The notes beneath the pieces are model-generated. The model was given only the letters and a program-made list of their open reading frames with translations. It searched no databases and had not been told where the DNA came from. A DNA stretch of 64,000 nucleotides from Yoonia vestfoldensis DSM 16212 (GTDB taxonomy: Bacteria > Pseudomonadota > Alphaproteobacteria > Rhodobacterales > Rhodobacteraceae): positions 1-64,000 of the forward strand of contig NZ_KB907991.1 of assembly GCF_000382265.1 (NCBI RefSeq). The letters run 5' to 3'. Positions 1-64,000 of the stretch are shown here, piece by piece; within the stretch, counting starts at the first letter, position 1, and each line of letters opens with the position of its first letter. Made by a program: the position numbers and the translations under genes.

Positions 1-161
1 AGCTTGCTGGGACGATCTGGCGCGTGAAACGCAGGTTCAACAATCCCCTCCCGCAAATACTTCTTGATCGTGTTGCGAGACACGCCCGTCCGCCGCGCGA
101 TCTCGCGAATGGGCATCTTGTCACGCAGCGCCCATTTCCGGATAACTTTTAAAAATCCCAT
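1..161 (-). CDS. istA: IS21-family transposase IstA, N-terminal fragment (window edge)
   Basis: Only the first 53 codons are present. The fragment carries a helix-turn-helix of the form IREIARRTGVSRNTIKKYL at about residues 18-36, the usual DNA-binding start of IstA, the DDE transposase that works with the ATPase IstB. The start codon at 161 is preceded by a GGAG ribosome binding site. The rest of the gene and istB are outside the window, so whether the element is intact cannot be judged. A different HTH-bearing transposase is possible, but the flanking multiple terminal repeats favour IS21. Confidence 0.8.
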   Translation of the reverse strand, partial: MGFLKVIRKWALRDKMPIREIARRTGVSRNTIKKYLREGIVEPAFHAPDRPSK

Positions 162-214
162 GTCTATCACTCCAAGTGCTCCCAGCTGATTCAAGCCGGG
201 GTAAGGTTGCACAT

Positions 215-233
215 GGGTCAATTCTCGATGACA
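215..233. repeat. IS21 inner terminal repeat copy
   Basis: GGGTCAATTCTCGATGACA matches the outer copy at 249-267 at 16 of 19 positions. Multiple sub-terminal copies of this motif are a known feature of IS21-type ends and bind the transposase. Confidence 0.7.
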
Positions 234-248
234 ATTTCTGCTGCTGCC

Positions 249-267
249 GGGTCAGTTCTCAGTGACA
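249..267. repeat. IS21 outer terminal repeat copy (element border)
   Basis: GGGTCAGTTCTCAGTGACA marks the right border of the insertion sequence. Coding sequence of the interrupted DJ-1/PfpI gene begins again directly to its right. Confidence 0.75.
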
Positions 268-268
268 A

Positions 269-721
269 TCAACACATGGGGGCCTGCCCGCCTGCGACGA
301 TGATTGCGTCATGCGCCGCCGGGTCGATCTCGGCAAGCGGCGCGGTGGTATCGAGCAGCGGTGCATAGACGGGCGAGGTCAGAAAGCCGAGCGACACGAA
401 ATCATGTGCCGCATAACCGCTTTCGTGACGCGGATCGGAATAGGCGTCAACAACGACACGGCCGCCCTGCAAGCTCGCGATGGTGACCATCATGCCATGC
501 GCGATCAGCTCTGCGTATGGATGGGTCAGTTCAGCGGCCCAGAATCCCAGCGGAAAGCCCATCGTGGGGTGCGGGATTTCGTTGGCCACGACGATCAGGA
601 TATTGCCGGTGCTCGCAGCGCCCTGCGCACGCAAGGGTCTGCCCGAAGCAACGACCAGCGCGGTGGCTGAAACGGCAAACGCGCTGGCTGCGCTCGGGAG
701 GGTTCGACGATTGAGGTTCAT
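269..721 (-). pseudogene. DJ-1/PfpI-family protein, truncated by the IS21 insertion
   Basis: The first about 148 residues of a DJ-1/PfpI-like (class I glutamine amidotransferase-like) exported protein are present. The N-terminus has a twin arginine (residues 5-6), a hydrophobic stretch and a likely cleavage site near residue 33, suggesting a Tat-type signal. The frame then runs through a typical alpha/beta start (GNILIVVANE) and stops just after AGGQAPM, two codons past the insertion-sequence border. The catalytic nucleophile-elbow region expected further on is missing. The start at 721 has AAGGA upstream. It lies downstream of the NAD(P)-dependent oxidoreductase gene, probably in one transcript. 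The product is presumably non-functional. Confidence 0.8.
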
Positions 722-803
722 TTCAGGAATCCTTGTTTGGTGTGTTGAGTGTCGGTGTCGGGTCATCTGTCGCGGCTGCGGCATGCCGGTCGGACGTATT
801 GGC

Positions 804-1454
804 TCATCGGGGAACCCGCGCGGTGCCGTTGATCACGCCAAAGGCCCAGTCGCGGCCTTTGCCATTGAACAGCGCCAGATTGATCCATGTCATCGCGAAC
901 GGCTCCAACAGGCGCGCCTTTCTCAGATCGCCCGCGTCCAGAGGGTCGAAACCCAGTTGGATCAGGATCTCGGCGATCAGGGCCTTGGCACCGGAATCGT
1001 CGCCCGCCATCAGCATGGCGGGCCGATGGTCCAGGTGATCGTTGCGGGCCACCATTTCGGCCCCGACTTGGTTGAGCGCCTTGACCAAGCAGGCGTCGGG
1101 TAGCCAACGGGCAACGATCTCGGCGCCCGAGATTGTATGCCCGACCGTCAAAGACAGCCCCCCATCGACCATGCCCAGCGGGTTCATGCAGTCCACAACG
1201 ATCTTGCCGTCCAGATCCCCGAGATTGGCCACGGCCGCCTCGGCCACATGCCACGGCAAGGCCAGAAAGACGATCTCCGCCTGCTCAGCGGCATCGCGCG
1301 GCGTTGCAACGGCAGCGCCGACCCGCGCGGCCATCGCCAGCAGCGCGGGGGCCCCGACGGCGCGTGTCCCTAGCGTCACCTGATGACCATGCCCTGCCAG
1401 CCCGCCGGCGATCGCAGAGCCAAGGCTGCCGGTGCCTATAATCGCGATCTTCAT
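804..1454 (-). CDS. NAD(P)-binding oxidoreductase, F420/NADP reductase-like
   Basis: A 216-residue Rossmann protein beginning MKIAIIGTGSLG, so the dinucleotide-binding GxGxxG is at residues 7-12. The remainder resembles the NADPH-dependent F420 reductase / YqfZ-like superfamily (pfam F420_oxidored at the N-terminus), with the conserved stretch VVDCMNPLG near the middle. The physiological substrate is not evident. An in-frame upstream ATG exists, but 1454 is preferred because GGGGA lies at the right distance and the Rossmann motif starts immediately. It is divergent from a LysR regulator (74-base spacer) and upstream of the broken DJ-1/PfpI gene, suggesting a small LysR-controlled stress or detoxification operon. 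Confidence 0.75.
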   Translation of the reverse strand: MKIAIIGTGSLGSAIAGGLAGHGHQVTLGTRAVGAPALLAMAARVGAAVATPRDAAEQAEIVFLALPWHVAEAAVANLGDLDGKIVVDCMNPLGMVDGGLSLTVGHTISGAEIVARWLPDACLVKALNQVGAEMVARNDHLDHRPAMLMAGDDSGAKALIAEILIQLGFDPLDAGDLRKARLLEPFAMTWINLALFNGKGRDWAFGVINGTARVPR

Positions 1455-1528
1455 CCGGATTTCCCCTTGCTTCATTCGTTGCGCCAGAGATATCGACATC
1501 CGACAAGAAGCAAAAACGAATTAGAATC
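1455..1528. promoter_or_regulatory. Divergent promoter region between LysR gene and its likely target operon
   Basis: This 74-base spacer separates the two divergent genes. It contains inverted arms ATTCGTT (1474-1480) and AACGAAT (1515-1521), which could be part of a LysR operator. LysR regulators commonly control the divergently oriented neighbour. The operator assignment is inference from short arms only. Confidence 0.4.
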
Positions 1529-2461
1529 ATGTCTGACTTAAGCGATTCTGAACTCAGGCGCCTGGACCTGACCTTGCTGCTGGTCTTTCTGGGTCTTTTG
1601 CGGCACCGCAAGGCCGCCCTTGTGGCAACCGATCTGGGCCTGACCCAGTCGGCGATCAGCCAAGCCCTGAAGCGGCTGCGCGAGATTTTTGACGACGATC
1701 TGTTCCTGCGTCGCCCCCACGGGATGGAGCCGACGTCAACGGCACTGGCACTCGAGGAACCGATCACCCGCGCTGTCGAGTCTCTGCGCGGGGCCTTGGG
1801 CGACAGTCGCGCCTTTGACCCGCACACCGCCCAAGGCGTCATTCGCATCGCAGCACTTGATGCCGAACAGGCAGTTCTATTGCCCCAGCTTGCAGCTTGG
1901 CTGCAAAGGACCGCGCCCGGCCTGCGTGTGGCGGTCCTGCCGCTGGGGCGCCGCGCCGCTGTCGAGGCGCTTGTGGACGGCCGCGTGGATCTGGCGTTTG
2001 GATATATCTGGGACCTGCCCGATGTCGTTCTGGCAGAACGGCTTTATGTCGAAGACTTCGTCGTCGTCGGCCATGACATCGCGCTGGCGGGCGCGTCCGG
2101 CCTTTCGCTGGACAGCTATTGCGCGGCGCCGCATATCCTTGTGTCGCCTGCGGGTGACCTGCGCGGGATCGTCGATGAAAAGCTCGAAACGATGGACCGG
2201 TCGCGCCGGGTCATCCTTGCGTTGCCCTCGTTCATGCCCGCTCTTGCGGCAGCCGAGACGACCGGTGCGCTTGTCACGCTGCCTTGTCGTATCGCGCATC
2301 GGTTTGCTGCACGCTTTGGGCTGTCGGTTGCCGCGCCACCGCTGGCCGTGCGGTCATTTCCCGTTTCGGTGTTCTGGCACCGAAGAAACGACCGGCAACC
2401 GCGAACCGTCTGGCTAAAGCAGCTTCTGAGGGACCTGATTGCCCAGACGGGTCTCTCCTGA
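1529..2461 (+). CDS. LysR-family transcriptional regulator
   Basis: A 310-residue protein of standard LysR length. The N-terminal winged helix-turn-helix includes LGLTQSAISQALKRLREI at about residues 36-53, followed by a substrate-binding domain of periplasmic-binding-protein type from about residue 95. It lies divergent from the oxidoreductase/DJ-1 operon and probably regulates it. The inducer cannot be read from sequence. The gene appears intact, although its target operon has been cut by an insertion sequence. Confidence 0.88.
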   Translation: MSDLSDSELRRLDLTLLLVFLGLLRHRKAALVATDLGLTQSAISQALKRLREIFDDDLFLRRPHGMEPTSTALALEEPITRAVESLRGALGDSRAFDPHTAQGVIRIAALDAEQAVLLPQLAAWLQRTAPGLRVAVLPLGRRAAVEALVDGRVDLAFGYIWDLPDVVLAERLYVEDFVVVGHDIALAGASGLSLDSYCAAPHILVSPAGDLRGIVDEKLETMDRSRRVILALPSFMPALAAAETTGALVTLPCRIAHRFAARFGLSVAAPPLAVRSFPVSVFWHRRNDRQPRTVWLKQLLRDLIAQTGLS

Positions 2462-3052
2462 GGGAGGCGGCACTTGCAGTCCGGTGGGGTCTTGGGATCG
2501 TCCCAGCGGATTTGCCCAACACGCAGACGGGTCGCGCAATCAAGAGGCCCATGGGTCAAAGACAAAAGCCTTTGTGCGCCGATCCGCCGGTCAAGCGCGC
2601 CTTGGGCGCGATCATGGCTATCCCCCTGAGCAGCGGGGAACCGGTCCGCGGACAGAGCTTGCCAAAAGGCGATGCCCTTGCCGGCGATCCTTGATCGCCC
2701 ATCGGCATGGACAGTTTTGACCAGATCGTCTTTGCCTCTTGGCTGTCGATGCCCCCGGACTGGCGGCGCGCCCTGCCGATGACGCTGGATCATCCGATGG
2801 TGGATGGCAGTGTCCATGTGGTGGATTTCAGACGCCAAGACCGCTTGCATGGCTTCGTCCGGGACCGGTTGGGCGCCTGCCGCGCATGCGTTGACGTCAG
2901 CCAAGCCCCGCGATCTGCCGCTAGCGATGTCGACCATGGCACGGCAACGCGACCCCCGGTGGATGCAACCGATCTTGTTCAGCGCGCCCGCAACATGGGA
3001 TCACCAAACCGCAACCGAGGTTCCGGCAACGCGGCCAGTCGGGTTGCTGGAT
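2462..3052. other. 591-base stretch without a recognisable gene
   Basis: Lies between the LysR gene and the end of phoB. On the plus strand one frame continues from about 2284 past the LysR stop to 2694 and, after a TGA, on to 3237, but none of its residues match a family I recognise. The minus-strand frames are equally anonymous. It could be a decayed gene remnant or plain intergenic DNA. No RNA gene or insertion-sequence end was seen. Confidence 0.4.
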
Positions 3053-3742
3053 TTAGCCCAACGCGTATCCGGCGCCCCGCACGGTGCGGATCGGGTCGTC
3101 GCCGCCATGACTGCCCAGCACCTTGCGCAAGCGGCCGACATGCACGTCGACCGTGCGCGTGTCGACATAGATGTCGCGCCCCCAGACCCGGTCGAGCAAC
3201 TGGTCCCTGCTCCAGACGCGGCCGGGCTTTTCCATGAACGTCGTCAGTAGGCGGAATTCGGTTGGCCCGAGCTTGAGCTCCTTTTCGCCGCGAAACACCT
3301 TGTGCGTTTCGGAATCAAGCAGGATGTCTGCATAGATCAGCCGTTCGCCCATTGTCGCCGGGCGCGACCGGCGCAGGTGCGCCTTGACGCGGGCCAGAAG
3401 TTCGATGATCGAATAGGGCTTGCTGATGTAATCATCGGCGCCGGTTTCGAGACCGCGCACCTTGTCGACCTCTTCGGACCGGGCTGACAGCATGATGACG
3501 GGCGTCATACGGAACGCGGGGCGGCTTTTGATCTGGCGGCAGATTTCGATGCCCGATGTGCCGGGCAGCATCCAGTCCAGCAAGATCAGGTCGGGCTGTT
3601 CTTCCTCGATCAGCAAAAGCGCTTCGTTGCCATCAGCGGCCTTGATCACGCGGAAGCCTTCGCTTTCGAGATTGTAGGCCAGCACTTCGCGCTGCGCCGG
3701 TTCATCCTCGACCACCAGAACGGACGGTTGAAGGTAAGCCAT
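3053..3742 (-). CDS. phoB: Phosphate regulon response regulator PhoB
   Basis: A 229-residue OmpR/PhoB-type regulator. The N-terminal receiver has acidic residues E12-D13, phospho-acceptor D56 (LILLDWMLPG) and the conserved lysine in ISKPYS. The C-terminal winged-helix domain contains the WGRDIYVDTRTVDVHVGRL stretch typical of PhoB. The chosen ATG at 3742 overlaps the phoU stop (ATGA). A GTG one codon upstream is also in frame. It is the last gene of pst-phoU-phoB. No phoR histidine kinase gene lies in the window, so the partner kinase must be encoded elsewhere. It is expected to activate the Pho box upstream of pstS. Confidence 0.93.
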   Translation of the reverse strand: MAYLQPSVLVVEDEPAQREVLAYNLESEGFRVIKAADGNEALLLIEEEQPDLILLDWMLPGTSGIEICRQIKSRPAFRMTPVIMLSARSEEVDKVRGLETGADDYISKPYSIIELLARVKAHLRRSRPATMGERLIYADILLDSETHKVFRGEKELKLGPTEFRLLTTFMEKPGRVWSRDQLLDRVWGRDIYVDTRTVDVHVGRLRKVLGSHGGDDPIRTVRGAGYALG

Positions 3743-4464
3743 CACAGATCACTTTTCTGAAGCTCGAAAGCGGTGCGGTCATGTTTGGGCCGGTCGTCTT
3801 CGGGCAGTTTGCCGGTCACGGCGTAGATCGTCTGTTCGGCGATGCCAGTGGCATGATCGCCCACGCGTTCGATGTTCTTGGCAATGAAATGCAGATGCAT
3901 GCCCACGGCGATATTCTTGTGGTCTTCCATCATATGCGTCAGGAACGACCGGAACAGCGTGTTGTATATCTGGTCGGCCTCGACGTCGCGGTCGATGATT
4001 TCGGCAGCCTTCACCGGATCGCGCTGTATGAATGCGTCAAGCGCGTCATTCACCATGCTTTCGACAAACGCGGACATGCGCGCCAGATCGGCGAGTGTCC
4101 CCGTGATCGCGCCGGCGCCAGCCATCGCCTTGGTGCGCTTGGCGATGTTCTTGGCATAATCCCCACAGCGTTCCAGATGCGAACTGATTTCCATCACAGC
4201 CAGCACAAGGCGCAGGTCGCGGGCCGTCGGGGAGCGCAGCGCCAGCAGACGGGCCGCGTCTGACTTGAGCGCAAGATCAAGATCATCGACGATCTTGTCA
4301 CCAGCCCGCACTTTTTCGGCCAGTTCGCTGTCGCGCGTCCGAAGCGCCTGCGCGGAATCTGACAGTGCCTGTTCGACAAGGCCACCCATCTTGATCATCG
4401 TGGCCTGGATGCTTTCAAGGTCACGGTCGAACGACGCGACGATATGATTATCGTTGATTGCCAT
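3742..4464 (-). CDS. phoU: Phosphate transport regulator PhoU
   Basis: A 240-residue protein with two repeated three-helix PhoU domains, each carrying the ERxGDYAxNIAKR / ERVGDHATGIAE-type metal-binding motif (HLERCGDYAKNIAKR and NIERVGDHATGIAEQ). PhoU couples the Pst transporter to PhoR-PhoB signalling and keeps the regulon off under phosphate sufficiency. It sits between pstB (4-base gap) and phoB (overlapping stop/start), as in many proteobacteria. The start at 4464 begins MAINDNHIVASFDRDL, which fits the family; upstream in-frame codons fall inside pstB. Confidence 0.93.
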   Translation of the reverse strand: MAINDNHIVASFDRDLESIQATMIKMGGLVEQALSDSAQALRTRDSELAEKVRAGDKIVDDLDLALKSDAARLLALRSPTARDLRLVLAVMEISSHLERCGDYAKNIAKRTKAMAGAGAITGTLADLARMSAFVESMVNDALDAFIQRDPVKAAEIIDRDVEADQIYNTLFRSFLTHMMEDHKNIAVGMHLHFIAKNIERVGDHATGIAEQTIYAVTGKLPEDDRPKHDRTAFELQKSDL

Positions 4465-4468
4465 TTTC

Positions 4469-5266
4469 TTATCCGATCCGGCCGGTGATATAGCTTTCGG
4501 TGCGCGTGTCCTGCGGGTTGGTGAAAATCTGGTCGGTGTCGTTGAATTCAACCAGATGACCAAGGTGGAAGAACGCCGTCTTCTGGCTGACGCGTGCCGC
4601 CTGCTGCATCGAGTGGGTGACGATCACAACGGAAAACTGCTGGCGCAATTCGTCGATCAGCTCTTCGATCTGCGCAGTGGCGATGGGATCAAGCGCCGAA
4701 CAGGGTTCGTCCATCAGCAAGACTTCGGGGGCTGTCGCGACAGCACGGGCGATGCACAGGCGCTGCTGCTGGCCACCCGACAGGCCGGTTCCCGGCGACT
4801 CGAGGCGGTCCTTCACCTCGTTCCAAAGGGCGGCGCGGCGCAAGGATGCCTCGACGATCCCGTCCAGATCGGCCTTTGTGCGCGCCAGCCCGTGGATCTT
4901 GGGGCCATAGGCCACATTGTCATAAATCGACTTGGGGAATGGGTTGGGTTTCTGGAACACCATGCCCACCTTGGCGCGCAACTGCACCGGGTCGACACGC
5001 GGATCGTAGATATCCTGACCGTCCATCGTGATGCTGCCCTGCACGCGGCAGATGTCGATCGTGTCGTTCATCCGGTTCAGGCAGCGCAGAAACGTGGATT
5101 TGCCACAGCCCGACGGCCCGATAAAGGCTGTGACGGTCTTGTCTCCGATCTCGACGCTCACATCCTTGATGGCATGGGTTTCACCATAGAACACCTGCAC
5201 GCCTTTGGCTGAGATTTTTGTGTCGTTCATGTCCGCGGTTCTTTCAATGCGTCTGAGGTCATCCAT
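4469..5266 (-). CDS. pstB: Phosphate ABC transporter ATP-binding protein PstB
   Basis: A 265-residue ABC ATPase. It has Walker [10 protein letters not shown], the Q-loop segment VFQKPNPFP that is characteristic of PstB, signature LSGGQQQR and Walker B VLLMDEP. It powers high-affinity phosphate import with PstC/PstA. Start 5266 is chosen because AAAGGA lies about 7 bases upstream and an N-terminal extension before [12 protein letters not shown] is usual in this family; the internal ATG at 5230 has a weaker site. The gene is the fourth cistron of pstSCAB-phoU-phoB. Confidence 0.93.
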
Positions 5267-5307
5267 GATGCGATCCTTTGGCAACGGCGTTCAATGTCAT
5301 TTCGGGC

Positions 5308-7038
5308 TTACCAGCGGCGTTCGAACTTGCGGCGCAGGATGATCGCAAGGATGTTCAATGCGAAAAGCAGCACCAGCATCACAAGGATCGCGGATTGCGC
5401 AAGGCCTTCGCGCACGGGCGCGTCCTGGTTCTGCGCGAAAAGATAGACGACGGTCGGCATCGACTGCGCCTGTTCCAGCAAACCGCCCGCAAAAGGCGAC
5501 GACAACAAGGCAGCCCCTGTCGAGACCGACAGCCCGATCAGCAGCAGCGGGGCGGTTTCGCCAAGGGCCTGCGCGATCCCGATGATCGTGCCCGTCAGGA
5601 TACCTGGTGCGGCCAGTGGCAGTTTGTGGTGGAACACCATCTGAACCTTTGACGCCCCCACACCCAACGCCGCATCCGCGATCGAAGGCGGCACCGCCTT
5701 CAGCGCGGAACGTGTCGCGATCACGATCGTCGGCAATGTCATCAGCGACAGCACGATCCCGCCCAGCAGCGCCGTGCCACGGATCGAATTGCCGAACCCG
5801 AGGTCCATCAGCGTGAACAGGATCGCAGCGCCCAGAATGCCGAAAACGATGGACGGCACGGCGGCAAGGTTCGCGATGTTGATTTCGATGAAATCGGTCA
5901 GGCGGTTCTTGGGGGCGAATTCCTCCAGATAGATCGACGCCGCGACGCCGAACACCAGCGAGAAAACCAGCACCACCAGCATCATGTAGGCAGACCCCAT
6001 CAGCGCGGGGCCGATGCCTGCGATCTCGCCGCTTTGGGAATAGGGGTTGGTGAAGAAATGCCAGCGGAAGGCGTTGGAAATCAGCCCGGCCTCCTGCATC
6101 GCATCGACCAGCGCCAACTGCCCGATGTCGAACCCCGGCGGCATCTGCGCGGTGCCCACACCGCTAAGTTCGCCCGACAGATAGCGCGTGACCGAAATAT
6201 CGATCGGTACGCCGGTTGCATCTGTCGTGCCGATCAGGTCCGGGTTTTCGACCAGCCGGTCGCGCACGTCACGACGGTTGGTTGCATAGATCAATGCCGA
6301 CAAAGCCGCGTCGTCGAATTGGGCGGGTTGGCGCAATGCGCCCGCCGCATCCAGCAGCGCCTGTTGATAGCCGGTCGCGGTCAGTGCTGCCGCACCATCG
6401 GCGATGGCGATGCCGGCGACAACAGAAGCAGCCTCGTCAAAACCCAGATCGGCAAGTGCCTGCGCCGCAGTATCGCGGGCGGCCAGAGCCGCTTCGGCGT
6501 CGTCCGCATCAAGCGCGGCGCCAGCGGCCCGCAAAGCGCTGCCCGCTTGCCCCAGACGCTGCGCGGCATCGGCGGACGAACCGGCGGCCTCGATCACCGC
6601 CTCTGCATTCGCCAGACCGGCACCGTTCAGCGCTGTCAGCGCCTCGGCGGTCCAGCGGGACGCGACCGTTGCTTCGATGTCGATACCCGCATTTTCCAAC
6701 GTCCGGCGGAGCGAGCTGGTAAAGATTCCGCGCTCAAATCCTGTACGCAGGTTGATCCCGCCGATTTCCTCGGGCGTCACCTCGCCCCCGTTGGGGTTTA
6801 GAAACGCTGGATCGTAATACAGCTCTATCTGCGCCTGGTACTGGAACAGCGCAGGTACACCGCGCGACACGATCGACCACAAAAGCACCGCCAGAAAGAA
6901 CATCACCAGCGAGATCGCGCCAAGCCCAAGCCAGCGCAGCACAGTGCCGGTGCGGTGACGCTTGCGTGTCAGAGCCGATTGTTCCAGCAGCGAGCTTTTG
7001 CGGATCGGCGTTGCGCCGGACAGGTTTGCGTCGGACAT
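5308..7038 (-). CDS. pstA: Phosphate ABC transporter permease PstA, long form with Ala-rich insert
   Basis: A 576-residue permease, much longer than the about 290-residue enterobacterial PstA and longer than the usual alphaproteobacterial form of about 430-450. It has an N-terminal transmembrane helix (about residues 35-60), then a large periplasmic region, then the six-helix BPD permease domain from about residue 345, with the EAA-like loop ALGVGASKVQMVFHHKLPLA. Within the periplasmic region residues 125-255 are strikingly rich in alanine and look like an added helical segment. The start at 7038 overlaps the pstC stop. Phosphate translocation is well supported; the role of the insert is unknown. 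Confidence 0.9.
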   Translation of the reverse strand: MSDANLSGATPIRKSSLLEQSALTRKRHRTGTVLRWLGLGAISLVMFFLAVLLWSIVSRGVPALFQYQAQIELYYDPAFLNPNGGEVTPEEIGGINLRTGFERGIFTSSLRRTLENAGIDIEATVASRWTAEALTALNGAGLANAEAVIEAAGSSADAAQRLGQAGSALRAAGAALDADDAEAALAARDTAAQALADLGFDEAASVVAGIAIADGAAALTATGYQQALLDAAGALRQPAQFDDAALSALIYATNRRDVRDRLVENPDLIGTTDATGVPIDISVTRYLSGELSGVGTAQMPPGFDIGQLALVDAMQEAGLISNAFRWHFFTNPYSQSGEIAGIGPALMGSAYMMLVVLVFSLVFGVAASIYLEEFAPKNRLTDFIEINIANLAAVPSIVFGILGAAILFTLMDLGFGNSIRGTALLGGIVLSLMTLPTIVIATRSALKAVPPSIADAALGVGASKVQMVFHHKLPLAAPGILTGTIIGIAQALGETAPLLLIGLSVSTGAALLSSPFAGGLLEQAQSMPTVVYLFAQNQDAPVREGLAQSAILVMLVLLFALNILAIILRRKFERRW

Positions 7039-8591
7039 CAGTCGTACTGCTCCCGGTATTTTGCGACCATGCGTTGCGCCAAAAGGTTCAGCGCCAGCGT
7101 GATGAAGAACAAGGTGAAGGCCAGCGCGAAGACCGCAAGAACGTCGATCGAGTCAAAGCCCGACCCTTCGCCGGTCAGCACAGCGACGATCCGTGTGGTC
7201 ACGGTCACAACCGCGCCGAACGGGTTCGGCTCGATGCCTTGCACATTCGACAACGCACCGGCGGCGAGCACCACGATCATCGTCTCGCCAATGGCGCGCG
7301 ACGCGGCAAGCACAACTGCGCCGACGATCCCAGGCAAAGCGGCAGGCAGGATGACCTTGGTCACGGTTTCCGCCTGCGTCGCGCCCAACCCCAAAGAGCC
7401 ATCGCGCATCGCCTGTGGCACCGCGTTGATGACATCATCGCTCAGCGAGGACACGAAAGGCACCAGCATCATCCCCATCACGACGCCAGCGGTCATGACC
7501 GACACCGTGTTGGGCATCACCGTGGCCCCCACGACGGCTTGCAGGAACGGGCCGATGGTGATCAGGGCGAAGATGCCATAAACGATGGTCGGCACCCCCG
7601 CGAGGATCTCGAGCGCGGGCTTGACCCATGACCGCGTCCGGCGCGACGCGAATTCTGACAGGTACACCGCCGCAAGCAGCCCAAGCGGCACGGCGACGAG
7701 CAAGGCCACAACCGAAATATAGATCGTCCCCCAGATCAACGGCACGAAACCAAGAACTGATTCGTATTCGCCGTTGCGGCCTTCGGGGATGCCGACGACG
7801 TCGCCCGCGGGTGCCCATGCCATGCCAAAGAGGAAGTTGAAGAAACCGTATTCGCGGAAGAAGTTGATCGAAGGCAGCGTCAGAGCGGCAAGAATGGCCA
7901 TCGTGGTCAGGATCGCCATCGTGGACGCGAAGATCAGAAATCCGACGATCCAACGTTCCACGACGATGCGTGCCCGGAATTCGGCAGATACCAGTCGCAG
8001 CGCCACCAAAAATCCCGCAAAGGTCAGGACAAGCGCGATGACCGGGCCGATCGTGGCCACGCGGCCGTTGAACTGCCGCATGTCTTGGACGACACGCAGC
8101 ATCCCGGGCGTGACGGCGGAACCGACAACCTGCCCATCCGCGCGCAGGCGGTCCTGCACTGAATCGGCACTCCAGCCATCCACCTCCGCCTCGGTCGCAT
8201 TGCCGTTCGCAATATAGCCATCGATAGCGACGGCAAGTCCTCTGACGCCTGCCACGAATTGCGTGCGCAGCACCTCTTCGCGGACCTCAAGCTCGCGCTC
8301 GGTCAGGCTTTCGCGCTGCTGGGACGTCACCTGGACATCGGGCAGATCGTCGGGAATGATCGCGTTGGCATAGATGTTCGAGGCGATACCCGCGCCAAAC
8401 ACCCAAAGCATCATGAACAGCACGGCGGGCGCCGCCGCAGCAAAGACGACATGCCAGCCATGCTGGTGCGGGCGGGAATGCATCGTGCGCGGGTCGATGG
8501 CCGATGCCCGACGGCTGCCAAGCAGATAGCCGGCAACGGAAACCAGAATGATAACCAGCAGCACAACCGGGAAATTCAGAAAAGCGCCCAT
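7038..8591 (-). CDS. pstC: Phosphate ABC transporter permease PstC
   Basis: A 517-residue inner-membrane permease with N-terminal transmembrane helices, a periplasmic loop (about residues 85-180) and a C-terminal BPD permease domain. The coupling loop is in SLGLGATQAETVTKVILPAALPGI. Long PstC of about 500 residues is normal for Rhodobacteraceae. Start 8591 (ATG) is taken over the in-frame TTG at 8597 because it is the conventional codon and has AAGG about 7 bases upstream. It lies 99 bases downstream of pstS, with a stable stem-loop in between, and overlaps pstA. Confidence 0.92.
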   Translation of the reverse strand: MGAFLNFPVVLLVIILVSVAGYLLGSRRASAIDPRTMHSRPHQHGWHVVFAAAAPAVLFMMLWVFGAGIASNIYANAIIPDDLPDVQVTSQQRESLTERELEVREEVLRTQFVAGVRGLAVAIDGYIANGNATEAEVDGWSADSVQDRLRADGQVVGSAVTPGMLRVVQDMRQFNGRVATIGPVIALVLTFAGFLVALRLVSAEFRARIVVERWIVGFLIFASTMAILTTMAILAALTLPSINFFREYGFFNFLFGMAWAPAGDVVGIPEGRNGEYESVLGFVPLIWGTIYISVVALLVAVPLGLLAAVYLSEFASRRTRSWVKPALEILAGVPTIVYGIFALITIGPFLQAVVGATVMPNTVSVMTAGVVMGMMLVPFVSSLSDDVINAVPQAMRDGSLGLGATQAETVTKVILPAALPGIVGAVVLAASRAIGETMIVVLAAGALSNVQGIEPNPFGAVVTVTTRIVAVLTGEGSGFDSIDVLAVFALAFTLFFITLALNLLAQRMVAKYREQYD

Positions 8592-8641
8592 CGACAACCT
8601 TGAAAATGAGGTCGGACAGCTCCGCCGCCCGACGTGGGGAC

Positions 8642-8669
8642 GGGCGGCCCCCGAAACCGGGAACCGCCC
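8642..8669 (-). terminator. Stem-loop between pstS and pstC (partial terminator or mRNA stabiliser)
   Basis: On the minus strand the sequence folds as GGGCGG, a nested CCCG/CGGG hairpin, then CCGCCC, starting 21 bases after the pstS stop. It lacks a strong U tract. Such hairpins after binding-protein genes commonly raise the level of the first cistron relative to the permease genes. Confidence 0.5.
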
Positions 8670-8690
8670 TTACTTGATCACGAGATCATA

Positions 8691-9740
8691 TCAGCGCAGC
8701 GCTGCGATCATCGCCTGTGTTGCGGCCAGTTCCGGATCGGGAACCAGACCATATTCGGACAGCGGGCCACCGGGGCCTGCGATCTCGTCAGAGATGAAGA
8801 ATTCGACGAATTCCAGCAGGCCGGGGATCACGCCGATATGCTCTTGCTTGACGTAGAACTGCAGCGGACGCGACACGGGGTATTCACCCACCGAGATCGT
8901 CTCGGTCGAAGGTGTCACGCCGGACATGGTTGCGACCTGCAGGCGGTCGGTGTTGTTTTCGTAGAAGGACAGGCCGAACACGCCCATGCCGGTTGGCGTC
9001 GAATCGAGGTTGGCGAGCGTCTGGGTATAGTCGCCTTCGATATCGACCGAACGGCCATCCGTACGAACGGTCATGCAGGCCTCTTCGGCGGTGTCTTCGT
9101 CAACGCCGCCAGCCAGCATCGCGTCATAGAAACCACCCTGCTCGCAACCGGCCAGCAGCACGTTTTCGTCGAACACTTCACGGGTGCCGTGGTTGGTGCC
9201 GGGGATGAACGCGCTGATTTCCTGATCGGGCAGGTCGCCGTCGACGCCCATAGCTTGTGCGACTTCAGCAACTTGGGACCAGTTGGTCAGGGTGTTGGGC
9301 ACCAATCCGCCGTCGATGAAATGCTCGGCGGCCAGCGCGATGTGCCAGTGGATGGGCTCGAATGCAAAGGATGGGCCATTGATGTCCGAGGCAAAGACGA
9401 TGCCGTCATAGCCAAAGCGCACTTCGATCGGGGTCACACCGGACGAAAGGCAGCTTTCGCGCTCGGTCGCGCTCATCAAGGAAGAAGAATTGGCGATGTC
9501 GATCGTGCCTTCGCCGACGCCTTCGCACAGCATGCGACGGCCGGTCGACGAACCGCCGCCTTCGACCACGGGGGTCGCGAAATCGGTTTCAGCACCGAAG
9601 GCTTCGGCGACGATGTTCGCATATGGCAGAACCGTCGAAGAACCGGCGACCTGCACGTTATCACGGGACTGCGCCGACACGGCAGCGGCCGACAGCGTCA
9701 GCAATGCGATCGTCGCGGTGGAAAGTTTGAGGTGAGACAT
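8691..9740 (-). CDS. pstS: Phosphate ABC transporter substrate-binding protein PstS
   Basis: A 349-residue periplasmic phosphate-binding protein. It has a Sec signal peptide ending near AVSA (about residues 1-22), followed by VQVAGSSTVLPYANIVAEAF, the phosphate-loop start typical of the PstS/SphX family, and a GGGSSTGRR binding segment. It opens the phosphate operon on the minus strand and is preceded by AGGAGA and, about 60-100 bases further up, by a double Pho box. Expression is therefore expected to be strongly PhoB-dependent. Confidence 0.93.
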   Translation of the reverse strand: MSHLKLSTATIALLTLSAAAVSAQSRDNVQVAGSSTVLPYANIVAEAFGAETDFATPVVEGGGSSTGRRMLCEGVGEGTIDIANSSSLMSATERESCLSSGVTPIEVRFGYDGIVFASDINGPSFAFEPIHWHIALAAEHFIDGGLVPNTLTNWSQVAEVAQAMGVDGDLPDQEISAFIPGTNHGTREVFDENVLLAGCEQGGFYDAMLAGGVDEDTAEEACMTVRTDGRSVDIEGDYTQTLANLDSTPTGMGVFGLSFYENNTDRLQVATMSGVTPSTETISVGEYPVSRPLQFYVKQEHIGVIPGLLEFVEFFISDEIAGPGGPLSEYGLVPDPELAATQAMIAALR

Positions 9741-9801
9741 GACTTCTCCTGATCTCTGGTTCGGACGTCGATCGTCCTTGGTCGCTGCCTAGTTGCCTTG
9801 G

Positions 9802-9841
9802 GTGACGGTCATGTTTCAGATTTGTAACAGCAGTATGACAA
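9802..9841 (-). promoter_or_regulatory. Double Pho box upstream of pstS
   Basis: Reading the minus strand there are four 7-base units separated by 4 bases each: TTGTCAT, CTGTTAC, CTGAAAC and CCGTCAC. This 11-base periodicity of CTGTCAT-like repeats is the PhoB binding pattern, and two adjacent boxes would bind two PhoB dimers. It lies 62 bases upstream of the pstS start. This is direct sequence evidence combined with the known consensus. Confidence 0.82.
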
Positions 9842-10238
9842 TCGCCTGCTTTGTCGTGGGGATTCTTCCGCCGACCGCGTCATCTGCCGCAGCGGCCCGC
9901 CGCATGGCCAAATCGCGGTGCCAGGTACGCCCGGCGCCCCGATGAGCCAAACTTCGCCGCTCGCCAAATTGTTTCGCAAAAGCGGAAATGACCGCAGGAA
10001 AATCATTCCGTGGCCTTGTTTTTTATAACTTTCTTCCGCATCAGGCGACCATCTACCATGATCCCGGACCCTTTTGCCGTCCTGTCTTGTGAAACTGCCG
10101 TGACGGCACGTGGCGCGTTCTCTTGTCATTTCGAAACTTGCACCTGAGAGTTGCATATCCGGCGCTGACCCACCGGATGCAACCGATCTGCGGATTGTGT
10201 CGAATGCGCGTTCCGCCAGTGGTAACAGGGAGATTTCC
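9842..10238. other. Intergenic region between pstS and the peptide transporter
   Basis: About 400 bases separating the divergent pst and opp operons. Apart from the Pho box to its left, and the GGGAG ribosome binding site just before 10239, I see no gene, hairpin with T-run or known RNA motif. Promoters of the opp operon must lie here but were not resolved. Confidence 0.4.
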
Positions 10239-11870
10239 ATGACACTCAAAACACTACTCAAGGCCAGCAGCGCCTTTGTCCTGCTGTCCGCCGCCGCTGC
10301 CAATGCGCAGGCGACTCACCCCGAAACCGGCGAAACGCTGGCCGAGGTGCAGACCTTTACCTATCGCGTGCTGGACGAACATTCCTCGGTCGATCCGCAG
10401 GTCGTCGAGGATGTGACAGGGTCCGACATCGTGCGTGACCTGTTCGAAGGCCTGATGAACCAGAACGCCGCCGGCGAACTGGTGCCGGGCGTCGCCACGG
10501 GGTTCGAGATGTCCGAAGACGGGCTGAACTATACGTTCACGCTGCGCGACAATGCGCGCTGGTCCAATGGCGACCCCGTACTGGCCAGCGATTTTGTCTA
10601 TGCGTGGAAACGCGCCGTCGATCCGGAACTGGCGTCCGAATACGCGTGGTTCATGGAACTGATGTCCATCGAAAACGCTGCGGCGATCATCGCGGGCGAG
10701 ATGGACAAGGAAGAACTGGGCGTCGCTGCCCCCGATGACAGCACCTTTGTCGTCACCCTGTCGCAGCCCCTGCCCTATTTCGCGCAGATGACCACCCATT
10801 CGACCACCTTCCCCGTGCATCCCGCAACGGTCGAGGAATTCGGCTCCGAATGGACACGCCCGGAAAACATCGTCTCCAACGGGGCCTATGTGCTGCGCGA
10901 ACATGTCCCGCAGGAACGTCTGGTGCGCGTGCGCAACGAAAACTACTGGGACAACGAGAACACGATCATCGACGAAGTCACCTCGCTGGTCATCAACGAC
11001 GTGAACCAGAGCCTGACGCGTTACCTTGCCGGGGAACTTGACCGGACCGAAACACCTCCGGGCCAATTCCCGCGTCTGGCGCAGGAATACCCCGATCAGG
11101 CCGTCAGCATCCCGCGCCTGTGTTCGTACTATTACAACTTCAACCTGTCCGAGGGCGGCCCGGAGGCGTTGCAGGACGTGCGCGTGCGCCAAGCGCTGAG
11201 CCTTGCCGTGAACCGTGATGTCATCGTGAACAACGTGCTGGCCAGCGGTCAGACCGCCGCCTACAACTTTACCCCCGTGCGGACCGCGGATTTTGAACTG
11301 CCCGACATTCCTGCCGCGTCCATGTCGCAGGAAGAACGCAACGCAATGGCGGTCGAACTGATCACCGAGGCTGGCTATGGCATCGGTGGTGAACCGCTCA
11401 GCATCGAACTGCTTTACAACACCGACGAGGCCCACAGGAACGTCGCCGTCGCGATGAGCCAGATGTGGCAGCAGACGCTGGGCATCCAGACGACGCTGGC
11501 CAATCAGGAATGGCAGACATTCCTGCAAACGCGGGGCAACCAGAACTTTGAAATGGCGCGCGGCGCATGGTGCGGCGACTATAACGAAGCCTCGACCTTT
11601 CTTGATCTGGTGACCACCAATTCGGGCTACAACGATGCGAAGTATTCCAATGCCGAGGTCGATCAACTGATGGCGGACGCCAAGACTGCCGAAGACCCGC
11701 AGCCGAACTATACGCGTGTCGAACAGATCATCGCCGAAGAGATGCCGATCATCCCGATCTACCACTATGCCGACGGCTACATGTTCAACCCCGAACTGAA
11801 GGGCTGGCCTGTCGATAACGTCGAACAGAACTGGTACAGCCGCGAACTCTACAAGGTCGCCGGCGAATAA
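10239..11870 (+). CDS. oppA: Peptide ABC transporter substrate-binding protein (OppA type)
   Basis: A 543-residue periplasmic binding protein of family SBP_bac_5. The signal peptide has a hydrophobic core around residues 10-20 and likely ends at ANAQA (about residue 25). Conserved family segments include WSNGDPVLASDFVYAWKRA and VRVRQALSLAVNRD. The start at 10239 has GGGAG upstream; an in-frame earlier start would lack a proper signal sequence. It heads oppABCDF and likely delivers oligopeptides to OppBC. Substrate specificity (dipeptide, oligopeptide, murein peptide) is not determinable from the sequence. Confidence 0.9.
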   Translation: MTLKTLLKASSAFVLLSAAAANAQATHPETGETLAEVQTFTYRVLDEHSSVDPQVVEDVTGSDIVRDLFEGLMNQNAAGELVPGVATGFEMSEDGLNYTFTLRDNARWSNGDPVLASDFVYAWKRAVDPELASEYAWFMELMSIENAAAIIAGEMDKEELGVAAPDDSTFVVTLSQPLPYFAQMTTHSTTFPVHPATVEEFGSEWTRPENIVSNGAYVLREHVPQERLVRVRNENYWDNENTIIDEVTSLVINDVNQSLTRYLAGELDRTETPPGQFPRLAQEYPDQAVSIPRLCSYYYNFNLSEGGPEALQDVRVRQALSLAVNRDVIVNNVLASGQTAAYNFTPVRTADFELPDIPAASMSQEERNAMAVELITEAGYGIGGEPLSIELLYNTDEAHRNVAVAMSQMWQQTLGIQTTLANQEWQTFLQTRGNQNFEMARGAWCGDYNEASTFLDLVTTNSGYNDAKYSNAEVDQLMADAKTAEDPQPNYTRVEQIIAEEMPIIPIYHYADGYMFNPELKGWPVDNVEQNWYSRELYKVAGE

Positions 11871-11889
11871 GCTGACGGTTTGAAACCTG

Positions 11890-11919
11890 ACCTGCGCCTT
11901 CCCGACGGGGGGCGCAGGT
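11890..11919 (+). terminator. Intercistronic stem-loop between oppA and oppB
   Basis: A perfect 9-base stem, ACCTGCGCC / GGCGCAGGT, with a 12-base loop lies 20 bases after the oppA stop. Followed only by a T-rich but interrupted stretch, it probably attenuates transcription or protects the abundant oppA mRNA. Confidence 0.55.
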
Positions 11920-11945
11920 TGTCGTTTGTTGCAGCGGAGACTGTC

Positions 11946-12869
11946 ATGTTCAATTTCGTGCTGAAGCGTCTGGCGATCGCGATCCCGACGATCCTGATCC
12001 TGATCGTTTTGTCCTTCATGCTGATGTTCGCCGCCCCCGGCGGGCCGTTCAACAGCGAACGCCCCCTGCCGCCGCAGGTGCTTGCCAATCTCGAGGCGCG
12101 CTACGGGCTGGACCAGCCCTACTGGAAACAGATGTCTGACTACGTCGTGAACGTGGTCACGCGGTTCGATTTCGGCCCGTCGTTCCAGTACCGCGATCGG
12201 ACGGTGACCGATGTCATCATGCAAGGCTTTCCGGTCACGCTGACCTATGGGTTCTGGTCTTTCGTCGTCGCGGTCATCGTCGGCGTGTCGCTGGGCGTGG
12301 TCGCAGCGATCAAGCACAACACATGGCTTGATTATGTCGCCGTGGGCATTTCGGTCGGCGCGCAGGTGCTGCCAAACTTCGTCATGGCCCCTATTCTGGT
12401 GCTTGTCTTTACGCTCTGGCTGGGCTGGCTGCCGGGTGGCGGCTGGCAAGGCGGGCAATGGCAATACCTGATCCTGCCCGTGATCGCGCTGTCCACCAGT
12501 TACATGGCGTCGATTGCGCGGATCACGCGGTCCTCCATGCTGGAGGTGCTGAACGCCGGTTTCATCCGCACGGCGCGTGCCAAGGGCCTGCCGACATGGC
12601 GGATCATTCTGGGCCATGCACTCAAGCCCGCCATGCTGCCGGTGCTGTCCTATCTGGGGCCGGCATTCGTGCTGATGATCACCGGATCGGTCGTCATCGA
12701 CGTCTATTTCTCGACCGGCGGGATCGGGCAGTTTTTCGTCAATTCAGCCTTCAGCCGCGATTATGCGGTCATCATGGGGATCACCATTCTGGTGGGCGTG
12801 CTGACCATCCTGTTCAACCTTGTGGTCGACGTGCTTTACGCATGGATCGACCCCAAGATCCGCTATTGA
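11946..12869 (+). CDS. oppB: Peptide ABC transporter permease OppB
   Basis: A 307-residue inner-membrane permease. A first transmembrane helix (about residues 9-30) is followed by the OppB-type N-terminal region and a BPD permease domain whose coupling loop reads FIRTARAKGLPTWRIILGHALKPA. It pairs with OppC to form the pore for peptides. The start at 11946 is supported by GGAG upstream. The oppC start follows 10 bases after the stop. Confidence 0.92.
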   Translation: MFNFVLKRLAIAIPTILILIVLSFMLMFAAPGGPFNSERPLPPQVLANLEARYGLDQPYWKQMSDYVVNVVTRFDFGPSFQYRDRTVTDVIMQGFPVTLTYGFWSFVVAVIVGVSLGVVAAIKHNTWLDYVAVGISVGAQVLPNFVMAPILVLVFTLWLGWLPGGGWQGGQWQYLILPVIALSTSYMASIARITRSSMLEVLNAGFIRTARAKGLPTWRIILGHALKPAMLPVLSYLGPAFVLMITGSVVIDVYFSTGGIGQFFVNSAFSRDYAVIMGITILVGVLTILFNLVVDVLYAWIDPKIRY

Positions 12870-12879
12870 GGGGCGCGCG

Positions 12880-13806
12880 ATGTATCCCGACAAGACAACA
12901 GCCGCCGGATTGGTCGATGCCGCCCATCTGGCCGAGGTGCAGGGCCGGTCGTTGTGGAAAGACGCCCGCCAGCGGTTCATGCGCAACAAGGCGGCTGTCG
13001 CCGGTCTGGTCGCGCTTGTCCTGATCACGCTCTTTGCCTTTTTCGGCGGGTTTCTGGCGCAATGGAGCACGGAGGAAATCGACTGGCCGCTGATGGGCAA
13101 TGTCGCGCAGGCCGGTGGGCCAAGCATCGCGAACGGCCATTACTTCGGCGTCGATGAACTGGGCCGCGATCTTTATGCGCGCACAGTGCAGGGCACGCGG
13201 ATTTCGCTGCTAGTCGGTTTCGTGGGCGCAGCCATCGCGGTGATCGTCGGCACGCTTTACGGGGCGATTGCAGGCTATTTCGGCGGGCGCACCGACGGGG
13301 TGATGATGCGGATCGTGGATATCCTGATGGCGATCCCCTTCATGTTCGTGCTGATCCTGATGCTGGTGATCTTTGGCCGGTCGATCCTGATGCTATTCAT
13401 CGGGATCGGGCTGATTTCGTGGCTGGATATGTCGCGGATCGCGCGGGGCCAGACGCTGACGCTGAAAAACAAGGAATTCGTCGAGGCCGCCATCGCCATC
13501 GGTGTGCGCCCGATGACGATCATCCTGCGCCATATCGTGCCGAACCTGCTGGGGCTGGTCATCGTCTATGCCACCCTTCTGGTGCCCACCATGATCATCA
13601 CCGAAAGTTTCATCAGCTTTCTGGGGCTGGGCGTTCAGGAACCGGCCACATCGCTGGGCGCGCTGATTTCGGCGGGCGCGGGCCAGATGCAATATGGTGT
13701 GATCTGGCAACTGGCCTTTCCGCTGTTTTTCTTCATCGTGACGCTTTTTGCGTTCTTCTTCGTGGGCGACGGGCTGCGCGACGCGCTCGACCCCAAGGAC
13801 CGCTGA
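12880..13806 (+). CDS. oppC: Peptide ABC transporter permease OppC
   Basis: A 308-residue permease. The N-terminal cytoplasmic OppC_N segment (WKDARQRFMRNKAAVAGL) precedes the first transmembrane helix. The BPD domain begins near residue 100 and carries the loop FVEAAIAIGVRPMTIILRHIVPN. The start at 12880 follows GAGGGG. It is the partner of OppB, with oppD beginning two bases after its stop. Confidence 0.92.
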   Translation: MYPDKTTAAGLVDAAHLAEVQGRSLWKDARQRFMRNKAAVAGLVALVLITLFAFFGGFLAQWSTEEIDWPLMGNVAQAGGPSIANGHYFGVDELGRDLYARTVQGTRISLLVGFVGAAIAVIVGTLYGAIAGYFGGRTDGVMMRIVDILMAIPFMFVLILMLVIFGRSILMLFIGIGLISWLDMSRIARGQTLTLKNKEFVEAAIAIGVRPMTIILRHIVPNLLGLVIVYATLLVPTMIITESFISFLGLGVQEPATSLGALISAGAGQMQYGVIWQLAFPLFFFIVTLFAFFFVGDGLRDALDPKDR

Positions 13807-13807
13807 C

Positions 13808-14776
13808 ATGACCCTGCTGCAAACCAAAGACCTGATCGTCACCTTCGAGACAGCCGATGGCCCCGTGAACGCGGTCAACGGCGTGAATTTCAGCATCGAC
13901 AAAGGCGAAACGCTGGCCATCGTCGGCGAAAGCGGGTCGGGCAAAAGCCAGACAGCCTTTGCCATCATGGGCCTGCTGGCGCGCAACGGCCGCGCCTCCG
14001 GGCAGGCCCTGTTCGACGGGCAGGACCTGCTGGCGATGCCGCAAAAGGCGCTGAACAAGATCCGCGCCAATGATGTCGCGATGATCTTTCAGGACCCGAT
14101 GACATCGCTGAACCCCTATATCCGCATTTCCGACCAGATGGCCGAGGTGCTGACGCTGCACAAAGGGATCAGCAAACGCGATGCCATCACGCAATCGGTG
14201 CGGATGCTGGACGCGGTCGGCATCCCCGATGCCAAAGCGCGGATCAGCAGTTTCCCGCATGAATTTTCCGGCGGGATGCGCCAGCGGATCATGATCGCGA
14301 TGGCGCTGCTCTGCGAACCGCGCCTGTTGATCGCGGATGAACCGACCACAGCACTTGACGTGACAGTGCAGGCGCAGATCATGCGGGTGCTGGCCGATAT
14401 CCGGCGCGATTTCGGCACGGCGATCATCCTGATCACCCATGATCTGGGGATCGTGGCCGATGCCTGCGACCGCACACTGGTGCTCTATGGCGGGCAGATC
14501 ATGGAAGACGGGCCGACAGATGATGTCTTTGCGCGCCCGTCGCATCCTTATACCGCCGGATTGCTGCGCGCCGTGCCACGCCTTGACCGCGACGACGACG
14601 AATTGCTGACCATCGCGGGCGAACCGCCGGACATGTCGCGCCTGCCTGCGGGCTGCCCGTTCTCGCCGCGCTGTGCCGCCGTGATGCCGCATTGCCCCAC
14701 CGTGAAACCAAGGCTGGAAAGCTTCGACGGCACCCGCCGCCGTGCCTGCCACCTGCCAATTGACGAGGTCGCATGA
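13808..14776 (+). CDS. oppD: Peptide ABC transporter ATPase OppD
   Basis: A 322-residue ABC ATPase. Walker A GESGSGKSQ, signature FSGGMRQR and Walker B LLIADEPTTALD are all visible, and the C-terminal oligopeptide-transporter domain carries the cysteines of PAGCPFSPRCAAVMPHC that in this family can bind an Fe-S cluster. It energises peptide import with OppF. Its stop overlaps the oppF start by four bases, indicating translational coupling. Confidence 0.92.
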   Translation: MTLLQTKDLIVTFETADGPVNAVNGVNFSIDKGETLAIVGESGSGKSQTAFAIMGLLARNGRASGQALFDGQDLLAMPQKALNKIRANDVAMIFQDPMTSLNPYIRISDQMAEVLTLHKGISKRDAITQSVRMLDAVGIPDAKARISSFPHEFSGGMRQRIMIAMALLCEPRLLIADEPTTALDVTVQAQIMRVLADIRRDFGTAIILITHDLGIVADACDRTLVLYGGQIMEDGPTDDVFARPSHPYTAGLLRAVPRLDRDDDELLTIAGEPPDMSRLPAGCPFSPRCAAVMPHCPTVKPRLESFDGTRRRACHLPIDEVA

Positions 14777-15783
14777 TGGAACCGATCCTTTCCGTAAAAG
14801 ACCTGAGCGTCACCTTCGACATCCACCCGCAAGGCGCATGGCCCTGGACCAAGCCGCAGAAACTGCATGCCGTGAACGGGATCAGTTTTGATCTGGCCCC
14901 CGGTCAATGCCTTGGCGTCGTCGGCGAAAGCGGGTCGGGCAAATCGACCCTTGCGCGCGCCATTGTCGGTACCGTGCCGTCAAGCCATGGCAAGATCCTG
15001 TTCGAAGGCCGCGATCTGGCGTCGATGTCCCCATCGGCGCGCCGCGTGCATCGCAAGGATGTGCAGATGATCTTTCAGGACCCGCTGGCGGCCCTGAACC
15101 CGCGCATGACCGTGGGCGATATCATCGCCGAACCGCTGATCACGCATGAACCCAAAGTCCCCCGCGCCGAGGTCCGCAAACGTGTTCAGGCGCTGATGGA
15201 ACGCGTGGGCCTGCTGCCCAATCTCGTGAACCGCTATCCGCATGAATTTTCCGGCGGCCAGTGCCAGCGCATCGGGATCGCGCGGGCGCTGATCCTGAAA
15301 CCCAAACTGCTGATCTGCGATGAACCTGTCTCGGCGCTTGATGTGTCGGTGCAGGCGCAGGTGGTGAACCTGCTCCGCGAATTGCAGCGCGACATGGGGC
15401 TGTCGATGATATTCATCGCGCATGACCTGAGCGTGGTGAAACATGTCTCCGACAAGGTGATGGTCATGTATCTGGGCCGCACGATGGAAATGGCGGGCAG
15501 CAAAGCGCTGACCACCGGACCGCGCCACCCCTATAGTCAGGCGCTGATCGCCTCTGTCCCGATCCCCGATCCGGTGCTGGAACGCGCGCGCAAACGGCCC
15601 GTGCTGGAAGGCGAACTGCCGTCACCGCTGCGCCCACCGTCGGGCTGCGTGTTCCGCACGCGCTGTCCCAAGGCGCAGGCGATCTGCGCCGAGATCCGCC
15701 CGCCGATGACCGATGCCGACAACGGCCACATGGTCGCCTGCCATTTCGAGGAAAAGCAGGAAATGCTGGTTTTCGCGCGGTAA
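14773..15783 (+). CDS. oppF: Peptide ABC transporter ATPase OppF
   Basis: A 336-residue ABC ATPase paired with OppD. Walker A GESGSGKST, signature FSGGQCQR and Walker B LLICDEPVSALD are intact. The C-terminal domain again has the cysteine-bearing PSGCVFRTRCPKAQAIC segment. Two adjacent ATG codons (14773 and 14776) are available and the difference is trivial. It ends the plus-strand opp operon; the convergent urtE stop is only six bases away. Confidence 0.92.
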   Translation: MMEPILSVKDLSVTFDIHPQGAWPWTKPQKLHAVNGISFDLAPGQCLGVVGESGSGKSTLARAIVGTVPSSHGKILFEGRDLASMSPSARRVHRKDVQMIFQDPLAALNPRMTVGDIIAEPLITHEPKVPRAEVRKRVQALMERVGLLPNLVNRYPHEFSGGQCQRIGIARALILKPKLLICDEPVSALDVSVQAQVVNLLRELQRDMGLSMIFIAHDLSVVKHVSDKVMVMYLGRTMEMAGSKALTTGPRHPYSQALIASVPIPDPVLERARKRPVLEGELPSPLRPPSGCVFRTRCPKAQAICAEIRPPMTDADNGHMVACHFEEKQEMLVFAR

Positions 15784-15789
15784 AAGCCG

Positions 15790-16485
15790 CTAGATCGACA
15801 CCCGTTGCAGGATCGCGTCGCGCGTCACGGCGCTGGCGGGTTGCGACAACACCACCTCGCCCCGGTTCAGTACGCAGAACTGGTCGGCGAGGCTGTAGGC
15901 AAAGTCGAAATATTGTTCGACCAGCACGATGGCGATCTCGCCCTCGTCGCGGAGCAGCTCGATCACCTTGCCGATCTGCTTAATGATATTGGGCTGGATG
16001 CCTTCGGTCGGTTCGTCCAGCAAAAGGACGCGCGGCTGCGCGATCAGCGCGCGTGCGATGGCCAGTTGTTGTTGTTGCCCGCCCGACAGATCGCCGCCGC
16101 GCCGGCCCCGCATGTCAAAGAGCACCGGAAAGAGCTCGTAGATCCGGTCGGGGATCTTGTGGTCGCTGCGTGGCAGGCAGGCAAAGCCGGTTTGCAGGTT
16201 TTCTGTCACGGTCAACAGCGGAAACACTTCGCGCCCTTGGGGGACATAGGCGATGCCCGCCTGTGCGGCCTGTGCCGCGCGCGGGTGGTGCAGCACCTGC
16301 CCGTTCAGCGTGATGGTGCCGCCGGAATAGGGATGCCGCCCGGCGATGGCGCGCAACAGGCTGGTCTTGCCCACGCCATTGGTGCCCATCACCGCCGTGA
16401 CCACCCCCGCCTGTGCGTCCAGCGAAACACCCCACAGGATCTGCGACGCGCCATAATGCAGCGTCAGATTTTCGACTTTCAGCAT
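15790..16485 (-). CDS. urtE: Urea ABC transporter ATPase UrtE
   Basis: A 231-residue LivF-type ABC ATPase. Walker A GTNGVGKTS, signature LSGGQQQQ and Walker B VLLLDEPTEGIQPNII are present; the last string is the hallmark of UrtE. It forms the ATPase heterodimer with UrtD for high-affinity urea uptake. It is the final gene of urtABCDE and ends six bases from the convergent oppF stop. Confidence 0.93.
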   Translation of the reverse strand: MLKVENLTLHYGASQILWGVSLDAQAGVVTAVMGTNGVGKTSLLRAIAGRHPYSGGTITLNGQVLHHPRAAQAAQAGIAYVPQGREVFPLLTVTENLQTGFACLPRSDHKIPDRIYELFPVLFDMRGRRGGDLSGGQQQQLAIARALIAQPRVLLLDEPTEGIQPNIIKQIGKVIELLRDEGEIAIVLVEQYFDFAYSLADQFCVLNRGEVVLSQPASAVTRDAILQRVSI

Positions 16486-16488
16486 CTC

Positions 16489-17226
16489 TCAGCGCCCCAG
16501 ATATACATCAATCACCTGCTGGTTCTTGGTCACGTGATCTAATGACCCTTCGGCCAGCACCGACCCTTCGTGCAGCACGGTCACACGACAATCGAGACGG
16601 CGGATGAATTCCATATCATGTTCGATCACCACCACCGCCCGCGTCTGTGCCGCACGTTTCAAAAGGTCCGTGGTGTGTTCACGTTCCGCAGGCGTCATGC
16701 CCGCCGCCGGTTCATCGACCAGCAACAACCGGGGGTCCTGCGCCAGCAGCATCCCGATTTCCAGCCATTGTTTCTGACCGTGGCTCAGGTCGCCCGCGCG
16801 GTGTTCCAACCGCTCGGTCAGCCCCACCTCATCCGCCAGTTCGACAATCCGCTGGTTGTCGGCGGCGGTCGCTTTCCACGCCAGCACTGCGAAGGGTCCG
16901 CGTTTGTTTTTCAAAGCCATCGACAGGTTGGCGCGGACGGTCTGGTCTTCGAAGACGGTGGGTTTCTGGAATTTGCGCCCGATCCCGGCCTTGGCGATCT
17001 GGCTTTCGGACATCTTGACCAGATCGACCGACAATTCCCCCCATAGCACCCGGCCCGTATCCGGCCGCGTCTTGCCGGTGACGATATCCATGAACGTGGT
17101 CTTGCCCGCACCATTGGGCCCGATCACGGCGCGCAATTCCGGCTCTCCTATGGCAATCGACAGGTTGTTGATTGCGCGGAACCCGTCGAAGGTGACTGAA
17201 ACGCCCGAGACTTCCAGCAGGGTCAT
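16489..17226 (-). CDS. urtD: Urea ABC transporter ATPase UrtD
   Basis: A 245-residue LivG-type ABC ATPase. Walker A GPNGAGKTT, a signature of the form LSHGQKQWLEIGM (diagnostic for UrtD) and Walker B LLLVDEPAAGMT are seen. The start at 17226 overlaps the urtC stop by four bases (ATGA); longer in-frame starts lie inside urtC. The urtE start follows three bases after the stop. Confidence 0.93.
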   Translation of the reverse strand: MTLLEVSGVSVTFDGFRAINNLSIAIGEPELRAVIGPNGAGKTTFMDIVTGKTRPDTGRVLWGELSVDLVKMSESQIAKAGIGRKFQKPTVFEDQTVRANLSMALKNKRGPFAVLAWKATAADNQRIVELADEVGLTERLEHRAGDLSHGQKQWLEIGMLLAQDPRLLLVDEPAAGMTPAEREHTTDLLKRAAQTRAVVVIEHDMEFIRRLDCRVTVLHEGSVLAEGSLDHVTKNQQVIDVYLGR

Positions 17227-18428
17227 GGTTTTTTCCTTACCAGATAATCGAACAGCCCGCCGATGCCCTTGGGAAAGAACAGGGTCACAGCAACAAACCC
17301 GAGGCCCAGCAGCACCAGCCACCAATCGGTCCAGACGATGCGAAACAGCCCCAGATCGACATTCGGGGCGCCGCCACCTGTCAGCCAGCTGGACAGAAGC
17401 GACACAAAAGCCGCCCCGATCACCGCGCCATAAAGCCGCCCCCTGCCCCCGATGGCGACCCAGACCGCCAGATAGATCGACGCGATGGGCGCGATTTCGG
17501 CGGGGTTGATGATGCCCGCCTGCGGGTAATACAGCGCGCCTGCAATGCCCGCGACGACGGCGGTGATGGTAAAGACGAACAGCTTGTAGCCGTCGACGTT
17601 GTAGCCCAGAAACCGCACGCGGGCTTCGTTATCGCGGATCGCGCGGATGACGGACCCGAACTTGCCCGACACGACCCAAGCAAACAACAGATAGCCCAGG
17701 CCCAGCGCCACTGCCGATGCCCAGAAGAACCAGACCGAGATGATGGCCTGCGGCACATCCAGCGCGCCCGGAATGTTCTGCAAGCCTGACAGCCCGTTGT
17801 TGCCGCGCAAGCCGGTGTCGTTCTGGAACAGGTACAGCGACAATGCCAGCGTCATCGCCTGTGTGAGGATCGAGAGGTAAACGCCCGTCACACGGCTGCG
17901 GAATGCCAGCCAGCCGAACAGCAGCGCCAGCAACCCCGGCACCAGCACGACCAGCGCCAGTTGCGCAGGCAGCGATCCGGCAAAGGTCCAGATCAGCGGC
18001 AAATCAGAACTGCCGACGACGCCGAAAATCTGGCTGGCGACAGCCTCGGCCACTTCCTGTTCGGTCGCAGGGATCGCCCCTTGGGCGAGATTGTCGCGGA
18101 TCACGATTTCGGTGCGCGCATACATCAGCCACATCCCGATGGCATAGCCGCCCAGCCCGAAGAACGCGAAATGCCCAAGGCTGAGGATGCCGCAATAGCC
18201 CCAGACCACATCCATCGCGATGGCGATCAGGCACAGGCACAGTGTCATGCCAAGGATCTTGACAAGGTTGGTCGAGATCACGCCCGCGCCCATGCCTTCG
18301 GACAGGACCGTGACGATCACGGTGAACACGCCAAGCAGTCCGATGAACCACATGACAGACGGATTGTCGCGCAGAAAGCTGCGGTTTGGCGTTGCGGCCT
18401 GCGGTGCGGCGGTGGTCTCCATGGTCAT
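17223..18428 (-). CDS. urtC: Urea ABC transporter permease UrtC
   Basis: A 401-residue LivM-type permease with about eight to ten transmembrane segments. MDVVWGYCGILSLGHFAFFGLGGYAIGMWLM carries the conserved glycine- and histidine-rich helix of this family (about residues 68-98), and a branched-chain-permease motif lies near VRFLGYNVDGYKLFVF. It forms the urea channel with UrtB. A second ATG six bases inside the start is also possible. Coupled to urtD by overlap and to urtB by a four-base gap. Confidence 0.92.
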   Translation of the reverse strand: MTMETTAAPQAATPNRSFLRDNPSVMWFIGLLGVFTVIVTVLSEGMGAGVISTNLVKILGMTLCLCLIAIAMDVVWGYCGILSLGHFAFFGLGGYAIGMWLMYARTEIVIRDNLAQGAIPATEQEVAEAVASQIFGVVGSSDLPLIWTFAGSLPAQLALVVLVPGLLALLFGWLAFRSRVTGVYLSILTQAMTLALSLYLFQNDTGLRGNNGLSGLQNIPGALDVPQAIISVWFFWASAVALGLGYLLFAWVVSGKFGSVIRAIRDNEARVRFLGYNVDGYKLFVFTITAVVAGIAGALYYPQAGIINPAEIAPIASIYLAVWVAIGGRGRLYGAVIGAAFVSLLSSWLTGGGAPNVDLGLFRIVWTDWWLVLLGLGFVAVTLFFPKGIGGLFDYLVRKKP

Positions 18429-18432
18429 CGGA

Positions 18433-20394
18433 TCAATCCCCCGCCGCGCGGCCCTTGAGGGCGACGATGCCCTTGGGGCGGAACTGGATGAACAGGATGA
18501 TGAACAGCACCATATAGGTCTGCGCCGCCAGCGTATTGGTGGGGTTGAACCATTCGATCCCCTTTTGCAGCGACCCGATCAGCGCAGCCCCCGCCAGCGT
18601 GCCGAACACCGACCCGACACCGCCGACAACGACGGTCATGAAGCTTTGCACGATGTAATTTGCCCCCATCTCGGACGTGACCTGCGCCACAAGCCCGATG
18701 GCGACACCGGCGACACCGGCGATGCCCGACCCCAGACCAAAGGTCAGCATGTTGATCCGGTCGGGGTTGATCCCCATGCTCGCGGCCATGCCGGGGTTCT
18801 GGGTGACGGCGCGGACCTCCAGCCCCAACCGCGTGCGGTTGAGAATGTAGAGCAGTAGCAGCAGAAACAGCCCCGCCATCACAAAAATCCCGACGCGCAC
18901 GGCGGCGACCGACACCAGATCGTTGATCTGGATTGCGCCAGCCAGCCAATCGGGTGCCGTCAGCGGGCGGGCCTGCGTGCCGAAAATGTTCTTGGCCAGC
19001 TGCTGCAAGGCAATGGAAATCCCGAAGGTTGCCAGCAATGTTTCAAGCGGGCGCGTGTAAAGGTGCCGGATCACCAGCCGTTCCATCACCACACCGGCAA
19101 GGAAGGTCACCGCAAAGGCCAGCGGCAGGGCGACAGCAAGCGAGGCGGTGTAATTGGGAATGATCGTCTGCACGACATAGCCGGTATAGGCCCCCATCAT
19201 GATGAATTCGCCATGCGCCATGTTGATGACCCGCATCACGCCAAAGGTGATCGCAAGCCCGATGGCCGCGAGGAAAAAGATCGAGGCCAGCGACAGCGCG
19301 TCAAAACTCAGGCTCAGGAACTGGAACAGCGCGACCTTGGTCGTGGTGGCCGCCTGCGCCGCGGCGGCGGCGGCGGTCACGGCGGCGTCGGGTTCCAGAT
19401 AGACGTCGAAGAACACATATTGCGCGACGGCCTCGGCCACGTCGGCCTCTGTCACCAGCGGTGGCAGGGTGCCTGCATCCTGCAGCGCCTGATAGGCGAC
19501 GATCCGGCTCGCGTCATTGTCGAGTTGGTGGACAGGTACGCCCCCCACGGCCCCATCGACGACATTCGCCCGCAGCGCATCACGGATCGCATTGCGGCCC
19601 GGTGCGGCAGGGGCAAGGCCAGCGGCGACAAGCACCTCGTAGGCGGCGGCAAGGGTGATTTCCTCACCCGGCGTTTTGACCAAGGCGACGTTCACATCTT
19701 CGGGCAGGGTCGGTGCGAAATCGGCGCGAGTTTGCAGCAACTGGTTCAGAACGCTGCGCGCAGGCGTGCTGACATCGCCGCGCAAAGCTTCGATCGCGGC
19801 GATGCGGGTGGCGCTATCCTGATCGAACCGCGCGACCAGCAGGGCGATCAGCCGGTCCATGCGGTCGGCGATGGCGGGGTCGGTCTCGGTCGCGCGGGCG
19901 GCCTGGATGGCGGCGATCTGGTCAGGTTCGGGACTGCGGGCTGCGGCGTCAAGGGCGGCGATCCGGCGGTCAGGGTCAGGATGGGTCAGTTCAAAGGCGA
20001 CAAGTGCGGCACCGATTTCACGGCGTACACCGGCATTGGGCCGGATCTGGTTGACGTCGCGAGTGCCGACGGTTGCGATCTCTGCGCCATTGTCGATATC
20101 GATCAAGGTCAGGTCATCGCCCGCCGCGCGCGCGTAAAAGAACAGGCCATCGTCCGGGCGTTCATAGACCTCTCGGTCGGACCATGCACGCAGGAAATCA
20201 ACCGTTCCGGGCGCGTCCGCTGCCAAAAGCGCACCAAGCACCGCGGGCACGGTCGACCGCGACGGGTTTGCGACATCGGCCTGCACGGTCTGCAACACAT
20301 CTTGCAACGGACTGCCCGACGCATCCTGCGCCGTCGCGTGGCCAAGCATGCATTGCACTGACAGGAGAAGAGCGCAGAGGTGTCGCAACATCAT
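18433..20394 (-). CDS. urtB: Urea ABC transporter permease UrtB with large periplasmic N-terminal region
   Basis: A 653-residue protein. A signal peptide (residues 1 to about 22) precedes a soluble region of about 320 residues with helical-repeat character, rich in Ala/Asp pairs such as HPDPDRRIAALDAAA. The LivH-type permease domain starts near residue 355 (SLASIFFLAAIGLAITFG) and includes NMAHGEFIMMGAYTGY. The N-terminal extension is known in the UrtB family but its function is not established; it may contact UrtA. Lies 62 bases from urtA across a stem-loop. Confidence 0.92.
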   Translation of the reverse strand: MMLRHLCALLLSVQCMLGHATAQDASGSPLQDVLQTVQADVANPSRSTVPAVLGALLAADAPGTVDFLRAWSDREVYERPDDGLFFYARAAGDDLTLIDIDNGAEIATVGTRDVNQIRPNAGVRREIGAALVAFELTHPDPDRRIAALDAAARSPEPDQIAAIQAARATETDPAIADRMDRLIALLVARFDQDSATRIAAIEALRGDVSTPARSVLNQLLQTRADFAPTLPEDVNVALVKTPGEEITLAAAYEVLVAAGLAPAAPGRNAIRDALRANVVDGAVGGVPVHQLDNDASRIVAYQALQDAGTLPPLVTEADVAEAVAQYVFFDVYLEPDAAVTAAAAAAQAATTTKVALFQFLSLSFDALSLASIFFLAAIGLAITFGVMRVINMAHGEFIMMGAYTGYVVQTIIPNYTASLAVALPLAFAVTFLAGVVMERLVIRHLYTRPLETLLATFGISIALQQLAKNIFGTQARPLTAPDWLAGAIQINDLVSVAAVRVGIFVMAGLFLLLLLYILNRTRLGLEVRAVTQNPGMAASMGINPDRINMLTFGLGSGIAGVAGVAIGLVAQVTSEMGANYIVQSFMTVVVGGVGSVFGTLAGAALIGSLQKGIEWFNPTNTLAAQTYMVLFIILFIQFRPKGIVALKGRAAGD

Positions 20395-20422
20395 AAGGTC
20401 TTTCGATTATGGACACAAATGT

Positions 20423-20450
20423 CGGGGGCACGCGCAGGGCGCGCCCCCGG
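20423..20450 (-). terminator. Stem-loop between urtA and urtB
   Basis: GC-rich inverted arms (CGGGGGC...CGCGC and GCGCGCCCCCG) lie just after the urtA stop codon. There is no T-run, so it is more likely an attenuator or mRNA stabiliser favouring the binding-protein message. Confidence 0.5.
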
Positions 20451-20456
20451 AGTGCC

Positions 20457-21737
20457 TTAGTAGTTCGAGGTCAGCTGCACACAGGTGCTGGTCGCGGTGT
20501 CGTACATGCCGCATTCCAGGGTCTGCCAGTCGCTGGTCCAGGTGGCGCTTTCGGTCAGGAATGGCGACCACGCCTCGCCCGGCACTTCCGGCGTTTGGCT
20601 GATGATGTCGAATTGACCATCGGCGCGGATTTCACCGATCAGGACAGGCTTGGACAGGTGGTGGTTGGTGTTCATCACCGCCATGCCGCCCGTGAGGTTC
20701 GGGAATTCCTGGCCCCACATCGCTTCGCGCACGGCATCCACGTCGGTGGTGCCGGCCGCTTCGACTGCGTTCACCCACATATTGAAGCCGATGTAATGCG
20801 CTTCCATCGGGTCATTCGTCACGCGGTCGGTGCTGCCGATGAATTCGTGCCATGCGGTGATGAAAGCTTCGTTTTCAGGCGTATCGGCGGACATGAAGTA
20901 GTTCCACGCCGCCAGATGGCCGACCAGGCGCGATGTGTCGAGACCCGACAATTCCTCTTCGCCCACAGAGAATGCGACGACGGGGATATCATCGGCGCTG
21001 ACGCCTTGCGCGGCCAGTTCGGTATAGAAGCCCACGTTCGCATCGCCGTTGATCGTGGAGATCACGCCGACCTGCTTGCCGCCCGCGCCCAGTGCCACAA
21101 CGTCAGAGACGATGGTCGACCAGTCGGCATGACCGAAGGGGGTGTAGTTGACGAAGATATCCTCGGGCGCGATGCCTTTCGACAGCAGATAGGATTCGAG
21201 GATGGCATTCGTCGTGCGCGGATAGACATAGTCGGTGCCGAGCAGGGCAAAGCTTTCCACACCCAGTTCGTCGATGAAATAATCAACGGCCGGAATGGCC
21301 TGATGGTTCGGCGCCGCACCCGTGTAGAACACGTTGCGAGAGCTTTCCTGCCCTTCATATTGCACCGGATAGAAGAACAATCCGTTCAGTTCTTCCAGCA
21401 CGGGCAGCAATGCTTTGCGGCTGACGGATGTCCAGGCGCCGAAGATCACATCCACCTCGTCCACGGTCAGCAGCTGGCGGGTCAGTTCGGCGAACAGGGG
21501 CCAGTCAGAGGCAGGGTCAACGACCACCGCTTCCAGCTCGCAGCCCAAAAGGCCGCCCTGGGCGTTCTGTTCGGCGACCAACATCTGCATGACGTCGCGC
21601 AGCGTGGTTTCGGAAATTGCCATGCTGCCCGAAAGCGAGTGCAGCACACCCACCTTGATCGGACATGCGGCCTGTGCATGGGCAGCGGTGGTCAGCGCAG
21701 TAAAAGCGACTGCCGATAATAAAGTCTTTTTCATCAT
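20457..21737 (-). CDS. urtA: Urea ABC transporter substrate-binding protein UrtA
   Basis: A 426-residue periplasmic binding protein of the Leu/Ile/Val-binding fold. A signal peptide ends near AHAQA (about residue 23). The sequence IKVGVLHSLSGSMAISETTLRD and the downstream IFGAWTSVSRKALLPVLE and FFYPVQYEGQESSRNVFYTGA stretches are characteristic of UrtA. It delivers urea to UrtBC. AGGAG precedes the start. Nitrogen regulation is expected for this operon, but no clear NtrC or sigma-54 site was identified upstream. Confidence 0.94.
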   Translation of the reverse strand: MMKKTLLSAVAFTALTTAAHAQAACPIKVGVLHSLSGSMAISETTLRDVMQMLVAEQNAQGGLLGCELEAVVVDPASDWPLFAELTRQLLTVDEVDVIFGAWTSVSRKALLPVLEELNGLFFYPVQYEGQESSRNVFYTGAAPNHQAIPAVDYFIDELGVESFALLGTDYVYPRTTNAILESYLLSKGIAPEDIFVNYTPFGHADWSTIVSDVVALGAGGKQVGVISTINGDANVGFYTELAAQGVSADDIPVVAFSVGEEELSGLDTSRLVGHLAAWNYFMSADTPENEAFITAWHEFIGSTDRVTNDPMEAHYIGFNMWVNAVEAAGTTDVDAVREAMWGQEFPNLTGGMAVMNTNHHLSKPVLIGEIRADGQFDIISQTPEVPGEAWSPFLTESATWTSDWQTLECGMYDTATSTCVQLTSNY

Positions 21738-22063
21738 GAAAAACGGGCTCCTGGGGTTGCGCTGCAGACCGCAGGATGGGTCGGTTTGAAAAATGGGTCG
21801 TTCAATCCATATCCTCGGATAGCAGCAGTCATGTTGCGCATGTCCGGCATCTGGTCTGGGAGGATCGGCCCGCCGGACATGCTTTGTAACGTTATCGTAA
21901 CGTCAACATTCGCCGCCTGATGCAGTCTGGCAATGAAACCCTGCACGACAGCGTGACCCGCAAACACAGCGCCGCTTTATCGGACGGAAAGCGCGGCATC
22001 TGCACAAATTTTACGCTGCAATGCAGCAACGGGGCCGATCAAACTGTCGTGAATCACATCCAG
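21738..22063. promoter_or_regulatory. Region upstream of urtA with inverted and direct repeats
   Basis: Contains a perfect 11-base inverted repeat, GCATGTCCGGC at 21838-21848 and GCCGGACATGC at 21872-21882, and next to it two GTAACGT copies (21886-21892 and 21897-21903) spaced 11 bases, one helical turn. The first GTAACGT is part of the palindrome TAACGTTA. These may be the urtA operator and leader hairpin. The remainder, up to the convergent bhcR stop at 22064, shows nothing recognisable. Confidence 0.45.
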
Positions 22064-22933
22064 CTAGCGGGGCGTGCCACCGATCGCCGCCGTTAGACGG
22101 GCCGCAGCCGCCATGACGGCCTGCGCCAGTTCTGCGATCTTGTCGTCGGCAATCCGCGTCGTGGGGCCGGACACGGACAGGCCCGCCACAGCCTCGCCTG
22201 AAACATCATGGATCGGGACCGCGATGCAGCGCATCCCGAGATTGCGTTCTTCGCCGTCGAAAGCATAGCCCCGCATCCGGGTCGCGTGCAGATCGGCGAT
22301 CATCGCCTCGGGGTCGGTCAGCGTGAGGGGCGTGAATTGTTCCAGCTTGCTGGCCGCCAGAACCCGGCGCTGGCGCGCATCATCCATATGCGCCAGCAAC
22401 GCCTTGCCGATACCCGAGGCATGCATCGCCGACACCGTGCCGGGCGGAAAGAACGCGCGGATCGTCGCATGGGTTTCGACCTGCCCCAGAAACAGCACCT
22501 TGCCGTCGCGTTCGATGCCAAGGTTGGCGGTCTCGCCGGTCGCTTCCATCAGGTCGCGCATGATGGGCCGCGCGCGTTCGACCAAGGACGTGCGCCGCAG
22601 GAATTGCGATCCGGTCAGGAATGCCGCCGCCCCGATGGACCAGACCTGCGCCTGCCGGTCGAAATCGACGAAACCGCGCCCCTGAAACGTGGTCAGCACG
22701 CGATAAACGGTTGCGGGCGATTGGCGCAGGGCGCTGGCGATTTCCGACAGGGTGCCGCCCTGCATCTCGCCCAGAGCCACCAATACCTCCAGCGCGCGGT
22801 CCAGCGATTTGACCGTGTTCTGCGCCGCCTTGTCGTCCCATGCCTTGGGGCGACCGCGGGTTTTTCGGGCTTCATGCTGCAAGTGCGAAACTTTCTGAAA
22901 TATATTTTCACCATATGAAAAACGTAACTGCAT
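22064..22933 (-). CDS. bhcR: IclR-family regulator of the beta-hydroxyaspartate cycle, BhcR
   Basis: A 289-residue IclR protein, with an N-terminal winged helix-turn-helix including LSEIASALRQSPATVYRVL and a C-terminal effector domain with GETANLGIERDGKVLFLGQV and LGMRCIAVPIHDVSGEAVAGLSVSGP. Divergence from bhcABCD identifies it as BhcR, the glyoxylate-responsive regulator described in Paracoccus denitrificans. The start is uncertain: the ATG at 22933 has a poor ribosome binding site and the protein is a little longer than usual, so translation may begin further in. A palindrome (22905-22921) would then lie in the promoter rather than inside the gene. Confidence 0.9.
   Translation of the reverse strand: MQLRFSYGENIFQKVSHLQHEARKTRGRPKAWDDKAAQNTVKSLDRALEVLVALGEMQGGTLSEIASALRQSPATVYRVLTTFQGRGFVDFDRQAQVWSIGAAAFLTGSQFLRRTSLVERARPIMRDLMEATGETANLGIERDGKVLFLGQVETHATIRAFFPPGTVSAMHASGIGKALLAHMDDARQRRVLAASKLEQFTPLTLTDPEAMIADLHATRMRGYAFDGEERNLGMRCIAVPIHDVSGEAVAGLSVSGPTTRIADDKIAELAQAVMAAAARLTAAIGGTPR
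22905..22921. promoter_or_regulatory. Palindrome TTTTCA-N5-TGAAAA, candidate BhcR operator
   Basis: A 6-5-6 perfect palindrome lies at the 5' edge of bhcR, facing bhcA. IclR regulators bind palindromes of this size. Assignment to BhcR is inference from position. Confidence 0.4.
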
Positions 22934-22953
22934 GGCAACGTTTGTTTTTCCAC

Positions 22954-22981
22954 GAAATAGGCGGCCAGACAGCCGTATTTC
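22954..22981. promoter_or_regulatory. Inverted repeat GAAATA / TATTTC in the bhcR-bhcA spacer
   Basis: Arms at 22954-22959 and 22976-22981, with GG/CC extension partly continuing the symmetry, lie about 65 bases upstream of the bhcA start. A second candidate operator or promoter element of the divergent region. Confidence 0.3.
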
Positions 22982-23044
22982 AAAAAAATTGAGCCGCAGC
23001 GCAGGCTCTGCGAAAGTTGTGGCAACCCTAATGGAGGATAGGCG

Positions 23045-24235
23045 ATGAGCTTTCAGAATCCGGTCTTCATCCCCGGCCCGACGAACATGCCGGAATCGAT
23101 CCGCAAAGCCTGCGACATGCCGACGATCGACCACCGGTCGCCCTTGTTCGGCCAGATCCTGCATCCGGCGCGCGCGAACGTGCAAAAGGTTCTGAAATCG
23201 GACAGCGCCGAGGTGTTCATCTTTCCATCCACCGGCACCGGCGGCTGGGAAACGGCGATCACCAACACGCTGTCCGCCGGTGACACGGTGCTGGCCGCGC
23301 GCAACGGCATGTTCAGCCACCGCTGGATCGACATGTGCCAGCGGCACGGGCTGGACGTGCAGATCGTGGAAACCCCGTGGGGCCACGGCCTGCCTGCCGA
23401 CCGCTACGCCGACGCCTTGCAGGCCGACAAAGCCCACAAGATCAAGGCCGTGCTGGCCACCCACAACGAAACCGCCACAGGCGTGAAATCCGACATTGCC
23501 GCCGTGCGTGCGGCGCTTGATGCGGCGGATCATCCTGCATTGCTGTTCGTCGATGGCGTCAGTTCCATCGGATCGATGGATTTCCGTTTTGACGACTGGG
23601 GCGTCGATATCGCCGTGACCGGATCGCAAAAGGGCTTCATGCTGCCTGCGGGTCTGGCCATTCTGGGGTTCAGCGCCAAAGCACGGGCCGCGACGAAAAC
23701 CGCCGGGCTGCCGCGCACGTTCTTTGACGTGAACGATATGGCGAAAGGCTATGACAACAGCGCGTTCCCCTATACGCCGCCTGTGGGGTTGATGAACGGC
23801 TTGCTTCTGGCCTCGGACATGCTGCTGCGCGAAGGGTTGGACAACGTCTTTGCCCGCCACACCCGTATCGCCAGCGGTATTCGTGCGGCGGTGCATGCCT
23901 GGGGGCTGGACTTGTGCGCCGCGACACCGGACCTTTATTCCGACACCGTCAGCGCGATCAACACGCCCGCAGGTTTCAACGCGACCCAAATCGTCAACCA
24001 TGCGGCCAGCGCCTATGGTGTGGCCTTCGGCACAGGATTGGGCGAGGTTGCGGGCAAGGTGTTCCGCATCGGCCACCTGGGCAGCATGACGGATGTGATG
24101 GCCTTGTCCGGCATCGCCACTGCGGAAATGTGCATGGTCGATCTGGGGCTGGATATCAAACTCGGGTCCGGCGTGGCAGCGGCGCAAGAGCATTATCGCC
24201 GCACGACCGGTCAGGCATTGAAGGATGCAGCGTGA
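23045..24235 (+). CDS. bhcA: L-aspartate--glyoxylate aminotransferase BhcA
   Basis: A 396-residue class V PLP aminotransferase. The PLP lysine lies in TGSQKGFMLPAG (K196), preceded by LFVDGVSSIGSMDFRFDDWGVD with the cofactor aspartate. By homology and cluster context it transfers the amino group of aspartate to glyoxylate, giving glycine and oxaloacetate, the first step of the beta-hydroxyaspartate cycle. The related serine--glyoxylate aminotransferases are the main alternative, but the bhcBCD neighbours settle the call. GGAGG lies upstream of the start. It overlaps bhcB by one base. Confidence 0.93.
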   Translation: MSFQNPVFIPGPTNMPESIRKACDMPTIDHRSPLFGQILHPARANVQKVLKSDSAEVFIFPSTGTGGWETAITNTLSAGDTVLAARNGMFSHRWIDMCQRHGLDVQIVETPWGHGLPADRYADALQADKAHKIKAVLATHNETATGVKSDIAAVRAALDAADHPALLFVDGVSSIGSMDFRFDDWGVDIAVTGSQKGFMLPAGLAILGFSAKARAATKTAGLPRTFFDVNDMAKGYDNSAFPYTPPVGLMNGLLLASDMLLREGLDNVFARHTRIASGIRAAVHAWGLDLCAATPDLYSDTVSAINTPAGFNATQIVNHAASAYGVAFGTGLGEVAGKVFRIGHLGSMTDVMALSGIATAEMCMVDLGLDIKLGSGVAAAQEHYRRTTGQALKDAA

Positions 24236-25218
24236 TGAAAGACCTCGATATGTATATCCCGACCTATGACGACGTGATCGCCGCCCACGACCGCATCAAG
24301 CCATACATCCACCGCACGCCGGTTCTGACATCCAGCTATCTGGACGATTTGATCGGCGCGCAATTGTTCTTCAAATGCGAGAACTTTCAAAAGGCGGGGG
24401 CCTTCAAGGTGCGCGGGGCGTCGAACGCCGTGTTCGGCCTGTCGGATGCGGAGGCCGCCAAAGGTGTGTGCACCCATTCATCGGGCAACCATGCGCTGTC
24501 GCTGTCCTATGCCGCAGGGCGGCGGGGCATCCCCTGCAACGTGGTCATGCCCCGCACGGCACCTGACGCGAAAAAGGCGGCCGTGCGCGGCTATGGCGGG
24601 ATCATCACGGAATGCGAACCCTCGACCACATCGCGCGAGGAGGTTTTTGCGCAGGTGCAGGCCCGCACGGGCGGCGATTTCGTGCATCCCTACAACGACC
24701 CCCGCGTGATTGCAGGCCAAGGCACGTGCAGCCGTGAATTCATGGAACAGACCGATGGTCTGGACATGATGGTCGCGCCCATCGGCGGGGGCGGCATGAT
24801 TTCGGGCACCTGTCTGACCCTATCGCATCTCGCACCTGAAGTGCAGATCATCGCATCCGAGCCGGAACAGGCCGATGACGCCTATCGCAGTTTCAAGGCG
24901 GGCCATATCATCGCCGATGACGCGCCGGTGACGATTGCGGATGGTCTGAAGGTGCCGCTGAAAGACCTGACATGGCATTTCGTCAGCAACCATGTGACCG
25001 ATATCTTCACCGCGTCCGAGGCGGAAATCATCGCCGCGATGAAACTGACGTGGGAACGGATGAAGATCGTGATGGAGCCAAGCTGCGCTGTCCCGCTGGC
25101 CACGATCATCAAGAACCGCGAATTTTTCAAAGGCAAGCGTGTCGGTGTCATCATCACCGGCGGCAATGTCGATCTGGATAAACTGCCTTGGATGCAAGGC
25201 GTAGGGAGGACAAAATGA
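24235..25218 (+). CDS. bhcB: beta-hydroxyaspartate dehydratase BhcB
   Basis: A 327-residue fold-type II PLP enzyme of the serine racemase / threonine dehydratase family. The PLP lysine is K58 in QKAGAFKVRGA, followed by SSGNHALSLSYAA and the phosphate-binding loop PIGGGGMISG. In the cycle it dehydrates (2R,3S)-beta-hydroxyaspartate to iminosuccinate. The start at 24235 overlaps the bhcA stop. Its own 3' end holds the AGGGAGGA ribosome binding site for bhcC, with which it overlaps by four bases. Confidence 0.93.
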   Translation: MKDLDMYIPTYDDVIAAHDRIKPYIHRTPVLTSSYLDDLIGAQLFFKCENFQKAGAFKVRGASNAVFGLSDAEAAKGVCTHSSGNHALSLSYAAGRRGIPCNVVMPRTAPDAKKAAVRGYGGIITECEPSTTSREEVFAQVQARTGGDFVHPYNDPRVIAGQGTCSREFMEQTDGLDMMVAPIGGGGMISGTCLTLSHLAPEVQIIASEPEQADDAYRSFKAGHIIADDAPVTIADGLKVPLKDLTWHFVSNHVTDIFTASEAEIIAAMKLTWERMKIVMEPSCAVPLATIIKNREFFKGKRVGVIITGGNVDLDKLPWMQGVGRTK

Positions 25219-26378
25219 ACGATATGAGCAACCTGAAGAACCTTGAGGTCGGCTACGACATCCCCGCCCTGCCGGGCATGGACGAGGCCGATATCCAGAC
25301 ACCTTGTCTGGTGCTGGATTTGGACGCGCTGGAACGCAATATCAAGAAAATGGGCGATTTTGCCAAATCCCACGGCATGCGCCACCGCGTGCATGGCAAG
25401 ATGCACAAATCCGTCGATGTGGCCTTGTTGCAGGAAAAACTGGGCGGGTCGGTCGGTGTCTGCTGCCAGAAAGTGTCAGAGGCCGAGGTCTTCGCCCGTG
25501 GCGGCATCAAGGATGTGCTCGTCAGCAATCAGGTCCGCCACCCCGCCAAGATCGACCGTCTGGCGCGTATCCCGAAACTCGGCGCACGTGCGATCTGCTG
25601 TGTCGATGACATCGCCAATGTGGCCGATCTGTCGGCTGCGGCAGTCAAGCACGGCACGCAGATCGAATGTCTGGTCGAAATCGACGTGGGCGCGGGCCGC
25701 TGCGGTGTGCAATATGGTGCGCCTGTGGTGGAACTCGCCAAGGCGATCAACGCCGCACCGGGTCTGAAATATGCGGGCATTCAGGCCTATCAGGGGGCGA
25801 TGCAGCATCTGGACTCTTACGCCGAACGGCAGGCCAAGACGCAAGTGGCCATCGATCAGGTGCGCGAAACGCTCGACCTGCTGAAGGCCGAAGGGATCGA
25901 GAGCGATATCGTCGGCGGCGGCGGCACAGGCTCCTATTATTTCGAAAGCGCGTCCGGCGTGTTCAACGAATTGCAGTGCGGGTCCTATGCCTTCATGGAT
26001 GCCGATTACGGCCGCATCCTCGACAAAGATGGCAAGCGGATCGACAAGGGCGAATGGGAAAATGCGCTGTTCATCCTGACATCCGTGATGAGCCACGCCA
26101 AGGCAGACAAGGCCATCGTCGATGCAGGGTTGAAGGTGCAATCCGTCGATAGCGGCCTGCCGCTGATCTATGGCCGCGATGATGTGACTTACGTCAAATG
26201 TTCGGACGAGCATGGCGTTGTCGCGGACCCGCATGGCGTGCTGAAGGTCAACGACCGTCTGAAACTGGTCCCCGGCCATTGCGACCCGACCTGCAATGTC
26301 CATGATTGGTATGTCGGTGTGCGCGGCGGCAAGGTCGAAGTGGTCTGGCCAGTGTCCGCGCGGGGGAAGGCCTACTGA
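25215..26378 (+). CDS. bhcC: beta-hydroxyaspartate aldolase BhcC
   Basis: A 387-residue PLP enzyme of the D-threonine aldolase (DSD1) family. The Schiff-base lysine is in RVHGKMHKS (K62), and the metal-binding C-terminal motif is VPGHCDPTCN. It condenses glycine and glyoxylate to (2R,3S)-beta-hydroxyaspartate. The start at 25215 is set by AGGGAGGA six bases upstream and overlap with the bhcB stop. Its stop codon TGA forms the loop of a 7-base-pair hairpin (26369-26386). Confidence 0.93.
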   Translation: MNDMSNLKNLEVGYDIPALPGMDEADIQTPCLVLDLDALERNIKKMGDFAKSHGMRHRVHGKMHKSVDVALLQEKLGGSVGVCCQKVSEAEVFARGGIKDVLVSNQVRHPAKIDRLARIPKLGARAICCVDDIANVADLSAAAVKHGTQIECLVEIDVGAGRCGVQYGAPVVELAKAINAAPGLKYAGIQAYQGAMQHLDSYAERQAKTQVAIDQVRETLDLLKAEGIESDIVGGGGTGSYYFESASGVFNELQCGSYAFMDADYGRILDKDGKRIDKGEWENALFILTSVMSHAKADKAIVDAGLKVQSVDSGLPLIYGRDDVTYVKCSDEHGVVADPHGVLKVNDRLKLVPGHCDPTCNVHDWYVGVRGGKVEVVWPVSARGKAY

Positions 26379-26386
26379 CGTAGGCC
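26369..26386 (+). terminator. Hairpin around the bhcC stop codon
   Basis: GGCCTAC and GTAGGCC form a perfect 7-base-pair stem, and the four-base loop TGAC contains the bhcC stop. There is no T-run directly after it, but a second, terminator-like hairpin follows at 26389. Confidence 0.55.
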
Positions 26387-26421
26387 GCCTCCCGGCGGGG
26401 AGTATTTTTGGAAAAAAGAAG
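26387..26421 (+). repeat. Dispersed element, type 2, forming a terminator between bhcC and bhcD
   Basis: CTCCC-GGCG-GGGAG is followed by TATTTTT, a short intrinsic-terminator-like hairpin. The 23-base right part (26399-26421) is identical to 47405-47427. It lies in the 56-base bhcC-bhcD gap and could reduce bhcD expression. Confidence 0.7.
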
Positions 26422-26434
26422 TTGGGGGGGCGTC

Positions 26435-27400
26435 ATGATCATTGTGCCGGAACGCGAGATTGCGGGGCTGCTGGGGCGCGCAGATGCTTACATGGCGGTC
26501 GAAGCGGTCTTTGCCGCGATGGCATCGGGGGACGCGCGCAATTTCCCCGTGATCCGTGAGGCGATTGGCCATGCCGATGCGCTTTACGGGTTCAAATCGG
26601 GGTTTGACCGCGCGGGGCTGGCGCTGGGGCTGAAATCGGGCGGCTATTGGCCCGGCAATGCGGCCAAGGGGCTGACCAACCACCAGTCCAGCGTGTTCCT
26701 GTTTGATGCGGACACGGGCAAGTGCCGTGCTGTCGTGGGCGGCAATCTGTTGACCGCCTTGCGCACGGCGGCGGCGGCGGCAGTGTCGATCAACCATCTG
26801 GCGCGGGTGGATGCGCGGGTGCTGGGGATCGTCGGCGCAGGCCATCAGTCGGTGTTCCAGCTGCGTGCGGCATTGGAGCAGCGCGATTTTACGCGCGTTG
26901 TGGCGTGGAACCGCGATCCCGCGAAACTGGCGCGGCTGTCGGATGTGGCGGCGGAACATGGGTTGCCGTTTGCGGCGGTCAGTCTGGCGGAACTCGGGGC
27001 GGCGGCGGATGTGATCATCACGATCGTATCGGCCCATGAACCTTTGCTGATGGATGCCCATATCCGCCCCGGCACGCATATTTCCTGTATGGGGACCGAC
27101 ACCAAGGGCAAGCAGGAGATCGACGCCGCGATCTTTGCCCGCGCGTCCGTGTTCACCGACGAGATCGCCCAATCCACCAGCATCGGCGAGGCGCAGCATG
27201 CGGTGGCGGCGGGGATCATTTCTGCGGACCGGATCACGGCTTTGGGCGCGGTGATCAACGGCACGCATCAGGGCCGGACCAGCGCAGACGAGATCACGAT
27301 TTTCGACGGCACAGGTGTCGGCTTGCAGGATCTGGCAGTCGCCTCTGCCGTGGTCGACCTGGCGGTCACCCAAGGTGTGGCGACAATCGTCGATTTCTAG
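26435..27400 (+). CDS. bhcD: Iminosuccinate reductase BhcD
   Basis: A 321-residue member of the ornithine cyclodeaminase / mu-crystallin family. The Rossmann segment VLGIVGAGHQSVFQLRAAL is near residue 130, and RTAAAAAVSINHLARVDA precedes it. In the cycle it reduces iminosuccinate to aspartate, regenerating the amino donor for BhcA. The start at 26435 follows a G-rich stretch rather than a clear AGGAG. It is separated from bhcC by two hairpins. Its TAG stop shares bases with the TAG of the convergent allA gene (CTAG at 27397-27400). Confidence 0.92.
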   Translation: MIIVPEREIAGLLGRADAYMAVEAVFAAMASGDARNFPVIREAIGHADALYGFKSGFDRAGLALGLKSGGYWPGNAAKGLTNHQSSVFLFDADTGKCRAVVGGNLLTALRTAAAAAVSINHLARVDARVLGIVGAGHQSVFQLRAALEQRDFTRVVAWNRDPAKLARLSDVAAEHGLPFAAVSLAELGAAADVIITIVSAHEPLLMDAHIRPGTHISCMGTDTKGKQEIDAAIFARASVFTDEIAQSTSIGEAQHAVAAGIISADRITALGAVINGTHQGRTSADEITIFDGTGVGLQDLAVASAVVDLAVTQGVATIVDF

Positions 27401-27867
27401 GCGACGATCCGGTAGGGCACGGCAAACTGGTGTTCTTCCAGATTGGCCCCTGCGCCGATCCGGTCGATCACGGCGAACAGCCCCGGGCCCGCAAGCGGCG
27501 TCAGCACGCCATGCCATGTGCCACGGTGGAAATTGATCCCTTCACCAGGGGCCGTGACAAAGGCCTGCGGCACCAGATCGTCACCTGCGACGACGACCAA
27601 AAAGCCGTCCATGCTCATCGGGATGAAGGCCTGCGACCCGAGCGGGTGCCGTTCGATCAGGTCGAGCTGGTAGGGCAAGGCCCGCAACTCCGACCGGAAC
27701 AGGCTGATGCCGACCCGCCCGTCGCCCACATCCACCTGCGCGCGGTCGTGAAACCGCCCGCAAAGGCCCGCGTTGATAATCCGGTCAGGCAGGCCGTCGC
27801 AATTCAGCACATCGCCGAAAGGCGCGAAGGCGGCAGCGGTCAGCGGCTGGACACGGATATCCGTCAT
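27397..27867 (-). CDS. allA: Ureidoglycolate lyase AllA
   Basis: A 156-residue cupin-fold protein matching AllA: the N-terminal PLTAAAFAPFGDVL, the middle ERHPLGSQAFIPM with the active-site histidine, and C-terminal FHRGTWHGVLTPL are family hallmarks. It splits ureidoglycolate to glyoxylate and urea, the last step of purine-ring breakdown. The start at 27867 overlaps the stop of the upstream fusion gene by four bases. Its product glyoxylate is the substrate of the adjacent bhc cycle, and urea links to the nearby urt genes. Confidence 0.93.
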   Translation of the reverse strand: MTDIRVQPLTAAAFAPFGDVLNCDGLPDRIINAGLCGRFHDRAQVDVGDGRVGISLFRSELRALPYQLDLIERHPLGSQAFIPMSMDGFLVVVAGDDLVPQAFVTAPGEGINFHRGTWHGVLTPLAGPGLFAVIDRIGAGANLEEHQFAVPYRIVA

Positions 27868-29264
27868 CGTGGCAACAGCGCGCGCAGGCGGTGCAGCGCG
27901 ATCCGTTCGACCTGACGGCAAGCCTCGGCCAGTTCGGACGCGCGGTCGTTCTGCAGCCGCGCGGCAAAGGCCGCCATGATCGACGGCTTGTCGTGGTCGC
28001 GCACCGCGATGATGAAGGGAAAGCCGAACCGATCCAGATAGGCCGCGTTCTGCGCCTGAAACGCCGCGCGTTCGGCATCGGTCAGCGCATCAAGCCCGGC
28101 GCTGGCCTGTTCGGCGGTGCTGTCGGGCGTCAGGCGTTTGGCGGCGGCCAGTTTGCCCGCAAGATCAGGATGCGCGTTCAGCACGCCCAGCCGTGCGTCG
28201 TCACTTGCCGAGCGGAACACACGGCAGAGCGCATTGTGCAGGCCAAGTGCCGTGTCATGCGCAGGCCCCAGTTCCAGCCCATGCGCGCCTGCGGCGATCC
28301 ATGGCGAATGTTCGAACACGCCACCGTAAGCCGCGGCAAAGGCATCGCGGTCCATCTGCGACGGACGGGTAAACCGCTGATGCGGATGCTGTGCCGCCCA
28401 ATGATCGGCGATCTGGGCGCGGGTGGCGAACCACACGCCCTCATGCCCCTGCGCATAGTCGATGAACTGGCGCAACGCCTCGGCCCGCCCAGGTCTGCCG
28501 ATCAGGCGGCAGTGCAGACCGATCGACATCATCCGCCCGCCTTCGCGGTAGAGCGTGTCGAAACTGGCCTTGAGGTAATCCAGAAACTGCGCGCCCGCGT
28601 TGAAGCCCTGCGGCGTGGCAAAGCGCATGTCGTTGGCGTCAAGCGTATAGGGCACGATCAGCTGGTCATGCCGCCCGATTTCCACCCAATAGGGCAGATC
28701 ATCGGCATAGCTGTCGGCGACATAGGCGAATTGCCCGGTCTCGGCGGCAAGGCGCACGGTATGGACCGAACAGCGCCCCGTGTACCAGCCGCGCGGCGGG
28801 GTGCCTGTGACCTCGGTGTGCAGGCGGATCGCCTCCAGCATATCGGCGCGTTCGACATCCTCGGGGGCGTCCTTGTAGTCGATCCATTTCAGCCCGTGGC
28901 TGGCGATTTCCCAACCGGCATCCTGCATCGCGGCGACCTGTTCAGGCGCGCGGGCCAAGGCTGTCGCCACGCCGTAAACCGTGACCGGGAGGGCCGCCAG
29001 CATCCGGTGGAGCCGCCAGAACCCCGCGCGCGCGCCGTATTCATAGATGCTTTCCATGTTCCAGTGCCGCTGGCCGGGCCAGGCAGCGGCGCCCACGATT
29101 TCGGACAAGAACGCCTCTGACGCGGCATCGCCGTGCAGGATGTTGTTCTCGCCGCCTTCCTCGTAATTCAGGACGATCTGCACGGCGATACGCTCGCCAT
29201 CGGGCCAGTTGGCGGCGGGCGGTTCGGCACCATGGCCGGTCATGTCACGAGGATAGCGTTGCAC
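27864..29264 (-). CDS. puuE-uraD: Allantoinase PuuE fused to OHCU decarboxylase UraD
   Basis: A 466-residue fusion. Residues 1 to about 300 are a polysaccharide-deacetylase-type allantoinase (PuuE), with LNYEEGGENNILHGD, WEIASHGLKWIDY and SIGLHCRLIGRPGR. Residues about 305-466 are 2-oxo-4-hydroxy-4-carboxy-5-ureidoimidazoline decarboxylase, with HPDLAGKLAAAKRL and YLDRFGFPFIIAVR. The GTG start at 29264 is chosen because AGGAGA lies 7 bases upstream and it gives the usual RYPRDM beginning; ATG codons at 29243 and 29285 lack good sites. The two activities convert OHCU to allantoin and allantoin to allantoate. Confidence 0.9.
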   Translation of the reverse strand: MQRYPRDMTGHGAEPPAANWPDGERIAVQIVLNYEEGGENNILHGDAASEAFLSEIVGAAAWPGQRHWNMESIYEYGARAGFWRLHRMLAALPVTVYGVATALARAPEQVAAMQDAGWEIASHGLKWIDYKDAPEDVERADMLEAIRLHTEVTGTPPRGWYTGRCSVHTVRLAAETGQFAYVADSYADDLPYWVEIGRHDQLIVPYTLDANDMRFATPQGFNAGAQFLDYLKASFDTLYREGGRMMSIGLHCRLIGRPGRAEALRQFIDYAQGHEGVWFATRAQIADHWAAQHPHQRFTRPSQMDRDAFAAAYGGVFEHSPWIAAGAHGLELGPAHDTALGLHNALCRVFRSASDDARLGVLNAHPDLAGKLAAAKRLTPDSTAEQASAGLDALTDAERAAFQAQNAAYLDRFGFPFIIAVRDHDKPSIMAAFAARLQNDRASELAEACRQVERIALHRLRALLPR

Positions 29265-29420
29265 CTGTGGTCTCCTGCGGATCATCCACAGGCTTTGTGC
29301 CGGAGCTTTGGGCAGTTTTGCAAGCCCGCATCGCCACAGGGCACGCCCCGCGATTTTCCGCTGGCGCGCGACCCGACAAGGCGACAAGATCGGGTGCTGA
29401 CGCGAAGAGGGAACCGACCG

Positions 29421-30644
29421 ATGTACGATGTTGCGATCTTGTGGGAATGGCTGGCCTTTGCCGTGCGCTGGCTGCATGTCATCACGGCCATCGCATGGAT
29501 CGGATCGTCGTTCTATTTCATCGCACTTGATCTAGGACTGAACCGCAACATCCAAGGCCCCGCCGATGGCGAGGAATGGCAGGTCCACGGCGGTGGTTTC
29601 TATCATATCCAGAAATACCTCGTCGCCCCCGATGCGATGCCCGACCACCTGACCTGGTTCAAATGGGAAAGCTATGCGACCTGGCTGTCAGGGGCGGCCC
29701 TGCTCGCTGTGGTCTATTGGGTCGGGGCGGAACTCTATCTGATCGACCCCGCCAAGGCGGATCTGGCGATCTGGCAAGGGATCCTGATTTCCGCCGCCTC
29801 GCTTGGTATCGGCTGGGTGATCTATGACCAATTGTGCAAATCCCCCTTGGGTGACAAGCCCACGGTGCTGATGCTGCTGCTGTTCGCGCTGCTGGTGGTC
29901 ATGTCCTGGGGCTATAACCAGATCTTTACAGGCCGTGCCGCGCTGCTGCATCTGGGGGCCTTCACCGCAACGATCATGACGGCCAATGTGTTCTTCATCA
30001 TCATGCCCAACCAGCGGATTGTGGTGGCCGACCTCAAGGCCGGGCGCAAACCCGACCCGAAATACGGCAAGATCGCGAAGCTGCGATCCACCCACAACAA
30101 CTACCTGACGCTGCCGGTGATCTTCCTGATGCTGTCGAACCATTATCCGCTGGCCTTCGGGACGCAATACGCCTGGGTCATCGCAGCACTTGTGTTCCTG
30201 ATGGGCGTCACGATCCGGCATTATTTCAATTCCATGCATGCACGCAAAGGCAAGCCCACATGGACATGGGCGGTCACCGCAATCATCTTCATCGTGATCG
30301 CATGGCTCTCGACCTTCCCCGGCCACGACACCTATGAAGACGCCGAGGCGCGCGCGCTGACAGCCTACGAACAGCGGTTCGCCAGTGCCGCCGGGTTCGA
30401 GGACGCGCATGACATCGTCATCGGGCGCTGTTCGATGTGCCATGCACGCGAACCGGTCTGGGGCAACATGCAATGGGCGCCAAAGGGCGTGTTTCTCGAA
30501 ACCGAAGCCGATATCGCCCACCACGCCCGCGCGATCTATCTGCAATCGGGGATCAGCCACGCGATGCCGCCTGCCAATGTCACCGGCCTGCCCGATGAAG
30601 ACCGCGCGACACTCGCCGCATGGTACCGCGCCGCAACAGACTGA
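29421..30644 (+). CDS. puuD: Membrane urate hydroxylase PuuD with cytochrome c domain
   Basis: A 407-residue integral membrane protein. The N-terminal urate oxidase domain (DUF989 type) has about eight transmembrane helices, starting with VRWLHVITAIAWIGSSFYF. The C-terminal periplasmic cytochrome c domain carries heme motif CSMCH near residue 337 and a distal methionine in SHAMPPANVTGLP. It oxidises urate to 5-hydroxyisourate, passing electrons to the respiratory chain instead of making peroxide. Divergent from puuE-uraD. No HIU hydrolase or allantoicase gene lies in the window. Confidence 0.92.
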   Translation: MYDVAILWEWLAFAVRWLHVITAIAWIGSSFYFIALDLGLNRNIQGPADGEEWQVHGGGFYHIQKYLVAPDAMPDHLTWFKWESYATWLSGAALLAVVYWVGAELYLIDPAKADLAIWQGILISAASLGIGWVIYDQLCKSPLGDKPTVLMLLLFALLVVMSWGYNQIFTGRAALLHLGAFTATIMTANVFFIIMPNQRIVVADLKAGRKPDPKYGKIAKLRSTHNNYLTLPVIFLMLSNHYPLAFGTQYAWVIAALVFLMGVTIRHYFNSMHARKGKPTWTWAVTAIIFIVIAWLSTFPGHDTYEDAEARALTAYEQRFASAAGFEDAHDIVIGRCSMCHAREPVWGNMQWAPKGVFLETEADIAHHARAIYLQSGISHAMPPANVTGLPDEDRATLAAWYRAATD

Positions 30645-30659
30645 TCATCGTTCGAGTCC

Positions 30660-30729
30660 GTCAATTCGCGCTAAGCGCGATTTGACGTAAATCCGCGGGG
30701 GAGCCCGCAGGGCGGGGGCGGCAGCCCCC
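30660..30729. terminator. Hairpins between convergent puuD and rpe
   Basis: An 11-base stem with one mismatch (GTCAATTCGCG, loop CTAAG, CGCGATTTGAC; 30660-30686) follows puuD. A perfect GGGGGC/GCCCCC hairpin (30714-30729) abuts the rpe stop. Together they probably end both convergent transcripts; neither has a strong T-run. Confidence 0.55.
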
Positions 30730-31412
30730 TACACCTTTGCTGCGTCGCGGATCGCGCGGATATTGGCACCATAGGGCGCTGGATCACTGACCGACCCGCC
30801 GCGGAACACGGCCGACCCTGCGACCAGCACATCGGCACCTGCCGCCGCCACCAATGGCGCGGTCGTGGGATCAACACCGCCATCGATCTCGATATGGATG
30901 GGCCGGTCGCCGATCATCGCGCGCAGCTGGCGGACCTTGTCCACCTGACTATGGATGAACTTCTGCCCGCCGAAACCGGGGTTCACCGTCATCACGCAGA
31001 CCAGATCGACCATGTCGAGCAGGTATTCCACGGCGGCGGCGGGTGTGGCGGGGTTCAAGGCCACACCGGCCTTGGCACCCGCGCCGCGGATCGCCTGCAT
31101 CGTGCGATGGATATGGGGACCCGCCTCGACATGGGCAGTGATGATATCGGCACCGGCCTTTGCGAATGCCTCGATATAGGGATCGACGGGGGCGATCATC
31201 AGATGCACGTCCATCACGCCCTTGATATGGGGGCGGATCGCGGCACAGGTCGCAGGGCCAAAGGTGATATTGGGCACAAAATGCCCGTCCATCACATCGA
31301 CATGGACCCAATCGGCGCCCTGCGCCTCGATTGCGCGGCATTCGGCGCCGAAATTGGCGAAATCAGCCGACAGGATCGATGGCGCGATCTTGATGGAACG
31401 GTCGAAAGGCAT
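30729..31412 (-). CDS. rpe: Ribulose-phosphate 3-epimerase Rpe
   Basis: A 227-residue TIM-barrel protein. It begins [16 protein letters not shown] and has [18 protein letters not shown] with the metal-ligand residues, [13 protein letters not shown], and the phosphate-binding end EIDGGV. It interconverts ribulose 5-phosphate and xylulose 5-phosphate in the pentose phosphate pathway. AGGGGGA precedes the start. It is not obviously operonic with its neighbours. Confidence 0.95.
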
Positions 31413-31530
31413 CGGAAATCCCCCTGGATACTGCTGCCTGCGGCATAAACCGGGCGGGTGGCCTTGTCACGCCAAGATGCACCCGCGAATAGATGCTGCA
31501 TCGCAGAAAAACCTGTGCTAGTTTGCCCCC

Positions 31531-32364
31531 ATGACCCAGATCCTGCGCCATGCCGACATTCTGCGCGCCGATGCGCAGGTCCATCTGACAAGGGCGACCT
31601 TGACGGCGGAGCGGCCAAGGGCGCTGCATGGGCATGATTTTTATGAACTTTTCTGGGTGCAGAACGGCAAAGTCCGCCATCACCTGCCCGAAGGCGCGCA
31701 AACGCTGGCCGAAGGCAGCGTGGTGTTCCTGAGCCCCGGCCAGACCCATGCGCTGCAAGGGCGCGGCGAACATGCGCTGGTTGTCTCGCTCTGCCTGCAT
31801 CCCGCATTGGTCAAGGCGCTGGTGAAACGGCACCCCTCGCTTGCGGGACACCTGTTCTGGTCGGCCAAGGGGATTGCACAGCATCACCGCGATATCCGCG
31901 AACTGGCCGCGCTGAACCATGCCGCCGTGCTGCTGGAACGCAGCCGCTGCGACACCATTGCCGCCGAGGCGTTCCTGCTGCCGCTCTGCGCCGAACTGAC
32001 CGGCGAAATCTATCCGGCAGACGCGCCCGACTGGCTGGTGCGGGCCTGCCGGGCGGCGCGCGATCCGGCCGTGTTCCGTGACGGGGCCGCAGGGCTGGTG
32101 GCGCTGACCGGCAAGGCGCATCCGCATGTCAGCCGCAGCATGCGCAAGCATTTCGGCATGACCCCGTCCGATTACATCAACCGGATCCGGATGGACCACG
32201 CCGCGCGCGCCCTGACCACCGATGCCGATTCCGTGGGCCAGATCGCCGCCGATTGCGGCATCCCGAACATGTCGCATTTTCACAAGCTGTTCCGCGCCGC
32301 CTATGGCGACACGCCGCTGCAATACCGCCAGAAACTGCAACGTCAGGTCGTGCAGCCGCCATAG
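31531..32364 (+). CDS. AraC-family regulator with cupin sensor domain
   Basis: A 277-residue regulator. The N-terminal cupin half contains HGHDFYELFWVQNGKVRHH, and the C-terminal AraC domain has the second helix-turn-helix VGQIAADCGIPNMSHFHKLFRAAYG, the strongest family signature. It lies 75 bases upstream of deoC in the same orientation and so may control the deoC-aldehyde dehydrogenase operon. The ligand (a sugar or nucleoside) is not evident. Confidence 0.87.
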   Translation: MTQILRHADILRADAQVHLTRATLTAERPRALHGHDFYELFWVQNGKVRHHLPEGAQTLAEGSVVFLSPGQTHALQGRGEHALVVSLCLHPALVKALVKRHPSLAGHLFWSAKGIAQHHRDIRELAALNHAAVLLERSRCDTIAAEAFLLPLCAELTGEIYPADAPDWLVRACRAARDPAVFRDGAAGLVALTGKAHPHVSRSMRKHFGMTPSDYINRIRMDHAARALTTDADSVGQIAADCGIPNMSHFHKLFRAAYGDTPLQYRQKLQRQVVQPP

Positions 32365-32439
32365 TGTTTGACCATTTGGTCAAAACTTGCCAAGTCATCT
32401 GCAAAGTGCCACGTTTCCCGGGCAATGCAGGAGGCCAAC

Positions 32440-33432
32440 TTGCAAACAACCACGACCCCGCCCGCGGTGGCGCATCTGCCGCAACTGCACCTTGCCCGCA
32501 ACCAAGGTACGCCGCTTGACCTTGATTGGGTGATGGCGGTGCAGGCCAATACATCCGCCATCGAACGGCGCGCAGCGACCCTGCCGGGGCGGCGCAGCGT
32601 GAAAAAGGATTATCAGGCGGCGTGGCTGTGCAAGGCGATCAGCCTGATGGACCTGACAACGCTGTCGGGCGACGACAGCGCGGGCCGCGTGCGCCGTCTG
32701 TGTGCCAAGGCACGCCAGCCGGTACGCGCCGATATTCTGGACGCTCTGGGCATGCAGGGTCTGACCACAGGGGCGGTCTGCGTCTATCACGACATGGTCG
32801 CCACCGCTGTTGATGCGCTGGCAGGCTCGTGCATTCCGGTTGCCGCTGTCAGCACCGGCTTTCCGGCTGGCCTGTCGCCGTTTCACCTGCGCATTGCGGA
32901 AATCGGCGAAAGCGTCGCCGCTGGCGCGCAGGAAATCGACATCGTCATCAGCCGCCGCCATGTGCTGACCGGCAACTGGCAAGCACTTTACGATGAAATG
33001 CGCGAAATGCGCGCGGCCTGCGGCGATGCCCATGTGAAAGCGATCCTCGCCACGGGCGAACTCGGCACCTTGCGCAATGTCGCGCGCGCGAGTCTGGTTT
33101 GCATGATGGCGGGGGCGGACTTCATCAAGACCTCGACCGGCAAGGAACCTGTCAACGCGACCCTACCCGTGACGCTCACAATGATCCGTGCGATCCGTGA
33201 TTATCACGACCGGACCGGCGTAATGGTCGGCTACAAGCCCGCAGGCGGGATCAGCAAGGCGAAGGATGCACTGGTCTATCTGTCGATGATCAAGGACGAG
33301 TTGGGCGACCGCTGGCTGCAACCCGATCTGTTCCGCTTTGGCGCGTCCAGCCTTTTGGGCGATATCGAACGGCAACTCGAACATCACGTCACGGGTGGCT
33401 ATTCCGCCCAGTGGCGGCACGCGATTGGATAA
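32440..33432 (+). CDS. deoC: Deoxyribose-phosphate aldolase DeoC
   Basis: A TIM-barrel aldolase of about 330 residues. It has VKAILATGELGTL, with the proton-relay lysine, and the Schiff-base lysine in AGADFIKTSTGKEP (K230). It splits deoxyribose 5-phosphate to acetaldehyde and glyceraldehyde 3-phosphate. The TTG at 32440 is preferred because AGGAGG lies five bases before it; an in-frame ATG at 32425 overlaps that site and is the alternative. The next gene, an aldehyde dehydrogenase, begins four bases after the stop and would oxidise the acetaldehyde. Confidence 0.92.
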   Translation: MQTTTTPPAVAHLPQLHLARNQGTPLDLDWVMAVQANTSAIERRAATLPGRRSVKKDYQAAWLCKAISLMDLTTLSGDDSAGRVRRLCAKARQPVRADILDALGMQGLTTGAVCVYHDMVATAVDALAGSCIPVAAVSTGFPAGLSPFHLRIAEIGESVAAGAQEIDIVISRRHVLTGNWQALYDEMREMRAACGDAHVKAILATGELGTLRNVARASLVCMMAGADFIKTSTGKEPVNATLPVTLTMIRAIRDYHDRTGVMVGYKPAGGISKAKDALVYLSMIKDELGDRWLQPDLFRFGASSLLGDIERQLEHHVTGGYSAQWRHAIG

Positions 33433-33436
33433 AGCC

Positions 33437-35752
33437 ATGACGATCAAGGACATTTTCAACACGATGGATTACGGCCCCGCCCTTGAGAGCAAGGCAGAGG
33501 CGCTGGCGTGGCTGGCAGAGCATGACAATCTTGTCGGCCATTTCATCGCTGGCAAATGGACGCCCGCGCGCGATGATTTCGCGACCTCCAATCCCGCGAC
33601 GGGCGAAAAGCTGGCCGGTGTCACCAAAGGCACCTCTGCCGATATCGCGGCCGCTGTTGCTGCCGCGCGCAAGGCGCAGACCGCTTGGGCCAAATCGGGG
33701 CACAAACGCGCCCGTGTGCTTTATGCCATCGCGCGGCTGATGCAGAAACATGCGCGCCTGCTGGCGGTGATGGAAACGCTCGACAACGGCAAGCCGATCC
33801 GCGAGGCCCGCGATATCGACGTGCCGCTGGCGATCCGGCATTTCTATCATCACGCGGGCTTTGCGCAGCTGATGAAGGACGAACTGCCCGACCGCGAAGC
33901 GCTCGGTGTGTGCGGCCAGATCATCCCGTGGAATTTCCCATTGCTGATGCTGGCGTGGAAGATCGCGCCTGCGCTGGCGATGGGCAATACGGTGGTGTTG
34001 AAACCTGCCGAATACACCCCTCTGACTGCGATGGTGTTTGCCGATATCTGCACGCAGGCGGGTGTGCCTGCGGGTGTCGTCAATATCGTCATGGGCGACG
34101 GTGAAACGGGGGCGGCGCTGGTCGCGGCGGATGTCGACAAGATCGCTTTTACCGGATCGACCGACGTTGGCCGCAAAATCCGCGAAGCCACGGCCGGATC
34201 GGGCAAGGCGCTGTCGCTCGAACTGGGGGGCAAGTCGCCGTATATCGTGTTCGACGATGCCGATATGGATAGCGCCGTCGAAGGCTTGGTCGATGCGATC
34301 TGGTTCAACCAAGGCCAGGTCTGCTGCGCCGGTTCGCGCCTGTTGGTGCAGGAAGGCATCGCGGATCGGTTCTATGCCAAGCTGAAGGCGCGCATGGACG
34401 GGCTGCGCATCGGCGATCCTTTGGACAAATGCATCGACATCGGCGCGATTGTCGATCCGGTGCAACTGGCGCAGATCACCAAGATGGTCAGCGGCAATAC
34501 CGAAGGCGAGACCTATCAGACAAAGGCACCGGAGGGCTGTTTCTACCCCCCCACCCTCATCACCGGATTGTCGCCCGCATCGCATCTGATGCAGGAAGAA
34601 ATCTTTGGCCCCGTGCTGGTGGCGACGACCTTCCGCACGCCGGTCGAGGCGGTCGAGATCGCCAATAACACGCGCTATGGGCTCGCGGCGTCGGTCTGGT
34701 CGGAGAATATCAACCTAGCCCTTGATATCGCGCCGAAGCTGGCGGCGGGAATCGTCTGGATCAACGGCACCAATATGATGGATGCCGCCGCCGGTTTCGG
34801 CGGTGTGCGCGAGAGCGGGTTCGGACGCGAAGGCGGCTGGGAAGGGCTGGCGGGTTACACGAAACCCAAAGCAACGGCAAAACCGCTCAAGCAGATCGCC
34901 GCCTTCACGACGACCGACGGCACGCCCGCCGACCCGCTGGACCGGACGGCGAAGCTCTATATCGGTGGCAAACAGGCGCGGCCCGATGGCGGCTATTCGC
35001 GTGCGGTCTTCAACCCGCGCGGCAAACTGCTGGGCCATGCGTCAGAGGCAAACCGCAAGGACCTGCGCAACGCGGTCGAAGCGATGAATGCGGCGAAAGG
35101 CTGGTCGAAATCCACCGGCCATCTGCGCGCGCAGATTCTCTATTACATCGCGGAAAACCTGTCGGCGCGGGGCGACGAACTGGCCAAGCGCATCAAGGAC
35201 CTGACCGGAAAATCCGGCACGGACGAGGTTGAATCCACCATCCGCGCGCTGTTCACCTTTGCCGCGTGGGCGGATAAATACGACGGCAAGGTCCACGGCG
35301 TGCCGATCCGCGGTGTGGCACTCGCGATGCACGAAGCGGTCGGCAATATCGCGGTGTTCTGCGAAGATGCATCACCCCTGCTGGGGCTGGTCACACCGAT
35401 GGCCGCGGCGATCAGCATGGGCAACCGCGTGACGCTGATGGCCTCCGAACCTTTCCCGCTGATGGTCGCGGAAATCTATCAGGTGCTGGAAACTTCCGAC
35501 CTGCCCGGCGGTGTCGTCAATATCCTGACCGGCGATCATGCCGATCTGGCGGGCCATGCCGCCAAGCATCAGGATATCGACGCGGTCTGGACGTTTTCGG
35601 GAGCGGATATTTCGGCCACGATCGAAAAAGGCAGCGCCAGCAATCTCAAGCGGACCTGGGTCAACAACGGCACTGCCGTCACCCCCACCGCGCGCGACTG
35701 GCTGGCAGCCGCGACCGAAGTCAAGAATATCTGGATACCCTACGGCGAATAA
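33437..35752 (+). CDS. ALDH16-type aldehyde dehydrogenase with a second, degenerate ALDH domain
   Basis: A 771-residue protein. Residues about 35-500 form a complete aldehyde dehydrogenase domain, with general base Glu in LELGGKSPYIVFDDADMD and nucleophile C296 in QGQVCCAGSR. Residues about 525-771 form a second ALDH-like unit that covers mainly the NAD-binding half and has no GQxC nucleophile. This two-domain layout is that of ALDH16 enzymes. With deoC four bases upstream, the likely job is oxidation of acetaldehyde from deoxyribose. The stop abuts the stop of the convergent DUF1523 gene with no spacer. Confidence 0.9.
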   Translation: MTIKDIFNTMDYGPALESKAEALAWLAEHDNLVGHFIAGKWTPARDDFATSNPATGEKLAGVTKGTSADIAAAVAAARKAQTAWAKSGHKRARVLYAIARLMQKHARLLAVMETLDNGKPIREARDIDVPLAIRHFYHHAGFAQLMKDELPDREALGVCGQIIPWNFPLLMLAWKIAPALAMGNTVVLKPAEYTPLTAMVFADICTQAGVPAGVVNIVMGDGETGAALVAADVDKIAFTGSTDVGRKIREATAGSGKALSLELGGKSPYIVFDDADMDSAVEGLVDAIWFNQGQVCCAGSRLLVQEGIADRFYAKLKARMDGLRIGDPLDKCIDIGAIVDPVQLAQITKMVSGNTEGETYQTKAPEGCFYPPTLITGLSPASHLMQEEIFGPVLVATTFRTPVEAVEIANNTRYGLAASVWSENINLALDIAPKLAAGIVWINGTNMMDAAAGFGGVRESGFGREGGWEGLAGYTKPKATAKPLKQIAAFTTTDGTPADPLDRTAKLYIGGKQARPDGGYSRAVFNPRGKLLGHASEANRKDLRNAVEAMNAAKGWSKSTGHLRAQILYYIAENLSARGDELAKRIKDLTGKSGTDEVESTIRALFTFAAWADKYDGKVHGVPIRGVALAMHEAVGNIAVFCEDASPLLGLVTPMAAAISMGNRVTLMASEPFPLMVAEIYQVLETSDLPGGVVNILTGDHADLAGHAAKHQDIDAVWTFSGADISATIEKGSASNLKRTWVNNGTAVTPTARDWLAAATEVKNIWIPYGE

Positions 35753-36412
35753 TCATTTGCGCCCGAACCAACGGGCCAGCCTGCTGCGGCGTTCGGCCAG
35801 ATCGGCCTGCGCCTCATCTATCCGGTGCGTCGCGGAATCGAGCACCGGATCTACCGCGCGTTCCCACAACTGCCGCCACATCGCGCGCAGAAACAGGAAG
35901 GCGATCAGCAGGAACACGAAAAACGTGATGTTGAACCACGGAATGATCGTCACTTCCGGTCCGTCTACCACGCGCAAGCCGATTGCATTGGGATAGATGC
36001 TGAGCCAGCGGTTGCGCCAGCCGTAATGCGTTACCACGACCCAGGCATCACCGCGCGCCAGATTGGCGGCCTCTGCCTGCAGATCAGCCGAGTTGAACTT
36101 GAAATAGGGCGGCCAGATCCAGCCCGTATCCTCGTTGCGGTAGACCATGACGCGCGAACTATCGCGCTGGATGAACCCCAGCAGAAAGGTGTTCTGTTTC
36201 TGGGTATTGATCAGCCGCAGGTCGCGGGTGTCGGGGGTCGCGGACCCGCTGTCGGGACTGGCAAAGAAGATGCGGTTGAACGACCCCAGATCGGTGCGGA
36301 TCACCTCGGTCGAGGTGACCTTGACCACGTCATGCTGCGGCAGCACGTAATGCAGGAACATGGCGACGACGGCCAGAACCAGCAGGCGGAAGACGAATTT
36401 GACGCGGGCCAT
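35753..36412 (-). CDS. DUF1523-family membrane protein
   Basis: A 219-residue protein with an N-terminal transmembrane helix (about residues 7-24), a soluble middle part rich in aromatic residues (NEDTGWIWPPYFKFNSAD) and a second helix at about residues 160-178, followed by a charged tail (AQADLAERRSRLARWFGRK). It matches what I know of DUF1523 proteins of Rhodobacteraceae; the function is unknown. First or second of three small membrane-protein genes on this strand. Confidence 0.7.
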   Translation of the reverse strand: MARVKFVFRLLVLAVVAMFLHYVLPQHDVVKVTSTEVIRTDLGSFNRIFFASPDSGSATPDTRDLRLINTQKQNTFLLGFIQRDSSRVMVYRNEDTGWIWPPYFKFNSADLQAEAANLARGDAWVVVTHYGWRNRWLSIYPNAIGLRVVDGPEVTIIPWFNITFFVFLLIAFLFLRAMWRQLWERAVDPVLDSATHRIDEAQADLAERRSRLARWFGRK

Positions 36413-36420
36413 GGCAAACC

Positions 36421-36696
36421 TCAGTTCATGTTGATCGCATAGATGATGGACCCGATCACGATTGTCGGCACCACGTAGACCAGGCCGACCAGTTTCGGCC
36501 GGATCGACGCGTTATAGGCTTCCATTCCGGCGGTGACAAACGCATCGCGGGCCTCGCGGTCCGCACCAGCGGGATTGGCGGCGTCAAAGGATTTTTCAAG
36601 GTTTTCCTTGCGAACCGACCGGGCATAGATCGCGACCGACCAATAGATGACCGTCAGCGCAATAAAGCCGAAGATCGCCAGCTTGATGAATGCCAT
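36421..36696 (-). CDS. Small membrane protein, function unknown
   Basis: A 91-residue protein with hydrophobic helices at both ends (about residues 4-22 and 70-88) and a charged central stretch. The start at 36696 is supported by GGGAG upstream; a longer in-frame start has no site. The stop lies 8 bases before the DUF1523 start. No family recognised, but the conserved size and context suggest a lineage-specific membrane protein. Confidence 0.65.
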   Translation of the reverse strand: MAFIKLAIFGFIALTVIYWSVAIYARSVRKENLEKSFDAANPAGADREARDAFVTAGMEAYNASIRPKLVGLVYVVPTIVIGSIIYAINMN

Positions 36697-36769
36697 GTCC
36701 GCTCTCCCTTGGTGTTGCCCTACGCTGCTAAGTAATGCCGGATCAGCCGATGCCAAGACGGCGCGCGCG

Positions 36770-37114
36770 CTACCACGTCTTGTGGACCCACTTGCGCGGC
36801 AGGCCTGCGACCGACAGCAGCATGATCGGTGCCCATATGATACCCGCGATCAGCCCGAGACCGCCGAAAGACACCACGTTGTGCCCGATCCCCTGATCCA
36901 GCAATTCGCGCACCGGCACGCCCTGCCAGACATAAAGGCAAAAAAAGAACACCGCGCTCAGGATGCACATGACCATCGTTGACAGCACCGCATTCGCCAT
37001 GAGGGCAGGCACGCCTTCGGGCAGGACACGCGCGAGCAGGCGCGGCACGGCAAACCCAAGGATCGCGAGGATCAGGGCGGGCAGAAACAGCCCGTCGGCT
37101 ATCATGTTACCCAT
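36770..37114 (-). CDS. Membrane protein with three to four helices, function unknown
   Basis: A 114-residue hydrophobic protein. Helices are predicted by eye at about residues 7-27, 38-62 and 80-103. It begins MGNMIADGLFLPALILAIL; the second ATG nine bases inside is an alternative start. Probably co-transcribed with the two genes that follow. No family recognised. Confidence 0.6.
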   Translation of the reverse strand: MGNMIADGLFLPALILAILGFAVPRLLARVLPEGVPALMANAVLSTMVMCILSAVFFFCLYVWQGVPVRELLDQGIGHNVVSFGGLGLIAGIIWAPIMLLSVAGLPRKWVHKTW

Positions 37115-37230
37115 GCCACTTGCACCCTTGCCAGATCATCGCCCGCCTCTCCTGCCGGTTGCCGGTTCTTGACACGGGCCGGCAATTCCACCCAATGCTG
37201 GAGGCAATTTTGCCATGAAAGGACCGTAAA

Positions 37231-37575
37231 ATGCCAGCCACCATCGTGCAGGTGACCAAGGACGGCGCAACGCCCGAGGTCAGCCGTCCCGCCGCGGAAA
37301 AGCTCATCGCAGGCGATCCGGTCTTTACGACGTGGAATCTCGAGGAGGCAGGCGGCCTTTATGCTGGGATCTGGCAATCTACCCCCGGCAAATGGCGGAT
37401 CAGCTACGATGAATGGGAATATTTCACCGTGACTGCGGGCAAATCCATCATCACCGCAGACGGCGGTGATCCAATGGTGATGACTGAAGGCGACAGCTAT
37501 ATTATTCGCCCGGGCTTTGCCGGGATGTGGGAAGTCGTCGAGACGACCGTCAAGGACTACGTCATCCGCCTTTAG
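37231..37575 (+). CDS. Small cupin-domain protein (DUF861-like)
   Basis: A 114-residue single-domain cupin. The motif WEYFTVTAGKSIITADGG and the end EGDSYIIRPGFAGMWEVVET match the (S)-ureidoglycine aminohydrolase / DUF861 cupin group. The start follows GAAAGGA. Enzymatic function is not established, and catalysis cannot be claimed on sequence alone. It stands alone on this strand. Confidence 0.75.
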   Translation: MPATIVQVTKDGATPEVSRPAAEKLIAGDPVFTTWNLEEAGGLYAGIWQSTPGKWRISYDEWEYFTVTAGKSIITADGGDPMVMTEGDSYIIRPGFAGMWEVVETTVKDYVIRL

Positions 37576-37584
37576 GACTGACGC

Positions 37585-38400
37585 CTAGATCATCCCCGGT
37601 GACAGCGCGTCGAAATCCGGCGGGCGGTCCATCGCCTCGGCATCCGGACCGATCAGCTCTTCGGCGGCGATCATCTTTGGCGGCAATTCAACGCCACGGC
37701 CGTAATTCTCGGGATCGACGCGGAGCGATTCTTCCGGCGAGCGGATCAGCACCGGCATCGGTGCTTCGATCTGGTTGTAAAGATGGATGATGTCCTGATT
37801 GAACAGGCGGATACAGCCCGCAGACCCTGAATTGCCGATGGATTGCAGGTCGTTGGTACCATGAATACGGTAATATGTGTCGCGCCCGTTGCGGAACAGG
37901 TAGAGCGCGCGCGCACCCAGGGGGCTGCGCAGACCGCCCGGAATACCGCCCCGGAATTCGCCGTAAACCTCGGGTTCGGTGCGCAGCATGTTCTGGGTGG
38001 GTGTCCAGCTTGGCCAAGCGCGTTTGAACTGCATCGTCGCCCGCCCCCGGATCGACCGGCCTGCACGGCCAACACCCACCGGATAGCGTGTCGCTGTGCC
38101 GTCGGCCTTCACGTGATAAAGGAACTTGGCATAGGGATCGACGTCGAGCGAATTCGGCGGTGCCTCACCCTGATAGATGCCCGACATGCGGCGGTTCACG
38201 CCCTGCAGGAACTCGCTAGGGATACCCGGCAGGTTATATCCGGCATCAAAGATCGGGGCATAGCCTTCGACCCAGTCTTCCTGTGCAGGCAATTCTGGTG
38301 CTGGCGTGGTGTCGTCCATTTGTGGCGCACAAGCGGCGGCGGTGCTGCACAGCACCATCGCGCCAAAAGCACGCCGACTGATATCATTCGGCAAAATCAT
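37585..38400 (-). CDS. L,D-transpeptidase (YkuD domain), Tat-exported
   Basis: A 271-residue protein. The N-terminus has a twin-arginine motif SRRAFGAM followed by a hydrophobic run and a cysteine (STAAAC), suggesting a Tat signal and perhaps a lipoprotein. The YkuD active site is visible as YRIHGTNDLQS and SGSAGCIRLFNQD, with catalytic His and Cys. It would form 3-3 cross-links in peptidoglycan or attach lipoproteins. The start at 38400 has AAGGA upstream. Confidence 0.88.
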   Translation of the reverse strand: MILPNDISRRAFGAMVLCSTAAACAPQMDDTTPAPELPAQEDWVEGYAPIFDAGYNLPGIPSEFLQGVNRRMSGIYQGEAPPNSLDVDPYAKFLYHVKADGTATRYPVGVGRAGRSIRGRATMQFKRAWPSWTPTQNMLRTEPEVYGEFRGGIPGGLRSPLGARALYLFRNGRDTYYRIHGTNDLQSIGNSGSAGCIRLFNQDIIHLYNQIEAPMPVLIRSPEESLRVDPENYGRGVELPPKMIAAEELIGPDAEAMDRPPDFDALSPGMI

Positions 38401-38517
38401 GCGGCATTCCTTGTTTGTTAACCAAGGTGTTACCACCACGTCCGCAGGCAACGGAACGGAGCACGGGCGAAATCATGCGAATGATCGACGAATTGTGACT
38501 TTAAGTGACAGTCTGGA

Positions 38518-38550
38518 GGCTGAAACCGGCGATCTGGGCCGATTTCAGCC
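38518..38550 (-). terminator. Hairpin after the creatinase gene
   Basis: A 13-base stem with one mismatch, GGCTGAAACCGGC and GCCGATTTCAGCC with a 7-base loop, starts five bases after the creatinase stop (minus strand). It has no T-run, so termination is plausible but not certain. Confidence 0.5.
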
Positions 38551-38555
38551 GATGA

Positions 38556-39761
38556 TCATGCGACGATATTGAAGGCGGGACCATAGGGATAGCCCGTAAT
38601 GTCCTGATTCCCGTCATCGGTGATGAACAGGATGTCATGTTCGCGGTATCCGCCCGCCCCCGGCTGGCCTGCGGGAACAGTCAGCATCGGCTCCATCGAG
38701 ATGACCATGCCGGGTTCCAGTACGGTTGGAATATCCTCGCGCAGCTCCAACCCCGCTTCGCGCCCGTAATAATGCGACAGCACGCCAAAGGAATGGCCAT
38801 AGCCAAAGGTGCGGTATTGCAGCAGGTCGCGGTCAGCGAGGAAGGCGTTGATCTTGGCCGTGATCTCGGAACACACCGCGCCCGGCACCAGCAGGGACAT
38901 GCCGTATTGATGGGCGGCGACGTTTGCTTCCCAGATGGCAAGGCTGGCTGGATCGGCTTCACCCACGAAAAGCGTGCGTTCGAGCGCTGTGTAATACCCG
39001 CTGATCATCGGAAAAGTGTTCAGCGACAGGATATCGCCGTGTTCCAGCCTGCGCGATGTCACAGGGTTATGCGCGCCATCGGTGTTGATCCCCGACTGGA
39101 ACCAGACCCATGTGTCACGGTATTCGGCCTGCGGAAAACGGGCGGCGATTTCCAGTTCCATCGCGTCGCGGCCTGCCATCGCCACGTCAATCTCGCGCAC
39201 GCCCGGTTTGATCGCATCGCGGATTGCATAACCGCCAACATCGGCCACGGCAGCCCCTGCGCGGATCAGGTCCAGTTCGGCAGGCGATTTGCGCATCCGC
39301 TGCGCCATGGTCTGCGCCGCCAGATCGACCAGCCGCGCGGGTTGCAGATTGTCGCGCAGCGCCAGCCGGATCGCCACCGTCAGATGGTCCGATTCGTAGC
39401 CCAGCACCTTGCCCAAGCCTGTCACTGACCGCACCGCGCGCCAGTAATTGGTGCGGTCCCAATCGGTATAGGTGATCGCATCCCCATAGGACCGCCGCCA
39501 CGGCTGACCCGCATCGATGCCCGCGCTGATCGTCACGCAATCGGTCGGTGTCACGACCAGCCCGTATTGGCGGCCAAAGCTGCAATAAAGAAACCCCGAA
39601 TAATAGGCGATGTTCTGCATCGAGGTGAAGAGCACCGCCTCGACCCCCGCCTTTTCCATGACCGCGCGCAGGCCCGTCAGCCGTGCCTCGTATTCGGCAG
39701 GGGCAAATGGCAGGGATTTTTCACCTTGGTGGAATGTGTAGAATTGCGGACGCGCTGTCAT
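38556..39761 (-). CDS. Creatinase (creatine amidinohydrolase)
   Basis: A 401-residue pita-bread (M24-fold) protein. The match to creatinase is strong over its whole length: FYCSFGR-type start (YCSFGRQYGLVVT), WFQSGINTDGAHNPVTSR with the catalytic histidine, YTALERTLF, LQYRTFGYGHSFGVLSHYYG and GYREHDILF. It hydrolyses creatine to sarcosine and urea. The alternative, an Xaa-Pro dipeptidase, is disfavoured because the creatinase-specific strings are intact and the metal-ligand set of the peptidases is not. GAGGAAAGGG lies upstream of the ATG at 39761. It follows fmt on the same strand after 101 bases. Confidence 0.9.
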   Translation of the reverse strand: MTARPQFYTFHQGEKSLPFAPAEYEARLTGLRAVMEKAGVEAVLFTSMQNIAYYSGFLYCSFGRQYGLVVTPTDCVTISAGIDAGQPWRRSYGDAITYTDWDRTNYWRAVRSVTGLGKVLGYESDHLTVAIRLALRDNLQPARLVDLAAQTMAQRMRKSPAELDLIRAGAAVADVGGYAIRDAIKPGVREIDVAMAGRDAMELEIAARFPQAEYRDTWVWFQSGINTDGAHNPVTSRRLEHGDILSLNTFPMISGYYTALERTLFVGEADPASLAIWEANVAAHQYGMSLLVPGAVCSEITAKINAFLADRDLLQYRTFGYGHSFGVLSHYYGREAGLELREDIPTVLEPGMVISMEPMLTVPAGQPGAGGYREHDILFITDDGNQDITGYPYGPAFNIVA

Positions 39762-39862
39762 GGCGGACCCTTTCCTCAAAGGTCCCGGCGTTCAGGACGG
39801 ACAAAGCCAGAGGCAGCGACGCCATCGCCACGATGTAGTGCTAGCGCAGCCCGCGCAGCCGA

Positions 39863-40762
39863 TCAAGTCAGTCTGTCGCCCAAGGTCAGCCCGCGCAGCA
39901 CCTCGGTCGCGAGCATGGCGCGCTTGCCTTCGCGTTGGGCGGTGGTGACCGTCACCGCCTCTGTGGCGCAGGCGATGGTGAACCCGTCCAGCACCGTGCC
40001 GGGGGCGGCATCGCCCTGCGCCACGACAGCACCCAACAGCTTGACCCGTTCGCCCGCCACATCGCACCACGCCCCCGGAAACGGCGACAGACCGTTGATC
40101 TGGCGCGCGACGGATGCTGCGGGCTGCGCCCAATCCACGCGCGCCTCGGCCTTGTCGATCTTGGCGGCATAGGTGACGCCTTCGGCGGGCTGGGGCTCCG
40201 CTGTCAGATCGGGCAGACGGCGCACCGCGTCGACGACCAGCCGCGCGCCCATCGCTGACAGCCGGTCATGCAAGGCACCCGTCGTGTCATCGGGCGCGAT
40301 GTCGGTTGCTTCGCGCAGCAGGACAGGGCCGGTGTCCAGCCCCGCCTCCATCTGCATGATGCAGATTCCGGTTTGCGCGTCGCCCGCCATGATCGCGCGG
40401 TGGATCGGGGCCGCGCCGCGCCAGCGCGGCAGAAGCGAGGCGTGGATATTCAGGCACCCCAGACGCGGCGCATCGAGCACCGCCTGCGGCAGGATCAACC
40501 CATAGGCCACGACAACCGCGATATCGGCGTTCAGGTCGGCAAACTCTGCCTGCGCCTGCGGGTTGCGCAGCGACACAGGGTGGCGGACAGGCAGGCCCAG
40601 TTCCAACGCGCGCAGATGCACCGCCTGCGGGCGGTCTTTTTTGCCACGGCCTGCGGGACGGGGTGGCTGGGTATAAACAGCGGCGATATCATGCCCTGCC
40701 GCGACCAGCGCATCCAGCACTGGAACCGAAAACTCCGGCGTTCCCATAAAGACGATGCGCAT
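39863..40762 (-). CDS. fmt: Methionyl-tRNA formyltransferase Fmt
   Basis: A 299-residue protein. [19 protein letters not shown] opens the formyltransferase domain; [20 protein letters not shown] holds the catalytic site and the C-terminal domain ([10 protein letters not shown] onward) binds tRNA. It formylates initiator Met-tRNA. It is the last gene of a def-def-def-fmt operon, 15 bases after the third deformylase. Confidence 0.95.
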
Positions 40763-40777
40763 GGTGTTTCCCTTGGA

Positions 40778-41287
40778 TCAGATCGCGGCTTTAGCGGCGA
40801 TTTTATGTGCTTTCTTGATCAGCATATCACGGCGCACCTTGGTCATCCGATCAAAGAACATCCGCCCCGCCAGATGGTCGATCTGGTGCTGCACCGAGGT
40901 CGCCCAAAGACCGACGAAATCCCGTTCCTCAACCTCACCTACGGCGTTCAGAAACCGCACCGTCACCGCGCGGGGGCGACTGATGCGCGCCCAGACGCCG
41001 GGCAGATTGGGCGAGCCTTCCTCATGGTCACGAAATTCCACCGAACTGTGCAGGATCTCGGGGTTCGCCATGCGCACCGCCTGCCCCCGCGCAGAGGAAG
41101 CATCGACAACCGCCAAGGCCAGCCCGACGCCAAGCTGCGGCGCGGCCAAGCCGACACCGGGCATGGTATCCATCGCCACGATCATTTCATCCCACAGCGC
41201 GCGGATATCATCCGTGATCGCCGCAACAGGCTGCGCAGGGGTGCGCAACACCGGATGCGGCCAGGGCACATAAGCCCGATGCATCAT
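40778..41287 (-). CDS. Peptide deformylase paralogue lacking key catalytic residues
   Basis: A 169-residue deformylase-fold protein. Motif 1 is intact (GVGLAAPQ), but motif 2 reads EGSPNLPG instead of EGCLSIPG, so the metal-ligand cysteine is missing, and motif 3 reads QHQIDHL instead of QHEIDHL, so the catalytic glutamate is glutamine. It is predicted not to deformylate in the usual way and may be a regulatory or scaffold pseudo-enzyme. It overlaps the preceding paralogue by four bases and is followed by fmt. Confidence 0.85.
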   Translation of the reverse strand: MMHRAYVPWPHPVLRTPAQPVAAITDDIRALWDEMIVAMDTMPGVGLAAPQLGVGLALAVVDASSARGQAVRMANPEILHSSVEFRDHEEGSPNLPGVWARISRPRAVTVRFLNAVGEVEERDFVGLWATSVQHQIDHLAGRMFFDRMTKVRRDMLIKKAHKIAAKAAI

Positions 41288-41742
41288 TGCGCGACCCCAA
41301 TATCGGTGATCAGCACGCCATCCAGATGGTCATATTCATGGCAGATGCAGATCGCCTCGACCCCGTCGAACCGGCCTTGCTGCACCTCGCCCGCGATATC
41401 CTGCCAGCGCAACTCGACCCATGTCGGACGGGCGACGGCAAAGCTGCGTCCGGGAATCGACAGGCACGCCTCGACCCCCGTGGCGGTGCTGTCGGCCCGC
41501 GCGACGATCTGCGGATTGACGAAGGCTTGCGGCGTGGGGTCGCCTTCTTTCCATGTCGTGTCGATCACAAAAACGCGCTGCGACACACCCACCTGCGGCG
41601 CGGCCAACCCACGGCCGGGCGCGGCATACATGGTCGCCAGCATCTCGGCGACGAGCAGTGCCAGATCATCGTCGAAAGCCGTCACAGGGGCCGCCACGGC
41701 ACGCAGCACCGGATCGCCGTCAAACCGCAAATCCAGTGCCAT
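41284..41742 (-). CDS. def: Peptide deformylase paralogue 2
   Basis: A 152-residue deformylase. Motif 1 is GRGLAAPQ, motif 2 EACLSIPG and motif 3 CHEYDHLDG. The metal ligands (Cys, two His) and the catalytic Glu are all retained, with small departures from consensus (Gly to Ala in motif 2, Gln to Cys in motif 3). It is likely active. It sits between the canonical and degenerate copies, four bases after the former. Confidence 0.88.
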   Translation of the reverse strand: MALDLRFDGDPVLRAVAAPVTAFDDDLALLVAEMLATMYAAPGRGLAAPQVGVSQRVFVIDTTWKEGDPTPQAFVNPQIVARADSTATGVEACLSIPGRSFAVARPTWVELRWQDIAGEVQQGRFDGVEAICICHEYDHLDGVLITDIGVAQ

Positions 41743-41746
41743 GCCG

Positions 41747-42268
41747 TTACCCCCGGGCCATTTCGCGTTTCAGTTTCTGCATTTTGCGGGTGATCATCTG
41801 GCGTTTCAGCGGACCCAGATGGTCGATGAACAGCTTGCCGTCCAGATGGTCGATCTCGTGCTGCACGCAGGTCGCCCAAAGCCCGTCAAAGCGGGCGCGC
41901 TGCGGCTTGCCGTCAAGGCCCAGCCACGCCACCTCGACCTCGGCGGGCCGCGTCACTTCGGCATATTGTTCGGGGATCGACAAACAGCCCTCGTCGTAGG
42001 TGGATGTCGCCTCCGATGTCCAGACGATCTCGGGGTTGATCAGGACCATGGGTTCGGGTGTCGCCTCGGCGTCTTTCTGGCAATCCATCACGATGACGCG
42101 GCGCATCACCGCGACCTGCGGTGCCGCCAGCCCGATACCCGGCGCGTGATACATGGTTTCGAGCATGTCATCGGCCAGCCGCCGCAGGTCATCATCGATC
42201 GATGCGACGGGGGCGGTCACCTTTTTCAGGCGCGGATCGGGATGAATCAGGATGGGGCGAATACTCAT
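41747..42268 (-). CDS. def: Peptide deformylase, canonical copy
   Basis: A 173-residue deformylase with all three motifs in standard form: GIGLAAPQ, EGCLSIPE and QHEIDHLDG. The start at 42268 (MSIRPILIHPDPRL) is the usual family beginning; an upstream in-frame ATG would add an unrelated extension. It removes the formyl group from nascent proteins. First of the def-def-def-fmt operon, divergent from the patB-type gene. Confidence 0.94.
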   Translation of the reverse strand: MSIRPILIHPDPRLKKVTAPVASIDDDLRRLADDMLETMYHAPGIGLAAPQVAVMRRVIVMDCQKDAEATPEPMVLINPEIVWTSEATSTYDEGCLSIPEQYAEVTRPAEVEVAWLGLDGKPQRARFDGLWATCVQHEIDHLDGKLFIDHLGPLKRQMITRKMQKLKREMARG

Positions 42269-42365
42269 GCCAGCGCATTTAGGCCGCGGCGCGCAGAAAT
42301 GCAACGCGGACCGCTTGCACAGCGCCACCAGCGGGATAGGCTGGCGCAAACACGAGGAACCGCCC

Positions 42366-43538
42366 ATGTCATTCAACACGCCCATCGACCGCCGCAACAT
42401 CAACAGTTCCAAATGGGACAAGATGGAACAGCTGTTCGGCGTGTCGCCAAAGGACGGGCTGGCGATGTGGACCGCCGACAGCGATTACCCCACAGCACCC
42501 TGCGTTCTGGCCGCCATCGACCGCGCACGCGCGCATGGCGTGTTCGGCTACGGGATCGACGGGACAGATTATACCGATGCGATCACATGGTGGATGCAGA
42601 ACCGGCATGGCTGGACAGTGGACCCTGACTGGATTCTTTCGACCCAAGGGCTGGGCAATGCCATCGCGCTATCGCTGCAATTGTGGTCGGAACCGGGCGA
42701 TGCCGCCGCGATCTTCACCCCTGTTTACCATGAATTCGCCCACAAGATCACCCGTGCGGGCCGTGTCGTCACCACCTGCCCGCTGGTGCGCGACGGCGAT
42801 ACCTATGTGCTTGACCTCGATGACGCCAAGGCGCGGCTGACCGGCCGCGAAAAGCTGCTGATCTGGTGTTCGCCGCAAAACCCGTCGGGACGGGTCTGGA
42901 CCACGGCCGAATTGCGCGCCGTCGCCGCCTTTGCGCGCGACAACGGGATGCTGCTGATCAGCGATGAAATCCATCACGATCTGGTCTACCGCGACCATGA
43001 TTTCGTGCCGATGGCCGTGGCCGCCCCCGATTTCGCGGACAACACCGTCTATCTGACAGCCGCGTCCAAGACTTTCAACATCGCAGGCCAGCGCACCGGC
43101 AACATGATTATCCCCAACGCGCAGTTACGCGGGCAGGCGCAGGCCGGGCAAGCGATGATGGATTACAAACCGGGATGCCTTGCCATCGCGATGATCACCG
43201 CCGCCTATTCCCCCGAAGGCGCGGCATGGGCCGATGCGCAGATGGACCACCTGCAGGCCAACCGCGACCTGTTGCAGGACGGTCTACGCGCGATTCCGGG
43301 CGTCTGGTCGATGCCGCTGCAATCGACCTATCTGGCCTGGGTGGATTTTTCAGGCACCGGCATGGACCATGCCGAGATCGCGGCGCGCATCCGGGACGAG
43401 GCAAAAATCGCCGTCTCGCCCGGTCCGGCCTTTGGCACCGGCGGCGAAAGCTTTATGCGAATCAACTTCGCCACGCAGCGCCATGTGGTCGAGGACGCGG
43501 TCGCGCGCCTGCAACACGCGTTCCGCGACCTGCAATAG
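42366..43538 (+). CDS. PLP-dependent C-S lyase, PatB/MalY type
   Basis: A 390-residue fold-type I PLP enzyme. It begins with the PatB-like DRRNINSSKWDKM, has MWTADSDYPTAPCV, CSPQNPSGRVWT and the lysine motif LTAASKTFNIAGQRTGNMI. It likely cleaves cystathionine or cysteine conjugates (cystathionine beta-lyase activity). The start at 42366 is preferred because it begins at the family N-terminus. It stands alone, divergent from the deformylase operon. Confidence 0.9.
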   Translation: MSFNTPIDRRNINSSKWDKMEQLFGVSPKDGLAMWTADSDYPTAPCVLAAIDRARAHGVFGYGIDGTDYTDAITWWMQNRHGWTVDPDWILSTQGLGNAIALSLQLWSEPGDAAAIFTPVYHEFAHKITRAGRVVTTCPLVRDGDTYVLDLDDAKARLTGREKLLIWCSPQNPSGRVWTTAELRAVAAFARDNGMLLISDEIHHDLVYRDHDFVPMAVAAPDFADNTVYLTAASKTFNIAGQRTGNMIIPNAQLRGQAQAGQAMMDYKPGCLAIAMITAAYSPEGAAWADAQMDHLQANRDLLQDGLRAIPGVWSMPLQSTYLAWVDFSGTGMDHAEIAARIRDEAKIAVSPGPAFGTGGESFMRINFATQRHVVEDAVARLQHAFRDLQ

Positions 43539-43543
43539 AGCGG

Positions 43544-43897
43544 TCAGTTGCGGTTTTCGATCAGCCCTGCCGGCACAAAGTCAGGATGCACGAAATCCGC
43601 AGCGGGCCTGTCGGCGACCGGCGTGAGCCATTTGAATTCGAACACCCGTTCATCGTCATCCTCGACAGCGGACACCACAAGACATTGATACAGATGCTTC
43701 GGCCCGTCATATATATCGACATGCCCGCGCAATTTGTCGGACCCTTCGATGTCCAGCGCGAACCCGCCATCCCAGAGCCGCCGTATACGATAGGTCGCAT
43801 CGCCATCGCGCACAGACAGGCGATCCTTGCGGCGCAAGGCGGCTTTACGCGCGTCTTCCAATCCCTTGCGCACAGCTTCCGGTAAAAACGTATACAT
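43544..43897 (-). CDS. Conserved small protein, function unknown
   Basis: A 117-residue protein with a basic N-terminal helix (LEDARKAALRRKDRLSVR) and a beta-rich centre (YRIRRLWDGGFALDI, VDIYDGPKHLYQCLVVSAVEDDDERVFEFKWL). GGAGG precedes the start. No family I can name; coding is supported by codon pattern, ribosome binding site and tight spacing (5 bases from the PatB-type stop). Likely cytoplasmic. Confidence 0.75.
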   Translation of the reverse strand: MYTFLPEAVRKGLEDARKAALRRKDRLSVRDGDATYRIRRLWDGGFALDIEGSDKLRGHVDIYDGPKHLYQCLVVSAVEDDDERVFEFKWLTPVADRPAADFVHPDFVPAGLIENRN

Positions 43898-43993
43898 GCG
43901 AATCCTCCACTACTTCCGTAAGTGTGGACCCACAAAGGTAAAAATCAAGTAACGGCATCCGCCGCAACGCAGCGTGGTGCAGACGCGCGCCAG

Positions 43994-44764
43994 TCAATCC
44001 GCCTTGACGCGCGGGCGCAAGACATGCGGTTTGGTGGAATCGTATAGCGCTGAATCCGGAAAACCGTGGTTTTCCGACAGCGCGGGCCCCACAAGGATCA
44101 GCGCTGTGCGGGTGATTTTTGCGGCCCTGACCTGTGCATGGATATCGCTCAGCGTGCCGCGCAGGATCATCTGGTCCGGCCAGCCCACGCGGTAGATCAC
44201 CGCCACAGGACAATCGGCCCCATAGAACGGCACAAGCTGCCGCTCGATCTCGCGCAGGGCGCGGATGCCCAGATGGATCGCAAGCGTCGCACCTGAACGG
44301 GCAAAGTTTTCCAAAGTCTCGCCCGCAGGCATGCCCGTCGATTTCATCGACATACGCGTCAGGATGATCGATTGCGCCACTTCCGGCACGGTCAGTTCGG
44401 TGCCCAGCGCCGCCGCCGCCGCCGCATAGGCGGGAACACCGGGGATGATCTGGTAATCGATCCCGTCCGCCTTCAGCCGCCGGATTTGCTCGGCGATGGC
44501 CCCATAAAGCGACGGATCCCCCGAATGTACCCGCGCCACATCCTGCCCTTTGGCATGGGCGGCCAGAATCACGCCATGCGTGTCATCCAGCGTCATGGAG
44601 GCTGTATCCATCACCAGCGCATCCGCGGGCGCACATGCCACGACAGCCTCGGGCACCAGCGATCCGGCATACAGGCACACAGGGCATTCCCCAATCACCC
44701 GCGCCGCCTTGAGCGTCAGCAATTCCGGATCGCCCGGACCTGCCCCAATGAAATACACCGTCAT
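43994..44764 (-). CDS. cobM: Precorrin-4 C11-methyltransferase CobM
   Basis: A 256-residue SAM-dependent tetrapyrrole methylase. The N-terminus MTVYFIGAGPGDPELLTLKA and RVHSGDPSLYGAIAEQI are the family signatures, and ELTVPEVAQSIILTR supports CobM/CbiF. It methylates C-11 of precorrin-4 in cobalamin synthesis. It is the last gene of the ring cluster, 42 bases after the cbiG-cobJ fusion; a dispersed element fills most of that gap. Confidence 0.93.
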   Translation of the reverse strand: MTVYFIGAGPGDPELLTLKAARVIGECPVCLYAGSLVPEAVVACAPADALVMDTASMTLDDTHGVILAAHAKGQDVARVHSGDPSLYGAIAEQIRRLKADGIDYQIIPGVPAYAAAAAALGTELTVPEVAQSIILTRMSMKSTGMPAGETLENFARSGATLAIHLGIRALREIERQLVPFYGADCPVAVIYRVGWPDQMILRGTLSDIHAQVRAAKITRTALILVGPALSENHGFPDSALYDSTKPHVLRPRVKAD

Positions 44765-44765
44765 C

Positions 44766-44800
44766 TTCTTATTTCCCCAAATACTCCCGCCGGCAGGCGG
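44766..44800 (-). repeat. Dispersed element copy between cbiG-cobJ and cobM
   Basis: Read on the minus strand it has CCGCCTGCCGGCGGGAGTATTT and then an A-rich part ending AAGAAG directly before the cobM ATG. It is a diverged type-2 copy. It could act as a weak terminator, and its purine-rich end serves as leader for cobM. Confidence 0.6.
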
Positions 44801-44806
44801 AACATG

Positions 44807-46618
44807 TCATCCTGCCGCCAGATCGCCGTCAATCTTGCGGGCATAACCGCGCGGCGTATACATCCGCGGCCCCGTCCCCAACTGCGCCAGCCGTGAATGC
44901 GACGACCCCACCAGCACCACCGTCAGCATATCGACCTCGTCCACATCGAGCTGGTCCAGACGGCGATAGCGGATGTGTTCCTCCGGCCGCCCCAGCGACG
45001 AGGCCAGCATTACCGGCGTATCCGCAGGGCGGTGGCGCAACAGGATATCGCGCGCCTCGGCCAGCAGGGTGCGGCGGCGCAAGGATACAGGGTTATAGAA
45101 GGCAATCACGAAGTCGCCTTCCGCTGCCGCCTGCAACCGCTTGACGATATCACCGCGCGGCGTCAGCAGATCCGACAGCGAGATCGCGCAAAAATCATGC
45201 CCCAAAGGCGCACCTGCCCGTGCCGCAGCCCCTTGCAAAGCACTGACACCGGGCGAACAGATCACCTCGACCCGGCGCGCGGCGTCCGACACGCCCATCT
45301 GGTCAGGGCTGCGGTCCAAAAGTTCGAACACCAGCGCCCCCATCGCGTAAATCCCCGCATCCCCCGAACAGACCAGCGCCACGTTCTTGCCCTTGCCTGC
45401 CTGTTCCAGCGCATAGCGGCAACGGTCCTCCTCGCCCCCCAGCGGGAAATCCGACCGTTCCTTGCCCACGGCCAAAGGCCCGAGCAGATCAATGTAAAGC
45501 CCGTAGCCCACCAGTTCCTCGGCCTCGGCCACCAGCCGCGACACTTCGGGCGTGCGCCACGCCGCCTGCCCGGGACCGATCCCCACGACGGACAAGCGCC
45601 CGCGCGCACGGCCCGCCAGCGCGGTGATCGGCGCGGGCGCAATCGCCAGCGCACAGGTGGCATTCGCCGTCTTGCGCTTGGCCACCAGCAAGGTCGCCTC
45701 CGCCCCCGCCTGCGCCAGTGCCGCCGCCTCGGCCACGCCATGGGTGCCGACCTCGGCAAACACCACCTCCGACGGATTGGCCAGCCGTGGCGTCAGCGCC
45801 TCAAGCTCTGCCGCCGCGAACAAACGCAATGGCACACCCATCGCGCGCGCCAGATCGATGATCGCAGGTTCATCGGCCTTCAGCGTGATCGTGTTGACAG
45901 ACTGCACCGCTTCCGGCGCGACACCAGCCTGGGCCAGCACCTCGGCCACCAGCGCCGCCATTTCCGCAGGCTCGCAGTCGCGCGCACAACCCAGACCCAA
46001 GGTCAACCGCTGCGGCGCGAATTGCAGATGCGCCTGCCCCAGATCGGGTTGCGCCTCCATCATGCAGGACAGCCGGACCGCATCGCCTTTGGGCAGGTCC
46101 GCAAGCCAAGGTGCATCTCCCGACACCTGCGCGCCGCCACCCGCCAAAAGCGCGGCCATCGCCTCCTTTGCATCACGGCGGTTCACCAGCCGCCAGCCCG
46201 CGGGCGGCTCATCCAGCGCCACTCCCAGCGCCACATCCCCCGCCGTCGTCACCGCCGCCACAGCGCCCAAAGCATCCGCGATCCGCGCGGCCAGCCGGTT
46301 CGCCCCACGATGGCCACCGAGCAACGGCACCACAACCGCGCCATCGTCGGACACTGCGATCACCGGCGGTTCGGCCGTCTTGTCCGCGAGCAACGGCGCC
46401 ACCGCACGGATCAATATCCCCGCCGCGCAAACGCCTACGACCGGCACACCGGCTGCGAACAGATCGCGCGCATGATCCAGCGCATTGGGGAAATAGGCAT
46501 CCGCGCGCGCCACACGCCCTTCGCGGCCATGCACCTGTGCGCCCAGCGCGGCGGCCACACGGTGCGCCACAGCCTCTCCCGAGGCGGACAGCGCCAGAAC
46601 AACCGGTTTCACAGCCAT
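44807..46618 (-). CDS. cbiG-cobJ: CbiG fused to precorrin-3B C17-methyltransferase CobJ
   Basis: A 603-residue fusion. Residues 1 to about 340 are CbiG-like (N-terminal GEAVAHRVAAALGAQVHGR, middle VCAAGILIRAVAPLLADK, and a C-terminal CobE-like unit LTLGLGCARDCEPAEMAALV). Residues about 345-603 are CobJ, with VVGIGPGQAAWRTPEV and LVCSGDAGIYAMGALVFEL. CobJ methylates C-17 with ring contraction; CbiG hydrolyses the delta-lactone in the cobalt-early pathway. Overlaps cobI by 10 bases. The fusion is seen in other alphaproteobacteria. Confidence 0.9.
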   Translation of the reverse strand: MAVKPVVLALSASGEAVAHRVAAALGAQVHGREGRVARADAYFPNALDHARDLFAAGVPVVGVCAAGILIRAVAPLLADKTAEPPVIAVSDDGAVVVPLLGGHRGANRLAARIADALGAVAAVTTAGDVALGVALDEPPAGWRLVNRRDAKEAMAALLAGGGAQVSGDAPWLADLPKGDAVRLSCMMEAQPDLGQAHLQFAPQRLTLGLGCARDCEPAEMAALVAEVLAQAGVAPEAVQSVNTITLKADEPAIIDLARAMGVPLRLFAAAELEALTPRLANPSEVVFAEVGTHGVAEAAALAQAGAEATLLVAKRKTANATCALAIAPAPITALAGRARGRLSVVGIGPGQAAWRTPEVSRLVAEAEELVGYGLYIDLLGPLAVGKERSDFPLGGEEDRCRYALEQAGKGKNVALVCSGDAGIYAMGALVFELLDRSPDQMGVSDAARRVEVICSPGVSALQGAAARAGAPLGHDFCAISLSDLLTPRGDIVKRLQAAAEGDFVIAFYNPVSLRRRTLLAEARDILLRHRPADTPVMLASSLGRPEEHIRYRRLDQLDVDEVDMLTVVLVGSSHSRLAQLGTGPRMYTPRGYARKIDGDLAAG

Positions 46619-47310
46619 GGATCAGCCCCTTTGGTCAGCAGGATCATCGAAAAATAAGGTGCGGTCGCCGGCGCATCCGCCAAAGGCAGCACGACTTCGT
46701 CGGGCAGGGTCGCGCGTTCGACATAGACCGCCATACCCGTCAGCCCCAGATCCGCAATCACCGCGCGGATCTTGGCCAGATGGCGGCCCACCTTCATGAT
46801 GACGACACTCTCCGCCCCAGCAATCCGCGCGCGCAATTCATGCTCTGGCAAGGGGCCGGGCAGCACGGTCAACCGCTCGTTGCGCGCGACCAGCGGCTTG
46901 CCCGCGCGGGCGGCACAGGCGGTGATGGATGTCACACCCGGCACGACCTCGACGCGGTAACGATCCGACAGGCGCGCAAACAGATACATGAACGAGCCGT
47001 AAAAGAACGGGTCCCCCTCGCACAGGCACACGACATCCTGCCCCGCCTGCAGCGCCGCCGCGATCTGCACGGCTCCGGCATCATAGGCCGCCTGCGCCGG
47101 CGCGCGCTCCACGCTCATCGGCACATCCATCACGATCTCGCGGGCGTGCGGCGAGATCAGGTCCGCCGCAATCGCGCGCGCGAAACTCGCCGCCCCCGCC
47201 AGCGTCGGATAGGCGACAACCGCTGCGCTTTCGATCAGGCGCGCGGCGCGCAGGGTCATCAGATCAGGCGCACCGGGGCCTACGCCCACGCCATAAAGAA
47301 CACCTGTCAT
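46609..47310 (-). CDS. cobI: Precorrin-2 C20-methyltransferase CobI
   Basis: A 233-residue SAM-dependent methylase. LYGVGVGPGAPDLMTLRAARLI and CLCEGDPFFYGSFMYLF are CobI/CbiL signatures. The start at 47310 is preferred over the ATG at 47319 because GGAAG then sits about 9 bases upstream; that site belongs to the dispersed repeat element. It commits precorrin-2 to corrinoid synthesis. Confidence 0.93.
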   Translation of the reverse strand: MTGVLYGVGVGPGAPDLMTLRAARLIESAAVVAYPTLAGAASFARAIAADLISPHAREIVMDVPMSVERAPAQAAYDAGAVQIAAALQAGQDVVCLCEGDPFFYGSFMYLFARLSDRYRVEVVPGVTSITACAARAGKPLVARNERLTVLPGPLPEHELRARIAGAESVVIMKVGRHLAKIRAVIADLGLTGMAVYVERATLPDEVVLPLADAPATAPYFSMILLTKGADPWL

Positions 47311-47317
47311 TCCGCCC

Positions 47318-47427
47318 ATCTTCCGAGCCCAAATATCCCCGCCGGAGGCAAGCGGCGGAGCCGCTTGAGGGGCGCAGCCCCTCGGCGCTTGCGCGCCTCA
47401 CCCCGGAGTATTTTTGGAAAAAAGAAG
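47318..47427. repeat. Composite repeat: type-1 and type-2 element copies facing each other
   Basis: A 32-base type-1 copy (47318-47349, identical to 57746-57777) and a type-2 copy on the opposite strand (about 47393-47427) bracket a GC-rich centre with hairpin GAGGGGC/GCCCCTC. It fills the cobL-cobI gap, supplies the ribosome binding site of cobI, and resembles the paired-repeat layout of REP/BIME elements. Confidence 0.7.
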
Positions 47428-47472
47428 TCGCAAAGATCAAGACGCATGATCATTCCTTCCTGACCATGGCCA

Positions 47473-48675
47473 TCATCTTTTCACGAGGCTCCACTGCGTT
47501 ACCGGCATCAGCGGTCGCCAGCCGGTCAGCCGCCCCACGGGTTCGGCGCGATGCACCGAGAGTTTCACCAGATCGCCGCCATGCGCCTTGTGCAGCGCGA
47601 TCAGTTCCGCCTCGCTTTCCAATGTGACGGCATTGGCCACCAACCGCCCCAAGGGGCGCAACGCCGCCCATGCCGCTTCAAATGTCTCGCGGCTCAGCCC
47701 GCCACCGATGAAGATCGCGTCCGGCGCATCGAGGCCGTGCAAGGCATCGGGCACCATCCCGTCGATGAGTTCCAGCTTCGGCGCACCCAAGGCCAGCGCG
47801 TTGGCCGCGGCAAAGGCGCGCCTGTCCGCGCGCGGTTCGATCCCGATGGCGCGGGCATAGCGCGCGGCGCGCATCCATTCGATCGCGACAGACCCGCAGC
47901 CGCAGCCGATATCCCACAATAGCGCGCCGCGCATCGGCATCAGCTTGGCCAGGGTCGCCGCGCGGACCTCTTGCTTGGTCATGGTGCCGTCAGACTGGAA
48001 TAGCTCATCCGCCAACCCCGGCACGCGCGGCAGCAAGGCCGCATCGGGGGCGGCAATACAGTCGACTGCAAGTGTGTTGAAGGCTGGCACCTCATGTGCC
48101 CAGCTTTCGGCCAGCCCATCAAACCGCGCCTCGTCCTTGCCGCCCATCGCGGCCAGCACCGTCATGCGCGACTGCCCGAAGCCCCGCGCAGTCAGAAACG
48201 CGGCAATCTGGGCGGGCGTTTCAGCCCCCGTCGTCAGGATCAAGAGCCGCGCGTCGGGCTGGATAAACGCGATCATCTGTTCGACGGGACGACCATGCAC
48301 CGTCAGCGTTTCAACATCCGCGAGCGACCAGCCCATTCGCGCCGCCGCCAGCTGGAACGCCGAGAGTTGCGGGTGATAGACGATCTGCGCGGGATCGATC
48401 GCGCGGCCGATCCGTGCGCCGGCGGAAAACCACAAAGGGTCCCCCGTCGCCAGCACGACCACACGCCGCCCGCGCAGTCCTTCAATCGTGGAAATCAGCG
48501 CATCAAACGGATGCGGCCATGCGAGCCGCTCTGCGTCCAAGTTCTCGGCCAGCACATGATGGCGGTCGCCGCCGATGATGACCTCGGCCGCTTCCACGAC
48601 AGCACGCGTCGCAGGCAAAAGCCCCGCCATCCCGTCCTCGCCAATGCCGACGATATGCAGCCAGGGATCAGACAT
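47473..48675 (-). CDS. cobL: Precorrin-6Y C5,15-methyltransferase (decarboxylating) CobL
   Basis: A 400-residue two-domain protein. Residues 1 to about 200 are CbiE-like (WLHIVGIGEDGMAGL, VVVLATGDPLWFSAGARIG). Residues about 215-400 are CbiT-like with SAM motif LLWDIGCGCGSVAIEWM. It methylates C-5 and C-15 and removes the acetate carboxyl. The start at 48675 overlaps cobH by 8 bases. A 162-base gap with the composite repeat separates it from cobI. Confidence 0.93.
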   Translation of the reverse strand: MSDPWLHIVGIGEDGMAGLLPATRAVVEAAEVIIGGDRHHVLAENLDAERLAWPHPFDALISTIEGLRGRRVVVLATGDPLWFSAGARIGRAIDPAQIVYHPQLSAFQLAAARMGWSLADVETLTVHGRPVEQMIAFIQPDARLLILTTGAETPAQIAAFLTARGFGQSRMTVLAAMGGKDEARFDGLAESWAHEVPAFNTLAVDCIAAPDAALLPRVPGLADELFQSDGTMTKQEVRAATLAKLMPMRGALLWDIGCGCGSVAIEWMRAARYARAIGIEPRADRRAFAAANALALGAPKLELIDGMVPDALHGLDAPDAIFIGGGLSRETFEAAWAALRPLGRLVANAVTLESEAELIALHKAHGGDLVKLSVHRAEPVGRLTGWRPLMPVTQWSLVKR

Positions 48676-49324
48676 CTTCGGGCAACCCCGCAGCCAATGC
48701 ATTCACCGCAGCCGAGGCCATCGCCGACCCGCCGCGCCGCCCCCGCAGCGCGATGAAATCGCAGCCGCGCGGATCACGGGCAAGCTCGGCCTTGCTTTCG
48801 GCGGCCCCCACGAAACCCACCGGAAAGCCAAGGATCACCGCGGGTTTCGGCCAGCCCGCATCGAGCAGTTCCAGCAGGTGAAACAATGCCGTCGGCGCGT
48901 TGCCAATGGCGACGACTGCCCCCTCGATCCGGTCGCGCCACAGTTCCATGGCAGCGGCGGACCGTGTGTTGCCGATCTGCGCGGCAAGCGCGGGCACCGC
49001 AGGATCGTTCAGCGTCACGACCACCGCGTTGCCCGCTGGCAAATACCGCCGGATGATCCCCGCACCGACCATTTCGCAATCACACAGCACAGGCGCGCCC
49101 GCGCGCAACGCGGCCTGCCCCGCCTCGGCGACCTGCGCGGAATAGGCGAGCCTGTCGACAATCTCGACCATCCCGCAGGCATGAATCAGCCGCGTCATCA
49201 GCGGATGCAGCGCAGGCGCGAAACGGTCCAGCCGCGCCTCGGCCCGCACGGTGGCAAAGCTTTGCGCATAGATCGCCTTGGGGTCGGTCTCGTAGGGGCG
49301 CAAGGCGATACCTTTCCCGCTCAA
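48668..49324 (-). CDS. cobH: Precorrin-8X methylmutase CobH
   Basis: A 218-residue protein of the CobH/CbiC family. Conserved strings are IHACGMVEIVDRLAYS, LCDCEMVGAGI and VILGFPVGFVGAAESKAEL, the first holding the catalytic histidine. It moves the methyl group from C-11 to C-12, yielding hydrogenobyrinate. The start overlaps the cbiX stop by four bases and the end overlaps cobL. Confidence 0.94.
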   Translation of the reverse strand: MSGKGIALRPYETDPKAIYAQSFATVRAEARLDRFAPALHPLMTRLIHACGMVEIVDRLAYSAQVAEAGQAALRAGAPVLCDCEMVGAGIIRRYLPAGNAVVVTLNDPAVPALAAQIGNTRSAAAMELWRDRIEGAVVAIGNAPTALFHLLELLDAGWPKPAVILGFPVGFVGAAESKAELARDPRGCDFIALRGRRGGSAMASAAVNALAAGLPEDV

Positions 49325-50541
49325 CGCTTTAGCGTCTTGCGCGCGCTTTCGGGTCCATGCGGATGTTTGGCATGGGGGTAAGGCGCGTGCTGATGCTCAT
49401 GGTCATGGTGGTGATGGTCGTGATCATGCGGATGGTCGTGGTCATGATGGTGGTGATCGTGGTGATGATCCTGCGCGGTCAGACGGCACATGCCGGTGCA
49501 GAACGTGTCGCAAAGCGCGCAATCCGCCACGTTCGACCCCGGCGCGCTGGCGCCTTGGCCTTCGACATGGTGGTGGTGGCTTTCCTGCACGGCGCCGACC
49601 TCACCCTCGAACCCAAGCACCTGCGTGCGGTATTTGCACAAAACGCAGGTCGCGGGCGGCACCGCGCCAAAGGCGGGGTGGCTGCGGTCGGCGGCGCTGA
49701 TCGTGTGGCTGTGGCCGTCCTCCAACGCCAGAACCTGCGCACGATAGCCGCAGATGCCGCAATTGGGCGGCGGGGTCGCGCTGTCCTGCTCCAGGATCCG
49801 CTCGGCAAAGGTTTCGAGCACCTTGGGATGATCGCCAAGGTATCCGGCCTTGACGAACTGGATTTCGGGATGTTCGGCGGCGACCTGATCGGTGAACCCG
49901 TAAATCCGGTCGATCAGGATGCCCGAGAACAGGAAATAGGGGAACACGATGATCCGCTTGTAAGGCAGGCGCGCGGCATGTTGCAGGCAAGGCTCGACCA
50001 AGGGGAAGGTCACGCCTGAATAGCCGACCTCGCACCAGCCGAACCCCATGCCTTCCTGAATCATCCGCGCGATTTTTGCGACATTGCCATTGGCGTCAGG
50101 GTCGGAGGCCCCGCGCCCGATGACGACAAGGCAAGTGTCCGTCAACGCGACCTTGCCGTGTTTGACGTTCGCGCGGTCCACCGCTTCCTGCACGCGGCCT
50201 GCGGCGGCGGCGATCATCTTGGGGTCGATGCCCAGTTCGCGGCCGTAATTCACGCTGATCCCGTGCTTGGCGGCATAGGTGTTCAGCACGGTGGGAATAT
50301 CGTTCTTGGCATGCATCGCGGCGAACAGCATCCCCGGCACCGCCAATATCCGGTCGCAGCCCGCGGCGCGCAACCGGTCCAGCCCGTCGCGGATCACCGG
50401 ATTGGCGAATTCCAGATAGCCATAGTCGGTCATCCAGTCATCCGGCAGATAGGTGGGCAGTTTTTCCGCCAGCACGGCGAATTCATCGACGGCAGACTGG
50501 CTCCGCGACCCGTGCCCACAAATCATCACACCTGTTTTCAT
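49321..50541 (-). CDS. cbiX: CbiX-type cobaltochelatase with Cys- and His-rich tail
   Basis: A 406-residue protein. Residues 1 to about 270 are a two-unit CbiX/SirB chelatase: MKTGVMICGHGSRSQ has the metal-binding histidine and IIVFPYFLFSGILIDRI is typical. The tail holds a duplicated motif CGICGYRAQVL / CVLCKYRTQVL, then a cysteine group CALCDTFCTGMC, and ends in a stretch of about 35 residues rich in His and Asp. The tail suggests an Fe-S cluster and cobalt storage. The start at 50541 is at the family N-terminus. First gene of the corrin-ring operon. Confidence 0.9.
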   Translation of the reverse strand: MKTGVMICGHGSRSQSAVDEFAVLAEKLPTYLPDDWMTDYGYLEFANPVIRDGLDRLRAAGCDRILAVPGMLFAAMHAKNDIPTVLNTYAAKHGISVNYGRELGIDPKMIAAAAGRVQEAVDRANVKHGKVALTDTCLVVIGRGASDPDANGNVAKIARMIQEGMGFGWCEVGYSGVTFPLVEPCLQHAARLPYKRIIVFPYFLFSGILIDRIYGFTDQVAAEHPEIQFVKAGYLGDHPKVLETFAERILEQDSATPPPNCGICGYRAQVLALEDGHSHTISAADRSHPAFGAVPPATCVLCKYRTQVLGFEGEVGAVQESHHHHVEGQGASAPGSNVADCALCDTFCTGMCRLTAQDHHHDHHHHDHDHPHDHDHHHHDHEHQHAPYPHAKHPHGPESARKTLKR

Positions 50542-50853
50542 GCTGTTTTCCCCTCGCCACTGGCACGGATGGTCATCCGTAAATCCGGTTGTCCCGACAT
50601 GACCAGAGACCCGCAAGCCACGGGTGCGACGATGCGACATTCGGGTCCCCGCTTGGGTCGACCGCCCTGTCTCCAACCGTTCTGGCCCTGCACGGGCTTC
50701 GTCTCCTCCGCCGTATAGACCGGACGGCCCGACGGGGCAAACCGTTAAGCGGCGCAACATGCGTCCGGCACGACTCGTCTTGACATCAGTCTGGTGCTAT
50801 CGCTAGGCCAGAACAGGGTCAGACAATATGGGAACATCGTGGAAGGCTGGTAC
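50542..50853. other. Upstream region of cbiX, no recognisable element
   Basis: About 310 bases between divergent cbiX and the glycosyltransferase-like gene. I looked for cobalamin-riboswitch core strings on the minus strand and did not find a convincing B12 box. Promoters of both genes must lie here. Confidence 0.35.
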
Positions 50854-51687
50854 TTGATCTTGATGATCTGGAGCGACGCCTATGGCGATGCCGATTGCAA
50901 CCGCCTGATCCGCACCGCCCATGCGCATAGCTCCTCGCTCAAAGGCGTGGTCGTGTTGTCTGACCGGACCAATCGACAGCTGGATGCGCGCGCGATCCAA
51001 AGCCCGATCGCGGTGGACTTCGACCGGCCAGAGCACAAGAAAAACGGGTTGGCCGTCAAGATTTCCCTGTTCGAGATCGACGCCCTGCCCGCGGGTGCCC
51101 CTTGTGTCTATGTCGATCTTGACAGTGCGATCATCGGCGACCTTGGCCAGCTTGCAGTACTGACGCGGCATGGCCCCTTGTGGACCCTGCCGACGTCGCG
51201 CGCACGGTTCAGCGCGTGGTCGCGCCTTCGCTGGCGGCTGAGCGGGGGGCGGCGCTATGACGCTGGAAACTCGTCCATCTTTGCCTATCGCAATGCTTTT
51301 CCCGGCAATCCGACGGTCAAATTTCGCGCCCGGACCCCTGTTTTGGGGCAGGCGGCTTCTGACATTATTCGCGGCAATGACGACCTCTTCGTCGGGTGGT
51401 CCTGTCAGGATACCATCCGTCCGCTTCCGTCCAACCTCGCTGTGCGTTTCAGGATCGAATTTCTCGAACTCTCGCTTTGGCTCAACCAGATCAAGGCGCT
51501 GTTGCGACGCAAGAAGCGGCAGGACCTTGTCGTGATCACCTTCGACGGTGCCTTGACGAAACCCGATGTGATCGCAGGGCTTTCTGACGGAGAGCTCGTC
51601 ACCGATCATCACGGGCGTCGGGCAAGATGGACTGATTTCCAGATGGGCGGCCTGCGCGCCAGAATGCGCGCCGGTCTTCGGCGCTGA
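50854..51687 (+). CDS. GT-A-fold glycosyltransferase-like protein
   Basis: About 277 residues. The segment LILMIWSDAYGDADCNRLIRTA followed by VVVLSDR and then VYVDLDSAIIGDL resembles a group of GT8-like transferases in which the DxD-type motif (here DLD) binds metal and nucleotide sugar. The rest is not assignable. The start is unclear: TTG at 50854 has GGAAGG about 7 bases upstream and keeps the first strand; ATG 50863 and GTG 50794 are alternatives. It has no obvious functional link to the flanking cobalamin genes. Confidence 0.6.
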   Translation: MILMIWSDAYGDADCNRLIRTAHAHSSSLKGVVVLSDRTNRQLDARAIQSPIAVDFDRPEHKKNGLAVKISLFEIDALPAGAPCVYVDLDSAIIGDLGQLAVLTRHGPLWTLPTSRARFSAWSRLRWRLSGGRRYDAGNSSIFAYRNAFPGNPTVKFRARTPVLGQAASDIIRGNDDLFVGWSCQDTIRPLPSNLAVRFRIEFLELSLWLNQIKALLRRKKRQDLVVITFDGALTKPDVIAGLSDGELVTDHHGRRARWTDFQMGGLRARMRAGLRR

Positions 51688-51798
51688 TCGCAACCGTTTA
51701 TAGCGCTGTGCGTTTGCGCACCATCGCTGCGCCGTCATCCGCCTTGGTTCATCAACGCCAAGCCGTTACGTCAGGGCTAGAACAAAAGGAGCATCATC

Positions 51799-52773
51799 AT
51801 GGGCCAACTCGTTGACGGCGTCTGGCATGACGTCTGGTACGATACCAAGAAATCCGGCGGCGCTTTCAAGCGTTCCGAGGCCGCGTTTCGCAACTGGATC
51901 ACGGCGGACGGGTCTGCCGGACCTTCGGGCGAAGGCGGCTTCGAGGCAGAATCGGGGCGGTATCATCTATACGTCTCCTATGCCTGTCCTTGGGCGCACC
52001 GGACCCTGATTTTTCGGGCGCTAAAGGGGTTGGAGGATCACATCAGCATTTCCGCCGTGCATCCCGACATGCTGGGCGAAGGCTGGACCTTCGCAAAGGA
52101 CGACAAGGGCGCCACCGGCGACACCCTGTTCGGCTATGACTTCGCCCGCGAGGTGTATCTGCGCGCGCTACCCGACATGACCGGTCGCGTGACTGTGCCG
52201 ATTCTCTGGGACAAGAAGCGGGGAACGGTCGTCTCCAACGAATCGTCGGAAATCATCCGGATGTTCAACTCCGCCTTCGACGGGATCACCGGCAACACCG
52301 ACGATTACTGGCCCGAGGAATTGCGCGACGCGATCGCCCCCGTGAACGACCGCATCTATGACACGGTCAACAACGGTGTTTACAAATCCGGCTTTGCCAC
52401 GACCCAAGCGGCCTATGAAGACGCGGTCTATCCGCTGTTCGACAGCCTCGACTGGCTAGAAGACCGGCTGGGCAAATCCCGCTATCTGATGGGCGATACA
52501 CTGACCGAGGCGGATTGGCGGCTGTGGACCACGCTCTTGCGGTTCGATCCGGTCTATCACCTGCATTTCAAATGCAATCGCAAACGGATCGCGGATTACC
52601 CGAACCTGTCAGGTTTCCTGCGCGACCTGTATCAGGTGCCGGGCGTCGCCGGGACAGTCAACATGGACCATATCGTGCGGCACTATCATTACAGCCACGA
52701 CACGATCAATCCGAACCGGATCATCCCGATCAACCCGGTCATCGATCTGTCAGCGCCACACGGTCGGCACTGA
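51799..52773 (+). CDS. Glutathionyl-hydroquinone reductase (Xi-class GST)
   Basis: A 324-residue protein. The thioredoxin-like domain has the Xi-class motif SYACPWAHRTLIFR (nucleophile C63), and the C-terminal helical domain ends in HYYxSH-type HYHYSHDTINPN, seen in YqjG/PcpF proteins. It reduces glutathionyl-hydroquinones with glutathione. Start at 51799 with AAAGGAG upstream. Its 3' end overlaps the convergent receiver-domain gene by 35 bases. Confidence 0.92.
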   Translation: MGQLVDGVWHDVWYDTKKSGGAFKRSEAAFRNWITADGSAGPSGEGGFEAESGRYHLYVSYACPWAHRTLIFRALKGLEDHISISAVHPDMLGEGWTFAKDDKGATGDTLFGYDFAREVYLRALPDMTGRVTVPILWDKKRGTVVSNESSEIIRMFNSAFDGITGNTDDYWPEELRDAIAPVNDRIYDTVNNGVYKSGFATTQAAYEDAVYPLFDSLDWLEDRLGKSRYLMGDTLTEADWRLWTTLLRFDPVYHLHFKCNRKRIADYPNLSGFLRDLYQVPGVAGTVNMDHIVRHYHYSHDTINPNRIIPINPVIDLSAPHGRH

Positions 52774-53128
52774 CGCCGCCGTAATGATGGACGATCGCGG
52801 CCAAGTCTTTTGGCGGGGTCGCGGTCTGAATAAAGGCGCGTGCATTGGCGCTGTAGCCGAAAATCGACCCGTCCGAAAAGAACGTGGTGTCAGTGACGAA
52901 GACGACATTCGTCTGCGGCTGTCTGAACTGGGCCATATCGGCGACCGCCAGCGCGCTGCCGCCATCCAGCACAAGATCAAGGACGATCACGTCGAAACAG
53001 CCTTTTTCAAGCGCGGCAAGGGCGGCGGCACCGGTGCGCACATACACGACCTGCGCGCCAAGCCGTTCCAGATGGCTCTGCCAGAGCGCACCCAATTGCA
53101 CGTTGCCTTGAACGATCAGGACCTGCAT
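52739..53128 (-). CDS. Stand-alone receiver-domain protein with degenerate active site
   Basis: A 129-residue CheY-like single domain. The phospho-acceptor aspartate is present (VIVLDLVLDGG, D51), but the acidic pair normally following the first strand is replaced (LIVQGNVQ) and the usual lysine near the end reads FIQTATPPKD. Phosphorylation may therefore be altered or absent. The start at 53128 is the family N-terminus. Tail-to-tail overlap of 35 bases with the GST gene. Partner proteins are unknown. Confidence 0.75.
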   Translation of the reverse strand: MQVLIVQGNVQLGALWQSHLERLGAQVVYVRTGAAALAALEKGCFDVIVLDLVLDGGSALAVADMAQFRQPQTNVVFVTDTTFFSDGSIFGYSANARAFIQTATPPKDLAAIVHHYGGVSADRVALTDR

Positions 53129-53312
53129 GTCTTTGGACCAATCTGAAATGACTATTAGCACGCCACAGCCGAGCCGCAGAGAAACATCTGACGATAACAC
53201 GATATCGGGTTATCGAACCCACAGCCACAGATCAAAAGATAGTGCGTACTTCGTTATCTTGCAGAGCGGGCAATAATCCGCTTGAACAGCGATGACAGCA
53301 AAAGGCTACAAA

Positions 53313-53687
53313 ATGACCACTTGGATAACGATCTGTGACACCTGCAAGCGGGAAGGCTGGGAATCACGCACGATGGCCCAGACAGACGGCGAGGCGCTGG
53401 CAGCATTGGTCGAAGCCGCCGCGACGGGATTGCCCGGTGTCAAAACACGGCGGGTCTCTTGCCTGATGGGGTGCAAGTCAGGCTGCAACATCGCCATTCA
53501 GGCGCAGGGCAAGCTGAACTACACCTTGGGTGATTTCATCCCGGACGCGGATGCTGCTTCGGGGATCGTCACCTATGCTCTGGCCCATGCCCAGAGCACG
53601 ACCGGACAGGTGCCCTACCGTGACTGGCCGCAAAGCATCAAGGGCCATTTCGTGACCCGCCACCCGCCATTGCCAGACACCGAATGA
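53313..53687 (+). CDS. DUF1636 metal-binding protein near cobC
   Basis: A 124-residue thioredoxin-like ferredoxin-type protein with cysteines in ICDTCKREGW and VSCLMGCKSGCNIAIQ, a four-cysteine set fit for an iron-sulfur cluster or other metal. DUF1636 genes often accompany cobalamin genes in Rhodobacteraceae; here the stop overlaps the cobC start by four bases. A role in cobalt or corrinoid handling is inferred from context only. Confidence 0.8.
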   Translation: MTTWITICDTCKREGWESRTMAQTDGEALAALVEAAATGLPGVKTRRVSCLMGCKSGCNIAIQAQGKLNYTLGDFIPDADAASGIVTYALAHAQSTTGQVPYRDWPQSIKGHFVTRHPPLPDTE

Positions 53688-54619
53688 CGGTTGCGCGCGA
53701 TCATGGCGGCGGGCTCGATGCCGCGATCGCGCGCTATGGCGGCAGCCGGGCGTCATGGCTTGATCTGTCCACGGGGATCAATCCAATCCCTTACCCGCTG
53801 CCGCAATTTGCCGCCGATGCCTGGACGGCCTTGCCGGACAAGGCAGCCTTTGCCCGCCTGCATGATCTGGCGCGCGGGTTCTGGGGCGTGCCTGCGGGGG
53901 CGGGCATCGTTGCGGCAACGGGGGCCTCTGCCATCATCGCTGCCTTGCCGCGCGTGTTTCCGCAAGGCGAGGTCTGCATCCCCGGGCCCACCTATAACGA
54001 ACACGAGGCCGCCTTTCGCGCCGCTGGCTGGACCATTGGCAAGGTGCCGCGTCAGGCGCTGGTGGCCGTGCATCCCAACAATCCCGACGGGGCAGTCTGG
54101 TCCGCGCCGGATTTCACCACACCCATCACGATCATCGACGAAAGTTTCTGCGACGTGATGCCCGAAAGATCGCTGATCCACCTCGCCAGCCGCCCGAACA
54201 CGGTGATCCTGAAAAGTTTCGGCAAGTTCTGGGGGCTGGCAGGGCTGCGGTTGGGTTTCGCGGTCGGCGACCCTGCGGTAATCGCGCGGCTGGCGGATAT
54301 CTTGGGCCCGTGGCAAGTCTCCGGCCCCGCGCTGAATATCGGGGCAGAGGCCTTGGCCGATCCGCAATGGGCCGATGCGACACGGGCAAGGCTGACGCGG
54401 GACGCAGGCAGGCTCGACCGACTGCTCACCGCCAAAGGCGCCGCATTTCTTGGCGGCACGTCCCTGTTCCGGCTTTACCGCGTGGATGACGCGACGCGCT
54501 GGCAGGACCGGCTGGCTCAAGGCCATGTCTGGTCCCGGGTCTTTCCCTATGCGCATGACTGGCTGCGCCTTGGCCTGCCCGCCCCCGACCGCTGGGCGCA
54601 GCTGGAGGCCGCGCTGTGA
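53684..54619 (+). CDS. cobC: Threonine-phosphate decarboxylase-like CobC
   Basis: A 311-residue PLP enzyme of the CobC/CobD(Salmonella) group. [16 protein letters not shown] and [16 protein letters not shown] are the family start; the PLP lysine is in [18 protein letters not shown]. It provides the aminopropanol arm of cobalamin. It overlaps DUF1636 and shares GTGA with cobD, so the three are translationally coupled. Confidence 0.92.
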
Positions 54620-55521
54620 TCCTGGTCTTCGGCATGATCCTCGATGCGCTGTTCGGAGAACCGAAATGGCTCTGGTCGCGCTACCCGCATCCGGCGGTCC
54701 TGATGGGGCGGCTGATCGGCTGGTGTGACCAGCGTTTCAACGCAGGCAATACGCGGCAGGCAAAAGGCATCGCCGTACTGGCGGGGCTGGTCATCGGCGC
54801 AGGGCTGCTGGGCCTGATCCTTGACGCGCTGCCGGGCAAGATCATCGACATTCTGGTCATCGCCGTCCTGCTGGCGCAGAAATCGCTGGCGGATCATGTG
54901 CGCGCTGTCGCGGACGCGCTGCGCCTGTCACTCGGCGATGGCAAACGCGCGGTGGCGATGATCGTGGGGCGCGACACGCGCGACATGGACGGGGCCGCCG
55001 TCGCACGGTCCGCCATCGAAAGCGCTGCCGAAAACCTGTCCGACGGGGTGATCGCGCCCGCCTTCTGGTTCCTGATCGGTGGACTGCCGGGGCTGTTGAT
55101 CTACAAGATCGTCAACACCGCCGACAGCATGATCGGCTACCGCACGCCGCGCCATGAACAATTCGGCTGGGCCGCCGCGCGGTTTGACGATCTGCTGAAC
55201 CTGATCCCGGCGCGCCTGACCGCCCTGATGATCTGGGCCGTGACCACCCGCCCCGACCCGCGCGGCATCCTCGCTGACGCGCCCTTGCACCGCTCGCCCA
55301 ACGCGGGCTGGCCAGAGGCGGCGATGGCCCATGGTCTCGACATCGCGCTCAGTGGACCGCGCAGCTATGACGGGCAGTTGCGCGACTATCCTTTCGTCAA
55401 CGCAGGCGGCGAACATGACCTGACACCGCAGGACATCGACCGCGCGGTGGCAGTGCTCTGGAAAACATGGGCGGTCGTCCTGATTGCCACACTGCTGCTG
55501 GCCTTCGGCGCAGCGGTCTGA
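54616..55521 (+). CDS. cobD: Adenosylcobinamide-phosphate synthase CobD (CbiB)
   Basis: A 301-residue membrane protein starting at GTG. Family strings are [52 protein letters not shown] and [21 protein letters not shown]. It attaches the aminopropanol (phosphate) arm to adenosylcobyric acid at the inner membrane. The start is fixed by GTGA overlap with the cobC stop. Confidence 0.93.
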
Positions 55522-55556
55522 TCTGGTACTCTCGAGAACCAAAGGAAGGGTGGCCC

Positions 55557-55928
55557 ATGACAACCCGCGACCTCGCGCACAAGGCATATCACGCAAAGAT
55601 CGTCCGCCGCGGGCTCTATGCTTTGTTGACGATGGCCTTGGTCGGGATGGTTTTCTTTGCCCTGCGGCTGAGCATGGCCGCAAGCGTCTGGCAGATCCCG
55701 GCGGCACACCATGACCCTCTCGCAGGCTGGATGACGCCACGCTACATCGTAAGGTCCTGGGATGTTCCCCCCGAAGTCCTCGCGCAGGCCCTGGGGCTGG
55801 ACCCCGATGGCAGCGGACGCAAGGTCACCCTGTCCGAATTGGCGATCGAACGGGGAACCGACCTCGACAGGCTGATTGCCGATATCGACACCACCATCGC
55901 AGCCTACAAGGCACAGCAAGATGACTGA
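55557..55928 (+). CDS. Small membrane-anchored protein, function unknown
   Basis: A 123-residue protein with one transmembrane helix (about residues 19-38, GLYALLTMALVGMVFFALRL) and a soluble C-terminal part (VPPEVLAQALGLDPDGSGRKVTLSELAIE) that looks like a helical domain with an EF-hand-like DPDGSG turn. AAAGGAAGGG precedes the start. It overlaps the DedA gene by 8 bases and is probably co-transcribed. No family recognised. Confidence 0.75.
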   Translation: MTTRDLAHKAYHAKIVRRGLYALLTMALVGMVFFALRLSMAASVWQIPAAHHDPLAGWMTPRYIVRSWDVPPEVLAQALGLDPDGSGRKVTLSELAIERGTDLDRLIADIDTTIAAYKAQQDD

Positions 55929-56520
55929 CCTTTTCTTTGAACTGGTGGCAAGCTGGGGCCTGATCATCATCGGACTGTCCGCCTATTTTTCCTGCCTCGC
56001 GGTGCCGGTGCCCACCTTTGCGGTGATGCTGGCAGGCGGGGCCTTTGCGGCAGCCGGGGATTTGATCCTATGGCAGGTCATCACCGTGGCCTATCTGGCG
56101 GCAGTCGCGGGCGACCAGACCGGGTTCCACCTTGGCCACATGGGCGGGCGCTGGCTGGATGCGCGGCTTGCGACGCGGCCCAACCGTGCCGCCCTGTTTG
56201 CGCGGGCAAGCGATCTTGTCGAGCGTTGGGGTGGCCTTGGCGTCTTTTTCACCACCTGGGCCGCCGCACCGCTCGGCCCCTGGGTCAATTTCGCCGCCGG
56301 AGCCGCCCGTCTGAACCGCTGGCGGTTCACCCTGTGGGACGCCGCAGGCGAGGCGATCTGGGTCGGCGGCTATGTCAGCCTGGGATATCTTTTTGGGACC
56401 CGGCTTGACGCGTTGACCGATCTGGTGGCCAATTGGGGCGGGTTCGCCACAGCGGCCTGCCTGACGATTGCGGCCTTCATCGGGCTGCTGCACCACCGCA
56501 GGCACCACGTGGAACGTTAA
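55921..56520 (+). CDS. DedA-family membrane protein
   Basis: A 199-residue membrane protein with about five helices. Conserved DedA features include an early PVPTFAVMLAGGAFAAAG segment, the charged GDQTGFHLGHMGGRWLD loop and WFxR-like FTTWAAAPLGPWVNFAAGAARLNRW. DedA proteins affect membrane lipid transport and proton-motive-force homeostasis; specific activity is unknown. The start overlaps the preceding stop. Confidence 0.88.
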   Translation: MTDLFFELVASWGLIIIGLSAYFSCLAVPVPTFAVMLAGGAFAAAGDLILWQVITVAYLAAVAGDQTGFHLGHMGGRWLDARLATRPNRAALFARASDLVERWGGLGVFFTTWAAAPLGPWVNFAAGAARLNRWRFTLWDAAGEAIWVGGYVSLGYLFGTRLDALTDLVANWGGFATAACLTIAAFIGLLHHRRHHVER

Positions 56521-56579
56521 CCGGCCTTGCGCGCACGCGGCACCCTGATACCCTTGCGCCGTCACAACCGGAGACCGCC

Positions 56580-57743
56580 ATGCGCCTTGCCCTCGCCTTC
56601 TTGCTCTTCGCCAGCACCGCCCATGCCCAGACCTGCGGCGGCGACGTCAACACTTTCATTGCAGGCGTCAAGGCCGAGGCTGTGGCCACCGGCATCCCCC
56701 CCGCCACCACAGATGCGTTTTTCGCAGGCGCACAGATCGACCCCGCCGTGCTGCGCGCCGACCGCTCGCAAGGCGTGTTCCAGCAGGATTTCATCCAGTT
56801 TTCACGCAACCTGATCAGCCAGAACCGCGTCGACAACGGCGCGCGCAACAGCCAGCGTTTCGATGCGACGTTCCGCCAGATCGAAAGCCGCTTTGGCATC
56901 CCGCGCGGCGTGCTGCTGGCCTTCTGGGCGTTCGAGACGGATTACGGCGCGGTGCAGGGCAACTTCAACACCCGCAACGCCCTGCTGACGCTGGCACATG
57001 ACTGCCGCCGGCCAGAGCTGTTCCGCCCCCAACTGATCGCCGCGATCGAGCTTTACCGGCGCGGCGGCATGGACCCCGCGACCACCTTGGGCGCTTGGGC
57101 AGGTGAAATCGGCCAGTTGCAAAAACTCCCGCGCGAGATCGTCGAAAAAGGCATGGACGGCGACGGTGACGGCGTGGTCGACCTCAAGAACTCCGCCCCC
57201 GATGCGCTGATGACCGGGGCGAATGTGCTGTCCTCACTCGGCTGGCGCCCGAATGAACCGTGGATGCATGAAATCACCGTGCCCGCCAATCTCGACTGGT
57301 CGCAGACTGGCCTGACCAAAAAGCGTCCCGTCAGCGACTGGGCCACGATGGGCGTGACCGCGCGCCAAGGCAGCCTCGGCCCGTCGAACTTGCCCGCCGC
57401 GATCCTGCTGCCGATGGGGCGCAACGGGCCGGCCTTCATGACGTACCCCAATTTCGACGTCTATTTCGAATGGAACCGCAGCTTTGTCTACGTGACGACC
57501 GCCGCCTACTTCGCAACCCGCCTCAGCGGTGCGCCGGTCTACAACGCGGGCAATCCGTCGCCCGCGCTGACAGGTGACCAGATGCGCCAGTTGCAGGAAC
57601 GGCTGACCGCGCGCGGCTATGACGTGGGTGGCATCGACGGGATCCTCGGGGCGATGACCCGCAATGCGGTGCAGGCCGAACAATCCCGCCTCGGCCTTCC
57701 GGCGGACGCATGGCCGACGCTCGATCTGCTCAATCGCCTCTGA
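56580..57743 (+). CDS. Lytic murein transglycosylase, MltB family, with PG-binding domain
   Basis: A 387-residue exported protein. A signal peptide (residues 1 to about 17, ending AHAQ) precedes the SLT-like catalytic domain with the catalytic glutamate in LLAFWAFETDYGAVQG. A peptidoglycan-binding_1 domain ends the protein (MRQLQERLTARGYDVGGIDG, about residues 325-387). It cleaves glycan strands with formation of anhydro-muropeptides. CCGGAGACCGCC precedes the start. Confidence 0.92.
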   Translation: MRLALAFLLFASTAHAQTCGGDVNTFIAGVKAEAVATGIPPATTDAFFAGAQIDPAVLRADRSQGVFQQDFIQFSRNLISQNRVDNGARNSQRFDATFRQIESRFGIPRGVLLAFWAFETDYGAVQGNFNTRNALLTLAHDCRRPELFRPQLIAAIELYRRGGMDPATTLGAWAGEIGQLQKLPREIVEKGMDGDGDGVVDLKNSAPDALMTGANVLSSLGWRPNEPWMHEITVPANLDWSQTGLTKKRPVSDWATMGVTARQGSLGPSNLPAAILLPMGRNGPAFMTYPNFDVYFEWNRSFVYVTTAAYFATRLSGAPVYNAGNPSPALTGDQMRQLQERLTARGYDVGGIDGILGAMTRNAVQAEQSRLGLPADAWPTLDLLNRL

Positions 57744-57745
57744 TC

Positions 57746-57777
57746 ATCTTCCGAGCCCAAATATCCCCGCCGGAGGC
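57746..57777. repeat. Dispersed element, type 1, between convergent mltB-type gene and smc
   Basis: Thirty-two bases, identical to 47318-47349. It occupies nearly the whole 44-base spacer between the two convergent stops and may terminate either transcript through its CCTCCGGCGGGG hairpin and adjacent A/T run. Confidence 0.75.
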
Positions 57778-57787
57778 CTGAAAGTTC

Positions 57788-60700
57788 TTAGGCCACCATC
57801 GCCGCCGCCCGCTTGAGGTCAACCGAAACCAGCTGCGACACGCCCTGTTCGCCCATCGTCACCCCGAACAGCCGGTCCATCCGGCTCATCGTGACGGCAT
57901 GGTGGGTGATGATCAGGAACCGCGTGTCGGTGCGGCGGCACATCTCGTCCAGCAGGTCGCAGAACCGCGTGACGTTGGCATCATCCAGGGGCGCGTCCAC
58001 TTCGTCGAGCACGCAGATCGGCGCGGGGTTGGCCAGAAACACCGCAAAGATCAGCGCCAGCGCCGTCAGCGTCTGTTCGCCACCCGACAGCAGCGACAGG
58101 GTGCTCAGCTTCTTGCCGGGCGGCTGGCACATGATTTCCAGCCCGGCCTCCAGCGGATCGTCGGATTCGACCAGCACCAGCTTGGCCTCGCCCCCGCCGA
58201 AGAGATGGGTGAACAGCAGCCCGAAACTGTCGTTGACCTGCTCGAACGCGGTCAGCAGGCGTTCGCGTCCTTCCTTGTTCAGGCTTGCGATGCCGGTGCG
58301 CAGGGCGGCGATGGCAGCCAGCAGATCGGCCTTTTCGCCGACCAGCGCATCGTGTTCGACCTGCACCTCCGTCGCGTCTTCTTCGGCGCGCAGGTTGACC
58401 GCGCCCAGCGCGTCGCGCTGGCGCTTGAGCGCATTGACCTCGGCCTCGACCGTGACGACCGGCGGCATGTCTTCGACCGGCACACCCAAGGCATCGAGCA
58501 ATTGCGCCGGTGTCACCTCCTGCGCTTCCATGATCCGCTCTGCGGCATAGGCGATGGTTTCGCGCGCGGCATCCGCACGGGCCTCTGACCGGGCACGGGC
58601 CTCGCGCGCCTCTGACGCCAGCCGTTCCGCATCGCGCTCGGCGTGGCCCGCATCGCGCAGGACCGTCTCTGCCTCGGCCAGCTTGTCGGCAGACGCACGG
58701 CGACGCGTCTCGGCGGTGTCGATCGCATCGGCCAGTTCCGCGCGCTTCGCCGCGATCTCCTCCGGCGCGGCAGAGGCTTCGACCAGTTCCGCCTCGGACG
58801 CCGCCTTGCGCTCGGCCAGTTCCGCGCTGCGCTTGGTCGCGGTTTCCAGCCTGTGTTTCCAGCCGCTGATTTCCTTGGTGATCTCCTGCGCGCGGCGCAG
58901 GCGGGCGTCGCCTTCACGGCGCAATTCCTCGGATGCGGACCGCCGCGACATCATCGTGATGCGCGCGGCCTCGACCGTCATCTTGACATCCTCGACCGAC
59001 GCACGCGCCGCCGCCAGATCGCCAAGCGCCAGTGCCGCCTTTTCCGCTTCGGCCAGCGCCTTGCGTGCGCCCATCGCCTCTTCTTCGTGGCGACGCACAG
59101 CAAGACCAAGGCTCTCCAGCCGTCCTTGCGACAGGTTCCGGTCCGCCTCGGCACGGCTGGCGGCGCGGTTGGCATCGGCCACGGCGCGGTCGGCATCACG
59201 CCGCGCGGCGCGGGCCGCCTGATCGACGGCGGTGCAATCCTGCAAGGCACGGGTCAGCGCGTCATGCGCCGCCGCCGCCTGCTGTGCCTTGGCCGCTGCC
59301 GCATCCAGATCGCGCTGCAATTCGGCCAGCCGGTTAAGCTGCTGCAACCGCAGTGCCGCTGCCGAAGGCGCATCCTCGGCCCCAGACCGGAACCCGTCCC
59401 AGCGCCACAGATCGCCCGCCAACGACACAAGCCGCTGTCCGGGCTGCAAATCGGCCTGCAAACGCGGACCATCGGCGGCATCGACCAAGCCGATCTGCGC
59501 GATCCGGCGGGCGAGCACCGCAGGCACGGTCACAAAATCCGCCAACCGCGCCACACCCTGAGGCAAAGGCTGCGCCTGCGCATAATCGGGCAGGCTCGCC
59601 CAGCCGGTCGGCGCATCCGCCCCCACCGCAGGCGCGCGCAGATCATCCGCCAAAGCCGCGCCCAGCGCCTTTTCATAGCCCTTTTGCACCGACAGCAGGT
59701 CCAGCACCTGCCCGCCCTCGGCACGGTCGCGGTCCACAAGGCGCGACAGCGCGGTCACCTCGGCACGCAGCGCATTGGCACCGCCTTCAGCCTCGGACCG
59801 CAGCGCGCGGGCCTCGCTTTCCTGCGTCTGGGTGGCGCCACGGGCGGCTTCGGCGGCGGCCAGCGCCTGCTCGGCGGCATCGGCGGATGCGAGCGCCGCA
59901 GCCTCGGCCACACCGGCGGCGACGAAATCCACCTCGGCCTTGGCCAATGCGGTCGCCGCTTCCTGCGAGGCCGACTTGGACTTGACAGCCTCGGCCTCGT
60001 TCTTGGCCAAGGTCGCGCGGTGATCGTCGATCAGGCGTTGCGCCGACTGATGGCGCGCGGCCAGTCGGGCCACATCCTCGGTCAGTTGTGCGGATGCGGC
60101 CTCAGCCTCTTGCAGCACACCCGCCGCCTCGCGCGCAGCCGCCTGGGCCGCCTCCAGCCGCACGTCATGACCTTCACCCGCCTTCGCGATCTCGCGCGCT
60201 TCCCATTCCAGCCGCGCGATGGTTTCACCGGCATCCTTGTTCAGCCCCGCCTCGCGGTCGATATCGCGGGTCAGCTGGTCAATCCGGGCGCGCAGCGTCG
60301 CGATCATGTCGCGGGCGCGGGCTTCCTGATCCTGCAAGGCATCGCGCTGGACCTGCAGGCGTTGCAGGACGGCGGCGGCAATCGCTTCTTCCTCGCGCAG
60401 GGGCGGCAAGGCATCCTCTGCCCCCTGCCGCGCCTTCGTCGCATCGCGCGCCGCCCGCTCGGCCTGTGCGGCAGCGGTCGTGCGGTCGCGCAGCAGATTC
60501 GTGGCCTCCAGCAAGGCATCATCCGCCTCTTTCCAGCGGCGGAACAGCAGCATGCCCTCGGCGCGGCGCAAACTCTCGCCAATCTCGCGATAGCGCGCCG
60601 CCTGCCGTGCCTGCCGCGCCAGTTGTGCCAGTTGTGCCGCCAACTGGTCGATCACGTCATCCACGCGGGTCAGGTTCGTTTCCGCCCCTTTCAGCTTCAA

Positions 60701-61243
60701 CTCGGCCTCGTGGCGGCGTTGGTAAAGGCCGGAAATCCCTGCTGCTTCCTCCAATATCCGGCGGCGCGACTTGGGCTTGGCGTTGATCAGCTCTGCGATC
60801 ATACCCTGCCGCACAAGCGCCGGGGAATGCGCGCCGGTCGAGGCATCGGCAAACAGCATCTGCACATCGCGCGCACGCACGTCCTTGGCACCGACCTTAT
60901 AGGCTGACCCCGCATCGCGCGTGATCCGGCGGACAATCTCCAACTGATCGGCGTCGTTAAAGGCCGCAGGGGCGAGCCGTTCGGCGTTGTCGATGACCAG
61001 CGACACTTCGGCGAAATTGCGCGCAGGCCGCGTCGCGGCACCGGCGAAAATCACATCCTCCATCCCGCCGCCCCGCATTGCCGAGGCGCGATGTTCGCCC
61101 ATCACCCAGCGGAGCGCCTCCAGCAGATTGGACTTGCCACAGCCGTTCGGGCCGACCACGCCGGTCAGCCCGTCCGCGATGATCAAATCGGTCGGATCGA
61201 CGAAGCTCTTGAAGCCATTCAATCGCAGTTTGCTGAAACGCAC
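57788..61243 (-). CDS. smc: Chromosome segregation ATPase SMC
   Basis: An 1151-residue SMC protein. The N-terminal head has Walker A GPNGCGKSN (about residues 33-41). Two long, Ala/Glu/Arg-rich coiled-coil arms flank a hinge at about residues 510-640 (QVLDLLSVQKGYEKALGAALADDL). The C-terminal head has signature LSLLSGGEQTLTALALIF and Walker B PICVLDEVDAPLDD. It condenses and segregates the chromosome with ScpA/B, which are not in the window. Typical length. Confidence 0.95.
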   Translation of the reverse strand: MRFSKLRLNGFKSFVDPTDLIIADGLTGVVGPNGCGKSNLLEALRWVMGEHRASAMRGGGMEDVIFAGAATRPARNFAEVSLVIDNAERLAPAAFNDADQLEIVRRITRDAGSAYKVGAKDVRARDVQMLFADASTGAHSPALVRQGMIAELINAKPKSRRRILEEAAGISGLYQRRHEAELKLKGAETNLTRVDDVIDQLAAQLAQLARQARQAARYREIGESLRRAEGMLLFRRWKEADDALLEATNLLRDRTTAAAQAERAARDATKARQGAEDALPPLREEEAIAAAVLQRLQVQRDALQDQEARARDMIATLRARIDQLTRDIDREAGLNKDAGETIARLEWEAREIAKAGEGHDVRLEAAQAAAREAAGVLQEAEAASAQLTEDVARLAARHQSAQRLIDDHRATLAKNEAEAVKSKSASQEAATALAKAEVDFVAAGVAEAAALASADAAEQALAAAEAARGATQTQESEARALRSEAEGGANALRAEVTALSRLVDRDRAEGGQVLDLLSVQKGYEKALGAALADDLRAPAVGADAPTGWASLPDYAQAQPLPQGVARLADFVTVPAVLARRIAQIGLVDAADGPRLQADLQPGQRLVSLAGDLWRWDGFRSGAEDAPSAAALRLQQLNRLAELQRDLDAAAAKAQQAAAAHDALTRALQDCTAVDQAARAARRDADRAVADANRAASRAEADRNLSQGRLESLGLAVRRHEEEAMGARKALAEAEKAALALGDLAAARASVEDVKMTVEAARITMMSRRSASEELRREGDARLRRAQEITKEISGWKHRLETATKRSAELAERKAASEAELVEASAAPEEIAAKRAELADAIDTAETRRRASADKLAEAETVLRDAGHAERDAERLASEAREARARSEARADAARETIAYAAERIMEAQEVTPAQLLDALGVPVEDMPPVVTVEAEVNALKRQRDALGAVNLRAEEDATEVQVEHDALVGEKADLLAAIAALRTGIASLNKEGRERLLTAFEQVNDSFGLLFTHLFGGGEAKLVLVESDDPLEAGLEIMCQPPGKKLSTLSLLSGGEQTLTALALIFAVFLANPAPICVLDEVDAPLDDANVTRFCDLLDEMCRRTDTRFLIITHHAVTMSRMDRLFGVTMGEQGVSQLVSVDLKRAAAMVA

Positions 61244-61481
61244 GGTCCGCTGCCCTTGATTCTGTGCCTGACAGAAAGCCTGCGACCAGAGACACCATGA
61301 GTCAACGAAACCGAACTACATAAGGCCGATTTCAGCCCCTTATCCACAAGATATTGCGAAATCCCCATCTTCCGAGCCAAAATATCCCCGCCGGAGGCAG
61401 CGCCGGAGGCGCTATTGGCCCTGTCAACGTCGGTTTACAGCTTGACCAGATGCCACCAGTGCAGGCACAACCAGGGCGCAT
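61244..61481. other. Spacer between smc start and the cobalamin riboswitch
   Basis: Contains the dispersed type-1 element at 61367-61398 and otherwise no gene. Promoters for smc (minus) and for the riboswitch transcript (plus) must lie here, since the two are divergent. Confidence 0.45.
61367..61398. repeat. Dispersed element, type 1, upstream of the riboswitch
   Basis: Thirty-one of 32 bases match the copies at 47318-47349 and 57746-57777. Unlike those, it lies in a divergent rather than convergent or operonic spacer. Confidence 0.7.
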
Positions 61482-61668
61482 GGTTCCCCGTACGGCGCGC
61501 AGCGTCAGGGGATCAAATGGGAATGTGGACGGGCCGATCCTGTAAGGGAGACCTAAAGCCACAGCCGCCCCCGCGACTGTATGCGGAGAGTGCCTTGTTA
61601 CAACGCCACTGGGTCCGCCCGGGAAGGCAACAAGGTGCATCGACCCGCAAGCCAGGAGACCAGCCATG
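61482..61668 (+). ncRNA. Cobalamin (B12) riboswitch
   Basis: The order of conserved parts matches the B12 aptamer: a GGTTCC-type P1/P2 start (61482), AAATGGGAAT, the CCCCGCGACTGTA core (about 61586-61598), GCCACTGGG with a following CCGGGAAGG, and the B12 box GCCAGGAGACC at 61651-61661. It lies on the plus strand, 120 bases ahead of the HupE-type permease gene, so cobalamin should repress cobalt uptake. A CCGGGG/CCCCGG hairpin at 61671-61686 may be the expression platform. Confidence 0.92.
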
Positions 61669-61767
61669 CACCGGGGATCACCCCGGCAAACAACAACGGA
61701 CGGGGTGTTCCGTGGGGGTTCTGCATTGGCCGCATGGCCCGTGCTTCCCATGAAATCCCCCCTTTAA
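61666..61767 (+). CDS. Possible 33-codon leader peptide after the B12 box
   Basis: An ATG lies directly after the riboswitch box, whose AGGAGA would serve as its ribosome binding site. The frame runs 33 codons to TAA, 20 bases before the permease start. No family resemblance. Translation could couple aptamer state to the permease gene, but the frame may equally be accidental. Confidence 0.3.
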   Translation: MHRGSPRQTTTDGVFRGGSALAAWPVLPMKSPL

Positions 61768-61787
61768 GTCGATCCAAAGGGGACAAC

Positions 61788-62429
61788 ATGAAAAGACTTC
61801 TGACCATCGCGGGCCTCAGCCTTGCCGCATCACCCGCGCTTGCGCATCACCCGCTGGGTGGCCTGCCTATGGAAACCTTCACCCACGGCCTGATGTCGGG
61901 CATCGGCCATCCCGTGCTGGGTTTCGACCATCTGTTCTTTGTCGCGGCCATGGGCATCGCTGCGACCTTCACCGCCAACCGTCTGCTGACCCCCGCCGCC
62001 TATATTGCCGCGATGCTGGCGGGCTGCGGTCTGATGTATGCGGGTATCGCCATGCCGCTTGCTGAAACCGTGATCGTGATGTCGCTTTTGGTCATCGGCG
62101 GGATCGTCCTGTCGGGCAAAGGCCTGACGACAACGACCGCGCTCTTGGTCTTTGCGACCTTCGGCCTGTTCCACGGCTCTGCCTTTGGCGGGTCGATCGC
62201 AGGACAAGAAGGCGGCGTCGGCGGCGGTGTGCTGATCGGCTACCTGATCGGACTTGGCGCAATCCAGTATCTGATCGCCATCGGTGCAGGCTGGGCCGCG
62301 CGCAAGCTGGGTGCCACGGATGCCAGCGCGATCACCGCCCGTCTGGGTGGCGCGATGGTCGCAGGTGTCGGCGTGTTTCTGGCGCTCGAGATGATCGAAG
62401 GCCCGATCGTCACCGCGCTCGCCGGCTGA
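61788..62429 (+). CDS. HupE/UreJ-family cobalt or nickel permease
   Basis: A 213-residue membrane protein. A signal-like N-terminus (SLAASPALA) is followed by HHPLGG and GIGHPVLGFDHLFFVAAMG, the HPxxGxDH motif that binds metal in HupE/UreJ proteins, and about six further helices. The upstream B12 riboswitch argues for cobalt rather than nickel. AAAGGGG precedes the start. cobW follows after 75 bases. Confidence 0.9.
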   Translation: MKRLLTIAGLSLAASPALAHHPLGGLPMETFTHGLMSGIGHPVLGFDHLFFVAAMGIAATFTANRLLTPAAYIAAMLAGCGLMYAGIAMPLAETVIVMSLLVIGGIVLSGKGLTTTTALLVFATFGLFHGSAFGGSIAGQEGGVGGGVLIGYLIGLGAIQYLIAIGAGWAARKLGATDASAITARLGGAMVAGVGVFLALEMIEGPIVTALAG

Positions 62430-62504
62430 TCCCGCTCACCTGCCAGTCACAGGACGGCCCCCCAAGGGCCGTCCCCATTCCTGTTTTCGCGTCAAGGACA
62501 TCCC

Positions 62505-63572
62505 ATGCCCGCCAAAATCCCCGCCACCATCGTCACAGGTTTCCTTGGCTCTGGCAAAACCACCCTGATCCGGCACATGCTGCAGAACGCCCATGGCAAG
62601 CGCATCGCGTTGATCATCAACGAATTCGGTGATCTGGGCGTGGATGGCGACATCCTCCAAGGTTGCGGCGAAGAAGTCTGCGCCAAGGACGACATCGTGG
62701 AATTGTCTAACGGCTGCATCTGCTGCACCGTGGCCGACGACTTCATCCCCACGATGGAGGCGCTTCTGGCGCGCAGCCCCGCCCCCGACCATATCGTCAT
62801 CGAAACATCCGGTCTTGCCTTGCCGCAACCCTTGGTGCGCGCGTTCAACTGGCCCGGCATTGCGACCCGCGTCACTGTGGACGGCGTCGTCACCGTCGTC
62901 GATGGCCGCGCCGTGCAGGACGGCCAGTTCGCCCATAACATCGCCGCCGTCGATGCCCAGCGCGCCGCGGATGACAACCTCGACCACGAAACGCCGCTGT
63001 CCGAACTCTTTGAAGACCAGATCGCCTGCGCCGACATGATCGTGGTGAACAAGACCGACCTGCTGACAGCGGAAGAGGCCGACGGCCTTGCCGCGCAGCT
63101 CCGCACGGACAGCCGCGACGGTGTGCAGGTGGTGAAAACCAGCATGGGCGCGCTGCCTGTCGATGTGCTGCTGGGGCAGGGGATCGGGGCCGAGGGTGAT
63201 CTCGAATCCCGCCACGAAATCCACCATCATCACCACCATGATGATGACGAGGATGACCACGACGACGATCACCACCACGACCACGGCCATGACGAGTTTG
63301 AAAGCTTCATCGTCACCCGTGACGAGGTGAGCGATGCCGCAGCCTTCGCCGCACAGGTCAGCGCCGCGATCAAGGCCAACAATATCCTGCGCCTGAAAGG
63401 TTTCGTCGCTGTTGTAGGCAAACCCATGCGGATGACGTTGCAGGCCGTCGGCCCCCGCGTCGATACCTATTTCGACCAGCCCTTCGGCGATGCCCCGCGC
63501 CAGACACGGCTTGTCGTGATCGGCGAGGCTGGGCTGGACCGATCCGCGATCACGGCAGCGCTACAAGCATGA
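62505..63572 (+). CDS. cobW: CobW, GTP-dependent cobalt chaperone for cobalamin synthesis
   Basis: A 355-residue COG0523 GTPase. It has Walker A TGFLGSGKTTL (about residues 11-21), the metal-binding CxCC motif NGCICCTV, and NKTD for guanine. A run rich in His and Asp (about residues 236-265) lies before the C-terminal domain. Context (B12-regulated permease, cob genes) supports CobW rather than a zinc paralogue. AAGGA precedes the start. Overlaps the next gene by four bases. Confidence 0.92.
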   Translation: MPAKIPATIVTGFLGSGKTTLIRHMLQNAHGKRIALIINEFGDLGVDGDILQGCGEEVCAKDDIVELSNGCICCTVADDFIPTMEALLARSPAPDHIVIETSGLALPQPLVRAFNWPGIATRVTVDGVVTVVDGRAVQDGQFAHNIAAVDAQRAADDNLDHETPLSELFEDQIACADMIVVNKTDLLTAEEADGLAAQLRTDSRDGVQVVKTSMGALPVDVLLGQGIGAEGDLESRHEIHHHHHHDDDEDDHDDDHHHDHGHDEFESFIVTRDEVSDAAAFAAQVSAAIKANNILRLKGFVAVVGKPMRMTLQAVGPRVDTYFDQPFGDAPRQTRLVVIGEAGLDRSAITAALQA

Positions 63573-64000
63573 TCGTCGTCGCGCGCACAGATCCGCATGA
63601 TCCGCAGGCCACAGCCCTGCTGCAGCAAAGCCATGCGCTGATGCAGGCGCTGTTCCCGCCAGAGGAGAATTTCTACCTCTCCATCGACGATCTGGTGGCG
63701 GAGGACATCCATTTCTACACCGCCCGCATCGGTGACAAAATCCTCGGCACCGGTGCCCTGCGCGTCTGCGACGGTTACGGCGAGATCAAGTCGATGTTCG
63801 TGGACGAGGCCGCGCGCGGCAAAGGTGTCGCCGATGCGATCCTGCGCCAGATCGAGGATCAGGCCCGCGATCTGGACCTGCCATGGCTGAAACTGGAAAC
63901 CGGCAATATCCTGCAGGCGGCGCAGACCCTTTACGCAAGGCATGGGTTCACGCCTTGCGGAAAGTTCGGCGACTATCCGGCCATCGCCAGTTCGGTTTTC
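63569..64000 (+). CDS. GNAT-family N-acetyltransferase, truncated by the window edge
   Basis: The first 144 codons of a GNAT protein are present, without a stop. The acetyl-CoA-binding region is visible in IKSMFVDEAARGKGVADAIL and the C-terminal strand in LKLETGNILQAAQTLYARHGFTPCG. The start overlaps the cobW stop (ATGA). The substrate is not inferable. Confidence 0.88.
   Translation, partial: MIVVARTDPHDPQATALLQQSHALMQALFPPEENFYLSIDDLVAEDIHFYTARIGDKILGTGALRVCDGYGEIKSMFVDEAARGKGVADAILRQIEDQARDLDLPWLKLETGNILQAAQTLYARHGFTPCGKFGDYPAIASSVF

Follow-up and report, generated by a model that had tools for sequence, protein, structure and literature searches.

In peptide deformylase (PDF), the general base is Glu133, and the formyl oxygen is held by the backbone NH of Leu91; residue numbers such as Cys90, Leu91, Ser92, Cys129 and Glu133 follow E. 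coli PDF unless the numbering of another protein is indicated. According to excerpts of two studies, the alpha3 C-terminal helix of E. coli PDF, a type 1B enzyme, binds at uL22 (PMC9099147; PMC5591237). For the Salmonella enzyme, the passages at hand report that Cys90 binds the metal and is required for activity, that a C90S copy did not rescue zinc-stressed cells, and that Ser at the second Cys (Cys130) led to the loss of about half of the activity (PMC7683392). Type 3 PDFs, which include accessory proteins of S. aureus and S. pneumoniae as well as archaeal and trypanosomatid proteins, are described in parts of two papers as having crucial motif residues substituted, with weak or no activity expected (PMC5591237, PMC12690207); those of S. 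aureus and S. pneumoniae occur beside an active PDF. In Rhodobacterales, excerpts of the survey by Lamberioux et al. (2025) give clustered PDF genes for 98.1% of species and three such genes for 62.5%, and call the rationale of these clusters elusive (PMC12690207).

We identified a cluster of the same kind in the window, by which we mean the whole 64,000-nucleotide stretch of Yoonia vestfoldensis DNA that was analysed. Three PDF genes, here termed A, B and C, lie head-to-tail upstream of fmt on the minus strand (42268-40778) and are transcribed in the order PDF-A, PDF-B, PDF-C, fmt. The first gene of the cluster, PDF-A (41747..42268, minus strand, 173 aa), encodes a canonical type 1B peptide deformylase with the motifs GIGLAAPQ, EGCLS and QHEIDH and a basic C-terminal helix. 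PDF-B (41284..41742, minus strand, 152 aa) is an accessory PDF with GRGLAAPQ, EACLS and CHEYDH; its ligands and Glu133 are intact, the changed letters of its motifs not being metal ligands; it lacks a C-terminal helix, and its Ile44 position is occupied by Arg. PDF-C (40778..41287, minus strand, 169 aa), with GVGLAAPQ, EGSPN and QHQIDH, is a catalytically rewritten PDF and a predicted pseudo-enzyme. The downstream fmt gene, in the same orientation (39863..40762, minus strand), encodes methionyl-tRNA formyltransferase (TIGR00460, 289.5 bits against a cut-off of 201.5). Three tandem PDFs with these EGCLS/QHEIDH, EACLS/CHEYDH and EGSPN/QHQIDH motifs had been described in an earlier note made from the letters of this DNA, and the motifs are exact in the open reading frames. 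The genes are closely packed: A and B are separated by 4 nt, the start of PDF-C overlaps the stop of PDF-B by 4 nt (ATGA), and 15 nt lie between C and fmt. All three proteins pass the PF01327 cut-off of 22.8 bits (A 180.5, B 156.5 and C 122.5), and a search of the genome gave no further PF01327 matches. None of the three had a PADLOC defence match. A gene for a PatB-type C-S lyase (TIGR04350; 42336-43538) starts divergently just upstream of PDF-A.

The substitutions in C were tallied over 176 distinct sequences from 196 copies in the window's family, taken to be Rhodobacteraceae; 25 loci outside the family were excluded, the tally does not include a further 25 genus loci, and an earlier tally counted 146 C. 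ORFs of at least 60 aa were sorted by profiles of classes A, B and C, with a margin of C over the next class of at least 68 bits. Motif I of PDF-C, GVGLAAPQ (41135..41158, minus strand), fits the pattern GxGxAAxQ and retains the Gln50 equivalent, which is Gln in 176/176. In motif II, Ser92-Pro93-Asn94 in the numbering of PDF-C (41006..41014, minus strand) replace Cys90-Leu91-Ser92: the Cys90 position is Ser in 175/176, Pro in 1/176 (L245:1483-1986) and Cys in 0/176, the Leu91 position is Pro in 176/176, and the Ser92 position is Asn in 167/176 and Cys in 9/176. Motif III, QHQIDH (40874..40891, minus strand), keeps both His and has Gln135 in place of Glu133, with His134, Gln135 and His138 each present in 176/176; the Cys129 position is Ser in 175/176 and Pro in 1/176. 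Unchanged in all 176 sequences are His132, His136, Gln50, Glu88 and Arg102, and Asp135 is found in 175. The consensus of the rewritten family is E(A/G)SP(N/C) and HQxDH; SPN and HQ(I/V)DH occur in the C of 56/56 genomes of the window's genus, and a divergent C at L258:2441-2959 (genome G196) has HQANH. PDF-A has EGCLS and HE in 175/175 distinct family sequences. PDF-B has the Cys and HE in 93/94, the exception being a B of decayed appearance (L107:3465-3992; ENALS/QQVMDH). The changes at the Cys and the Glu of PDF-C, noticed earlier, stand; that list was incomplete, as Leu91 is also replaced by Pro, Ser92 by Asn and Cys129 by Ser. Conservation of the changed motifs in relatives, which had been suggested as a check, is borne out: the substitutions are fixed, each being shared by 167 to 176 of the 176 sequences.

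PDF-C has Ser at both Cys positions studied in Salmonella PDF, whose Cys130 we take to be E. coli Cys129. Gln at the Glu133 position and Pro, which has no NH, at the Leu91 position would remove both the general base and the NH that holds the formyl oxygen. Because departures from the PDF motifs do not always mean inactivity, according to passages of the 2025 survey (PMC12690207), we infer the loss of hydrolysis from these residues, and we do so strongly: PDF-C very probably no longer hydrolyses N-formyl groups.

PDF-C was found in 56/56 searched genomes of the window's genus and, by best E-value, in 146/149 genomes of the order, the other three (G618, G649 and G092) showing a single PDF. In the family, sampled at one genome per genus, it was present in 212/246 genomes at E <= 1e-60. 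The 34 genomes below this strict cut-off, G196 having been placed among them by comparison of two genome lists, comprise 28 with one PDF, three with none found and three with two; of the last, two (G004 and G196) carry a divergent C, and in the stretch read for G123 there are A and B but no C. After the doubtful cases had been read, C was counted as present in 214 and absent from 32 of the 246 family genera. In a class sample of 289 genomes, the five inside the family gave C matches of at least 272 bits. None of the 284 genomes outside it gave a match scoring like C (best 162.8 bits), and the best 25 loci among them all have canonical motifs. In a phylum sample, 23/299 genomes passed 1e-47, all of the window's family. 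The named records closest to PDF-C are from Yoonia and Loktanella. We rejected a mobile origin of C, as the 56 phage records that match are all below 60% identity; of 14 matching plasmid records, one (a 1.58-Mb Pseudorhodobacter record) reaches 66.7% and 13 are below 60%.

The order A-(B)-C-fmt is found in 30/30 genus loci and 72/80 named loci; of the other eight named loci, six have no fmt in the stretch and two have a different order. PDF-B is the copy most often absent in relatives, being missing in 29/80 named loci. With start codons guessed, C overlaps the upstream PDF gene by 4 nt in 129/193 loci and lies within 50 nt of it in 96%; across 171 loci, C and fmt are a median of 18 nt apart, the gap being at most 50 nt in 63% and more than 50 nt in 37%. 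In 29/30 single-PDF loci, fmt lies beside PDF-A and there is no C.

In a quick tree of 100 sampled rows, C formed a clade of 28 rows (SH-aLRT 100) and B one of 24 (99); there was no support for where C belongs with respect to A or to PDFs from beyond the family. One loop of PDF-A is three residues longer than in PDF-C, a hint that C did not arise late by copying of A. When presence of C was mapped on a tree built from A and a portion of Fmt (99 rows, of which 70 have C, 17 lack it and 12 lie outside), the label 'without C' needed ten changes, four of them forced by starred branches. Repeated loss of PDF-C is likely, though less certain for the early branches of this tree. PDF-C is absent from 32/246 family genera, probably through several losses, and so is dispensable in some backgrounds.

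Selection was assessed in the 53 of 56 genus genomes with all three genes (1378 pairs); three in which A or B was absent from the stretch were left out. For pairs with pS <0.6, the median dN/dS of A was 0.094 (193 pairs), that of B 0.240 (96) and that of C 0.130 (104); over the 34 pairs with pS <0.6 for all three genes, the values were 0.049, 0.135 and 0.065, respectively. dN was lower in C than in B in 1368/1378 pairs and lower in C than in A in 63/1378. The 29/56 genus genomes with C most like the window's, a choice that favours C, gave 0.086 for A, 0.233 for B and 0.104 for C, and thus the same order A < C < B. PDF-C is under purifying selection, looser than on A and clearly tighter than on B. 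In two of the 56 genus rows the C match contains one stop and extends to query residue 167 or 168; these stops are probably natural ends, because an open frame with both motifs is present in all 56 genomes. The random decay with stops in close relatives that the earlier note had named as a refutation was therefore not seen, and its view of PDF-C as a likely pseudo-enzyme is well supported by changes fixed family-wide, the open frame in the whole genus sample and purifying selection. We rejected decay as an explanation of PDF-C on account of the fixed motifs and purifying selection, and an artefact on account of its presence in every genus genome. PDF-C probably serves a purpose other than cleavage.

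An AlphaFold2 model built for C from 43 aligned sequences had a mean pLDDT of 94.3 and a pTM of 0.89, with a C-terminal helix at residues 150-167, and its best structure match was E. coli Fe-PDF 1xen (Z 25.7, rmsd 1.4, 165 residues). All 50 matches listed by two structure searches were PDFs. We confidently predict a full PDF fold. Conservation in C is 0.928 in the pocket and 0.732 in the rest; the contrast is stronger in both A (0.969 versus 0.728) and B (0.847 versus 0.562). As the pocket is conserved in A and B too, this shows that the C pocket is in use and does not tell what kind of use. Nine sites have one residue in at least 90% of A and another in at least 90% of C, and five of these are among the 21 pocket positions of 163 (Fisher p 0.002, partly circular since the pocket list includes the motifs). 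In most C, the Ile86 position is His or aromatic, and the Cys129 position is Ser; with the pocket changed at these sites, formyl-Met may not be the ligand of C.

The C-terminal basic helix of PDF-C (residues 150-167; 40787..40840, minus strand) corresponds to alpha3, the helix by which E. coli PDF binds uL22. The tail after motif III has a median net charge of +7 in A (175 sequences), +6 in C (146) and 0 in B (94). The C tail is shorter than that of A (median 15 versus 20 residues) and less conserved (0.71 versus 0.87). Retention of a ribosome-type helix in C fits a ribosomal role, one of the two roles suggested in the earlier note, which also named regulation of the active copies as a possibility. 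We suggest that functions have been split among the copies, with A predicted to combine chemistry and helix, B to have the chemistry without the helix, and C the helix without the chemistry.

PDF-C thus resembles type 1B PDFs, both E. coli Def and PDF-A, in its PF01327 domain and fold, motif I, both metal His, the C-terminal basic helix and the fmt neighbourhood. It differs in the Cys of motif II and the Glu of motif III (HExxH), the C clade being fixed for Cys90 to Ser, Leu91 to Pro, Ser92 to Asn or Cys, Cys129 to Ser and Glu133 to Gln. The substitution of crucial motif residues is shared with type 3 PDFs as described in the excerpts cited above, and the occurrence beside an active PDF with those of S. 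aureus and S. pneumoniae. Unlike those proteins, with which it was compared by motifs and C-terminus, C has a conserved C-terminal helix and a def-fmt cluster across the family; its tail is not of the variable length of type 3 PDFs, spanning 14-16 residues (10th-90th percentile, 146 C). The Rhodobacterales clusters of the 2025 survey are of the same kind as A-B-C, and the copies are not told apart in the excerpts of that paper, whereas here C is a fixed, rewritten copy and B is often missing (PMC12690207).

We tentatively propose, with slightly less than even confidence, that PDF-C is a maintained, non-hydrolysing, family-specific PDF paralogue, which would sit at the tunnel exit and there hold formyl-Met N-termini or compete for them. 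The protein retains the fold, both metal-binding His, Gln50 and the larger part of the pocket, with the catalytic residues replaced. Like A, it would dock at uL22 and the tunnel exit by its retained helix, and it would sample emerging formyl-Met N-termini, or something close to them, without cleavage. Docking on the ribosome and formyl-Met sampling are predictions of moderate strength. PDF-C might then compete with or delay PDF-A, or hand chains on, so that the timing of nascent-chain deformylation and of transfer to Met-aminopeptidase or SRP would be shaped by C. PDF-B, with intact catalytic residues and no ribosome helix, would be its complement. In a further version of this idea, which we consider distinctly unlikely, PDF-C would be a dedicated formyl-Met reader that marks or shields undeformylated chains, and so a candidate bacterial fMet/N-recognin, or else a brake on the deformylation of selected proteins, for example membrane proteins, which would retain their formyl group. 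The identity of the bacterial fMet/N-recognin is given as an open question in a passage of a 2026 review (PMC13234167), and PDF-C is a candidate by its anatomy only.

Alternatively, PDF-C may be a regulatory partner subunit of PDF-A (or Fmt) that alters stability, metal loading or activity, as in other enzyme/pseudo-enzyme pairs. The genes favour such an assembly, as C adjoins A, B and fmt and mostly overlaps the upstream PDF gene, and residues peculiar to C are present outside the pocket (Trp32 in 174/176 and Met42 in 176/176), consistent with a partner role. However, PDFs are usually monomers, C is found with or without B, which is thus no obligate partner, and a partner or scaffold would leave unexplained the invariance of His132, His136, Gln50, Glu88 and Arg102; on balance we regard this explanation as unlikely. 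A comparison is offered by TldE, which has no catalytic motif. TldD and TldE are two homologues that act as a heterodimer, according to an excerpt of one study (PMC5810440), whereas a physical pairing of PDF-A and C would be hypothetical.

The invariance of the remaining active-site residues would be explained if PDF-C had a chemistry of its own, in which the two His, Ser92, Asn/Cys94, Gln135 and the His or aromatic residue 88 (PDF-C numbering) form a rewired metal or acid-base site for another formylated or acylated substrate. The restriction of position 94 to Asn or Cys points the same way, as does the suggestion, in passages of the 2025 survey, that altered PDFs may use other metals under stress (PMC12690207). 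We consider this rather improbable, since the ligand Cys, the general-base Glu and the backbone NH are all lost together, and since the one C with Pro at the Cys90 position (L245) is otherwise intact in appearance, suggesting that the Ser is not strictly needed.

It is very unlikely that PDF-C is simply an active deformylase in which the substitutions are of no consequence. PDF-C scores 119.2 bits with TIGR00079 (cut-off 103.95), and some altered type 3 PDFs are described as active (PMC12690207), but Cys90 is required in the Salmonella enzyme (PMC7683392), and the EGCLS and HE found in every distinct A are changed in every distinct C. It is scarcely credible that PDF-C is a dead relic whose reading frame is kept only for translational coupling of fmt: its place directly before fmt with a mostly short gap and the divergent, possibly decaying HQANH copy of G196 could be read in this way, but protein-level selection and the fixed residues contradict it, as do the single-PDF loci in which fmt sits beside A without any C.

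The same TIGR00079 match would give PDF-C the NCBIfam name of plain peptide deformylase, and automatic annotation would label it an active deformylase; for the rewritten copy this name is likely an over-annotation across the family.

Among the literature matches listed, none described an inactive Rhodobacterales PDF; only PMC12690207 treats the cluster, without mention of the rewritten copy in its excerpts, and the excerpt of PMC3024229 only cites Bacillus deformylases. The matches listed held nothing usable on essentiality. As far as literature searches show, it is new that a PDF next to fmt appears to be a fixed pseudo-enzyme with E(A/G)SP(N/C) and HQxDH, that, of the two accessory copies, C is the conserved one and B is frequently absent, and that chemistry and ribosome helix seem to be divided between B and C. 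An essential, antibiotic-targeted enzyme has a twin in most sampled genera of a bacterial family, in which the same catalytic residues were replaced and then fixed and which retains the ribosome helix and a good part of the substrate site. PDF-C offers part of a reason for the elusive Rhodobacterales clusters of the 2025 survey, and a means of asking directly whether bacteria read the N-terminal formyl mark as well as remove it.

The two other copies also have distinctive residues. In PDF-B, the Arg at the Ile44 position, in the Met pocket, is present in 107/107 distinct family sequences. PDF-B is perhaps a deformylase that acts off the ribosome with another substrate preference. In PDF-A, the Arg97 position is Tyr or Phe in 204/206 family sequences. 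As an Arg97-to-Tyr change in V. cholerae Def1 led to a higher actinonin MIC, according to a passage of the 2025 survey (PMC12690207), bacteria with Tyr or Phe at this position of PDF-A may be naturally less sensitive to actinonin.
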